DNA of 64,000 nucleotides, taken from contig OX392529.1 in the NCBI GenBank assembly GCA_947623455.1, positions 2,294,001-2,358,000 on the forward strand. The letters are read 5' to 3'. Position 1 is the stretch's first letter. Every line of letters begins with the position of its first letter. The stretch is from Mimachlamys varia. Taxonomy: Eukaryota; Mollusca; Bivalvia; Pectinida; Pectinidae. Position numbers and translations under genes: made by a program. The notes below the pieces were generated by a model. The model worked only from the letters and a program-made list of their open reading frames with translations. It ran no database searches and was not told the DNA's origin. Below, piece by piece: positions 1 to 64,000 of the stretch.

Positions 1-230
1 ATAAACATCAAACTCGTGATTGTAAAGGTACACCAGTAAACAGTTTATTGTAGAAGACGATACAGCACAATGATCATATACTTATTTGGTCATCTACGTG
101 TTAAAACAACAATTTATCCCAGAAATATCACAAAGGCTTATACAACACCGACATATTAAACTTTTCTAAATCAAATAATAAATAAAACTCATGGAAAAAT
201 CTAACAACAACAAATCCAACAATATACAAC
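1..230. other. unique AT-rich spacer
   Basis: AT-rich sequence with no open frame, RNA or repeat that I can support. It ends where the 23-bp array begins. Confidence 0.6.
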
Positions 231-943
231 ATACAGGTATCACAAAACAATAGATACAGGTATCACAAAACAATAGATACAGGTATCACAAAACAATAGA
301 TACATGTATCACAAAACAATAGATACATGTATCACAAAACAATAGATACATGTATCACAAAACAATAGATACATGTATCACAAAACAATAGATACAGGTA
401 TCACAAAACAATAGATACATGTATCACAAAACAATAGATACAGGTATCACAAAACAATAGATACAGGTATCACAGAACAATAGATACATGTATCACAAAA
501 CAATAGATACATGTATCACAAAACAATAGATACATGTATCACAAAACAATAGATACAGGTATCACAAAACAATAGATACATGTATCACAAAACAATAGAT
601 ACAGGTATCACAAAACAATAGATACAGGTATCACAGAACAATAGATACAGGTATCACAGAACAATAGATACAGGTATCTCAGAACAATAGATACAGGTAT
701 CACAGAACAATAGATACAGGTATCACAGAACAATAGATACAAGTATCACAGAACACTAGATACAGGTATCTCAGAACAATAGATACAGGTATCACAGAAC
801 ACTAGATACAGGTATCTCAGAACAATAGATACAGGTATCACAGAGCACTAGATACAGGTATCTCAGAATAATAGATACAGGTATTACAGAAAAAAAGATA
901 CAGGTATCACAGAGCACTAGATACAGGTATCACAGAGCACTAA
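231..943. repeat. 23-bp minisatellite, about 31 copies
   Basis: The unit is ACAGGTATCACAAAACAATAGAT-like with a 23-bp period. The left part alternates between ACAGGTATC and ACATGTATC variants. The right part drifts to CACAGAACAATAG and then CACAGAGCACTAG, so variants are grouped by position, as expected for local slippage or unequal exchange. Each ACAGGTATC unit carries the CAGGTA core shared with other arrays in the window. Confidence 0.95.
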
Positions 944-1046
944 ATACTGCCATCATATTATACAGAATGTCTCTTATTATAGATCAGTATTAGGGTGGCC
1001 CCACAGAACAAACAGCTTTATACCTACATGTGAGATATCTATTATA
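944..1046. other. unique spacer
   Basis: About 100 bp of non-repeated sequence between the 23-bp and 27-bp arrays. No gene is visible. Confidence 0.5.
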
Positions 1047-4000
1047 TACCTGTCTGAGAAATCACATTCATTAAACCTGTCTGTGAGATCACACTTATTA
1101 TACCTGTCTGTGAGATCACACTCATTATACCTGTCTGTGAGATCACACTCATTATACCTGTCTGTGAGATCACACTCATTATACCTGTCTGTGAGATCAC
1201 ACTCATTATACCTATCTGTGAAATCACACTCATTAAACCTATCTGTGAGATCACACTCATTATACCTGTCTGTGAGATCACACTCATATTACCTGTCTGT
1301 CAGATCACACTCATTATACCTGTCTGTGATATCACACTCATTATACCTATCTGTGAGATCACACTCATTATACCTGTCTGTGAGATCACACTCATTATAC
1401 CTGTCTGTGAGATCACATTCATTATACCTGTCTGTGAGATCACACTCATTATACCTGTCTGTGAGATCACATTCATTATACCTGTCTGTGATATCACACT
1501 CATTATACCTTCTGTGAGATCACACTCATTATACCTCATTGTGAGATCACACTCATTATACCTGTCTGTGAGATCACACTCATTATACCTGTCTGTGAGA
1601 TCACACTCATTATACCTCACTGTGAGATCACACTCATTATACCTGTCTGTGAGATCACACTCATCTTACCTGTTTTTGAGATTACACTCATTGTTCCTGT
1701 CTTTGAGATCACACTTATTATACCTATGAGATCACACTTATTATACCTGTCTGTGAGATCACACTCATTATACCTATGAGATCACACTTATTATACCTGT
1801 CTGTGAGAACACTCATTATACCTGTCTGTGAGATCACACTCATTATACCTGTCTGTGAGAACACTCATTATACCTATGAGATCACACTCATTATACCTGT
1901 CTGTGAGAACACTCATTATACCTATGAGATCACACTCATTATACCTGTCTTTGAGATCACACTAATTATACTATGAGATCACACTTATTATACCTGTCTG
2001 TGAGATCACACTCATTATACCTGTCTGTGAGATCACACTCATTATACCTGTCTGTGAGATCACACTCATTATACCTGTCTGTGAGATCACACTCATTATA
2101 CCTGTCTGTGAGATCACACTAATTATACTATGAGATCACACTTATTATACCTGTCTGTGAGATCAGACTTATTATACCTGTCTGTGAGATCACACTCATT
2201 ATACCTGTCTGTGAGATCACACTCATTATACCTGTCTGTGAGATCAGACTTATTATACCTGTCTGTGAGATCACACTCATTATACCTGTCTGTGAGATCA
2301 GACTTATTATACCTGTCTGTGAGATCACACTCATTATACCTGTCTGTGAGATCACACTCATTATACTGTGAGATCACACTCATTATACCTGTCTGTGAGA
2401 TCACACTCATCTTACCTGTTTTTGAGATTACACTCATTGTCCCTGTCTGTGAGATCACACTCATTATACTGTGAGATCACACTAATTATACCTGTCTGTG
2501 AGAACAGACTTATTATACCTGTCTGTGAGAACAGACTTATTATATCTATCTGTGAGATCACACTCATTATACCTGTCTGTGAGATCACACTCATTATACC
2601 TGTCTGTGAGATCAGACTTATTATACCTGTCTGTGAGATCACACTCATTATACCTGTCTGTGAGATCAGACTTATTATACCTGTCTGTGAGATCACACTC
2701 ATTATACCTGTCTGTGAGATCAGACTTATTATACCTGTCTGTGAGATCACACTCATTATACTGTGAGATCACACTCATTATACCTGTCTGTGAGATCACA
2801 CTCATCTTACCTGTTTTTGAGATTACACTCATTGTCCCTGTCTGTGAGATCACACTCATTATACTGTGAGATCACACTCATTATACCTGTCTGTGAGAAC
2901 AGACTTATTATACCTGTCTGTGAGAACAGACTTATTATATCTATCTGTGCGATCAGACTTATTATACCTGTCTGTGAGATCAGACTTATTATACCTGTCC
3001 GTGAGATCAGACTTATTATACCTGTCTGTGAGATCAAACTCATTATACTGTGAGATCACACTAATTATACCTGTCTGTGAGAACAGACTTATTATACCTG
3101 TCTGTGTGAACAGACTTATTATACCTATCTGTGAGATCAGACTTATACCTGTCTGTGAGATCAGACTTATTATACCTGTCTGTGAGAACAGACTCATTAC
3201 ACCTATCTGTGAGATCAGACTTATTATACCTGTCTGTGAGATCAGACTTATTATACCTGTCTGTGAGATCAGACTCATTATACCTGTCTGTGAGATCACA
3301 CTCATCTTACCTGTTTTTGAGATTACACTCATTGTCCCTGTCTGTGAGATCACACTCATTATACTGTGAGATCACACTCATTATACCTGTCTGTGAGAAC
3401 AGACTTTTTATACCTGTCTGTGAGAACAGACTTATTATATCTATCTGTGCGATCAGACTTATTATACCTGTCTGTGAGATCAGACTTATTATACCTGTCC
3501 GTGAGATCAGACTTATTATACCTGTCTGTGAGATCAAACTCATTATACTGTGAGATCACACTAATTATACCTGTCTGTGAGAACAGACTTATTATACCTG
3601 TCTGTGTGAACAGACTTATTATACCTATCTGTGAGATCAGACTTATACCTGTCTGTGAGATCAGACTTATTATACCTGTCTGTGAGAACAGACTCATTAC
3701 ACCTATCTGTGAGATCAGACTTATTATACCTGTCTGTGAGATCAGACTTATTATACCTGTCTGTGAGATCAGACTTATTATACCTGTCTGTGAGATCAGA
3801 CTTATTATACCTGTCTGTGAGATCAGACTTATTATACCTGTCTGTGAGATCACACTCATTATACCTGTCTGTGAGATCACACTCATTATACTGTGAGATC
3901 ACACTAATTATATCTGTCTGTGAGATCACACTAATTATATCTGTCTGTGAGATCAGACTTATTATACCTGTCTGTGAGATCAGACTTATTATACCTGTCT

Positions 4001-5321
4001 GTGAGAACAGACTTATTATACCTATCTGTGAGATCAGACTTATACCTGTCTGGGAGATCAGACTTATTATACCTGTCTGTGAGAACAGACTCATTACACC
4101 TATCTGTGAGATCAGACTTATTATACCTGTCTGTGAGATCACATTCATTACACCTATCTGTGAGATCAGACTTATTATACCTGTCTGTGAGATCACACTC
4201 ATTATACCTGTCTGTGAGATCAGACTTATTATACCTGCCTGTGAGATCAGACTTATTATACCTGTCTGTGAGATCAGACTCATTATACCTGTCTGTGAGA
4301 TCAGACTCATTATACCTGTCTGTGAGATCACACTCATTATACTGTGAGATCACACTAATTATACCTGTCTGTGAGATCACACTAATTATATCTGTCTGTG
4401 AGATCACACTAATTATACCTGTCTGTGAGATCACACTAATTATACCTGTCTGTGAGAACAGACTTATTATACCTGTCTGTGAGAACAGACTTATTATACC
4501 TATCTGTGAGATCAGACTTATACCTGTCTGGGAGATCAGACTTATTATACCTGTCTGTGAGAACAGACTCATTACACCTATCTGTGAGATCAGACTTATT
4601 ATACCTGTCTGTGAGATCACATTCATTACACCTATCTGTGAGATCAGACTTATCATACCTGTCTGTGAGATCACACTCATTATACCTGTCTGTGAGATCA
4701 GACTTATTATACCTGCCTGTGAGATCAGACTTATTATACCTGTCTGTGAGATCAGACTCATTATACCTGTCTGTGAGATCAGACTTATTATACCTGTCTG
4801 TGAGATCACACTCATTACACCTATCTGTGAGATCACACTTATTATACCTGTCTGTGAATTCAGACTTATTATACCTGTCTGTGAGATCAGACTAATTAAA
4901 CCTGTCTGTGAGATCAGACTTATTATACCTGTCTGTGAGATCACACTTATTATACCTGTCTGTGAGATCACACTTATTATACCTGTCTGTGAAATCACAC
5001 TTATTATACCTGTCTGTGAGATCACACTAATTATACCTGTCTGTGAGATCACACTCATTATACCTGTCTGTGAGATCACACTAATTATACCTGTCTGTGA
5101 GATCACACTCATTATACCTGTCTGTGAGATCACACTCATTATACCTGTCTGTGAGATCACACTAATTATACCTGTCTGTGAGATCACACTCATTATACCT
5201 GTCTGTGAGATCACACTCATTATACCTGTCTGTGAGATCACACTCATTATACCTGTCTGTGAGATCACACTCATTATACCTGTCTGTGAGATCACACTCA
5301 TTATACCTGTCTGTGAGATCA
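1047..5321. repeat. 27-bp minisatellite with higher-order structure
   Basis: The unit is TGTGAGATCACACTCATT followed by ATACCTGTC, 27 bp, roughly 155 copies. Because 27 is a multiple of three, it reads open on both strands as nine-residue repeats (plus VRSHSLYLS, minus VISQTGIMS). These frames have no other protein character and are not genes. Variants include CACACTCATT, CAGACTTATT and GAACAGACTT, plus truncated units lacking the CCTGTC part. Composite blocks recur: a CTTACCTGTTTTTGAG marker is seen near 1665, 2411, 2806 and 3306, and the segments around 2866-3369 and 3366-3896 are near-copies. Confidence 0.95.
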
Positions 5322-5451
5322 TATTGCGGTACATGATGTACACTTGATATCAATAACATTACATCTGTGAAAATGATTACATTAGTTACACTATAATGCT
5401 AGTAAATGAGATCTATATATTACAATCTAAGTCACATAATCGTAACAATTG
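5322..5451. other. unique spacer
   Basis: AT-rich single-copy sequence between the 27-bp and 60-bp arrays. Nothing coding is seen. Confidence 0.5.
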
Positions 5452-5935
5452 TCTTCATAGTGTAGGCAGATCACAGCTTCTAATACCATACTCTATCTTA
5501 CACAGAGGTAACAATGGTGATGTAGGCTGAGGACAGCTATAAATAACTTACTCTATCTTACACAAAGGTAACTATGGCGATGTAGACAGAGGACAGCTAT
5601 AAATAACTTACTCTAGGTCACACAAAGGTAACTATGGTGATGTAGCCAGAGGACAGCTATAAATAACTAACTCTAGGTCACACAAATGTAACTATGGCGA
5701 TGTAGACAGAGGACAGCTATATATAACTTACTCTAGGTCAAACAAAGGTAACTATGGTGATGTTTACAGAGGACAGCTATAAATAACTTGCTCTAGGTAA
5801 CACAAAGGTAACTATGGCGATGTAGACAGAGGACAGCAATAAATAACTTACTCTAGGTCACACAAAGGTTACTATGGTGATGTTTACAAAGGACAGCTAT
5901 AAATAACCTGCTCTAGGTCAGATAAAGGTAACAAT
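5452..5935. repeat. 60-bp minisatellite, about 8 copies
   Basis: The unit contains AGGACAGCTATAAATAACTT, CTCTAGGTCACACAAAGGTA and ACTATGGCGATGTAGACAG. The period is exactly 60 bp through most of the array. Alternate copies carry GGCGATGTAGACAGAGG and GGTGATGTTTACAGAGG, suggesting a 120-bp dimer. Confidence 0.92.
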
Positions 5936-6124
5936 AATCAAGGTCACTCAGAGGTAAACTGGAATGTCTAAGAAGTGACAATTTGGGCTGATATCAAAGC
6001 TAGATAACCATACAATCAGAAAGGATCATAACACTATCCTAAGAGGGCATAATTCTATCCTAGATGGACATAAGTACATGTATCTTAAGGGGACATAATT
6101 TTATCAAAAAGGACATCATTCTGT
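5936..6124. other. degenerate lead-in to the 41-bp array
   Basis: The start of this stretch is unique. From about 6020 on, there are diverged pieces such as ACTATCCTAAGAGGGCATAA and TATCCTAGATGGACATAA that resemble the 41-bp unit. They look like decayed edge copies of the array that follows. Confidence 0.55.
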
Positions 6125-9100
6125 CCACTTCGACAGCATCCTACCCAAATAGGACATACACTGTCCTAGGGGAACATTATCCTACCCTAGGAGGACATAC
6201 ACTGTCCTAGGAGAACATTATCCTACCCTAGGAGGACATACACTGTCCTAGGGGAACATTATACTACCCTAGTAGGACATACACTGTCCTAGGGGAACAT
6301 TATCCTATCCTAGTAGGACATACACTGTCCTTGGGGAACATTATCCTACCCTAGTAGGACATACACTGTCCTAGGGGAACATTATCCTACCCTAGTAGGA
6401 CATACACTGTCCTTGGGGAACATTTTCCTACCCTAGGAGGACATACACTGTCCTAGGAGAACATTATCCTACCCTAGGAGGACATACACTGTCCTAGGGG
6501 AACATTATACTACCCTAGTAGGACATACACTGTCCAAGGGGAACATTATCCTACCCTAGTAGGACATACACTGTCCTTGGGGAACATTATCCTACCCTAG
6601 TAGGACATACCCTGTCCTAGGGGAACATTATCCTACCCTAGTAGGACATACACTGTCCTAGGGGAACGTTATCCTACCCTAGGAGGACATACACTGTCCT
6701 AGGGGAACATTATCCTACCCTAGGAGAACATACACTGTCCTAGGGGAACATTATCCTACCCTAGGAGGACATGCACTGTCCTAGGGGAACATTATCCTAC
6801 CCTAGGAGGATATACACTGTCCTAGGGGAACATTATCCTACCCTAGGAGAACATACACTGTCCTAGGGGAACATTATCCTTCCCAAGTAGGACATACACT
6901 ATCCTAGGAGAACATTATCCTACCCTAGTAGGACATACACTGTCCTAGGGGAACATTATCCTACCCTAGGAGGACATACACTGTCCTAGGAGAACATTAT
7001 CCTACCCTAGGAGGACATACACTGTCCTAGGGGAACATTATACTACCCTAGTAGGACATACACTGTCCTAGGGGAACATTATCCTATCCTAGTAGGACAT
7101 ACACTGTCCTTGGGGAACATTATCCTACCCTAGTAGGACATACACTGTCCTAGGGGAACATTATCCTACCCTAGTAGGACATACACTGTCCTTGGGGAAC
7201 ATTTTCCTACCCTAGGAGGACATACACTGTCCTAGGAGAACATTATCCTACCCTAGGAGGACATACACTGTCCTAGGGGAACATTATACTACCCTAGTAG
7301 GACATACACTGTCCAAGGGGAACATTATCCTACCCTAGTAGGACATACACTGTCCTTGGGGAACATTATCCTACCCTAGTAGGACATACCCTGTCCTAGG
7401 GGAACATTATCCTACCCTAGTAGGACATACACTGTCCTAGGGGAACGTTTTCCTACCCTAGGAGGACATACACTGTCCTAGGAGAACATTATCCTACCCT
7501 AGGAGGACATACACTGTCCTAGGGGAACATTATCCTACCCTAGGAGAACATACACTGTCCTAGGGGAACATTATCCTTCCCAAGTAGGACATACACTATC
7601 CTAGGAGAACATTATCCTACCCTAGTAGGACATACACTGTCCTAGGGGAACATTATCCTACCCTAGGAGGACATACACTGTCCTAGGAGAACATTATCCT
7701 ACCCTAGGAGGACATACACTGTCCTAGGGGAACATTATACTACCCTAGTAGGACATACACTGTCCTAGGGGAACATTATCCTATCCTAGTAGGACATACA
7801 CTGTCCTTGGGGAACATTATCCTACCCTAGTAGGACATACACTGTCCTAGGGGAACATTATCCTACCCTAGTAGGACATACACTGTCCTTGGGGAACATT
7901 TTCCTACCCTAGGAGGACATACACTGTCCTAGAAGAACATTATCCTACCCTAGGAGGACATACACTGTCCTAGGGGAACATTATACTACCCTAGTAGGAC
8001 ATACACTGTCCAAGGGGAACATTATCCTACCCTAGTAGGACATACACTGTCCTTGGGGAACATTATCCTACCCTAGTAGGACATACCCTGTCCTAGGGGA
8101 ACATTATCCTACCCTAGTAGGACATACACTGTCCTAGGGGAACGTTATCCTACCCTAGGAGGACATACACTGTCCTAGGGGAACATTATCCTACCCTAGG
8201 AGAACATACACTGTCCTAGGGGAACATTATCCTACCCTAGGAGGACATGCACTGTCCTAGGGGAACATTATCCTACCCTAGGAGGATATACACTGTCCTA
8301 GGGGAACATTATCCTACCCTAGGAGAACATACACTGTCCTAGGGGAACATTATCCTTCCCAAGTAGGACATACACTATCCTAGGAGAACATTATCCTACC
8401 CTAGTAGGACATACACTGTCCTAGGGGAACATTATCCTACCCTAGTAGGACATACACTGTCCTAGGGGAACATTAGTCTACCCTAGGAGGACATGCACTG
8501 TCCTAGGGGAACATTATCCTACCCTAGGAGGACATACACTGTCCTAGGGGAACATTAGTCTACCCTAGGAGGACATACACTGTCCTAGGGGAACATTATC
8601 CTACCCTAAGAGAACATACACTGTCCTAGGGGAACATTATCCTACCCTAGTAGGACATACACTGTCCTAGGGGAACATTATCCTACCCTAGTAGGACATA
8701 CACTGTCCTTGGGGAACATTATCCTACCCTAGGAGGACATACACTGTCCTAGGAGAACATTATCCTACCCTAGGAGGACATACACTGTCCTAGGGGAACA
8801 TTATACTACCCTAGGAGGACATACACTGTCCAAGGGGAACATTATCCTACCCTAGTAGGACATACACTGTCCTTGGGGAACATTATCCTACCCTAGTAGG
8901 ACATACCCTGTCCTAGGGGAACATTATCCTACCCTAGTAGGACATACACTGTCCTAGGGGAACGTTATCCTACCCTAGGAGGACATACACTGTCCTAGGG
9001 GAACATTATCCTACCCTAGGAGAACATACACTGTCCTAGGGGAACATTATCCTACCCTAGGAGGACATGCACTGTCCTAGGGGAACATTATCCTACCCTA

Positions 9101-12100
9101 GGAGGATATACACTGTCCTAGGGGAACATTATCCTACCCTAGGAGAACATACACTGTCCTTGGGGAACATTATACTACCCTAGTAGGACATACCCTGTCC
9201 TAGGGGAACATTATCCTACCCTAGTAGGACATACACTGTCCTAGGGGAACGTTATCCTACCCTAGGAGGACATACACTGTCCTAGGGGAACATTATCCTA
9301 CCCTAGGAGAACATACACTGTCCTAGGGGAACATTATCCTACCCTAGGAGGACATGCACTGTCCTAGGGGAACATTATCCTACCCTAGGAGGATATACAC
9401 TGTCCTAGGGGAACATTATCCTACCCTAGGAGAACATACACTGTCCTAGGGGAACATTATCCTTCCCAAGTAGGACATACACTATCCTAGGAGAACATTA
9501 TCCTACCCTAGTAGGACATACACTGTCCTAGGGGAACATTATCCTACCCTAGTAGGACATACACTGTCCTAGGGGAACATTAGTCTACCCTAGGAGGACA
9601 TGCACTGTCCTAGGGGAACATTATCCTACCCTAGGAGGACATACACTGTCCTAGGGGAACATTAGTCTACCCTAGGAGGACATACACTGTCCTAGGGGAA
9701 CATTATCCTACCCTAGGAGAACATACACTGTCCTAGGGGAACATTATCCTACCCTAGTAGGACATACACTGTCCTAGGGGAACATTATCCTACCCTAGTA
9801 GGACATACACTGTCCTTGGGGAACATTATCCTACCCTAGGAGGACATACACTGTCCTAGGAGAACATTATCCTACCCTAGGAGGACATACACTGTCCTAG
9901 GGGAACATTATACTACCCTAGGAGGACATACACTGTCCAAGGGGAACATTATCCTACCCTAGTAGGACATACACTGTCCTTGGGGAACATTATCCTACCC
10001 TAGTAGGACATACCCTGTCCTAGGGGAACATTATCCTACCCTAGTAGGACATACACTGTCCTAGGGGAACGTTATCCTACCCTAGGAGGACATACACTGT
10101 CCTAGGGGAACATTATCCTACCCTAGGAGAACATACACTGTCCTAGGGGAACATTATCCTACCCTAGGAGGACATGCACTGTCCTAGGGGAACATTATCC
10201 TACCCTAGGAGGATATACACTGTCCTAGGGGAACATTATCCTACCCTAGGAGAACATACACTGTCTTAGGGGAACATTATCCTACCCAAGTAGGACATAC
10301 ACTATCCTAGGAGAACATTATCCTACCCTAGTAGGACATACACTGTCCTAGGGGAACATTAGTCTACCCTAGGAGGACATGCACTGTCCTAGGGGAACAT
10401 TATCCTACCCTAGGAGGACATACACTGTCCTAGGGGAACATTAGTCTACCCTAGGAGGACATACACTGTCCTAGGGGAACATTATCCTACCCTAGGAGAA
10501 CATACACTGTCCTAGGGGAACATTATCCTACCCTAGTAGGACATACACTGTCCTAGGGGAACATTATCCTACCCTAGGAGGACATGCACTTTCCTAAGGG
10601 AACATTATCCTACCCTAGGAGGACATGCACTGTCCTAGGGGAACATTATCCTACCCTAGGAGAACATACACTGTCCTAGGGGAACATTATCCTACCCTAG
10701 GAGGACATGCACTGTCCTAGGGGAACATTATCCTACCCTAGGAGGATATACACTGTCCTAGGGGAACATTATCCTACCCTAGGAGAACATACACTGTCCT
10801 AGGGGAACATTATCCTACCCAAGTAGGACATACACTATCCTAGGAGAACATTATCCTACCCTAGTAGGACATACACTGTCCTAGGGGAACATTAGTCTAC
10901 CCTAGGAGGACATGCACTGTCCTAGGGGAACATTATCCTACCCGAGGAGGACATACACTGTCCTAGGGGAACATTAGTCTACCCTAGGAGGACATACACT
11001 GTCCTAGGGGAACATTATCCTACCCTAGGAGAACATACACTGTCCTAGGGGAACATTATCCTACCCTAGTAGGACATACACTGTCCTAGGGGAACATTAT
11101 CCTACCCTAGTAGGACATACACTTTCCTAAGGGAACATTATACTACCCTAGGAGGACATGCACTGTCCTAGGGGAACATTATCCTACCCTAGGAGGACAT
11201 ACACTGTCCTAGGGGAACATTATCCTACCCTAGTAGGACATACACTTTCCTAGGGGAACATTATCCTACCCTAGGAGGACATGCACTGTCCTAGGGGAAC
11301 ATTATCCTACCCTAGTAGGACATACACTGTCCTAGGGGAACATTATCCTACCCTAGTAGGACATACACTGTCCTAGGGGAACATTATCCTACCCTAGGAG
11401 GACATACACTGTCCTAGGGGAACATTATCCTACCCTAGTAGGACATACACTGTCCTAGGGGAACATTAGTCTACCCTAGGAGGACATACACTGTCCTAGG
11501 GGAACATTATCCTACCCTAGGAGGATATACACTGTCCTAGGGGAACATTATCCTACCCTAGGAGAACATACACTGTCCTAGGGGAACATTATCCTACCCA
11601 AGTAGGACATACACTATCCTAGGAGAACATTATCCTACCCTAGTAGGACATACACTGTCCTAGGGGAACATTATCCTACCCTAGTAGGACATACACTGTC
11701 CTAGGGGAACATTAGTCTACCCTAGGAGGACATGCACTGTCCTAGGGGAACATTATCCTACCCTAGGAGGACATACACTGTCCTAGGGGAACATTAGTCT
11801 ACCCTAGGAGGACATACACTGTCCTAGGGGAACATTATCCTACCCTAGGAGAACATACACTGTCCTAGGGGAACATTATCCTACCCTAGTAGGACATACA
11901 CTGTCCTAGGGGAACATTATCCTACCCTAGTAGGACATACACTGTCCTTGGGGAACATTATCCTACCCTAGGAGGACATACACTGTCCTAGGAGAACATT
12001 ATCCTACCCTAGGAGGACATACACTGTCCTGGGGAACATTATACTACCCTAGGAGGACATACACTGTCCAAGGGGAACATTATCCTACCCTAGTAGGACA

Positions 12101-15100
12101 TACACTGTCCTTGGGGAACATTATCCTACCCTAGTAGGACATACCGTGCCCTAGGGGAACATTATCCTACCCTAGTAGGACATACACTGTCCTAGGGGAA
12201 CGTTATCCTACCCTAGGAGGACATACACTGTCCTAGGGGAACATTATCCTACCCTAGGAGAACATACACTGTCCTAGGGGAACATTAGTCTACCCTAGGA
12301 GGACATGCACTGTCCTAGGGGAACATTATCCTACCCTAGGAGGACATACACTGTCCTAGGGGAACATTAGTCTACCCTAGGAGGACATACACTGTCCTAG
12401 GGGAACATTATCCTACCCTAGGAGAACATACACTGTCCTAGGGGAACATTATCCTACCCTAGTAGGACATACACTGTCCTAGGGGAACATTATCCTACCC
12501 TAGTAGGACATACACTTTCCTAAGGGAACATTATCCTACCCTAGGAGGACATGCACTGTCCTAGGGGAACATTATCCTACCCTAGGAGAACATACACTGT
12601 CCTAGGGGAACATTATCCTACCCTAGGAGGACATGCACTGTCCTAGGGGAACATTATCCTACCCTAGGAGGATATACACTGTCCTAGGGGAACATTATCC
12701 TACCCTAGGAGAACATACACTGTCCTAGGGGAACATTATCCTACCCAAGTAGGACATACACTATCCTAGGAGAACATTATCCTACCCTAGTAGGACATAC
12801 ACTGTCCTAGGGGAACATTAGTCTACCCTAGGAGGACATGCACTGTCCTAGGGGAACATTATCCTACCCTAGGAGGACATACACTGTCCTAGGGGAACAT
12901 TAGTCTACCCTAGGAGGACATACACTGTCCTAGGGGAACATTATCCTACCCTAGGAGAACATACACTGTCCTAGGGGAACATTATCCTACCCTAGTAGGA
13001 CATACACTGTCCTAGGGGAACATTATCCTACCCTAGTAGGACATACACTTTCCTAAGGGAACATTATCCTACCCTAGGAGGACATGCACTGTCCTAGGGG
13101 AACATTATCCTACCCTAGGAGGACATACACTGTCCTAGGGGAACATTATCCTACCCTAGTAGGACATACACTTTCCTAGGGGAACATTATCCTACCCTAG
13201 GAGGACATGCACTGTCCTAGGGGAACATTATCCTACCCTAGTAGGACATACACTGTCCTAGGGGAACATTATCCTACCCTAGTAGGACATACACTGTCCT
13301 AGGGGAACATTATCCTACCCTAGTAGGACATACACTGTCCTAGGGGAACATTAGTCTACCCTAGGAGGACATACACTGTCCTAGGGGAACATTATCCTAC
13401 CCTAGGAGAACATACACTGTCCTAGGGGAACATTATCATACCCTAGTAGGACATACACTTTCCTAGGGGAACATTATCCTACCCTAGGAGGACATACACT
13501 GTCCTAGGGGAACATTATCCTACCCTAGGAGAACATACACTGTCCTAGGGGAACATTATCCTACCCTAGGAGAACATACACTGTCCTAGGGGAACATTTT
13601 CATACCCTAGTAGGACATACACTTTCCTAGGGGAACATTATCCTACCCTAGGAGGACATACACTGTCCTAGGGGAACATTATCCTACCCTAGTAGGACAA
13701 ACACTGTCCTAGGGGAACATTAGTCTACCCTAGGAGGACATACACTGTCCTAGGGGAACATTATTCTACCCTAGGAGAACATACACTGTCCTAGGGGAAC
13801 ATTATCCTACCCTAGGAGGACATACACTGTCCTAGGGGAACATTATCCTACCCTAGGAGGACATACACTGTCCTAGGGGAACATTATCCTACCCTAGTAG
13901 GACAAACACTGTCCTAGGGGAATATTAGTCTACCCTAGGAGGACATACACTGTCCTAGGGGAACATTATCATACCCTAGTAGGACATACACTGTCCTTGG
14001 GGAACATTATCCTACCCTAGTAGGACATACACTGTCCTATGGGAACATTACCTTACCCTAGTAGGACATACACTGTCCTAGGGGAACATTATCCTACCCT
14101 AGGAGAACATACACTGTCCTAGGGGAACATTATCCTACCCTAGGAGGACATACACTGTCCTAGGGAACATTATCCTACCCTAGGAGGACATACACTGTCC
14201 TAGGGGAACATTATCCTACCCTAGGAGGACATACACTGTCCTAGGGGAACGTTATCCTACCCTAGTAGGACATGCACTCTCCTAGGGGAACATTATCCTA
14301 TCCTAGTAGGACATACACTGTCCTTGGGGAACATTATCCTACCCTAGTAGGACATGCACTCTCCTAGGGGAACATTATCCTACCCTAGGAGGACATACAC
14401 TGTCCTAGGGAACATTATCCTACCCTAGTAGGACATGCACTCTCCTAGGGGAACATTATCCTACCCTAGGAGGACATACACTGTCCTAGGGGAACATTAG
14501 TCTACCCTAGGAGGACATACACTGTCCTAGGGGAACATTATCCTACCCTAGGAGGACATACACTGTCCTAGGGGAACATTATCCTACCCTAGTAGGACAT
14601 ACACTGTCCTAGGGGAACATTATCCTACCCTAGTAGGACATGCACTGTCCTAGGGGAACATTATCCTACCCTAGTAGGACATACACTGTCCTAGGGGAAC
14701 ATTATCCTACCCTAGTAGGACATACACTGTCCTAGGGGAACATTATCCTACCCTAGTAGGACATGCACTCTCCTAGGGGAACATTACCCTACCGTAGTAG
14801 AACATACACTGTCCTAGGGGAACGTTATCCTACCCTAGTAGGACATACACTGTCCTAGGGGAAAGTTATCCTACCCTAGGAGGACATACACTGTCCTAGG
14901 GGAACATTATCCTACCCTAGGAGGACATACACTGTCCTAGGGGAACATTATCCTACCCTAGTAGGACATACACTGTCCTAGGGGAACATTATCATACCCT
15001 AGTAGGACATACACTGTCCTAGGGGAACATTATCCTACCCTAGGAGGACATACACTGTCCTAGGGGAAAATTATCCTACCCTAGGAGGACATACACTGTC

Positions 15101-15854
15101 CTAGGGGAACATTATCCTACCCTAGGAGAACATACACTGTCCTAGGGGAACATTATCCTACCCTAGTAGGACATACACTGTCCTAGGGGAACATTATCCT
15201 ACCCTAGTAGAACATACACTGTCCTAGGGGAACATTATCCTACCCTAGTAGGACATACACTGCCCTAGGGGAACATTATCCTACCCTAGTAGGACATACA
15301 CTGTCCTAGGGGAACATTATCCTACCCTAGTAGAACATACACTGTCCTAGGGGAACATTATCCTACCCTAGTAGGACATACACTGCCCTAGGGGAACATT
15401 ATCCTACCCTAGTAGGACATACACTGTCCTAGGGGAACATTATCCTACCCTAGTAGAACATACACTGTCCTAGGGGAACATTATCCTACCCTAGGAGGAC
15501 ATACACTGTCCTAGGGGAACATTATCCTACCCTAGTAGGACATGCACTGTCCTAGGGGAACATTATCCTACCCTAGTAGGACATACACTGTCCTAGGGGA
15601 ACATTATCCTACCCTAGTAGGACATACACTGTCCTAGGGGAACATTAGTCTACCCTAGTAGGACATACACTGTCCTAGGGGAATATTATCCTACCCTAGT
15701 AGGACACTGTCCTAGGGGAACATTATCCTACCCTAGGAGGACATACACTGTCCTAGGGGAATATTATCCTACCCTAGGAGAACATACACTGTCCTAGGGG
15801 AACATTATCCTACCCCAGGAGGACAAACACTGTCCTAGGGGAACATTATTTTAC
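6125..15854. repeat. 41-bp minisatellite, about 237 copies
   Basis: The unit is AGGACATACACTGTCCTAGG followed by GGAACATTATCCTACCCTAG plus one base, 41 bp, the largest array in the window. Variant units (CTAGTAGGAC or CTAGGAGGAC; TTATACTACC; TTAGTCTACC; GGATATACACT; GACATGCACTG) are ordered in repeating super-blocks. A CCCAAGTAGG marker unit occurs near 6881, 7578, 8357, 9464, 10284, 10817, 11596 and 12743. All these gaps are multiples of 41 bp (17, 19, 27, 20, 13 and 19 units), and the last is one base short of 28 units. CCTAGGG and CCCTAGG form inverted arms around a 13-nt loop. No coding potential is seen. Confidence 0.97.
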
Positions 15855-16075
15855 CGAGACATCACAATTTCAGATCATATTCATAAACAGCTTAAATATT
15901 CAGGCTTTTTATATCTCGTACAAAAATAGAAGAGGAAACAGCAATGTACAAAGACATACATATTTGACAAATTAAGAAAAAATAGAGAAATGCTGCTTTT
16001 AAAAACTTCCTAAAGATCTTACCTATCGGTGCTGGGTCAAATACAATCAGAGACAAAATGCACTCAAAAACACTC
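15855..16075. other. unique spacer
   Basis: Single-copy AT-rich sequence. A 71-codon minus-strand frame crosses it but has no domain or coding character that I recognise. Confidence 0.5.
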
Positions 16076-17130
16076 ATAGACCCATAGCCAGTACTCTTGG
16101 TGACCAACTACACTCAAAGAACATGTAGAGATACAGTACACTCTGAACAAAACACTTGGAGACCAAGTACACTTGCACTTCCAGCGGATTCAGAGACACT
16201 AAACACTCAAACATCAAGGGCACCTGGACTTCCAGTACATTTGGAGACTGAGTACACTCGGAGACCAGAACACTCGGAGACCTAGTACACTTGGAGACCA
16301 GAACACTCAAAGACTTAATACAATCAGAGACCCAGTAATCTAGGAGATTCAGAACACTCAGAGACGCAGAACACTAGGAGAATCAGAACACTCGAATATC
16401 CAGTACACTCAGAGATCCATTATACTCAGAGACTCAAGACACTTGGAGATATAATTTACTCTGAGACCCAGTTCACTAGGAGATCTAATTCATTCAGAGA
16501 CCCAGTTCACTCGGGGATCTAATTCATTCAGAGACTCAGTTCACTCGGGGATCTAATTCATTCAGAGACTCAGTTCACTCTATCTAATTCATTCAGAGAC
16601 CCAGTTCACTCGGAAATCTAAGTCACTTGCAGACTCAGTTCCCTCAGAGATCTTGTTCTCTCAGAGACCCAGTTCACTCGGAGATCAGGCATCTCGGAGA
16701 TCTAATTCACTCGGAGTCTTAGTTCATTTGAAGATCTAACTCAATCTGAGTTCCAATTCATTTGAAGATCTAATTCACTCGGAGACCCAGTTCATTTGAA
16801 GAACTAATTCACTCGGAGACCCAGTTCATTTGAAGAACCAATTCACTCGGAGACCCAGTTCATTTGAAGATCTAATTCACTTGGAGACCCAGTTCATTTG
16901 AAGATCTAATTCACTTGGAGACCCAGTTCATTTGAAGATCTAATTCACTTGGAGACCCAGTTCATTTGAAGAACCAATTCACTCGGAGACCCAGTTCATT
17001 TGAAGATCTAATTCACTTGGAGACCCAGTTCATTTGAAGATCTAATTCACTTGGAGACCCAGTTCATTTGAAGATCTAATTCACTCGGGGACCTAGTTCA
17101 TTTGAAGATCTAATTCACTAGGAGACACTC
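16076..17130. repeat. 17/34-bp degenerate minisatellite
   Basis: The left part is an irregular series of roughly 17-20-bp units such as ACACTCGGAGACC. From about 16740 it becomes a regular 34-bp dimer of ACTTGGAGACCCAGTT and CATTTGAAGATCTAATTC. The gradient from diverged to homogeneous copies suggests the dimer was amplified more recently from the older 17-mer ladder. Confidence 0.9.
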
Positions 17131-17840
17131 TGGTTTAACTAACAATACAATAAACATAAATTGATGATGATACGAAGATTACACTATGTACATACAATCA
17201 CACTAGAAAACACTACCGTAATGATACCAAGGGGCCTTTCTGTTTGTCCATCTTTAAATGCAATGTTTTCTATATAAATCCTGATAAACCTGTTAATACT
17301 TAGGCAGGCCTTGTAAGGCTTTGTCTAAGTCACCTGGCAGCATCATCAGATAGGTAGATCTGACCTTTTATAATAAACAAACAAATCTGGTCCAGTAGTT
17401 CAGCCATTCAAATGAAGATGGCCAAGGTATAGCCTACCTCACTATTAACTGACAGTAACCTTCCTATATCACCTGGTTTACAAACTCAAATTCTGGCACA
17501 AAAAATAATTGCTATGCAAAAAGCAAAGTTTGCATAAACATATTTCATAATGTATGACACAAGGGGTGTATGTCGCTGTTCAACTTTAACAATACACACT
17601 TTCACTGCTGTTACAAAGCTTTCCTACCTAATTCACCCCTGAAGACACATTGGAACTCCTGTAATTCAAAGGTTGGAATAGTTCATTATGAAATTTCAGG
17701 GGTGAATCTGATTCTCCCACAGTGTCATATAACATGTAACAGTCAGCTAGTCCATCAACCATATAAAAACATCACTCTCCAGCTATCTGTGTGTCAGTCA
17801 GTGATACTGTAGTGAAATGTTAGACAATCCTACATCTGAT
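17131..17840. other. unique intergenic or 3' flanking sequence
   Basis: Single-copy DNA beyond the calcium sensor gene's stop codon in its direction of transcription. It may include 3' UTR, but I could not pick a convincing poly(A) signal. An 80-codon plus-strand frame (17570-17812) has no recognisable domain. Confidence 0.45.
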
Positions 17841-18081
17841 GTCGGACATGTTTAAAGTCTCCGTCCTAATAGCCATCGTCTTGGATGTCGGAGATGTATG
17901 TTCACAGTCTGCATCATGTCAGACATGTTTAAATTCTCCGTCCTAATAGCCATCGTCTTGGATGTCGGAGATGTATGATCACAGTCTGCATCATGTCAGA
18001 CATGTTTAAATTCTCCGTCCTAATAGCCATCGTCTTGGATGTCGGAGATGTATGTTCACAGTCTGCATCATGTCAGACATG
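17841..18081. repeat. 77-bp tandem repeat, three copies
   Basis: The blocks begin GTCGGACATGTTTAAAG or GTCAGACATGTTTAAAT at about 17841, 17918 and 17995, with a 77-bp period and partial extension to 18081. Each contains TCCGTCCTAATAGCCATCG and GGATGTCGGAGATGTATG. The copies are nearly identical, so the duplication is recent. Confidence 0.92.
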
Positions 18082-18546
18082 CATGGAATTGTCTGCCTTT
18101 ACAGCAATTGTTATACATTCGTAGATATCTCGGAGAAAGTTCTGTCTTGAAATATCAACAATAAACATGTTTTAAAGTCCATACTGACATAGTCCTTTGG
18201 TTTTCTTCTGATAAAAGCTATCAAGTTAATTGTAAACAGACAGATTATCTCCCTTGATGAATACTTGGTTTCATAAATGATGGTCTTTTCTGAAACAAAT
18301 GGTCTCCCCAAACAAAATCTGGTTTTAAGATGAAAAGACCGATTGCCAATTCTGCAAAAAGTTTGGCTTCATCATCAACAGCGAGACTCTTCCACTGATA
18401 AAAGTTTAGTGCAGAGAGATTTTAGTTTTATCATGAACAGAGTTATCTCCCTTTAGGTATATCCTGTTCAGGAGGGTTGAACGCTGAAAGGAGCATCTGA
18501 TGATAGTTCTACTACACTGTATCACACAGTATCAATGAACACCCCG
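18082..18546. other. unique sequence beyond the calcium sensor stop
   Basis: Single-copy sequence holding two TTATCTCCCTT motifs (near 18245 and 18443), which I associate with mollusc non-coding DNA. No gene is supported. A 66-codon minus frame (18311-18111) shows no family features. Confidence 0.45.
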
Positions 18547-18858
18547 AGTATCACATAGACAGTAGTGTCTGGTTGACCTCTGGTCAGTCTAAGGATGAGG
18601 AGTGGACAAGGCCTCCACAATCCAGGTATCACATAGGCAGTAGTGTCTGATTGACCTCTGGTCAGTCTAATGATGGGGAGTGGACAAGGCCTCCACAATC
18701 CAGGTATCACATAGGCAGTAGTGTCTGGTTGACCTCTGGTCAGTCTAAGGATGAGGAGTGGACAAGGCCTCTACAATCCAGGTATCACATAGGCAGTAGT
18801 GTCTGATTGACCTCTGGTCAGTCTAATGATGAGGAGTGGACAAGGCCTCCACAATCCA
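18547..18858. repeat. 78-bp array derived from the calcium sensor gene's terminal exon
   Basis: Four copies of a 78-bp unit start near 18547, 18625, 18703 and 18781. The last copy overlaps the final coding exon. Read on the minus strand it contains CCTGGATTGTGGAGGCC, encoding the P-W-I-V-E-A end of the protein, then the stop codon and the first 3' UTR bases. The other three copies lie 3' of the stop, so they repeat coding-end sequence inside the presumed 3' UTR. The period is a multiple of three (26 codons). Confidence 0.93.
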
Positions 18859-18915
18859 GGGGTCACATTTTGACCCTTCTCTAAACTCATCCTTCGTGAG
18901 TCGGCCATCATGATT
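18823..18915 (-). CDS. calcium sensor terminal coding exon (EF4 and C-terminus)
   Basis: 93 nt including TAG at 18825-18823. The acceptor is CCTGTTTGCAG. It encodes [19 protein letters not shown], then [11 protein letters not shown]. The F-x-EGSK-x-DP-x-IV-x-ALS pattern is typical of the frequenin branch. From about 18858 down, the exon lies inside a 78-bp tandem array, so the final 11-12 codons and the stop are part of the repeat unit. Confidence 0.92.
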
Positions 18916-21900
18916 CTGCAAACAGGAACACAGTGTTCAGAGAATATTTTTCTGGCAACAAATAGATTTTGAAAACTTTACAAACTAGAAACATCAAAAT
19001 TTTGGCAAGACTTGTCCAAATTTCTATTTCATGTACATAATCGAAGAAATGTTAATTATTTTAAAAGATTCTTTTGACATTAACAAATATCACCAATAAG
19101 AAATGAAGTTCCTTGTGTGTTCTGTTAAAGCTGTACCAGTTATACACCAATGGTCTCACCAACATTACACTACCCCCTGTTACTGACCGTGTCCATTTAG
19201 ACCAATGGTCTCACCAACATTACACTACCCCCTGTTACTGACCGTGTCCATTTAGACCAATGGTCTCACCAACATTACACTACCCCCTGTTACTGACCAT
19301 GTCCATTTAGACCAATGGTCTCACCAACATGACACTGCCCCCTGTTACTGACCGTGTCCATCTGAGAGAAGATCTTCTCCACACGTTTCTGGGGGGTGTC
19401 CTCATCCTTGGGCAGATCCAGCAGGTTTCCCACCATACTGTAGATTGCATCCACAATGTTGATCATCTCCTCCTTAGTGATGTAGCCGTCATTGTCAAGG
19501 TCATACAGACTGAATGCCCCTGTAAAGGTGAAGGTCACAGTCTAACTAACAAATTTCTAATAAATATACTTTTATAAGTGCTTTTGCTAGATAGTTTTCA
19601 CATGAGTAAATTACACTGTGTACATTGCTGACATAATTACAGTGGACCCGCGATAATCCGGACACCTTCATGCCCAGTCCAAACCGCCCAGATTACAAGT
19701 TTTCCGGACTGCCGAATTTTGTTTGCCAGGTCAAAAAAAATTGTCGTGCAAGAGTTATTTCCCTTGACTATATACACTGCAAGATGTTTAAATAACATTA
19801 CATCAATAAAGTTGGGTCTTTTGGTAAATATAAATATTTACATGTTTTCTAATATAGCCATATTCTGTACAACTATTGACACAGGTGACTTGCCCCGACA
19901 TTTTTCTCTCTGTGTGGATGAAAAATTTGTCCGGATTAGTGCTGGAATTTTGGTAATGGAAAGTATGTTCCGTTCCCAAAATGGAGTTCCAGAAATGGAA
20001 TCCAAATTTCCGGATTGATGAGTACAAATAACGTGACAGAAATCCTGTACAGATGAAACAGCCGTCTAGTAGGATTGAGTACTTACAGTCGAGCTTCTCG
20101 TCCAGAGATCCTCGCGAGGTGATGGACAAAGCACAGATAAACTCTTTAAAGGATATGTAGCCATCCTAAACAGAAAAGGTTAAACCAATTGAACAGGTTC
20201 TATAAAGGATATGTAGCCATCCTAAACAGAAAAGGTTAAACCAATTGAACAGGTTCTATAAAGGGTATGTAGCCATCCTAAACAGAAAAGGTTAAACCAA
20301 TTGAACAGGTTCTATAAAGGATATGTAGCCATCCTAAACAGAAAAGGTTAAACCAATTGAACAGGTTCTATAAAGGGTATGTAGCCATCCTAAACAGAAA
20401 AGGTTAAACCAATTGAACAGGTTCTATAAAGGATATGTAGCCATCCTAAACAGAAAAGGTTAAACCAATTGAACAGGTTCTATATAGGATACGTAGCCAT
20501 CCTAAACAGAAAAGGTTAATACGAACTAAACAGGTTCTATAAAGGATATGTAGCCATCCTTAACAGAAAAGGTTAAACGAATTGAACAGGTTCTATAAAG
20601 GATGTGTAGCCATCCTAAACAGAAAAGGTTAAACGAACTGAACAGGTTCTATAAAGGATATGTAGCCATCCTAAACAGAAAAGGTTAAACGAACTGAACA
20701 GGTTCTATAAAGGGTATGTAGCCATCCTAAACAGAAAAGGTTAAACCAATTGAACAGGTTCTATAAAGGGTATGTAGCCATCCTAAACAGAAAAGGTTAA
20801 ACCAATTGAACAGGTTCTATAAAGGATATGTTGCCATCCTAAACAGAAAAGGTTAAACGAACTGAACAGGTTCTATAAAGGATATGTTGCCATTCCAAAC
20901 AGAAAAGGTTAAACCAATTGAACAGGTTCTATAAAGGGTATGTAGCCATCCTAAACAGAAAAGGTTAATACGAACTGAACAGGTTCTATAAAGGATTTGT
21001 AGCCATCCTAAACAGAAACGGTTCATACGAATTGAACAGGTTCTATAAAGGATATGTAGCCATCCTAAACAGAAAAGGTTAAACCAATTGAACAGGTTCT
21101 ATAAAGGATATGTTGCCATCCTTAACAGAAAAGGTTAAACGAATTGAACAGGTTCTATAAAGGATATGTAGCCATCCTAAACAAAAAAGGTTAAACGAAC
21201 TGAACAGGTTCTATAAAGGGTATGTAGCCATCCTAAACAGAAAAGGTTAAACCAATTGAACAGGTTCTATAAAGGATATGTAGCCATCCTAAAAGAAAAG
21301 GTTAAACCAATTGAACAGGTTCTATAAAGGATATGTAGCCATCCTAAACAGAAAAGGTTAAACGAACTGAACAGGTTCTATAAAGGATATGTAGCCATCC
21401 TAAACAGAAAAGGTTAAACGAACTGAACAGGTTCTATAAAGGATATGTAGCCATCCTAAACAGAAAAGATTAAACGAATTGAACAGGTTCCATAAAGGGT
21501 ATGTAGCCATCCTAAACAGAAAAGGTTAATACGAACTGAACAGATTCTATAAAGGATATGTAGCCATCCTAAACAGAAAAGGTTAATACGAACTGAACAG
21601 GTTCTATTAAGGATATGTAGCCATCCTAATCAGAAAAGGTTCATATGAAATGAACAGGTTCTATAAAGGATATGTAGCCATCCTAAACAGAAAAGGTTCA
21701 TACCAATTGAACAGGTTCTATAAAGGATATGTAGCCATCCTAAACAGAAAAGGTTCATACGAACTGAACAGGTTCTATAAAGGATATGTAGCCATCCTAA
21801 ACAGAAACGGTTCATACGAATTGAACAGATTCTATAAAGGGTATGTAGCCATCCTAAACAGAAAAGGTTAAACGAACTGAACAGGTTCTATAAAGGATAT

Positions 21901-24900
21901 GTAGCCATCCTAGATAGAAAAGGTTCATACCAATTGAACAGGTTCTATAAAGGATATGTATCCATCCTAAACAGAAAAGGTTAAACGAACTGAACAGGTT
22001 CTATAAAGGGTATGCAGCCATCCTAAACAGAAAAGGTTAATACCAATTGAACAGGTTCTATAAAGGGTATGTATCCATCCTAAATAGAAAAGGTTAAAAA
22101 AATTGAACAGGTTCTATAAAGGATATGTAGCCATCCTAAACAGAAAAGGTTCATACTAATTGAACAGGTTCTATAAAGGATATGTAGCCATCCTAATCAG
22201 AAAAGGTTAATACGAACTGAACAGGTTCTATAAAGGATATGTAGCCATCCTTAACAGAAAAGGTTAAACCAATTGAACAGGTTCTATAAAGGATATGTAG
22301 CCATCCTAAACAGAAAAGGTTAAACGAACTGAACAGGTTCTATAAAGGATATGTAGCCATCCTAAACAGAAAAGGTTAAACGAACTGAACAGGTTCTATA
22401 AAGGGTATGTAGCCATCCTAAACAGAAAAGGTTAATACCAATTGAACAGGTTCTATAAAGGATATGTAGCCATCCTAAATAGAAAAGGTTAAACCAATTG
22501 AACAGGTTCTATAAAGGATATGTAGCCATCCTAAACAGAAAAGGTTAAACCAATTGAACAGGTTCTATAAAGGATATGTAGCCATCCTAAACAGAAAAGG
22601 TTAAACCAATTGAACAGGTTCTATAAAGGATATGTTGCCATCCCAAACAGAAAAGGTTAAACGAACTGAACAGGTTCTATAAAGGATATGTAACCATCCT
22701 AAACAGAAAAGGTTAAACCAATTGAACAGGTTCTATAAAGGGTATGTAGCCATCCTAAACAGAAAAGGTTCATACCAATTGAACAGGTTCTATAAAGGAT
22801 ATGCAGCCATCCTAAACAAAAAAGGTTAAACGAACTGAACAGGTTCTATAAAGGATATGTAGCCATCCTAAACATAAAAGGTTAATACCAATTGAACAGG
22901 TTCTATAAAGGATATGTAGCCATCCTAAACATAAAAGGTTAATACCAATTGAACAGGTTCTATAAAGGATATGTAGCCATCCTAAACAGAAAAGGTTAAT
23001 ACGAACTGAACAGGTTCTATAAAGGGTATGTAGCCATCCTAATCAGAAAAGGTTAATACGAACTGAACAGCTTCTATAAAGGATATGTAGCCATCCTAAA
23101 CAAAAAAGGTTAAACGAACTGAACAGGTTCTATAAAGGATATGTAGCCATCCTAAACAAAAAAGGTTAAACGAACTGAACAGGTTCTATAAAGGATATGT
23201 AGCCATCCTAAACAGAAAAGGTTAAACGAACTGAACAGGTTCTATAAAGGGTATGTAGCCATCCTAAACAGAAAAGGTTGAACGAACTGAACAGGTTCTA
23301 TAAAGGATATGTAGCCATCCTTAACAGAAAAGGTTAAACGAACTGAACAGGTTCTATAAAGGATATGTAGCCATCCTAAACAGAAAAGGTTAAACGAACT
23401 GAACAGGTTCTATAAAGGATATGTAGCCATCCTTAACAGAAAAGGTTAAACCAATTGAACAGGTTCTATAAAGGATATGCAGCCATCCTAAACAAAAAAG
23501 GTTAAACGAACTGAACAGGTTCTATAAAGGATATGTAGCCATCCTAAACAAAAAAGGTTAAACCAATTGAACAGGTTCTATAAAGGATATGTAGCCATCC
23601 TAATCAGAAAAGGTTAATACGAACTGAACAGGTTCTATAAAGGATATGTAGCCATCCTAAACAGAAAAGGTTCATACCAATTGAACAGGTTCTATAAAGG
23701 ATATGTAGCCATCCTAAACAGAAAAGGTTAAACCAATTGAACAGGTTCTATAAAGGGTATGTAGCCATCCTAAACAGAAAAGGTTAAACCAATTGAACAG
23801 GTTCTATAAAGGATATGTAGCCATCCTAATCAGAAAAGGTTAATACGAACTGAACAGGTTCTATAAAGGATATGTAGCCATCCTAATCAGAAAAGTTTCA
23901 TACGAAATGAACAGGTTCTATAAAGGATATGTAGCCATCCTAAACAGAAAAGGTTAAACCAATTGAACAGGTTCTATAAAGGGTATGTAGCCATCCTAAA
24001 CTGAAAAGGTTAATACGAACTGAACAGGTTCTATAAAGGATATGTAGCCATCCTAAACAGAAAAGGTTCATACAAATTGAACAGGTTCTATAAAGGATAT
24101 GTAGCCATCCTAATCAGAAAAGGTTAATACGAACTGAACAGGTTCTATAAAGGATATGTAGCTATCCTAATCAGAAAAGGTTCATACGAAATGAACAGGT
24201 TCTATAAAGGATATGTAGCCATCCTAATCAGAAAAGGTTCATACGAACTGAACAGGCTCTATAAAGGATATGTAGCCATCCTAAATAGAAAAAGGTTCAT
24301 ACCAATTGAACAGGTTCTATAAAGGATATGTAGCCATCCTTAAACAGAAAAGGTTCATACGAACTGAACAGGTTCTATAAAGGATATGTAGCCATCCTAA
24401 ACAGAAAAGGTTCATACCAATTGAACAGGTTCTATAAAGGGTATGTAGCCATCCTAAACAGAAAAGGTTGAACGAACTAAACAGGTTCTATAAAGGGTAT
24501 GTAGCCATCCTAAACAGAAAAGGTTGAACGAACTGAACAGGTTCTATAAAGGATATGTAGCCATCCTAAACAGAAAAGGTTCATACCAATTGAACAGGTT
24601 CTATAAAGGGTAAATATCAGTACTGCTTTCAGTTGTTATTCATAGGCAATGACAGTTTAAAGTATGGGTTGTATATAGTATTTAGGCAATGACAGTTTAA
24701 ATAATGGGTTGTATATAGTATTTAGGCAATGACAGTTTAAATAATGGGTTGTATATAGTATTTAGGCAATGACAGTTTAAAGTATGGGTTGTATATAGTA
24801 TATAGGCAATGACAGTTTAAAGTATGGGTTGTATATAGTATATAGGCAAGGGCAGTTTAAAGTATGGGTTGTATATAGTATTTAGGCAATGACAGTTTAA

Positions 24901-25253
24901 AGTATGGGTTGTATATAGTATTTAGGCAATGACAGTTTAAAGATAGGCAATGACAGTTTAAAGAATGGGTTGTATATAGTATATAGGCAATGACAGTTTA
25001 AAGTATGGGTTGTATATAGTATATAGGCAATGACAGTTTAAAGTATGGGTTGTATATAGTATATAGGCATTGACAGTTTAAAGTATGGGTTGTATATAGT
25101 ATATAGGCAATGACAGTTTAAAGTATGGGTTGTATATAGTATATAGGAATTAATAACCGTTACCTTGTTGGCATCAAATACATTGAAGACAAAACTTGCA
25201 AATTTACTGGGGTCACCATTAGGAAAGAATTGCTGGTAAATTGTCTGAAACTC
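18823..25253 (-). CDS. neuronal calcium sensor protein, 3' part of gene (four exons)
   Basis: EF-hand calcium sensor of the NCS-1/frequenin and recoverin family, which couples Ca2+ to effectors such as channels, kinases and GPCR regulators at membranes in neurons. Exons join(25253-25164, 20165-20087, 19519-19353, 18915-18823) splice in frame with GT/AG sites into 142 residues plus a stop. Three complete EF loops are visible: [24 protein letters not shown] and [12 protein letters not shown], each with D1, D/N3, D5, G6 and E12. The family hallmarks [14 protein letters not shown] and FVFNVFD lie just before EF2. NCS-1 is about 190 residues, so about 47 N-terminal residues (myristoylation site, degenerate EF1) are missing; I found no exon for them. 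The tail ends ALSTPHH rather than the NCS-1 tail, so the exact paralogue is open. Introns are 4998, 567 and 437 bp; the longest is almost wholly minisatellite. Confidence 0.93.
18916..19145. other. non-repetitive part of calcium sensor intron 3
   Basis: Intronic sequence between the terminal exon acceptor and the 55-bp array. It includes the polypyrimidine acceptor tract near 18916-18935 on the minus strand. No other feature is seen. Confidence 0.6.
19146..19365. repeat. 55-bp array carrying the exon C splice donor
   Basis: Four copies start near 19146, 19201, 19256 and 19311. On the minus strand each contains ATGGACACGGTCAGTAACAG (one copy reads ACATGGTCAGT), i.e. the last nine exon bases plus the 5' splice site. 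The copy overlapping the exon end is the real donor. The other three lie downstream within the intron as extra donor-like sites. Confidence 0.92.
19353..19519 (-). CDS. calcium sensor exon C (EF3 and linker)
   Basis: 167 nt. The acceptor is CACCTTTACAG and the donor is ATGGACACG|GTCAGTAAC. It encodes [19 protein letters not shown] (the W spans the junction), then a helix and linker ending KIFSQMDT, the first two residues of the EF4 loop. The linker [18 protein letters not shown] matches the conserved family pattern (NCS-1 has a similar acidic E-x-x-TP-x-KRV stretch). The donor sequence is tandemly repeated downstream in the intron. Confidence 0.94.
19640..19946. mobile_element. possible degenerate pogo/Tigger-like MITE
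   Basis: CAGTGGACCCGCGATAATCC starts right after a TA dinucleotide and resembles pogo/Tigger-class terminal repeats. GTCCGGATTAGTGCTGGA at about 19929-19946 is a partial inverted counterpart. Related TTCCGGACT and TTCCGGATT pieces occur inside and just beyond. There is no transposase. The element lies in the intron between exons B and C. The right end is decayed, so both family and boundary are tentative. Confidence 0.4.
20087..20165 (-). CDS. calcium sensor exon B (rest of EF2)
   Basis: 79 nt starting GATGGCTACATATCC and ending CTCGACT before GTAAGTACT, a near-perfect donor. It encodes DGYISFKEF, then [17 protein letters not shown], and supplies the first base of a Trp codon completed by the next exon. 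The acceptor is CTGTTTAG. The acceptor and at least the first 15 exon bases are also the core of the 56-bp array immediately upstream. This copy is chosen as the real exon because only it continues into conserved coding sequence and a donor. Confidence 0.94.
20166..24612. repeat. 56-bp array of a 3' splice site plus exon start, about 80 copies
   Basis: Read on the minus strand, the unit contains AACCTTTTCTGTTTAG followed by GATGGCTACATATCC, then TTTATAGAACC. This is the polypyrimidine tract, the AG acceptor and at least the first 15 bases of exon B. The period is 56 bp and the array fills about 4.45 kb of the intron right up to the true exon. Variants are small (AATTGAAC or GAACTGAAC; TAAACAG, TTAACAG or TAATCAG). 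Acceptor, TTTAG and polypyrimidine tract are kept in most copies. Confidence 0.96.
24613..25150. repeat. 40-bp minisatellite, about 13 copies
   Basis: The unit is TAGGCAATGACAGTTTAAAG plus TATGGGTTGTATATAGTAT(T/A), 40 bp, with one truncated unit near 24940. It fills the rest of the long calcium sensor intron and ends about 15 bp from the exon A donor. Confidence 0.93.
25164..25253 (-). CDS. calcium sensor exon A (most 5' exon seen)
   Basis: 90 nt, 30 codons, beginning [11 protein letters not shown] and ending VFDANK inside the EF2 loop. The acceptor is GTTTCAG at 25254-25260. The donor is AAG|GTAACGG with the G of GT at 25163. Both ends are phase 0. A 40-bp array ends about 15 bp beyond the donor and a 20-bp array starts about 16-20 bp beyond the acceptor, so the exon sits as a 90-bp island between two minisatellites. 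Confidence 0.93.
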
Positions 25254-25270
25254 CTGAAACGATAGAAAGA

Positions 25271-25698
25271 GTGATACATTTATAGTAGTGTTTTCACATT
25301 TATAGTAGTGTTTTCACATTTATAGTAGTGTTTTCACATTTATAGTAGTGTTTTCACATTTATAGTAGTGTTTTCACATTTATAGTAGTGTTTTCACATT
25401 TATAGTAGTGTTTTCACATTTATAGTAGTTTTCACATTTATAGTAGTGTTTTCACATTTATAGTAGTGTTTTCACATTTATAGTAGTGTTTTCACATTTG
25501 TAGTAGTGTTTTCACATTTATAGTAGTGTTTTCACATTTATAGTAGTGTTTTCACATTTATAGTAGTGTTTTCACATTTGTAGTAGTGTTTTCACATTTA
25601 TAGTAGTGTTTTCACATTTATAGTAGTGTTTTCACATTTGTAGTAGTGTTTTCACATTTATAGTAGTGTTTTCACATTTATAGTAGTGTTTTCACATT
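25271..25698. repeat. 20-bp minisatellite, about 21 copies
   Basis: The unit is TTTATAGTAGTGTTTTCACA, with occasional TTTGTAGTAG variants and one shortened unit near 25428. It lies just upstream (in gene sense) of the exon A acceptor. The copies are almost identical, so it is young. Confidence 0.94.
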
Positions 25699-25739
25699 AT
25701 TACAGATTCCAGAAAAACTAATATTTTACAATAAGCAGA

Positions 25740-26240
25740 GCACTGAGAGGTCATGCCATCACACTCCCCCTCCCTTCTCTTCGGTCTTCATCAAGTAAAA
25801 CATGGTCACCTTGACCTTTACACTTTATAAACTCCTATTGGTCATAGTTATCACAGTGTATCACCGTGTCAAACCTTAAAAAGTATTTTTACTACCCTAC
25901 AACATTTTAGTTACAATGACCTTGACCTCGCAAAATGTTTCAAACATGTATTGCACATCTATTCCAGTGTATTGATCACCTTGTGATGTGTAAAACATTA
26001 TCAGGACTTACCTCTCCACAGTCTTTTTTGAAAAACAGTGGCCTTGACCTTGACCTTAGAAATCTTTCAATTTCTATTGCACATTTACCTTTCAAAGTGT
26101 GTCACTATGTCAAATTTCATTCAAATTCATCAGTCATTTAGATTTCGGAATGATTTCCAGAAACAAAACGTGGTCAGATTGACACTGTGATTGATGGACA
26201 GACAGACAGACAGAGAGACACTGTGATTGATGGACAGACA
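25740..26240. mobile_element. dispersed repeat with GACA-rich tail
   Basis: The sequence has three partly similar segments, each with CCTTGACCTT-type motifs and a TGTCAAA(C/T)-type string, ending in a GACAGACAGACAGAGAGACA tail. I associate this arrangement with dispersed non-autonomous repeats in bivalve genomes; that is recollection, not a database match. The tail is the start of a GACA-rich minisatellite interrupted by the LINE fragment described next. Confidence 0.45.
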
Positions 26241-26241
26241 A

Positions 26242-27157
26242 CAAATTGTTGTCCAACCAATTTGGCATAATGATTATATTAAAATAAATAGAACATCTAC
26301 TTTCAATAGACACTGGTGTTCAAAAGGAATTTTTTTTTATCAATGATCTTTTAATAAATAACCATTTTATGTCATTTGCAGAGTTTACAGAAAGATATGA
26401 TGTCGACACAACCTTTGTAGAATATTACGGCCTTATTAATGCCATACCAAAAGATTGGAAACATGTTCTGAGAGAGCAAGATGAGGTACCGATACAGAAT
26501 TCAACTTGTAAAATGATAGAGTATATGAAAAGAAATGAAAAAGTTACAAAATTTTTTAATAACTTGTTGCTTAACAAATATAAAACAAAGCCAACAAGTC
26601 AAAGAAAATGGAATGAGATTTTGCAAGTTAATATAGCTGATGAGGCATGGCAAGCTTTCTACTTGTCTCCTAGAAATCTAACTGATGACACTAAACTTCA
26701 GAATTTTCAGTTTAAAATATTTCATAATATTCTGTATACAAATGTCAAATTAATGAAAGTTAAATTAAGTGAAACAGAAAGATGTACATTCTGTGAAATT
26801 GGAAGAGAGACAATGTTACATTTATTTTGGGACTGTTGTCATGTAAAATCCTTTTGGTCCTCATTCTTTAATCTAATTCATGCCAAACATGGTATTGAAT
26901 TAGCTTTTGATCCACAATCAATACTTTTTGGTGTATGTATTGATAAATTTAATTATGAGGTAAATTTTCTATTGCTTCTATTGAAGTTTTTTGTGTATTA
27001 TTGTAAGCAAAGGGAGACTATCCCATCAATTGATACTGGTAAATTGTATATATATTATTATAAGAAAATAGAGGAGTTTGGTCTCTATTCTTATAGTTAT
27101 AAGAAAAGAGACAAAATTAGAAAAAAATGGAATTTTATTATTGAAATTATTCAATAG
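26242..27157 (+). pseudogene. LINE ORF2 C-terminal fragment with zf-RVT motif, frameshifted
   Basis: The open part from 26369 encodes 262 residues. A C-x2-C-x8-H-x4-C zinc-knuckle at residues 139-156 (CTFCEIGRETMLH, then LFWDC) and the FQFKIFHNIL segment before it mark the domain that follows reverse transcriptase in L1/Tx1-like non-LTR elements. Upstream homology continues in another frame (QPIWHNDYIKINR, then FNRHWCSKGI). It joins the main frame (FINDLLINNHF) only across a T9 run at 26330-26338, so a slippage frameshift separates the two parts. No RT catalytic region or endonuclease is present. The fragment is dead on arrival and not a host gene. Confidence 0.85.
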
Positions 27158-27257
27158 AAAGTGAAATATCATTTACATAGTGAAATGTGTTTACAAAAAG
27201 AAATATGTACATGTAGTATTACAGTATAGCTAAGTATCATTTCATTATGCATGTAAA

Positions 27258-27280
27258 CATATATATATATATATATATAT
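27258..27280. repeat. AT dinucleotide microsatellite
   Basis: A run of about eleven AT repeats inside the LINE 3' UTR. Confidence 0.9.
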
Positions 27281-27680
27281 AAACAACTCTTTATGTACCT
27301 GTTCATGCACATTAGTAATACTTTTGGAGTACAATTGTGTTTCAGCTCTGACTTATAATAATAACATTTAATTACAAAATGGCACTTGTTCCATAATTGT
27401 GGTTTAAAAGTATAGCTATTTTTTCCTCTCTAGTTCGCTATGTATATACACACAAATTGTACTTGTGTTTCACTTTCTAAATAATTTCAATGTTAAGATA
27501 TAGTGATACATTAATTTAGTATATATCAATAAAGTATATATAAAAATATAATTATATTACAAACTATATTTCACTTTTCATAAAAGAAGAAAGCATTGTA
27601 CTGGATTTGGGTATATATGTAAAAAATGTAATAACATATGTATATATGTGATTGAATAAAAATATATATGAGAAAAAAAA

Positions 27681-28380
27681 CACTGTGATTGATGGACAGA
27701 CAGAGAGACACTGTGATTGATGGACAGACAGACACTGTGATTGATGGACAGAGAGACACTGTGATTGATGGACAGACAGACAGAGAGACACTGTGATTGC
27801 TGGACAGACAGACCGATAGGCACTGTGTTTGCTGAATTGACAGACACTGTGTTTGCTGGACAGACAGAGAGACACTGATTGATGGACAGACAGACAGAGA
27901 GACACTGTGATTGCTGGACAGACACAGAGACACTGATTGATGGACAGACAGACAGAGAGACACTGTGATTGCTGGACAGACAGACCGATATGCACTGTGT
28001 TTGCTGAATTGACAGACACTGTGTTTGCTGGACAGACAGAGAGACACTGACTGATGGACAGACAGACAGAGAGACACTGTGATTGCTGGACAGACAGAGA
28101 GACACTGATTGATGGACAGACAGACAGAGAGACACTGTGATTGCTGGACAGACAAACAGAATGACACTATGATTGATGGACAGACAGACAGACAGACAGA
28201 CAGAGAGACACTGTGATTGCTGGACAGACAGACACAGAGACATTGATTGATGGACAGACATATGGGCACTGTGTTTGCTGAATTGACAGATACTGTGATT
28301 GCTGGACAGACAGACCCTGTAATTGATGGACAGACAGACACTGTAATTGATAGATAGACAGATACTGTGTTTGCTGGATT
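27681..28380. repeat. GACA-rich irregular minisatellite
   Basis: Repeats of CACTGTGATTGATGGACAGA and CTGTGATTGCTGGACAGACA with variable numbers of GACA and GAGA. Unit length varies, so long overlapping minus-strand frames appear (up to 256 residues of Cys, Leu, Ser and Val repeats). They are not genes. The same unit occurs left of the LINE insertion, so this is the interrupted continuation of that array. Confidence 0.9.
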
Positions 28381-31232
28381 GACAGGTATTGTACAGGGGT
28401 CCTATAGACAGGTATTGTAGGGGTGTCCTATAGACAGATACTGTAGAGGTGTCCTATAGACAGGTACTGTAGGTGTGTCCTATAGACATGTACTGTAAGG
28501 GGTGTCCTATAGACAGGTATTGTAGGGTGTCCTATAGACAGGTACTGTAGGGTGTCCTATAGACAGGTAATGTAGGGTGTCCTATAGACAGGTACTGTAG
28601 GGGTGTCCTATAGACATGTACTGTAGAGGTGTCCTATAGACAGGTAATGTAGGGTGACGTATAGAAAGGTACTGTAGGGGTGTCCTATAGACAGGTACTG
28701 TAGGGGTGTCCTATAGACAGGTACTGTAGGGGTGTCCTATAGACATGTACTGTAGGGGTGTCCTATAGACAGGTACTGTAGGGTTGACCTATAGACAGGT
28801 ACTGTAGGGGTATTCCTATAGACAGGTACTGTAGGGGTGTCCTATAGACAGGTACTGTAGGGGTGTCCTATAGACAGGTACTGTAGGGGTGTCCTATAGA
28901 CAGGTACTGTAGGGGTGTCCTATAGACAGGTACTGTAGGGGTGTCCTATAGACATGTACTGTAGGGTGTCCTATAGACATGTACTGTAGGGGTGTCCTAT
29001 AGACAGGTACTGTAGGGGTGTCCTATAGACAGGTACTGTAGGGTGTCCTATGGACAGGTACTGTAGGGGTGTCCTATAGACATGTACTGTAGGGGTGTCC
29101 TATAGACATGTACTGTAGGGGTGTCCTATAGACAGGTACTGTAGGGTTGTCCTATAGACATGTACTGTAGGGTGTCCTATAAACAGGTAATGTAGGGTGT
29201 CCTATAGACAGGTACTGTAGGGGTGACCTATAGACATGTACTGTAGGGTGTCCTATAGACAGGTACTGTAGGGGTGTCCTATAGACAGGTACTGTAGGGG
29301 TGTCCTATAGACAGGTACTGTAGGGGTGTCCTATAAACAGGTAATGTAGGGTGTCCTATAGACAGGTAATGTAGGGTGTCCTATAGACAGGTAATGTAGG
29401 GTGTCCTATAGACAGGTATTGTACAGGGGTCCTATAGACAGGTACTGTAGGGGTGTCCTATAGACAGGTACTGTAGTGGTGTCCTAGACAGGTACTGTAG
29501 GGGTGTCCTATAGACATGTACTGTAGGGTGACCTATAGACAGGTACTGTAGGGTGTCCTATAGACAGGTAATGTAGGGTGTCCTATAGACAGGTACTGTA
29601 GGGGTAACCTATAGACAGGTACTGTAGAGGTGTCCTATAGACATGTACTGTAGGGTGTCCTATAGACATGTACTGTAGGGGTGTCCTATAGACAGGTACT
29701 GTAGGGGTGTCCTATAGACAGGTACTGTAGGGTGTCCTATGGACAGGTACTGTAGGGTGTCCTATAGACAGGTAATGTAGGGTGTCCTATAGACAGGTAC
29801 TGTAGGGGTGTCCTATAGACAGGTACTGTAGGGTGTCCTATAGACAGGTACTGTAGGGGTGTCCTATAGACAGGTATTGTAGAGTGTCCTATAGACAGGT
29901 ACTGTAGGGGTGTCCTATAGACATGTACTGTAGGGTGTCCTATAGACAGGTACTGTAGGATGTCCTATAGACAGGTACTGTAGGGGTGTCCTATAGACAG
30001 GTACTGTAGGATGTCCTATAGACAGGTACTGTAGGGGTGTCCTATAGACATGTACTGTAGGGTGTCCTATAGACAGGTACTGTAGGGGTGTCCTATAGAC
30101 AGGTACTGTAGGGTGTCCTATAGACAGGTAATGAAGGGTGTCCTATAGACAGGTACTGTAGGGGTGTCCTATAGACATGTACTGTAGGGTGTCCTATAGA
30201 CAGGTACTGTAGGGGTGTCCTATAGACAGGTACTGTAGGGTGTCCTATAGACAGGTAATGAAGGGTGTCCTATAGACAGGTACTGTAGGGTGTCCTATAG
30301 ACAGGTAATGAAGGGTGTCCTATAGACAGGTACTGTAGGGTGTCCTATGGACAGGTACTGTAGGGGTGTCCTATAGACAGGTACTGTAGGGGTGTCCTAT
30401 AGACATGTACTGTAGGGTGTCCTATAGACAGTTACTGTAGGATGTCCTATAGAAAGGTACTGTAGGGGTGTCCTATAGACAGGTACTGTAGGGGTGTCCT
30501 ATAGACAGGTACTGTAGGATGTCCTATAGAAAGGTACTGTAGGGGTGTCCTATAGACAGGTACTGTAGGGGTGTCCTATAGACAGGTACTGTAGGGGTGT
30601 CCTATAGACAGGTACTGTAGGGGTGTCCTATAGACAGGTACTGTAGGGTGTCCTATAGACAGGTACTGTAGGATGTCCTATAGAAAGGTACTGTAGGGGT
30701 GTCCTATAGACAGGTACGGTAGGGGTGTCCTATAGACAGGTACTGTAGGGTGTCCTATAGACAGGTACTGTAGGGTGTCCTATAGACAGGTACTGTAGGG
30801 TGTCCTATAGACAGGTACGGTAGGGGTGTTCTATAGACATGTACTGTAGGGGTGACCTATAGACAGGTACTGTAGGGGTGTCCTATAGACAGGTATTGTA
30901 CAGGGGTCCTATAGACATGTACTGTAGGGGTGTCCTATAGACAGGTACTGTAGGGGTGACCTATAGACAGGTACTGTAGGGTGTCCTATAGACAGGTACT
31001 GTAGGGTGTCCTATAGACAGGTACTGTAGGGTGACTTGTAGAAAGGTACTGTAGGGGTGACCTATAGACAGGTACTGTAGGGTGACCTATAGACATGTAC
31101 TGTAGGGGTGTCCTATAGACATGTACTGTAGGGGTGTCCTATAGACAGGTACTGTAGGGGTGACCTATAGACAGGTACTGTAGGGTGTCCTATAGACAGG
31201 TACTGTAGGGTGTCCTATAGACAGGTACTTTT
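28381..31232. repeat. 26-bp minisatellite, about 110 copies
   Basis: The unit is CTATAGACAGGTACTGTAGG plus GGTGTC, 26 bp. One-base-shorter units (GGG instead of GGGG) alternate with it. Variants are ACATGTACTG, GGTAATGTAGG, GTGACC and GGATGTCC. The CAGGTACTGTAG core is in nearly every unit. Confidence 0.95.
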
Positions 31233-31994
31233 TGGATGTCCATTAGCTAGACAATGTCAGGATAACTAGATGTTGTTAACTGGACTGATTCTCAGATATT
31301 TGTGGGGAACATGATCGTTATTTTGTGGTAGATATTATTTGTTTTTCAAGAAGAACAATGCCCGGGATGGATACTTGACATGAGCTGGGCGAGATTTCCT
31401 GTTTTAATAGATAAAGGGCACATTGATACAGCTAAATGGTGACAAACCTATACCGATGACACTTTAGGACTAAAGGGAGATAACTACATGCTGCCTGTAC
31501 AGTTGAATAACTATAAATCTGATTTTGACACATTCACACACCATGATTGACAGACTAGCACTTTAGCAATGGGATTTAAACCTACACTATAACAATGATC
31601 TTGTGCCACTTGACAATGTCTTTCATTACAAGGTTAAATGAGGTCAGTATGCCTTGACTAAACACTTAGCCATCAGGGCTAATTAATTATAATTGATTAC
31701 TAATGATCTACTGATAATTAAAGCACTGTTTGGACAGGAAACAAGGCAATTATCCATACCTTTGTTCTAGTACAAGTTATCAGCTAGGCAATCACAGACG
31801 AGAATATTGCAGTTCAAAGACATTTCATGTAACAACTCCGTGATGTTACATGTTATTATCATTTTGTCACATTGGATGTTTGACATTGATGTTTTATTCT
31901 AACCAAAGTTTGATATCTTCTTCTCATATCAAATTACATTTTTTCTTGTTTGACAGATCATTTGATAAAAATTATAAAATGTAAACCTTCTAGT
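31233..31994. other. unique spacer
   Basis: About 760 bp of single-copy AT-rich sequence, including one AAAGGGAGATAACTA motif near 31473. I see no ORF, RNA or transposon ends. Confidence 0.5.
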
Positions 31995-34900
31995 GGAAAA
32001 GACATACAGGGGGAGGACTAGGTAGTATAAAGACATACAGGGAGAGGACTAGGTAGTATAAAGACATACAGGGGGAGGACTAGGTAGTATAAAGACATAC
32101 CGGGGGAGAACTAGGTAGTATAAAGACATACAGGGGGAGGACTAGGTAGTATAAAGACATACATGGGGAGGACTAGGTAGTATAAGGACATACAGGGGGA
32201 GGACTAGGTAGTATAAGGACATACAGGGGGAGGACTAGATAGTATAAAGACATACAGGGGGAGGACTAGGTAGTATAAAGACATACAGGGGGAGGACTAG
32301 GTAGTATAAGGACATACAGGGGGAGGACTAGGTAGTATAAAGACATACAGGGGGAGGACTAGGTAGTATAAGGACATACAGGGGGAGGACTAGGTAGTAT
32401 AAAGACATACAGGGGGAGGACTAGGTAGTATAAGGACATACAGGGGGAGGACTAGGTAGTATAAAGACATACAGGGGAAGGACTAGGTAGTATAAGGACA
32501 TACAGGGGGAGGACTAGGTAGTATAAAGACATACAGGGGGGGGGGACTAGGTAGTATAAGGACATACAGGGGGAGGACTAGGTAGTATAAAGACATACAG
32601 GAGGAGGACTAGGTAGTATAAGGACATACAGGGGGAGGACTAGGTAGTATAAGGACATACAGGGGGAGGACTAGGTAGTATAAAGACATACAGGGGGAGG
32701 ACTAGGTAGTATAAAGACATACAGGGGGAGGACTAGGTAGTATAAGGACATACAGGGGGAGGACTAGGTAGTATAAGGACATACAGGGGGATGACTAGGT
32801 AGTATAATGACATACAGGGGGAGGACTAGGTAGTATAAGAACATACAGGGGGAGAACTAGGTAGTATAAGGACATACAGGGGGAGGACTAGGTAGTATAA
32901 TGACATACAGGGGGAGAACTAGGTAGTATAAAGACATACAGGGGGAGGACTAGGTAGTATAAGGACATACAGGGGGATGACTAGGTAGTATAAAGACATA
33001 CAGGGGGAGGACTAGGTAGTATAATGACATACAGGGGGAGGACTAGGTAGTATAAAGACATGCAGGGGGAGGACTAGGTAGTATAAGAACATACAGGGGG
33101 ATGACTAGGTAGTATAATGACATACAGGGGGAGGACTAGGTAGTATAAAGACATACAGGGGGAGGACTAGGTAGTATAATGACATACAGGGGGAGGACTA
33201 GGTAGTATAAAGACATGCAGGGGGAGGACTAGGTAGTATAAGAACATACAGGGGAAGGACTAGGTAGTATAAGGACATACAGGGGGATGACTAGGTAGTA
33301 TAAAGACATACAGGGGGAGGACTAGGTAGTATAAAGACATACAGGGGGATGACTAGGTAGTATAAAGACATACAGGGGGAGGACTAGGTAGTATAAAGAC
33401 ATGCAGGGGGAGGACTAGGTAGTATAAGAACATACAGGGGGATGACTAGGTAGTATAATGACATACAGGGGGAGGACTAGGTAGTATAAAGACATACAGG
33501 GGGATGACTAGGTAGTATAAAGACATACAGGGGGAGGACTAGGTAGTATAATGACATACAGGGGGAGGACTAGGTAGTATAAAGACATACAGGGGGAGGA
33601 CTAGGTAGTATAATGACATACAGGGGGAGGACTAGGTAGTATAAAGACATACAGGGGGATGACTAGGTAGTATAAAGACATACAGGGGGAGGACTAGGTA
33701 GTATAAAGACATACAGGGGGAGGACTAGGTAGTATAAAGACATACAGGGGAAGGACTAGGTAGTATAAGAACATACAGGGGGATGACTAGGCAGTATAAA
33801 GACATACAGGGGGATGACTAGGTAGTATAAAGACATACAGGGGGAGGACTAGGTAGTATAAAGACATACAGGGGGATGACTAGGTAGTATAAAGACATAC
33901 AGGGGGAGGACTAGGTAGTATAATGACATACAGGGGGAGGACTAGGTAGTATAAAGACATACAGGGGGAGGACTAGGTAGTATAAAGACATACAGGGGGA
34001 GGACTAGGTAGTATAAGAACATACAGGGGGATGACTAGGTAGTATAATGACATACAGGGGGAGGACTAGGTAGTATAAAGACATACAGGGGGAGGACTAG
34101 GCAGTATAAGGACATACAGGGGGAGGACTAGGCAGTATAAAGACATACAGGGGGATGACTAGGTAGTATAAAGACATACAGGGGGAGGACTAGGTAGTAT
34201 AAAGACATACAGGGGGAGGACTAGGTAGTATAAGAACATACAGGGGGATGACTAGGTAGTATAATGACATACAGGGGGAGGACTAGGTAGTATAAAGACA
34301 TACAGGGGGAGGACTAGGTAGTATAAAGACATACAGGGGAAGGACTAGGTAGTATAAGGACATACAGGGGGAGGACTAGGTAGTATAAGGACATACAGGG
34401 GGGGGGGGACTAGGTAGTATAAAGACATACAGGGGGAGGACTAGGTAGTATAAGAACATACAGGGGGATGACTAGGTAGTATAATGACATACAGGGGAAG
34501 GACTAGGTAGTATAAGGACATACAGGGGGAGGACTAGGTAGTATAAAGACATACAGGGGAAGGACTAGGTAGTATAAGGACATACAGGGGGAGGACTAGG
34601 TAGTATAAGGACATACAGGGGGATGACTAGGTAGTATAAAGACATACAGGGGGAGGACTAGGTAGTATAAAGACATACAGGGGGATGACTAGGTAGTATA
34701 AAGACAAACAGGGGGAGGACTAGGTAGTATAAGGACATACAGGGGGAGGACTAGGTAGTATAAAGACATACAGGGGGAGGACTAGGTAGTATAAGGACAT
34801 ACAGGGGGAGGACTAGGTAGTATAAAGACATACAGGGGGAGGACTAAGTAGTATAAAGACATGCAGGGGGAGGACTAGGTAGTATAAGAACATACAGGGG

Positions 34901-37900
34901 GAGGACTAGGTAGTATAAGGACATACAGGGGGAGGACTAGGTAGTATAAAGACATACAGGGGGAGGACTAGGTAGTATAAAGACAAACAGGGGGAGGACT
35001 AGGTAGTATAAAGACATACAGGGGGAGGACTAGGTAGTATAAGGACATACAGGGGGAGGACTAGGTAGTATAAAGACATACAGGGGAAGGACTAGGTAGT
35101 ATAAAGACATACAGGGGAAGGACTAGGTAGTATAAAGACATACAGGGGGAGGACTAGGTAGTGTAAAGACATACAGGGGAAGGACTAGGTAGTATAAGAA
35201 CATACAGGGGAAGGACTAGGTAGTATAAGAACATACAGGGGGATGACTAGGTAGTATAATGACATACAGGGGGAGGACTAGGTAGTATAAAGACATGCAG
35301 GGGGATGACTAGGTAGTATAATGACATACAGGGGGAGGACTAGGTAGTATAAGAACATACAGGGGGAGGACTAGGTAGTATAATGACATACAGGGGGAGG
35401 ACTAGGTAGTATAAGGACATACAGGGGGATGACTAGGTAGTATAATGACATACAGGGGGAGGACTAGGTAGTATAAAGACATGCAGGGGGAGGACTAGGT
35501 AGTATAAGAACATACAGGGGGAGGACTAGGTAGTATAAGGACATACAGGGGGAGGACTAGGCAGTATAAAGACATACAGGGGGAGGACTAGGTAGTATAA
35601 AGACATACAGGGGGAGGACTAGGTAGTATAAAGACATACAGGGGGAGGACTAGGTAGTATAAAGACATACAGGGGAAGGACTAGGTAGTATAATGACATA
35701 CAGGGGGAGGACTAGGTAGTATAAGGACATACAGGGGGAGGACTAGGTAGTATAAAGACATACAGGGGGAGGACTAGGTAGTATAAAGACATACAGGGGG
35801 ATGACTAGGTAGTATAAAGACATACAGGGGGAGGACTAGGTAGTATAAAGACATACAGGGGGAGGATTAGGTAGTATAAAGACATACAGGGGGAGGACTA
35901 GGTAGTATAAGGACATACAGGGGGAGGACTAGGTAGTATAAGGACATACAGGGGGAGGACTAGGTAGTATAAAGACATACAGGGGGAGGACTAGGTAGTA
36001 TAAAGACATACAGGGGGATGACTAGGTAGTATAAAGACATACAGGGGAAGGACTAGGTAGTATAAGGACATACAGGGGGAGGACTAGGCAGTATAAAGAC
36101 ATACAGGGGGAGGATTAGGTAGTATAAAGACATACAGGGGGAGGACTAGGTAGTATAAGGACATACAGGGGGAGGACTAGGTAGTATAAAGACATACAGG
36201 GGGAGGACTAGGTAGTATAAAGACTTACAAGGGGAGGACTAGGTAGTATAAACACATACAGGAGGAGGACTAGGTAGTATAAGGACATACAGGGGGAGGA
36301 CTAGGCAGTATAAAGACATACAGGGGGAGGACTAGGCAGTATAAAGACATACAGGGGGAGGACTAGGCAGTATAAAGACATACAGGGGGAGGACTAGGCA
36401 GTATAAAGACATACAGGGGGAGGACTAGGTAGTATAAACACATACAGGGGGAGGACTAGGTAGTATAAAGACATACAGGGGGAGGACTAGGCAGTATAAA
36501 GACATACAGGGGGAGGACTAGGCAGTATAAAGACATACAGGGGGAGGACTAGGTAGTATAAGGACATACAGGGGGAGGACTAGGTAGTATAAAGACATAC
36601 AGGGGAAGGACTAGGTAGTATAAAGACATACAGGGGGAGGACTAGGTAGTATAAGGACATACAGGGGGAGGACTAGATAGTATAAAGACATACAGGGGGA
36701 GGACTAGGTAGTATAAAGACATACAGGGGGAGGACTAGGTAGTATAAGGACATACAGGGGGGGGGACTAGGTAGTATAAAGACATACAGGGGGAGGACTA
36801 GGTAGTATAAAGACATACAGGGGGAGGACTAGGTAGTATAAAGACATACAGGGGGAGGACTAGGTAGTATAAGGACATACAGGGGGAGGACTAGGTAGTA
36901 TAAAGACATACAGGGGAAGGACTAGGTAGTATAAGGACATACAGGGGGAGGACTAGATAGTATAAAGACATACAGGGGGAGGACTAGGTAGTATAAAGAC
37001 ATACAGGGGGAGGACTAGGTAGTATAAGGACATACAGGGGGAGGACTAGGTAGTATAAGGACATACAGGGGGGGGGGGGACTAGGTAGTATAAAGACATA
37101 CAGGGGGAGGACTAGGTAGTATAAAGACATACAGGGGAAGGACTAGGTAGTATAAGGACATACAGGGGGAGGACTAGGTAGTATAAAGACATACAGGGGG
37201 AGAACTAGGTAGTATAAGAACATACAGGGGAAGGACTAGGTAGTATAAGAACATACAGGGGGAGGACTAGGTAGTATAAGGACATACAGGGGGAGGACTA
37301 GGTAGTATAAAGACATACAGGGGGAGGACTAGGTAGTATAAAGACATACAGGGGAAGGACTAGGTAGTATAAGGACATACAGGGGAAGGACTAGGTAGTA
37401 TAAGGACATACAGGGGGAGGACTAGGTAGTATAAGAACATACAGGGGGAGGTCTAGGTAGTATAAAGACATACAGGGGGAGGACTAGGTAGTATAAGGAC
37501 ATACAGGGGGAGGACTAGGTAGTATAAAGACAAACAGGGGGAGGACTAGGTAGTATAAAGACATACAGGGGGAGGACTAGGTAGTATAAAGACAAACAGG
37601 GGGAGGACTAGGTAGTATAAAGACATGCAGGGGGAGGACTAGGTAGTATAAAGACATACAGGGGGAGGACTAGGTAGTATAAAGACATACAGGGGGAGGA
37701 CTAGGTAGTATAAAGACATACAGGGGAAGGACTAGGTAGTATAAAGACATACAGGGGGAGGACTAGGTAGTATAAAGACATACAGGGGGAGGACTAGGTA
37801 GTATAAGGACATACAGGGGGAGGACTAGGTAGTATAAGGACATACAGGGGGAGGACTAGGTAGTATAAAGACATACAGGGGGAGGTCTAGGTAGTATAAA

Positions 37901-37904
37901 GAGA
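31995..37904. repeat. 31-bp minisatellite, about 190 copies
   Basis: The unit is GACATACAGGGGGAGGACTA plus GGTAGTATAA(A/G/T), 31 bp. The commonest variants are the base before GACAT (A, G or T), GGATGACTAGG, GGGAAGGAC and GGCAGTATAA. Runs of 9-12 G appear at about 32536, 34388, 36757 and 37068, where the usual G5 has expanded. Blocks of variant order recur over several hundred bp. Confidence 0.96.
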
Positions 37905-38069
37905 GGTAGAGTTGTTATCAAGAAAAAATGTTGGGAAATAAAGAGCAGGTAAACTTTACAAAAATATATGTAATACTATGTATATTAGTGTCACATGCTA
38001 GTGTATTCCTAGTTCATTCACTTTTATAAATATTTCTCCATGTTTTTACCTATTTGTGTATTTCCCAAT
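37905..38069. other. unique spacer
   Basis: Short AT-rich single-copy stretch between the 31-bp and 29-bp arrays. Nothing is annotated in it. Confidence 0.5.
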
Positions 38070-39812
38070 GGTTAACTGTATGTGTATTTAGTCTCCAATG
38101 TTACCTGTATGTGTATCTAGTCTCCAAGGTTACCTGTATGTGTATCTTGTCTCCAAGGTCACCTGTGTATCTAGTCTCCATGGTTACCTGTATGTGTATC
38201 TAGTCTCCAAGGTAACCTGTGTATCTAGTCTCCAAGGTCACCTGTGTATCTAGTCTCCATGGTTACCTGTATGTGTATCTAGTCTCCAAGGTAACCTGTG
38301 TATCTAGTCTCCAAGGTTGCTGGTATGTTTATCTAGTCTTCATGGTTACTTGTATGTGTATCTAGTCTCCATGGTCACCTGTATGTGTATCTAGTCTCCA
38401 AGGTTACTTGTATGTTTATCTAGTCTCCATGGTAACCTGTATGTGTATCTAGTCTCCATGGTTACCTGTATGTGTATCTAGTCTCCAAGGTTACCTGTAT
38501 GTGTATCTAGTCTCCAAGGTAACCTGTGTATCTATTCTCCATGGTTACCTGTATGTATATCTAGTCTCCAAGGTCACCTTGTATGTGTATTTAGTCTCCA
38601 AGGTTACCTGTATGTATATCTAGTCTCCGAGACTACCTGTTTATATATCTAGTCTCCAATGTTACCTGTATGTGTATCTAGTCTCCAAGGTTACCTGTAT
38701 GTGTATCTAGTCTCCAAGGTTACCTGTATGTGTATCTAGTCTCCAAGGTTACTTGTATGTGTATCTAGTCTCCAAGGTTACCTGTACGTTTATCTAGTCT
38801 CCAAGGTTACCTGTATGTGTATCTAGTCTCCAAGATTACCTGTATGTGTATCTAGTCTCCAAGGTTACCTGTATATGTATCTAGTCGCCAAGGTAACCTG
38901 TGTATCTAGTCTCCAAGGTTACCTGTATGTATATCTAGTCTCCAAGGTTACCTGTATGTGTATCTAGTCTCCAAAGTAACCTGTGTATCTAGTCTCCAAG
39001 GTTACTTGTATGTGTATCTAGTCTCAAAGGTTACCTGTATGTGTATCTAGTCTCAAAGGTTACCTGTTTGTGTATCTAGTCTCAAAGGTTACCTGTATGT
39101 GTATCAAGCATCTAAGGTTACCTGTATGTGTATCTAGTCTCCAAGGTTACCTGTATGTGTATCTAGTCTCCAAGGTTACCTGTATGTGTATCAGTTTCCA
39201 AGGCTACCTGTATATATATCCAGTATCCAAGGTTACCTGTATGTGTATCTAGTCTCCAAGGTAACCTGTGTTTCTTGTCTCCAAGGATACCTGTATGTGT
39301 ATCTAGTCTCCAAGGTTACCTGTATGTGTATCTAGTCTCCAAGGTTACCTGTATGTGTATCTTGTCTCTAAGGTTACCTGTATGTGTATCTAGTCTCCAA
39401 GGTCACCTGTATGTGTATCTAGTCTCCAAGGTTACATGTATGTGTATCTAGTCTCCAAGGTTACCTTTATGTGTATATAGTCTCCAAGGCTACCTGTATG
39501 TGTATATATTCTCCAAGGTTACCTGTGCGTGTATCTAGTCTCCAAGGTTACCTGTATGTGTATATAGTCTCCAAGGTTACCTGTATATATATCTAACCTC
39601 CAAGGTTACCCTTATGTATATCTAGTCTCCAAGGTTAACCGTATATGTATCTAGTCTCCAAGGTTACCTGTATGTATATCTAGTCTCCAAGGTAACCTGT
39701 ATGTATATCTAGTCTCCAAGGTTACCTGTATGTATATCTAGCCTCCAAGGTTACCTGTATGCATATCTAGCCTCCAAGGTTACCTGTATGCATATCTAGC
39801 CTCCAAGGTTAC
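38070..39812. repeat. 29-bp minisatellite, about 62 copies
   Basis: The unit is TAGTCTCCAAGGTTACCTGT plus ATGTGTATC, 29 bp, with shortened 25-bp units (AAGGTAACCTGTGTATC). On the minus strand each unit carries ATACAGGTAACC, another copy of the CAGGTA core. Divergence between units is higher than in neighbouring arrays, so it looks older. Confidence 0.94.
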
Positions 39813-42294
39813 AGTTATGTGGCATGTATAGCCAGTACAACAGTTGTGTGTGACATGTACAACAGTTGTGTGACATGTACAACCACAAAAACAGTTGTGT
39901 GTGACATGTACAACCAGTACAACAGTTGTGTAACATGTACAACCACTACAACAGTTGTGTGTGACATGTACAACCACTACAACAGTTGTGTAACATGTAC
40001 AACCAGTACAACAGTTGTGTGACATGTACAACCACTACAACAGTTTTGTGTGACATTTACAACCATTACATCAGTTGTGTAACATGTACAACCAGTACAA
40101 CAGTGGTGTGTGACATGTACAACCACTACAACAGTTGTGTGACATTTACAACCATTACATCAGTTGTGTGACATGTACAACCACTACAACAGTTGTGTGT
40201 GACATGTACAACCAGTACAACAGTTGTGTGTGACATGTACAGCCAGTACAACAGTTGTGTGACATGTTCAACCACTACAACAGTTGTGTGACATGTACAA
40301 CCACTACAACAGTTGTGTGTAACATGTACAACCACTACAACAGTTGTGTGTGACATGTACAGCCAGTACAACAGTTGTGTGACATATACAACAGTTGTGT
40401 GTGACATATACAACCACTACAACAGTTGTGTAACATGTACAACCAGTACAACAGTTGTGTGTGACATGTACAGCCAGTACAACAGTTGTGTGACATATAC
40501 AACAGTTGTGTGTAACATATACAACCACTACAACAGTTGTGTAACATGTACAACCACTACAACAGTTGTGTGACATGTACAACCAGTACAACAGTTGTGT
40601 GACATGTACAGCCAGTACAACAGTTGTGTGACATATACAACAGTTGTGTGTAACATATACAACCACTACAACAGTTGTGTAACATGTACAACCACTACAA
40701 CAGTTGTGTGACATGTACAACCAGTACAACAGTTGTGTGACATGTACAACCACTACACCAGTTGTGTGTGACATGTACAACCACTACATCAGTTGTGTAA
40801 CATGTTCAACCACTACAACAGTTGTGTGACATGTACAACCACTACAACAGTTGTGTAACATGAACAACCACTACAACAGTTGTGTGACATGTACAACCAC
40901 TACAACAGTTGTGTGACATGTACAACCACTACAACAGTTGTGTAACATGAACAACCACTACACCAGTTGTATAACATGTACAACCACTACAACAGTTGTG
41001 TAACATGAACAACCACTACACCAGTTGTGTAACATGTACAACCAGTACAACAGTTGTGTGTGACATGTACAACCACTACAACAGTTGTGTGTGACATGTA
41101 CAGCCAGTACAACAGTTGTGTGTGACATGTACAGCCAGTACAACAGTTGTGTGACATTTACAACCAGTACAACAGTTGTGTGTGACATGTACAACCACTA
41201 CAACAGTTGTGTGACATGTACGACAAGTGTGTGATATGTACAACCACTACAACAGTTGTGTGTGACATGTACAACCACTACAACAGTTGTGTGTGACATG
41301 TACAGCCAGTACAACAGTTGTGTGTGACATGTACAGCCAGTACAACAGTTGTGTGACATTTACAACCAGTACAACAGTTGTGTGACATGTACAACAGGTG
41401 TGTGATATGTACAACAGTTGTGTGACATGTACAACCACTACAACAGTTGTGTGACATGTACAGCCACTACAACAGTTGTGTGACATGTACAACCACTACA
41501 CCAGTTGTGTGACATGTACAGCCACTACAACAGTTGCTTGACATGTACAGCCACTACAACAGTTGTGTGACATGTACAACCACTACAACAGTTGTGTGAC
41601 ATGTACAACCACTACAACAGTTGTGTGACATGTACAACCACTACAACAGTTGTGGGTGACATGTACAACCACTACAACAGTTGTGTGACATTTACAACCA
41701 GTACAACAGTTGTGTGACATGTACAATAGTTGTGTGACATGTACAGCCACTACAACAGTTGTGTGTGACATGTACAACAGTTGTGTGACATGTACAACCA
41801 CTACAAAAGTTGTGTGTGACATTTACAACAGTTGTGTGTGACATGTACAACAGTTGTGTGACATGTACAACCAATACAACAGTTGTGTGTGACATTTACA
41901 ACAGTTGTGTGTGACATGTACAACAGTTGTGTGACATGTACAACCAGTACAACAGTTGTGTGTGACATGTACAGCCAGTACAACAGTTGTGTGACATGTA
42001 CAACCACTACAACAGTTGTGTGTGACATGTACAACCACTACAACAGTTGTGTGACATGTACAACCACTACAACAGTTGTGTAACATGTACAACCAGTACA
42101 ACAGTTGTGTGACATGTACAACCACTACAACAGTTGTGTGTAACATGTACAACCAGTACAACAGTTGTGTGACATGTACAACCACTACAACAGTTGTGTG
42201 ACATGTACAACAGTTGTGTGACATGTACAACAGTTGTGTGACATGTACAACAGTTGTGTGACATGTACAACCAGTACAACAGTTGTGTGTGCCC
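39813..42294. repeat. 30/32-bp minisatellite, about 80 copies
   Basis: The unit is GACATGTACAACCACTACAA plus CAGTTGTGTG, with or without an extra TG. Shorter units lacking the CCACTACAA part occur, for example near 41830 and 42200. Cys-, His- and Thr-rich frames on both strands are repeat translation only. Confidence 0.95.
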
Positions 42295-43127
42295 TGTATT
42301 ACATACCATTACTCTACAATAAACCAGACACTGTTTAGATATAGTGTAGTGGTTAACAGAAAAGTTAAGTATGTTAGTTAGATTACTACACCTTTTAATG
42401 GTAAAAATAAAAGCATGATATAATAAATTACAGATAATCTGGACAAAACTAAACATAACAACATAAAAGTTTTTATATTAATCAAGGTAATTAACTTTAG
42501 TATATGATACAATCTGTACAATTTCAGTATAAAACACCCTTAGAAATATGTGGCCAAATTCTGCAAAATGGTTATATTTTATGAAGTTTTAATTTTCATT
42601 GTATTTATGGTTTAAACTAAGTCCATTCATAACTCTAATTATTTTGAACCAGAACATGAATAAAAGGTGATCACACCTAGTGTCCTACGGACAAAAAACA
42701 AAATACAAAAGGAAGTAACTGCGTAACACAAGAATTTTACACATGACTTTAAAGTTAATAATGCAGACACATTTTACCCGAGTGTAATAGAGCGAGGAAG
42801 AGTGATAAAGATAGTGTCGTAGCTGGGGTTCGAACCCCCGACCTTTGACTCTCCAGCCGCTGCTTTACTGACTGAGCTAAAGGGAAATTCCCTACAGCTC
42901 ACGCTTGTAAGGCAACCTGATCTATTATGCACATCTCTTACACTAGAATTTGTGAAAAGTTCTGATTTTATTGTACAATAAGTAATTTCCTATAGAACAC
43001 TATGTTTCTATAATGCTCAGAACTTATTTGAGCTGTAAAGACCTTTGATTGGGCTTACACCAAGTAATGCAGTAACTAGATAGCCTTATAATGTACAACA
43101 CACAGTCAACTCCCCGACATACATCTC
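42295..43127. other. unique spacer containing a tRNA-like element
   Basis: Single-copy AT-rich sequence between the 30-bp and 45-bp arrays. The only structured feature I can see in it is the tRNA-like sequence at 42816-42887. Confidence 0.5.
42816..42887 (-). ncRNA. tRNA-like Pol III element (pseudo-tRNA or SINE head)
   Basis: The minus strand has TAGCTCAGTCAG (A box, 42879-42868) and GGTTCGAACCC (B box, 42836-42826), with 31 nt between them, as in a tRNA without a long variable arm. The D-stem pairs partly. The anticodon stem does not form cleanly, the T-stem has only about three good pairs, and the 5' and 3' acceptor arms do not pair. It is therefore unlikely to be a working tRNA. A tRNA-derived SINE head or an old tRNA pseudogene fits better. 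No 3' tail was identified. Confidence 0.6.
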
Positions 43128-44303
43128 ATACATAAATACACACGTTGCTGTATATTTATACATAAATACACACATTGCTGTGTATTTGTCAGTCTTACTC
43201 ATATATAAATACACACATTGCTGTATATTTGTCCGAGTCTAACTCATACATAAATACAAGCATTGCTGTATATTTGTTCGAGTCTTACTCATACATAAAT
43301 ACACACATTGCTGTATATTTGTTCGAGTCTTACTCATACATAAATACACACATTGCTGTATACTTGTCCGAGTCTAACTCATACATAAATACAAGCATTG
43401 CTGTATATTTGTCCGAGTCTTACTCATACATAAATACAAGCATTGCTGTATATTTGTCAGAGTCTTACTCATACATAAATACACACATTGCTGTATATTT
43501 GTCCGAGTCTTACTCATATATAAATACACGCATTGCTGTATATTTGTCCGAATCTTACTCATACATAAATACACACATTGCTGTATATTTGTTCGAGTCT
43601 TACCCATACATAAATACACGCATTGCTGTATATTTGTCAGTCTTACTCATATATAAATACACGCATTGCTGTATATTTGTCCGAGTCTTACTCGTACATA
43701 AATACACACATTGCTGTATATTTGTCCGAGTCTTACTCGTACATAAATACACACATTGCTGTATATTTGTCCGAGTCTTACTCATACATAAATACACACA
43801 TTGCTGTATATTTGTTCGAGTCTTACTCATACATAAATACAAGCATTGCTGTATATTTGTTCGAGTCTTACTCATACATAAATACACACATTGCTGTATA
43901 TTTGTCAGTCTTACTCATACATAAATACACACATTGCTGTATATTTGTCAGTCTTACTCATACATAAATACAAGCATTGCTGTATATTTGTCCGAGTCTT
44001 ACTCATACATAAATACACACATTGCTGTATATTTGTCAGTCTTACTCATACATAAATACACGCATTGCTGTATATTTATCAGAGTCTTACTCATACATAA
44101 ATACATGCATTGCTGTATATTTGTCCGAGTCTTACTCATACATAAATACACACATTGCTGTATATTTGTCAGTCTTACTCATACATAAATACACGCATTG
44201 CTGTATATTTGTCAGAGTCTTACTCATACATAAATACATGCATTGCTGTATATTTGTCCCAGTCTTACTCATACATAAATACACACATTGCTGTATATTT
44301 GTC
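43128..44303. repeat. 45-bp minisatellite, about 26 copies
   Basis: The unit is ACACACATTGCTGTATATTT plus GTCCGAGTCTTACTCATACA and TAAAT, 45 bp. A 41-bp version lacks CGAG. The period is a multiple of three, hence the apparent 249-residue frame of 15-residue repeats (SYSYINTHIAVYLSE). There is no other evidence of coding. Confidence 0.95.
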
Positions 44304-45094
44304 TTATTACCTCTTTTAAATAAGATATGTTGTGCATATTTATTCTTTGATAAAAAGAAATATAATTTGATAAAAATTTACAAACATTTGAAGAAAAACC
44401 CAGCTAAGCTACCCATCGGTAGTTGTCTATTGTTTGGTTATTGTTAAACAAAATACTGATAATCTTTTAGAAAAAACATAAACTATCAGCCAAGGTATCC
44501 ATACACTTTCTCAGTCAAACTTTAGCTAAAGTTTCTACTTAATCTGTACTACCCTAAAATCTCAAAATCTCGGTAGTTCTACGATATTATTTGATTTTGG
44601 TACACAACATCTTTTGTTTAACTGTCTCTGTGTTTGTAACAATAAACTACACATTTCTTCATATTGAAAATAAATATATAACAAAATTATTTGTGCAATC
44701 TTACATTAGTTATATGTTGTTCATAAAACATCTTAATAAACTATAAAAAATAACAATCTATAATATTAGATATATGATAAATGTATGAAAAAATGTATAA
44801 AAATATAATAAATTCCTCATCAACTGTAGACTGTTAAAACTCACCTAGAGTTCAGGTCAATGCTACCTTTATAATAATATAGAGGGATGACAGTGATAAT
44901 TATTGTATTAAGTCTGGTTAATTTAAGCTATTTTGCTGAACAAAAAATACACAACATTCTTCGACATTCTAACTTTGTTCTCATAAAATCTTGACGGTAC
45001 ACAGCCCCAAAGTTTTTCCACATTAATAAATAGATTAAAGACAATTATTTTACCATTATCAGCATTTCTATATTCCTTGTATGATCAAAAGCAC
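44304..45094. other. unique AT-rich spacer
   Basis: Very AT-rich single-copy sequence with no supported feature. Confidence 0.5.
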
Positions 45095-48000
45095 CCATGT
45101 TACTAGCCCAAGGGAACATCACAGACTTGTTCATTAACAGACGGCCGACATGTTACTAACCCCAAGGGAACATCACAGACTTGTATATTAACAGGGAGTC
45201 TCCATGTTACTAGCCCCAAGGGAACATCTTAGACTTGTATATTAACAGAGAGTCTCCATGTTACTAGCCCCAAGGGAACATCACAGACTTGTATATTAAC
45301 AGAGAGTCTCCATGTTACTAGCCCCAAGGAAACATCACAGACTTGTATATTAACAGGGAGTCTCCATGTTACTAGCCCCAAGGGAACATCACAGACTTGT
45401 ATATTAACAGGGAGTCTCCATGTTACTAGCCCCAAGGAAACATCACAGACTTGTATATTAACAGGGAGTCTCCATGTTACTAGCCCCAAGGGAACATCAC
45501 AGACTTGTATATTAACAGGGAGTCTCCATGTGACTAGCCCCAAGGAAACATCACAGACTTGTATATTAACAGGGAGTCTCCATGTGACTAGCCCCAAGGG
45601 AACATCACAGACTTGTGCATTAACAGAGAGTCTCCATATTACTAGCCCCAAGGGAACATCACAGACTTGTACATTAACAGAGAGTCTCCATATTACTAGC
45701 CCCAAGGGAACATCACAGACTTGTACATTAACAGAGAGTCTCCATGTTACTAGCCCCAAGGGAACATCACAGACTTGTGCATTAACCGAGAGTCTCCATG
45801 TTACTAGCCCCAAGGGAACATCACAGACTTGTACATTAACAGAGAGTCTCCATGTTACTAGCCCCAAGGGAACATCACAGACTTGTGCATTAACCGAGAG
45901 TCTCCATGTGACTAGCCCCAAGGGAACATCACAGACTTGTGCATTAACAGAGAGTCTCCATGTTACTAGCCCCAAGGGAACATCACAGACTTGTACATTA
46001 ACAGAGAGTCTCCATGTTACTAGCCCCAAGGGAACATCACAGACTTGTACATTAACAGAGAGTCTCCATGTTACTAGCCCCAAGGGAACATCACAGACTT
46101 GTGCATTAACCGAGAGTCTCCATGTTACTAGCCCCAAGGGAACATCACAGACTTGTATATTAACCTGGAGTCTCCATTTTACTAGCCCCAAGGGAACATC
46201 ACAGACTTGTATAGTAACAGAGAGTCTCCATGTTACTAGCCCCAAGGGAACATCACAGACTTGTATATTAACAGAGAGTCTCCATGTTACTAGCCCCAAG
46301 GGAACATCTTAGACTTGTACATTAACAGAGAGTCTCTATGTTACTAGCCCCAAGGGAACATCACAGACTTGTATATTAACAGAGAGTCTCCTTGTTACTA
46401 GCCCCAAGTGAACATCACAGACTTGTATATTAACAGAGAGTCTCCATGTTACTAGCCCCAAGGGAACATCTTAGACTTGTACATTAACCGAGAGTTTACA
46501 TGTTGCTAGCCCCAAAGGAACTCTTAGACTTGTATATTAACAGAGAGTCTCCATGTTACTAGCCCCAAGGGAACATCACAGACTTGTATATTAACAGGGA
46601 GTCTCCATGTTACTAGCCCCAAGGGAACATCACAGACTTGTATATTAACAGAGAGTCTCCATGTTACTAGCCCCAAGGGAACATCTTAGACTTGTATATT
46701 AACAGAGAGTCTCCATGTTACTAGCCCCAAGGGAACATCACAGACTTGTATATTAACAGGGAGTTTAAATGTTACTAGCCCCAAGGAAACATCACAGACT
46801 TGTATATTAACAGGGAGTCTCCATGTTACTAGCCCCAAGGGAACATCACAGACTTGTACATTAACAGAGAGTCTCCATGTTACTAGCCCCAAGGGAACAT
46901 CACAGACTTGTGCATTAACCGAGAGTCTCCATGTTACTAGCCCCAAGGGAACATCACAGACTTGTATATTAACAGAGAGTCTCCATGTTACTAGCCCCAA
47001 GGGAACATCACAGACTTGTATATTAACAGAGAGTCTCCATATTACTAGCCCCAAGGGAACATCACAGACTTGTATATTAACAGAGTCTCCATGTTACTAG
47101 CCCCAAGGGAACATCACAGACTTGTGCATTAACCGAGAGTCTCCATGTGACTAGCCCCAAGGGAACATCTTAGACTTGTACATTAACAGAGAGTCTCTAT
47201 GTTACTAGCCCCAAGGGAACATCACAGACTTGTATATTAACAGAGAGTCTCCATGTTAATAGCCCCAAGTGAACATCACAGACTTGTATATTAACAGAGA
47301 GTCTCCATGTTACTAGCCCCAAGGGAACATCACAGACTTGTATATTAACAGAGAGTCTCCATGTTACTAGCCCCAAGGGAACATCACAGACTTGTATATT
47401 AACAGAGAGTCTCCATGTTACTAGCCGCAAGGGAACATCACAGACTTGTATATTAACAGAGAGTCTCCATGTTACTAGCCCCAAGGGAACATCACAGACT
47501 TGTATATTAACAGAGAGTCTCCATGTTACTAGCCCCAAGGGAACATCACAGACTTGTACACTAACAGGGAGTCTCAATGTTACTAGCCCCAAGGGAACAT
47601 CTTAGACTTGTATATTAACAGAGAGTCTCCATGTTACTAGCCCCAAGGGAACATCTTAGACTTGTATATTAACAGAGAGTCTCCATGTTACTAGCCCCAA
47701 GGGAACATCACAGACTTGTACATTAACAGAGAGTCTCCATGTTACTAGCCCCAAGGGAACATCACAGACTTGTATATTAACAGAGAGTCTCCATGTTACT
47801 AGCCCCAAGGGAACATCACAGACTTGTATATTAACAGAGAGTCTCCATGTTACTAGCCCCAAGGGAACATCTTAGACTTGTATATTAACAGAGAGTCTCC
47901 ATGTTACTAGCCCCAAGGGAACATCACAGACTTGTATATTAACAGAGAGTCTCCATGTTACTAGCCCCAAGGGAACATCTTAGACTTGTATATTAACAGA

Positions 48001-49309
48001 GAGTCTCCATGTTACTAGCCCCAAGGGAACATCACAGACTTGTATATTAACAGAGAGTCTCCATGTTACTAGCCCCAAGGGAACATCTTAGACTTGTATA
48101 TTAACAGAGAGTCTCCATGTTACTAGCCCCAAGGGAACATCACAGACTTGTATATTAACAGAGAGTCTCCATGTTACTAGCCCCAAGGGAACATCACAGA
48201 CTTGTATATTAACCTGGAGTCTCCATGTTACTAGCCCCAAGGGAACATCACAGACTTGTACACTAACAGGGAATCTCAATGTTACTAGCCCCAAGGGAAC
48301 ATCTTAGACTTGTATATTAACAGAGAGTCTCCATGTTACTAGCCCCAAGGGAACATCACAGACTTGTATATTAACAGGGAGTCTCCATGTTACTAGCCCC
48401 AAGGGAACATCACAGACTTGTATATTAACAGAGAGTCTCCATGTTACTAACCCCAAGGGAACATCACAGACTTGTATATTAACAGAGAGTCTCCATGTTA
48501 CTAGCCCCAAGGGAACATCTTAGACTTGTATATTAACAGAGTCTCCATGTTACTAGCCCCAAGGGAACATCACAGACTTGTATATTAACAGAGAGTCTCC
48601 ATGTTACTAGCCCCAAGGGAACATCACAGACTTGTATATTAACAGAGAGTCTCCATGTTACTAGCCCCAAGGGAACATCTTAGACTTGTACATTAACAGA
48701 GAGTCTCCATGTTACTAGCCCCAAGGGAACATCACAGACTTGTATATTAACAGAGAGTCTCCATGTTACTAGCCCCAAGGGAACATCTTAGACTTGTATA
48801 TTAACAGAGTCTCCATGTTACTAGCCCCAAGGGAACATCACAGACTTGTATATTAACAGAGAGTCTCCATGTTACTAACCCCAAGGGAACATCACAGACT
48901 TGTATATTAACAGAGAGTCTCCATGTTACTAGCCCCAAGGGAACATCTTAGACTTGTATATTAACAGAGTCTCCATGTTACTAGCCCCAAGGGAACATCA
49001 CAGACTTGTATATTAACAGAGAGTCTCCATGTTACTAGCCCCAAGGGAACATCACAGACTTGTATATTAACAGAGAGTCTCCATGTTACTAGCCCCAAGG
49101 GAACATCTTAGACTTGTACATTAACAGAGAGTCTCCATGTTACTAGCCCCAAGGGAACATCACAGACTTGTATATTAACAGAGAGTCTCCATGTTACTAG
49201 CCCCAAGGGAACATCTTAGACTTGTATATTAACAGAGAGTCTCCATGTTACTAGCCCCAAGGGAATATCTTAGACTTGTACATTAACAGAGAGTCTCCAT
49301 GTTACTAGA
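45095..49309. repeat. 54-bp minisatellite, about 78 copies
   Basis: The unit is CATGTTACTAGCCCCAAGGG plus AACATCACAGACTTGTATAT and TAACAGAGAGTCTC, 54 bp. Variants include GGAACATCTTAGAC (which closes the minus frame), TTGTGCATTAACCGAG, and AACAGGGAG. Because 54 is a multiple of three, up to 356 residues stay open on the minus strand and 260 on the plus strand. Loss of openness in every CTTAGAC unit and the absence of flanking gene structure argue against coding. Confidence 0.96.
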
Positions 49310-49490
49310 TCCAAGATGAACATGACCTTTCCCTTGCCAGTAGCACATCCCAAAGCTGACGAAGGAAGTGACACCTATTGCTTGTACTTCCCTCCTTTTG
49401 TCCATCACTTTAACTGTAGAAACCTCCAAATAAGCCATCTCTAATAATTTAATGTTTGCATATTGTTACTTCATTTCCCTACTGACACGC
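49310..49490. other. 3' flank of the intronless gene
   Basis: Single-copy sequence downstream (minus sense) of the stop at 49491. It contains an ATTAAA-type poly(A) signal candidate (plus TTTAAT at 49448-49453), about 40 nt past the stop. Confidence 0.5.
49448..49453 (-). promoter_or_regulatory. candidate poly(A) signal ATTAAA
   Basis: The minus-strand ATTAAA lies about 40 nt downstream of the TGA of the 336-codon gene, at the usual distance for a short 3' UTR. It is a common variant of AATAAA. Prediction is from the hexamer alone. Confidence 0.4.
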
Positions 49491-50501
49491 TCATGCCACG
49501 GTGAGTTGGCGCTGGTGGGCGGGGCCCCGTTTGGCGTCGTCGACCCACACATGAGGACTTGGGGAATATTTGGCCTTGTAAGCGGGTGTTAACTTGGTGA
49601 GGCGTGACACAATGTTCTGTAACTCTTCGTCTGTGACCTTCTTTTTCATCCTTCTTTTGCGTTTTTCCTCCAGTTGTGGTACACGGATGTTTGTTTTTGT
49701 AATCTTAGGGGCATTATAGTTAAAGTATTTGTTTGCTAAAGGCTCCCCTCCAAGGCTTGCTACGGTGTGTTTGGTCAGACGAGCGTTTACATCCTCCAGC
49801 TCGGAGACTGGTACGCTGCGTCCTCCAATCACATGATCTGTGTACCTGCGCGGAATGCCTGCTCCTCCAGTACTGGCTACTGTAGACCTGGTAATGCGTT
49901 TGACAATGCCATTCAGTTGATCTGGAGAAGCTGTTCGTGATCCATAGACGTAATCCTTGTTTTCAAACTTTGCCGCGATTGTTTTGCCTCCCTGACTTGA
50001 CACTGTTGGGCGGGTTACACGGTGAGTTATTCCGTTCAACTCCTCAGCCGTCACACTTTCGTACGGACTTCCAACCCATGTACTATCGTTTGTTGTACTC
50101 GCGCGCGAACTCATGGTAGTCATGGCTGATCGACTGCGGGGCTCTCGCATCAGAGGTAAAGAATATCCACTTCTTGCAGATCTTCGTCCTGAGTTTAAGT
50201 CTCGTTGATCTCTGTAAATTTCGTAGGAAGTTTTTGGCCGTTCAAAGTCTTTAAAGCACTTATCCTCTGCTGCCCACGCACCTTTGCTGTGTCCCCTGCT
50301 GCAGGGCCGGGATGTTGGTAGGGCCAGGCGGTCGACCTGCTGCTCCAAGTATTTAGAGTCCACGTTATGCCAGGGCCCTATCACTCGGAAGTTGCCAAGT
50401 TTTGCACCGAGGATGTAGAGTTTCTCCGCGGTCATGTACTGCTGCTCTGTGAGCGAGGGTTTCTCCTCTGTCCTGGGACTCTCCGCCCCCGATACAGCCA
50501 T
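49491..50501 (-). CDS. uncharacterised 336-residue protein with five-fold motif
   Basis: I do not recognise the family. It is one uninterrupted frame of 336 codons, with ATG at 50501-50499 in a good context (ACTATGG) and TGA at 49493-49491. GC content is clearly higher than in its surroundings. The motif L-x-x-[IV]-x-x-R-[LIV]-[TA]-x-x-T recurs at about residues 52-63 (LEQQVDRLALPT), 155-166 (LNGITHRVTRPT), 196-207 (LNGIVKRITRST), 235-246 (LEDVNARLTKHT) and 294-305 (LQNIVSRLTKLT). The middle three are followed by SxGG-type turns and a tyrosine or phenylalanine. Residues 278-288 form a basic cluster (EEKRKRRMKKK). There is no signal peptide, membrane segment or enzyme motif. Short R-[LIV]-T-type repeats are compatible with a filament or microtubule-associated protein, but that is a guess. 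Confidence 0.85.
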   Translation of the reverse strand: MAVSGAESPRTEEKPSLTEQQYMTAEKLYILGAKLGNFRVIGPWHNVDSKYLEQQVDRLALPTSRPCSRGHSKGAWAAEDKCFKDFERPKTSYEIYRDQRDLNSGRRSARSGYSLPLMREPRSRSAMTTMSSRASTTNDSTWVGSPYESVTAEELNGITHRVTRPTVSSQGGKTIAAKFENKDYVYGSRTASPDQLNGIVKRITRSTVASTGGAGIPRRYTDHVIGGRSVPVSELEDVNARLTKHTVASLGGEPLANKYFNYNAPKITKTNIRVPQLEEKRKRRMKKKVTDEELQNIVSRLTKLTPAYKAKYSPSPHVWVDDAKRGPAHQRQLTVA

Positions 50502-51059
50502 AGTGATCTGGTGTATATATAAACCTTACACTTATCCTCCTTTTGTCGTGCTTCTCTCCTCAGGCACAGCTTATGTCTATTCTCATAATCATCTAATTAA
50601 GTAGAAAATTTCTTTTGTAGTGGGGCTGTTTACAGATCTGGAACCAAGGTTTAATCTCTTAAAGACCAACGTGTTTTGTTCAGTCAGTTGTCTAATCTCA
50701 TAATCATTTCACTTTTCTCTTTATAGAGTAACACATTTAGATTCCTGATTGTAATTTAAATCACGTACCAATGGTAGAATGACATAACAGTGATTGATTT
50801 AGATTGTGCTCCAGCGAATATTCCAAATATGTTCTTATACTTAAGGCAGTCATAAAGCTATACACACCCCTTTTGTATCCTAAGACATTGGTGTCAAGTC
50901 AATCAGAATCCCTCTGAACATACTTGTGGTGGAAGTGTGTAAGTCTAACATCCAATCACCTCACTATGGTAGGTAGGACTAGTAAATGATGACAGAACTT
51001 CAGCTCTATCACAGGTAAAATGTAGGTATATGACTATGACAGATAAATATTAACAGGAT
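50502..51059. other. 5' flank of the intronless gene
   Basis: Single-copy sequence. The minus strand has GTTTATATATACACCAG 8-24 nt before the ATG. It is too close to the start codon to be an ordinary TATA box, and CACCAG could instead be a 3' splice site for an upstream non-coding exon. Neither reading can be decided here. Confidence 0.4.
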
Positions 51060-51385
51060 ACTGACTGTATCCACAGGTAAGTTGTAGGTATAATATGTAA
51101 ACGTTGAGGGAATCCACACCTAATCCACAGGTAATTCACAGGTATGACAAATGTTTACAGGATCCGCACGGTATCCACAGGTAATTCGCAGGTATGACAA
51201 ATGTTTACAGGATCCGCTCGGTATCCACAGGTAATTCACAGGTATGACAAATATTTACAGGATCCCGGTATCCACAGGTAATTTACAGGTATGACAAATG
51301 TTTACAGGATCCGCTCGGTATCCACAGGTAATTTACAGGTATGACAAATGTTTACAGGATCCGCACTGTATCCACAGGTAAGTGT
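51060..51385. repeat. 50-bp minisatellite, about 6 copies
   Basis: The unit is ACAGGTAATTCACAGGTATG plus ACAAATGTTTACAGGATCCG and CACGGTATCC, 50 bp. It holds two CAGGTA cores and a TTTACAGG acceptor-like sequence per unit. Confidence 0.92.
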
Positions 51386-52030
51386 TAATCTAGCCAGTAA
51401 TGTTCACTAATTTAAACATCAAGTACCGCTCTTCAAATAAATTGTCTAAACAAAAACTGTAAGAAATTTAATTTCTGTGTTCAAACAAATTTGTTCAAAT
51501 AGGTACAAGCACAAATTAAAGACGTACCACAAACTGCTGTTACCGATCACTCCGGTGTACTGTTGAGTAATGCTATTTTCCAATCACCAACCATGAAACT
51601 TTTTTTAATTCCATGCAGGAGAAGTTCATTGTCGATTATCCATCAATTATGGACACAGAAATGTCAATTTGTCCTTGCCATCATATTTGAGAATTGGAGA
51701 GTTGTCGAGCTGTTATCTGGGACTGACACCGGTTTGATAGCTCTGCTATGGTGAAACCTATCCTACTGTCCCTAAATAGCCTGCTAACAGGTAACGGTAT
51801 TACAGGAGTCACAAACAGCTTACCTGTGTACATACACAGGTCATTTGTACTTACAAACCTTGGATTAATGTCCCATTGATTTTCCTACAGTCATTCTCCC
51901 ATACAGATCACCAGAACATGCAACAAGGGTTTCCATTCCAGTTATTTGTCGTCCTGTGGGATTAACAAATACTTTCAAAGAATTTTCCTGTCCTTGGTAT
52001 AATACTCTGAGAACTCAAACTGCCACACTC
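51386..52030. other. unique spacer
   Basis: Single-copy AT-rich sequence. A 63-codon plus frame (51563-51754) has no domain features and is not called. Confidence 0.5.
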
Positions 52031-52470
52031 TCTAACGTACAGGTAAAAGTTGGACAGGTGAGTGTTTACAGCTCCCTAACAATCTGGTATCCAAAACTAC
52101 CAAACTGTCCGACATACAGGTAAAAGTTGGACAGGTGAGTGTCTAAAGCTCCCTTACACTCTGATGTACAGGTAAAAATTGGACAGGTGAGTGTCCAAAG
52201 CTCCCTTACACTCTGATGTACAGGTAAAAATTGAACAGGTGAGTGTCCAAAGCTCCCTTACACTCTGATGTACAGGTAAAAGTTGGACAGGTAAGTGTTC
52301 AAAGCTCCCGATCACTCTGATGTACAGGTAAAAGTTGGACAGGTAAGTGTTCGAAGCTGCTGATCACTCTGATGTACAGGTAACAGTTGGACAGGTGAGT
52401 GTCAGAAGCTCCTGATCACTCTGATGTACAGGTAAAAGTTGGACAGGTGAGTGTCAGAAGCTCCCTAATT
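52031..52470. repeat. 52-bp minisatellite with consensus splice-donor sequence
   Basis: About eight copies of GATGTACAGGTAAAAGTTGG plus ACAGGTGAGTGTCCAAAGCT and CCCTTACACTCT-like sequence. Each unit has ACAGGTAAAA and ACAGGTGAGT or ACAGGTAAGT. The last two match the metazoan 5' splice site consensus (CAG|GTRAGT) on the plus strand. Confidence 0.92.
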
Positions 52471-53024
52471 TGTGAGTGTTGACTGGGGTGGTAGTTACTA
52501 AGACCTGTAGATCATTGTTGTCAGCAGTCTAATATACTATCAAACTGATGCCTGATAAAGTCTCCAAATATATCAACTATCTCCATGTACATTTGTCCAA
52601 TATTAAAAATATAATAAAACTTGGTGAAATGTTAGTCTCGTCTCGGTTTTCATCGTTCAGTAATCACGAAATCTCCTCAATCTGTTACGTTTAACATTTC
52701 TTTGCTCTCTGGCAGGATTTCAATTACTTTAAACACAGACAAAGTCTCAGTGAAAATATCCTCCCGGTTAATGGTTACAGGGTTTATCAGAAAATCACTT
52801 ACAATCGTGTGTTCAATACACTGCCATTTTTCTGTGACTATGATAAGTCGTCACAACAACTGTTGATACGTCCACCACACCGAATGTCTGTACAACCCAT
52901 ATCTGATTAGCTGTATGCACCGTTAATTTGAAATCGGCGGAGGATTTAATATCTGACACAAGTTAACCCAGGTGTCTGTTTCCACTGACAGCCTGGCCTA
53001 GCAATTTGACACAATCAATATAGG
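52471..53024. other. unique spacer
   Basis: Single-copy sequence between the 52-bp array and the TATA-like palindrome. No supported gene. Confidence 0.45.
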
Positions 53025-53043
53025 TATAAAAGGGCGCTTTATA
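53025..53043. promoter_or_regulatory. palindromic TATA-box pair
   Basis: TATAAAAGGGCGCTTTATA reads TATAAAAG on the plus strand and TATAAAGCG on the minus strand, so both directions carry a TATA consensus with a GC-containing centre. On the plus strand an ATG opens 46 nt after the first T (53071-53220, 49 hydrophobic-rich codons). On the minus strand the next gene is the 336-codon frame about 2.5 kb away. A core promoter is plausible but unproven. Confidence 0.35.
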
Positions 53044-53220
53044 CCCGACTCCAAATCTATCGTTACGTTTATGGTGTATAAATCTTCCTACACAATAGTA
53101 CTATTCACCCACTTTAGCCCTTGGATTAGCTTTGTTTTTACTCACAAATTAGTTTTTCTTTATTTGACATGGAATGTCTTGTACAGAATGGACTGTTTTC
53201 TCAGCGTTGACATCAGATAG

Positions 53221-53449
53221 CTTTGACTGTGGAGGAGGCAGGCTTAAGGGATTGCAAATCAATCAGTATGTTACAGTATTTCTCCTAGATCATTCAGATA
53301 TACTCCAGACAGAGACACCCTAGAGTGCCTGCTCTCGAAACTCTTATAAATGATACTAAAGTTTTGGAAACATGATTGTGCACTTAAAGCAGAAGTGTTT
53401 AACTTATGTTTTCTTCACAGACTTATAGACCTCAATAAACATGTCTGTT
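53221..53449. other. unique spacer
   Basis: Single-copy sequence before the 32-bp array. No feature supported. Confidence 0.45.
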
Positions 53450-54222
53450 ACAATGTAAGTGTATATTGGATAGTTTCAGACACTCAAGTTTGAAATACTG
53501 GACAGTTTCAGACACTCAAGTTTGAAATACTGGACAGTTTCAGACACTCAAGTTTGAAATACTGGACAGTTTCAGACACTCAAGTTTGAAATACTGGACA
53601 GTTTCAGACACTCAAGTTTGAAATACTGGACAGTTTCAGACACTCAAGTTTGAAATACTGGACAGTTCAGACACTCAAGTTTGAAATACTGGACAGTTTC
53701 AGACACTCAAGTTTGAAATACTGGACAGTTTCAGACACTCATGTTTGAAATACTGGACAGTTTCAGGCACTCAAGTTTGAAATACTGGACAGTTTCAGAC
53801 ACTTAAGTTTGAAATACTGGTGACACTCATGCAAGTTTGAAATACTGGATAGATTCAGACACTCAAATTTGAAATACTGCATAGTTTCAGACACTCAAAT
53901 TTGATATACTGGATAGTTTCAGACACTTAAATTTTATATATTGGATAGTTTCAGACACTCAAATTAGATATACTGGATAGTTTCAGACACTTAAATTTTA
54001 TATACTGGATAGTTTCAGACACTCAAATTAGATATACTGGATAGTTTCAGACACTCCAGGTTTAAAATACTGGACATATTCAGACACACAAGTTTGACAT
54101 ACTGCATAGTTTCAACTACCCTATAGCAATTTTTTTTTAAATAATAGACATTTTCAGACACTCAATTTAAACATATTGTACAGTTTCAGACACCAAAGTT
54201 TGAAATACTGGACAGTTTCAGA
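53450..54222. repeat. 32-bp minisatellite, about 24 copies
   Basis: The unit is TACTGGACAGTTTCAGACAC plus TCAAGTTTGAAA, 32 bp. It is very regular up to about 53810. The right half is strongly diverged (GATAGTTTC, AAATTTTATATA, AAATTAGATA), so the array has one young and one old end. Confidence 0.93.
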
Positions 54223-54870
54223 CATAGAATTAAAATTAAAACAGAATTTAAGATAGAATATTATGAAATACAATATTGCACTCATTTTGAAAGAAAACTG
54301 GAAGGTCAATGTATACATGTACATATTTGTATTTCAAATGAGCTCTTTCTTTCTTTATGTCAATAAAACACATTCCCTTTTAATACCAAACCTGGCGATT
54401 TGTCTACTGTGTATACCTATTGTTACCTATGTATGGACAAAACAACGGTTAAACCCTGGACATTTAATAACTCTCAATGACAAACTCCAGTCAGCCTATA
54501 ACAACTGTCCACTACTGAGCTCCGAGTCTGACATTCATATAAACCTCGGATATGACCCGCGGTGACGGCATTTAAATTACAACTGAGTAAAATCAACTGG
54601 CAGGTGTCCACATGTATGTCCATTATCATGGCACCATTCGGGTATAACACAAACCGTTCTATCAGAAAGCAAACAAGCAATGGACATTCCAGTCTCAACA
54701 AACATTCAACTATATCACAAGGTTCAATGTCATTCAGAACTACCAGTTAACCTTTAAGACAGATAAATCTATATTTTTTTCCATTTTATCTCACTAAGTA
54801 GTCTCAGCCATATCATGCTATAAAAGTCATCAGAACCTTGATAACTATGTGCTGTATGTAGATTTCAAAG
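54223..54870. other. unique spacer
   Basis: Single-copy sequence. Overlapping frames on both strands (100 codons plus, 75 codons minus) show no domain or codon signature, and neither is called a gene. Confidence 0.45.
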
Positions 54871-55332
54871 CTTTGAACTTGTCCATGTATTGTGGGATAA
54901 CTTTTTCTGAACTTGTCCATGTATTGTGGGTAACTATTTCTGAGCTTGTCCATGTATTGTGGGATAACTATTTCTGAGCTTGTCCATGTATTGTGGGATA
55001 ACTATTTCTGAGCTTGTCCATGTATTGTGGGATAACTATTTCTGAGCTTGTCCATGTATTGTGGGATAACTATTTCTGAGCTTGTCCATGTATTGTGGGA
55101 TAACTATTTCTGAGCTTGTCCATGTATTGTGGGATAACCATTTCTGAGCTTGTCCATGTATTGTGGGATAACTATTTCTGAGCTTGTCCATGTATTGTGG
55201 GATAACTATTTCTGAACTTGTCCATGTATTGTGGGTAACTATTTCTGAGCTTGTCCACGTATTGTGGGATAACCATTTCTGAACTTGTTCATGTATTGGT
55301 GGATAACCATTTCTGAACTTGTTCATGTATTT
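54871..55332. repeat. 34-bp minisatellite, about 13 copies
   Basis: The unit is GAGCTTGTCCATGTATTGTG plus GGATAACTATTTCT, 34 bp. One-base-shorter units (GGGTAAC) occur at both ends. Copies are highly similar in the middle. Confidence 0.93.
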
Positions 55333-55558
55333 TGAGTCACTAAGACTTTTAACCTGTTTAGTGTCAGTTCAGTATTCTTGCAGTGTCCGTTTAGTATTTC
55401 TTTCAGTGTTAATTCAGTGTTCATTAAGAATTGCTTAATGCTATTGTAATATATAATAACACAAATTCTAATCTTCGTAATCATATTGAATAATTTCAGT
55501 CCTACAAATATAATGTTAGTCTCCCATGTATATTGAAAACTGTTGGGAGGACTTACTC
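55333..55558. other. unique spacer
   Basis: AT-rich single-copy sequence, apart from a few short CAGTGT(T/C)-containing near-repeats. No gene. Confidence 0.45.
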
Positions 55559-57180
55559 TGCTAGTCCTAACTGACTAGGACTAGTATCCCGCCTCCCACT
55601 AGTCTTAACTGACATGGAGTTTGTTTGACTATAACTAGGACTACCCGCCTCCCACTAGTCCTACCTGATGTGGAGTTTGTTTGGCTATAACTAGGACTTC
55701 TACCCCCCCCCCCCCACTAGTCCTACCTGATGTGGAGTTTGTTTGGCTATAACTAGGACTTCTAACCCCCCCCCCACTAGTCCTACCTGATGTGGAGTTT
55801 GTTTGGCTATAACTAGGACTACCCCCCTCCCACTAGTCCTACCTGATGTGGAGTTTGTTTGGCTATAACTAGGACTACCCCCCTCCCACTAGTCCTACCT
55901 GATGTGGAGTTTGTTTGGCTATAACTAGGACTTCTACCCCCCCCACTAGTCCTACCTGATGTGGAGTTTGTTTGACTATAACTAGGACTTCTACCCCCCC
56001 CCCCCCCCCACTAGTCCTACCTGATGTGGAGTTTGTTTGACTATAACTAGGACTACCCCCCCCCCACTAGTCCTACCTGATGTGGAGTTTGTTTGGCTAT
56101 AACTAGGACTACTACCCCCCCCCCCCACTAGTCCTACCTGATGTGGAGTTTGTTTGGCTATAACTAGGACTACTACCCCCCCCCCCCCCCCCACTAGTCC
56201 TACCTGATGTGGAGTTTGTTTGACTATAACTAGGACTTCTAACCCCCCCCCCCCCCCACTAGTCCTACCTGATGTGGAGTTTGTTTGGCTATAACTAGGA
56301 CTACTACCCCCCCCCCCCCACTAGTCCTACCTGATGTGGAGTTTGTTTGACTATAACTAGGACTTCTAACCCCCCCCCCCCCACTAGTCCTACCTGATGT
56401 GGAGTTTGTTTGGCTATAACTAGGACTTCTAACCCCCCCCCCCCCCCCCCACTAGTCCTACCTGATGTGGAGTTTGTTTGGCTATAACTAGGACTACTAC
56501 CCCCCCCCCCCACTAGTCCTACCTGATGTGGAGTTTGTTTGACTATAACTAGGACTTCTAACCCCACCCCCCCCCCCCCCACTAGTCCTACCTGACGTGG
56601 AGTTTGTTTGGCTATAACTAGGACTACTACCCCCCCCACTAGTCCTACCTGACGTGGAGTTTGTTTGGCTATAACTAGGACTACTACCCCCCCACCCCCC
56701 CCACTAGTCCTACCTGATGTGGAGTTTGTTTGGCTATAACTAGGACTACTACCCCCCTCCCACTAGTCCTACCTGATGTGGAGTTTGTTTGGCTATAACT
56801 AGGACTACTAGTCCTACCTGATGTGGAGTTTGTTTGGCTATAACTAGGACTACTAGTCCTACCTGATGTGGAGTTTGTTTGGCTATAACTAGGACTACTA
56901 GTCCTACCTGATGTGGAGTTTGTTTGGCTATAACTAGGACTACTACCCCCCTCCCACCAGTCCTACCTGACGTGGAGTTTGTTTGGCTATAACTAGGACT
57001 ACTACCCCCCTCCCACCAGTCCTACCTGATGTGGAGTTTGTTTGGCTATAACTAGGACTACTACCCCCCTCCCACCAGTCCTACCTGATGTGGAGTTTGT
57101 TTGGCTATAACTAGGACTACCCCCCTCCCACTAGTCCTACCTGATGTGGAGTTTGTTTGGCTATAACTAGGACTACTACC
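55559..57180. repeat. minisatellite with variable poly-C tract, about 25 copies
   Basis: The unit is CTAGTCCTACCTGATGTGGA plus GTTTGTTTGGCTATAACTAG and GACTACTAC, followed by a C run. The non-C part is constant. The C run ranges from short CCCCCTCCC forms to 17 C (about 56176-56192) and 18 C (about 56433-56450). A few units near 56800-56940 have lost the C run entirely, giving GGACTACTAGTCC. Confidence 0.95.
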
Positions 57181-57734
57181 TTCTCCAATAGCACTCACAT
57201 GCTGGTCATTGATTCTAATCCATTCACATGCTGGTCATTGATTCTAATCCATTTACAAGGATATCTACTTCATACAGAACATAAATCAATCCATCTTTTT
57301 TTAAATGTATTCATCAATCGTCCTTAGACACCCTTATTTACAAATGGTTTCAATGGAGAATAAAGCCAGATGAATTTTCTATTGATCATTGTATGCAGTT
57401 TACTAGTTATATATATGGCCTGAATGAAATACAGAAATCTATGTGCAGTATCGAGATATATATGCCATTGAACAGTTTAATCACTGGTGGATTTTACCGA
57501 TCAATGTCCAATGTGAGTTATCAATGACAACAAGCCAACTGTCTAGTATTCTGGATCAGGAAACTTGTGATAGATAGGTTGTTCTATATAATAAAACACT
57601 TAACACATCCATAAAGAAGAATGTAGAAGTATGGTAGCTTTTCTGATAGAGATGTTGAGTAGTTAAAATGTCAGAAATTCTAAACACTTCTGGGTCCTTC
57701 AACAACGGAATCCTGTGTACCCTCCAAAATAACA
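57181..57734. other. unique spacer
   Basis: Single-copy AT-rich sequence. An 80-codon plus frame (57285-57527) is open but lacks a start near its beginning and any recognisable domain. A repeated ACATGCTGGTCATTGATTCT pair occurs at the left edge. Confidence 0.45.
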
Positions 57735-59862
57735 CGGGACACTATATCTCACCTGACATTATATCTCACACCTGATATTATATCTCACACCTGACATTAT
57801 ATCTCACACCTGATATTATATCTCACACCGGACATTATATCTCACACCTGATATTATATCTCACACCGGACATTATATCTCACACCAGACATTATATCTC
57901 ACACTGGACATTATATCTCACACCTGACATTATATCTCACACCGGACATTATATCTCACACCTGACATTATATCTCACATCTGACATTATATCTTACACC
58001 TGATATTATATCTAACACCTGATATTATATCTCACACCTGACATTATATCTCACACCTGACATTATATCTCACACCGGACATTATATCTCACACCTGACA
58101 TTATATCTCACACCAGACATTATATCTCACACCAGACATTATATCTCACACCGGACATTATATCTCACACCGGACATTATATATCACACCTGACATTATA
58201 TCTCACACCTGACATTATATCTCACACCTGACATTATATCTCACACCTGACATTATATCTCACACCAGACATTATATCTCACACCGGACATTATATATCA
58301 CACCTGACATTATATCTCACACCGGACATTATATCTCACAACTGACATTATATCTCACACCAGATATTATATCTCACACCTGACACTATATCTCACACCT
58401 GACATTATATCTCACACCGGACATTATATCTCACACCGGACATTATATCTCACACCTGACATTATATCTCACACCTGACATTATATCTCACACCTGACAT
58501 TATATCTCACACCGGACATTATATCTCTAACCGGACATTTTATCTCACACCTGACATTATATCTCACACCTGACATTATATCTCACACCGGACATTATAT
58601 CTCTAACCGGACATTATATCTCACACCGGACATTTTATCTCACACCTGACATTATATCTCACACCAGACATTATATCTCACACCTGACATTATATCTCAC
58701 ACCGGACATTTTATCTCACACCGGACATTATATCTCACACCGGACATTATATCTCACACCTGACATTATATCTCACACCTGACATTATATCTCACACCAG
58801 ACATTATATCTCACACCTGACATTATATCTCACACCGGACATTATATCTCACACCAGACATTATATCTCACACCAGACATTATATCTCACACCTGACATT
58901 ATATCTCACACCTGACATTGTATCTCACACCGGACATTATATCTCACACCGGACATTATATCTCACACCTGACATTATATCTCACACCTGACTTTATATC
59001 TCACACCTGACATTATATCTCACACCGGACATTATATCTCACACCGGACATTTTATCTCACACCTGACATTATATCTCACACCGGACATTATATCTCACA
59101 CCGGACATTATATCTCACACCAGACATTATATCTCACACCAGACATTATATCTCACACCTGACATTATATCTCACACCTGACATTGTATCTCACACCGGA
59201 CATTATATCTCACACCGGACATTATATCTCACACCTGACATTATATCTCACACCTGACTTTATATCTCACACCTGACATTATATCTCACACCGGACATTA
59301 TATCTCACACCGGACATTTTATCTCACACCTGACATTATATCTCACACCGGACATTATATCTCACACCGGACATTATATCTCACACCAGACATTATATCT
59401 CACACCAGACATTATATCTCACACCTGACATTATATCTCACACCGGACATTATATCTCACACCTGACATTATATCTCGCACCTGACATAATATCTCACAC
59501 CTGACATTATATCATACACCTGACATTATATCTCGCACCTGGCACTATCTCTCACACCTGACATTATATCTCACACCTGACATTATATCTCACATCATAC
59601 ATTATATCTCACACCTGACATTATATCTCACACCTGACATTATATATCGCACCTGACATCATATCTCACACCTGACATTATATCTCACACCTGACACTAT
59701 ATCTCACACCGTACATTATATCTCACACCAGACATTATATCTCACACCTGATATTATATCTCACACCTGACATTTTATCTCACACCAGACATTATATCTC
59801 ACACCTGACATTATATCACACACCTGACATTATATCTCACACCTGACATTATATCTCACCCC
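57735..59862. repeat. 19-bp minisatellite, about 112 copies
   Basis: The unit is ACCTGACATTATATCTCAC, 19 bp, with ACCGGACATT and ACCAGACATT variants. On the minus strand CAGGTGTGAG gives a donor-like CAG|GTGTGAG. A segment of about 310 bp containing the rarer TGACATTGTATC and TGACTTTATATC variants is duplicated (near 58900 and 59175). Confidence 0.95.
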
Positions 59863-59871
59863 TACTGTTGT

Positions 59872-60330
59872 TCAGTTATTGAGACAAAGTTTATTTTTAA
59901 GATTTTAACATATTTGACCCCTGTGACCTTAAAAGTAGGTCAAGGTAATTTATTTTAACAACTTGGTAGCCCTTCATCCCAACATTCTACAGGGCAAATA
60001 TTAGTACTCAGGCCCCAAGATCATGAAACAATCTGAAGTCTAAAGTTTGGACTTAGCCAATCACAAATAACGTTACAAAAAGTAACCTCATACCTGATTG
60101 GTTAAGCACAAACTTAAGTCTAAGATTGTTTCATGATCTCGGGGCCTTGACTTTTCCATTATTGAGACAAAGTCTCTTAAAGACTTTAACATATTTGACC
60201 CCAGTGACCTTGAAAGTAGGTCAAGGTCATTGATGTGAGAAAACTTTGTAGCACTCTATCCCAGGTACCTACTGGCGAATTCTCAGCATCCTGGGCCTTT
60301 TGGTTATTGAGAAGAAAATTGTTAAAGGAA
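59872..60330. mobile_element. tandem dispersed repeat (TTTGACCCC...AGTAGGTCAAGG family)
   Basis: Two copies, each about 146-150 bp, begin TTATTGAGACAAAGT at about 59874 and 60159, and a third start is at 60304. Each contains ACATATTTGACCCC, GTGACCTT and AGTAGGTCAAGG. The first copy is interrupted by the MITE at 60011-60146; with that removed its length matches the second copy. The family resembles dispersed repeats that I associate with bivalves. Confidence 0.65.
60011..60146. mobile_element. foldback MITE, 136 bp
   Basis: GGCCCCAAGATCATGAAACA at the left end is matched in inverted orientation by TGTTTCATGATCTCGGGGCC at the right end, with the arm extending inwards through AATCTGAAGTC and its counterpart. 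The interior continues the palindrome (CCAATCA with TGATTGG, GTTAC with GTAAC). It has no coding capacity. It sits inside one unit of the surrounding dispersed repeat. The exact target duplication is unclear because GGCC may belong to either. Confidence 0.82.
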
Positions 60331-60559
60331 AAGTTTACAGATGGCTCACAGCGCACGGTGGACAACGATGGTTAGATGACCTAAAAACAGCTGCAGTTGT
60401 ACCTTACCAGGTACAAGTGTAAAAAGTAGCAGAATCAGGAAGTTCTAGTTATTGGGACAAAGTGGAGATGAATCTCGAAAGGAGTATATTAGCTCAACAC
60501 TGATCATTTGTCACAACAAAAAGTGAAACATATTGACCTACAGACCAAGGTATTTGTGA
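60331..60559. other. unique spacer
   Basis: Probably the remainder of the dispersed repeat (CACGGTGGACAACGATGG resembles its usual tail) followed by single-copy DNA. No gene. Confidence 0.4.
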
Positions 60560-61335
60560 TGAAATGTTGTAGATCTCAAAGCAGATACATGCATACACAA
60601 AGGTATCTGATGAAATGTAACTGACCTAGGGAGCAGCTGGAATTTGTGATGAAATGTAATTCTCCTAGGGAGCTTGAGGATTTGTTATGAAATGTAATTG
60701 ATCTAGGGAGCTGGAGGAATCTGAAATGAAATTTAATTGACCAAGGGAGCTGAAGGAATCTGTGATGAAATGTGATTGACCTAAGGAGTGGGTGGAATCT
60801 GTGATGAAATGTGATTGACCTAAGGAACTGGTGGAATCTGTGATGAAATGTGATTGACCTAGGGAGCTGGTGGAATCTGTGATGAAATGCGATTTGACCT
60901 AGGGAGCTGGTGGAATCTGTTATGAAATGTGATTGACCTAGGGAGCTGGTGGAATCTGTGATGAAATGTGATTGACCTAAGGAGCTGGTGGAATCTGTGA
61001 TGAAATGTGATTGACCTAAGGAGCTGGTGGAATCTGTGATGAAATGCGATTGACCTAGGGAGCTGGTGGAATCTGTGATGAAATGTGATTGACCTAAGGA
61101 GCTGGTGGAATCTGTGATGAAATGTGATTGACCTAAGGAGCTGGTGGAATCTGTGATGAAATGTGATTGACCTAAGGAGCTGGTGGAATCTGTGATGAAA
61201 TGCGATTGACCTAGGGACCCTAGCTAGTGGAATCTGTGATGAAATGTGATTGACCTAGGGAGCTGGTGGAATCTGTGATGAAATGTGATTGACCTAGGGA
61301 GCTGGTGGAATCTGTGATGAAATGCGATTGATCTT
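60560..61335. repeat. 39-bp minisatellite, about 20 copies
   Basis: The unit is TGGAATCTGTGATGAAATGT plus GATTGACCTAAGGAGCTGG, 39 bp. The left copies are diverged and the right copies nearly identical, apart from an insertion near 61212. Confidence 0.93.
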
Positions 61336-61640
61336 GACAGGAATGTTAAATCTGTCAGTGTTGTCACTGCTGTTAGAGCCTGGGTATTGAACATATGTAA
61401 CAAGCCAGTAATTGATTCCTATACAAACGTGACATTACTACTCTTTATCGGCCAGTCTGTGATCGCTGGCCAACTACACAGATACAATAGCCATACAATC
61501 AATGTGTGAGCTATTTACATACCAGGGCAAACACCTCTTCAATAAAATACCTTCAATTTACCCTTTACTGACAATCAAATGGCAATGTTTACCTGTTGAA
61601 GGCCATAGTAATAGAGGCACTAGAGACCATTCAAAAGGGA
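61336..61640. other. unique spacer
   Basis: Single-copy sequence between the 39-bp and 67-bp arrays. A plus frame from 61502 runs into the array and is not supported as a gene. Confidence 0.45.
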
Positions 61641-63780
61641 GGACCAGGGTACCAGTAATGATCTGGAGGAATAATGAGCATGAGACAGGACTAGTAAGGA
61701 ACAGGGAGGACCAGGGTACCAGTGATGATCTGGAGGAATAATGAGCATGAGACAGGACTAGTAAGGAACAGGGGGGACCGGGGTACCAGTGATGATCTGG
61801 AGGAATAATGAGCATGAGACAGGACTAGTAAGGAACAGGGAGGACCAGGGTACCAGTGATGATCTGGGGGAATAATGAACATGAGACAGGACTAGTAAGG
61901 AACAGGGAGGACCAGGGTACCAGTGATGACCTGGAGGAATAATGAGCATGAGACAGAACTAGTAAGGAACAGGGAGGACCAGGGTACCAGAGATGATCTG
62001 GAGGAATAATGAGCATGAGACAGGAATAGTAAGGAACAGGGAGGACCAGGGTACCAGTGATGATCTGGAGGAATAATGGGCATGAGACAGGACTAGTAAG
62101 GAACAGGGAGGACCGGGGTACCAGTGATGATCTGGAAGAATAATGAGCATGAGACAGGACTAGTAAGGAACAGGGAGGACCGGGGTACCAGTGATGATCT
62201 GGAGGAATAATGAGCATGAGACAGGACCAGTAAGGAACAGGGAGGACCGGGGTACCGGTGATGACCTGGAGGAATAATGAACATGAGACAGGACTAGTAA
62301 GGAACAGGGAGGACCGGGGTACCAGTGATGATCTGGGAGAATAAGGAGCATGAGACGGGACTAGTAAGGAACAGGGAGGACCTGGGTACCAGTGATGATC
62401 TGGAGGAATAATGAGCATGAGATGGGACTAGTAAGGAACAGGGAGGACCAGGGTACCAGTGATGATCTGGAGGAATAATGAGCATGAGACGGGACTAGTA
62501 AGGAACAGGGAGGACCAGAGTACCAGTGATGACCTGGAGGAATAATGAGCATGAGACGGGACTAGTAAGGAACAGGGAGGACCAGGGTACCAGTGATGAC
62601 CTGGAGGAATAATGAGCATGAGACAGGACTAGTAAGGAACAGGGAGGACCAGGGTACCAGTGATGACCTGGAGGAATAATGAACATGAGACAGGACTAGT
62701 AAGGAACAGGGAGGACCAGGGTACCAGTGATGATCTGGAGGAATAATGAGCACAAGACAGGACTAGTAAGGAACAGGGAGGACCAGGGTACCAGTGATGA
62801 TCTGGAGGAATAATGAGCACCAGACAGGACTAATAAGGATCAGGGAGGACCAGGGTACCAGTAATGATCTGGAGGAATAATGAGCATGAGACAGGACTAG
62901 TAAGGAACAGGGAGGACGGGGGTACCAGCGATGATCTGGAGGAATAATTAGCATGAGACAGGACTAGTAAGGAACAGGGGGGACTCGGGTACCAGTGATG
63001 ATCTGGAGGAATAATGAGCATGAGACAGGACTAGTAAGGAACAGGGAGGACCGGGGTACAAGTGATGATCTGGAGGAATAATGAGCATGAGACAGGACTA
63101 GTAAGGATCAGGGAGGACCAGGGTACCAGTGATGATCTGGGGGAATAATGAGCATGAGACAGGACTAGTAAGGATCAGGGAGGACCAGGGTACCTGTGAT
63201 GATCTGGAGGAATAATGAGCATGAGACAGGACTAGTAAGGAACAGGGAGGGCCAGGGTACCAGTGATGATCTGGGAGAATAATGAGCATGAGACGGGACT
63301 AGTAAGAACAGGGAGGACCAGGGTACCAGTGATGATCTGGAGGAAAAATGAGCATGAGACAGGACTAGTAAGGAACAGGGAGGACCAGGATACCAGTGAT
63401 GATCTGGAGGAATAATGAGCATGAGACAAGACTAGTAAGGATCAGGGAGGACCAGGGTACCAGTGATGATCTGGAGGAATAATGAGCATGAGACAGGACT
63501 AGTAAGGAACAGGGAGGGCCAGGGTACCAGTGATGATCTGGAGGAATAATGAGCATGAGACGGGACTAGTAAGAACAGGGAGGATCAGGGTACCAGTGAT
63601 GATCTGGAGGAATAATGAGCATGAGACAGGACTAGTAAGGAACAGGGAGGACCGGGGTACCAGTGATGATCTGGAGGAATAATGAGCATGAGACAGTACT
63701 AGTAAGGAACAGGGAGGACCAGGGTACCAGTGATGATCTGGAGGAATAATGAGCATGAGACGGGACTAGTAAGAACAGGG
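61641..63780. repeat. 67-bp minisatellite, about 32 copies
   Basis: The unit is GAGGACCAGGGTACCAGTGA plus TGATCTGGAGGAATAATGAG, CATGAGACAGGACTAGTAAG and GAACAGG, 67 bp. Since 67 is not a multiple of three, the same roughly 63-residue minus frame restarts every unit. Two units near 63307 and 63770 have lost one G (AAGAACAGG). The copies are highly homogeneous. Confidence 0.95.
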
Positions 63781-64000
63781 CTAGGGATGACTAACGATGA
63801 CCTGCAGATTAGTCGTGACCAGTGGTCAAATATAATAAAGCCCATTGATCATGATCATAATACTGACCAGGTATAAAACTTCATTAGTATTAGAGTCTAC
63901 CTTACAAAGTCTTGTTGATAGAGAGGTTAATTAAGCTTTAAGAGATGACAAGAGGAATAAGTCATACCAGCATGGTTGGCTGACTTGTTTGTGTTTAGGG
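63781..64000. other. unique sequence to window end
   Basis: Single-copy sequence after the 67-bp array. Nothing supported. Confidence 0.5.

Follow-up and report, generated by a model that had tools for sequence, protein, structure and literature searches.

A tandem array of 79 acceptor and exon-start copies at an intron-exon junction of an NCS-1-type gene in Mimachlamys varia

An intron of an NCS-1-type calcium sensor gene in the genome of Mimachlamys varia was found to end in a 56-bp tandem array in which the acceptor and the start of the next exon occur 79 times, the final unit (the 79th copy) being the true start of the exon at position 20165. With a probability of about two in three, this array is a minisatellite that was born at the intron-exon junction, whose 78 decoy acceptors would be ignored through exon definition and, where used, would lead to nonsense-mediated decay. 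The window analysed is a stretch of 64,000 nucleotides (contig OX392529.1, positions 2,294,001 to 2,358,000). All coordinates below are positions in the window of features on its minus strand.

The NCS-1-type gene

The gene product matches EF-hand families and belongs to the NCS-1 family, NCS-1 being its nearest relative and its best match among solved structures (E 9.7e-51), while named NCS-1-like proteins of molluscs share 76-87% identity with it. Exon a (25164..25253; EFQTIYQQ...FDANK) ends at the donor AAG/GTAACG. Exon b (20087..20165; 79 nt, DGYISFKEF...LDEKLD) starts in phase 0, is homologous to the EF2 segment of NCS-1 and ends at a GTAAGT donor, and its first 23 nt are those of the last array unit. 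Exon c (19353..19519; ...FSQMDT, donor ACG/GTCAGT) is followed by the coding part of exon d with its stop codon (18823..18915; ...STPHH, TAG). Each of these three donors matches 7/9 consensus positions. A stretch of exon c was also seen to resemble the true acceptor and start region of exon b. Exon 2 of the gene lies approximately 66.7 kb upstream of exon a, and exon 1 was not located.

The intron between exons a and b (20166..25163) has a length of 4998 nt, 4949 of which lie within tandem arrays. Its 5' end is occupied by a 40-bp array (24643..25147) beginning approximately 16 nt past the donor of exon a. On the other side of exon a, a 20-bp array (25276..25698) ends 22 nt upstream of that exon.

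Anatomy of the array

The array upstream of exon b (20143..24609) was described by TRF as having a period of 56, 79.2 copies and 93% matches, which places it among minisatellites (VNTRs), with head-to-tail units of approximately 10-100 bp. Its unit consists of a branch-point-like sequence, a polypyrimidine tract, an AG and the first 19-23 nt or so of exon b, and the duplication therefore spans the intron-exon boundary. A fuzzy search returned 79 copies of the acceptor and exon start from 24565 to 20165, namely 78 decoys and the true site. The first-pass annotation had described about 80 such copies directly upstream of exon b, with the true exon start as the last unit, and both points were borne out. 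Its further statement that every unit reproduces the acceptor and exon start applies to most units but not to all. The AG, accompanied by the polypyrimidine tract, is kept in 77/79 copies, making the array a splice-site-bearing intronic repeat, but the first 19 exon bases are exact in 47 of the 78 decoys. Local near-identity between the array acceptors and the true one was likewise upheld: 26/78 decoys are identical to it over positions -20 to +3, and 8/78 over positions -37 to +18.

The exact 23-mer CTGTTTAGGATGGCTACATATCC occurs 27 times in the whole 975-Mb assembly, every time inside this array, and no occurrence of the exact core of the unit was found in the genome outside the NCS-1-type locus. 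A search of viral contigs revealed no relative. For an array as long and as uniform as this one, chance is not an issue. Strong higher-order repetition was rejected, neighbouring units differing by 6.3% vs approximately 7% for distant units. The longest exact repeat, of 219 bp at a two-unit shift, adjoins exon b and exceeds those in 200 unit-order shuffles, which points to recent growth of the array at that end.

Base changes neither spare nor purge the AG: two of its 156 bases are altered across the array, compared with 1.2% in the exon-like columns when column 13 is left out. Coding constraint on the decoys was rejected. Changes in the exon-like columns number 25, 6 and 4 at codon positions 1, 2 and 3, respectively, and their pattern is not synonymous, column 13 accounting for 18 of the 25.

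It is improbable that the locus is an artefact in which the copies were miscounted or the gene is dead. The copy number of tandem arrays is error-prone and long introns make annotation doubtful; however, the units differ from one another (51 distinct sequences among 78), the contig is chromosome-sized (64.1 Mb) and exon 2 is present further upstream. Moreover, the four exons are open, carry proper splice signals and show 94% identity to the full-length protein of a relative.

Origin of the array

Comparisons indicate that exon b is old and the array derived, since no residues are inserted at the joint of exons a and b in any of the 120 best listed homologues (120/120), and since a paralogue in the M. 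varia genome has an intron of 705 nt at the same position with no array across the junction, holding just a 1.9-copy 27-bp repeat in mid-intron. Given the intron position shared with this array-free paralogue, the gene can be explained without any new intron. The protein sequence at the start of exon b is conserved in all 120 of these homologues and in the paralogue, which argues that the exon edge gave rise to the unit and not the reverse. The refuting case proposed earlier, an orthologue whose exon start bears no relation to the unit, was not encountered among them.

The flanks of the first and last units show a CCTTTA[T/A]AGA pair, and these 10-mers, which nearly match and lie 56 bp apart, probably seeded the array. 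The initial tandem duplication over the junction would have arisen between the 10-nt near-repeats CCTTTATAGA (intron) and CCTTTAAAGA (exon), situated approximately 56 bp apart, and later unequal exchange would have brought the array to 79 units. The coding exon would have been left intact because the last unit alone is joined to the remainder of exon b.

Selection of the true acceptor

Reading from any of the decoys (78/78) leads to an early stop within 10-25 codons: after 13 codons in 60 decoys, 18 in 14, 25 in two and 10 in two. It had been claimed that 13 residues would be read before an in-frame TAA. A stop does follow in every case and the 13 codons hold for 60 decoys, but TAA is the stop in just 44 of the 78, with TAG in 18 and TGA in 16. 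A message spliced to a decoy would thus carry an early stop and be removed by nonsense-mediated decay, and splicing mistakes in the array would cost expression, not create a new protein.

The same stops are compatible with dosage control, in which some transcripts use decoys and decay, the length of the array setting the output of the calcium sensor. All 78 lie upstream of a later exon junction, the AG is retained in nearly every copy, and an intronic VNTR of human ABCA7 is described as altering splicing according to its length (PMC5954066). The stops are, however, common by descent and represent one event, not 78, and the AG is conserved no better than neighbouring columns; this explanation is considered unlikely.

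In a mutually exclusive exon cluster of the Dscam type, every copy forms a complete exon that has its own acceptor and donor. The array does not have this organization: the best donor-like sites within it match 5/9 consensus positions, against 7/9 for the donor of exon b, and approximately 20 nt lie between copies. The least probable of the readings considered is that a 36-nt micro-exon, in frame and free of stops, is available in units with GTATGA and yields sensor isoforms that contain one additional EF2-like segment. GTATGA does occur exactly 36 nt past the acceptor in 15/78 units, with G at -1 in six of them. It remains, however, a 5/9 match, the unit remainder of some 20 nt is too short for an intron, so that the next acceptors would need skipping, and the insert is absent from all 120 best homologues.

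Since 26 decoys are identical to the true acceptor over -20 to +3, and eight over -37 to +18, the choice cannot reside in the site itself. Folding of the RNA could hide the decoys while leaving the true site open, and some predictions are in line with this: the last 414 nt are predicted to fold better than shuffled sequences (z -4.1), predicted hairpins average -10.6 kcal/mol at the decoys vs -8.6 at the true site, which is weaker than 70/78 decoys, and in one of four settings the true polypyrimidine tract is more open than 75/78 decoys. Across the four settings, however, 67, 52, 71 and 65 of the 78 decoys equal or exceed the predicted openness of the true site at -3 to +1, and 3, 43, 19 and 25 of 78 do so for the polypyrimidine tract. 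As no consistent difference between true site and decoys emerged, structure was rejected as a consistent selector, and the hiding of decoys by folding is quite improbable.

Predicted structure thus marks the true site inconsistently, while exon b with its GTAAGT donor does mark it, and exon definition is, on sequence grounds, the likeliest selector. The last acceptor alone adjoins a normal 79-nt exon ending in such a donor, and the decoys would accordingly go unrecognized. Some points weigh against this preferred explanation. The decoys closest to exon b would still be eligible under exon definition alone, giving exons of 135, 191 or 247 nt. Transcription reaches the first decoy approximately 4.4 kb ahead of the true site, and if acceptors were chosen purely in order of appearance, decoys would be preferred. 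Lastly, predicted structure is not wholly silent at the true site, given the weaker hairpin and, in one setting, the more open tract.

Exon-edge arrays elsewhere in the genome

A tandem array over an exon edge is not unique to exon b and was seen elsewhere in this gene and in other genes. The NCS-1-type gene itself also has a tandem donor, a 55-bp array of four copies (19146..19361) in which the end of exon c recurs together with its donor (one true and three decoy donors), and a tandem stop-codon end, a 78-bp array of four copies (18548..18868) in which the C-terminal codons of exon d recur along with the stop and 3' sequence. A kinesin gene with 31 tandem acceptors (30 decoys) was also identified. 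Among 100 kinesin exon regions, arrays as called span 16/97 donors and 3/99 acceptors; in the donor count, L101 was mis-called (true overlap approximately 6 nt) and L087 was missed (approximately 7 nt). The donor pattern rests on kinesins: arrays span 0/13 donors of NCS-related exons elsewhere, a zero that has a probability of 0.096 at a rate of 16.5%, and random genome sampling covered 8 x 5 kb.

It is tentatively proposed, at less than even odds, that minisatellites in this genome are born at exon-intron junctions, and at 5' splice sites above all. Such arrays would have their anchor within the end of an exon and extend working splice-site sequence, in tens of copies, into the intron; decoy donors lying downstream would be tolerated, the true donor having been made first, and decoy acceptors lying upstream only rarely. 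If so, the NCS-1 array with its 78 decoys and the kinesin array with its 30 would be rare natural experiments on the way in which the spliceosome chooses among dozens of locally near-identical acceptors. More broadly, the pattern suggests that exon edges can often be duplicated in a genome rich in minisatellites, and the imbalance between donors and acceptors could measure selection on decoy sites.

Comparison with known systems

Studies of acceptor choice usually involve two or three competing sites, and common acceptor scores use 23 nt. Models that score locally must therefore give 26 of the decoys the score of the true site, and the NCS-1 array represents a natural set of 78 competing acceptors, 26 of them identical to the true site over those 23 nt. 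In the titles and abstract openings of the open-licence literature, no description of a tandem acceptor array this large was found. With respect to NCS-1/frequenin calcium sensors the protein is ordinary, and it is the introns of the gene that are unusual.

The RdRp gene of potato is described as having gained an intron through a tandem duplication that spanned an intron-exon boundary, the 3' end of an intron and the start of the next exon being duplicated together with branch site, polypyrimidine tract and acceptor (PMC4974935). That event is presented as a single duplication that made a new intron, whereas here there are approximately 78 extra copies and no sign of a new intron. The intronic minisatellite CeRep25B of C. 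elegans, located near alternative exons, is similarly tied to splicing; its motifs are described as regulators beside splice sites (PMC4039745), whereas here the splice sites themselves are repeated. The intronic VNTR of ABCA7 is alike in being a tandem repeat whose unit carries a splice site. The report describes a 25-bp unit whose first two bases serve as the donor, retention of one unit causing a frameshift and early stop, and array length changing splicing through skipping of exon 19 (PMC5954066). In M. varia the unit instead carries a whole acceptor and exon start, in 79 copies.

Structure of the NCS-1-type gene and its surroundings

The NCS-1-type calcium-sensor gene is read on the minus strand through exon a (25253-25164; EFQTIY...FDANK), exon b (20165-20087; DGYISFKEF...LDEKLD), exon c (19519-19353; the EF3 segment) and exon d (18915-18823; NHDGRL...STPHH-stop). 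NCS-1 proteins are the top solved-structure relatives of its product. Among the matches listed, the nearest protein (188 aa) is 94% identical across the entire query and is encoded on a contig no longer than 1262 bp; a whole protein on so short a contig implies a spliced or intronless source, so the contig is probably a relative's transcript. Exon 2 sits ~66.7 kb upstream of exon a, placing an intact, bivalve-conserved single-exon ORF (49494-50501, minus strand) inside the intervening intron. The six named matches to this ORF are all from bivalves (top match 92% identical), and no Pfam family was matched. Together with the relatives of the NCS-1-type gene, these matches indicate a bivalve origin for the window. 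In Sinanodonta, the matches to the gene and to the ORF bear consecutive locus names. The ~66.7 kb intron covers window positions 25254-64000 and stretches L009-L011 of the same genome, and its window part is 73% tandem array.

Overall, 78% of the window (C3:2294001-2358000 of a 975 Mb, 71-contig assembly) consists of tandem arrays (28 arrays, from a TRF table merged by hand). Array content is 59-100% in eight 10-kb stretches of the flanks and averages 39% (range 0.8-100%) in eight 5-kb samples from elsewhere. The genome is thus minisatellite-rich, with this region above average. A 289-aa ORF with a zf-RVT match (26288-27154, plus strand) is a retrotransposon remnant.

Anatomy of the acceptor array

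The 56-bp tandem array upstream of exon b (20143-24609, minus strand) holds 79 acceptor copies running from 24565 to 20165, the last being the true site and the other 78 decoys. Arrays make up 4949 nt of the 4998-nt intron between exons a and b. The AG is kept in 77 of the 79 acceptors. Identity to the true site extends over -20 to +3 in 26 of the 78 decoys, over -20 to +18 in 15 and over -37 to +18 in 8; the decoy at 20277 matches it across 207 nt before the AG and 12 nt after it. Read-through from every decoy (78/78) reaches a stop, after 10 (2 units), 13 (60), 18 (14) or 25 (2) codons.

Decoy units comprise 51 distinct sequences, array units differ pairwise by 7.0% on average, and all 27 assembly matches to the array's exact 23-mer core fall inside it. 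An exact repeat of 219 bp at a two-unit shift, the longest present, adjoins exon b and exceeds the longest in 200 unit-order shuffles (maximum 209), from which it follows that the exon end of the array has grown recently.

Selection of the true acceptor

Local sequence is unable to tell the true site from its identical decoys. Predicted accessibility gives an inconsistent answer: under four settings, 67, 52, 71 and 65 of the 78 decoys were predicted to match or surpass the openness of the true site at -3 to +1, with 3, 43, 19 and 25 for the polypyrimidine tract. The hairpin predicted at the true site is weaker than at 70 of the 78 decoys, and folding of the last 414 nt beats 100 shuffles (z -4.1). 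Beyond +19, the true site differs from the decoys in leading into a normal exon whose donor, ACT|GTAAGT, fits 7 of 9 consensus positions (array-unit sites, at best 5 of 9). On this ground, exon definition is favoured as what would select the true acceptor.

A regulatory role of the decoys is possible, though unsupported. Within the array, AG bases show neither purging nor special retention: 2 of 156 are changed, against 1.2% in exon-like columns of the aligned units (column 13 excluded) and 0.6% in columns 20-30. This pattern is expected of neutral, homogenised units. The best reading of the array is that tandem duplication across the junction produced it as a neutral by-product, tolerated by splicing. 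As a natural experiment on how an acceptor is chosen, it is valuable.

Origin of the array

The sequence ACCCTTTATAGAACC at the left edge of the array and TCCTTTAAAGAG in exon b are alike at 9 of 10 positions and lie ~56 bp apart; tandem duplication between them would yield exactly the 56-bp unit. No insertion at the exon a/b joint was found in the best 120 of 807 homologues. A paralogue at C3:36.78 Mb has an intron of 705 nt at the same position (phase 0), with no junction-spanning array and only a mid-intron 27-bp repeat of 1.9 copies. Taken together, these homologues and the array-free paralogue indicate that exon b predates the array.

Exon-edge arrays in the same and other genes

Such an array is not unique to exon b, but recurs in the same gene and in others. 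The end of exon c and its donor are repeated four times in a 55-bp array, and a 78-bp array holds four copies of exon d's C-terminal codons with the stop; arrays also end 22 nt ahead of exon a and 26 nt ahead of exon 2. Three of 56 array ends fall inside the 426 bp of exon sequence. This overlap was matched in 0.8% of 20,000 block permutations, and in 3.1% of a subset of 1,071 in which exons stayed largely free of arrays.

The nearest twin is a kinesin P-loop exon (L063/L144; C14:17929215-17930565, minus strand), whose acceptor TTTCTGTTTAG|GTTCTGGGAAGTCC (GSGKS loop) closes a run of 31 tandem 45-bp units. The AG is kept in 31/31 units, and over -20 to +3 just 1 of 30 decoys is identical to the true site. 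Each of the 30 reads in frame and without a stop into the true exon; decoy use would add 15-residue repeats, rather than truncate as in the NCS-1-type gene.

Kinesin motor matches were found at 131 places, and 100 (80 + 20) were analysed with 250 bp either side, several regions coming from one gene. The 31 left out comprised near-duplicates at C10:8.3-8.9 Mb, two near-intronless small-contig matches, several stop-containing long matches and a handful of other places. Exon edges were located with a simple in-frame consensus score and counted as spanned where an array overlapped at least 8 nt on both sides. Donors were spanned in 13/78 and acceptors in 2/80 of the first set (3/19 and 1/19 in the second), giving 16/97 versus 3/99 (Fisher p 0.0014), or 14/96 donors (p 0.005) once the mis-called L101 was removed and the similar copies L081 and L090 were counted once. 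Donor-side arrays start in the exon in 16 cases and within 80 nt of intron in 3, whereas acceptor-side arrays reach the exon in 3 and end up to 80 nt short in 10 (p 0.0009). Array-embedded donors occur in kinesin exons L051, L062, L069, L073, L074, L081, L086, L090, L104, L107, L118, L123, L125, L126 and L131; the 12 first-set arrays among them start 14-79 nt inside the exon.

Of random points, 31/1500 and 34/1500 were covered by an array whose start lay no more than 80 nt upstream, a null that, unlike exons, carries no condition of array-free upstream sequence. Donors remain in excess of a rough conditioned null of 3.4%; in the densest regions this null is estimated at ~11%, at which the excess would vanish. 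NCS-related exons outside the NCS-1-type gene had 0/13 donors spanned, which counts against generality. One of these exons, the KChIP/NCS-like exon of L030 (L030 1726-1808), is followed by three copies of a 28-bp unit (GTAAGT...TTTCAG); the array starts only ~3 nt inside the exon and carries donor CAG|GTAAGT three times.

Comparison with known systems

No description of a tandem acceptor array like that of the NCS-1-type gene was found in searches of open-licence papers. In human ABCA7, the unit of an intronic VNTR starts with a donor (PMC5954066), and a potato gene gained an intron by duplication across an intron-exon boundary (PMC4974935). Both back this kind of event, and neither has dozens of tandem acceptors; the array of the NCS-1-type gene is real and striking.
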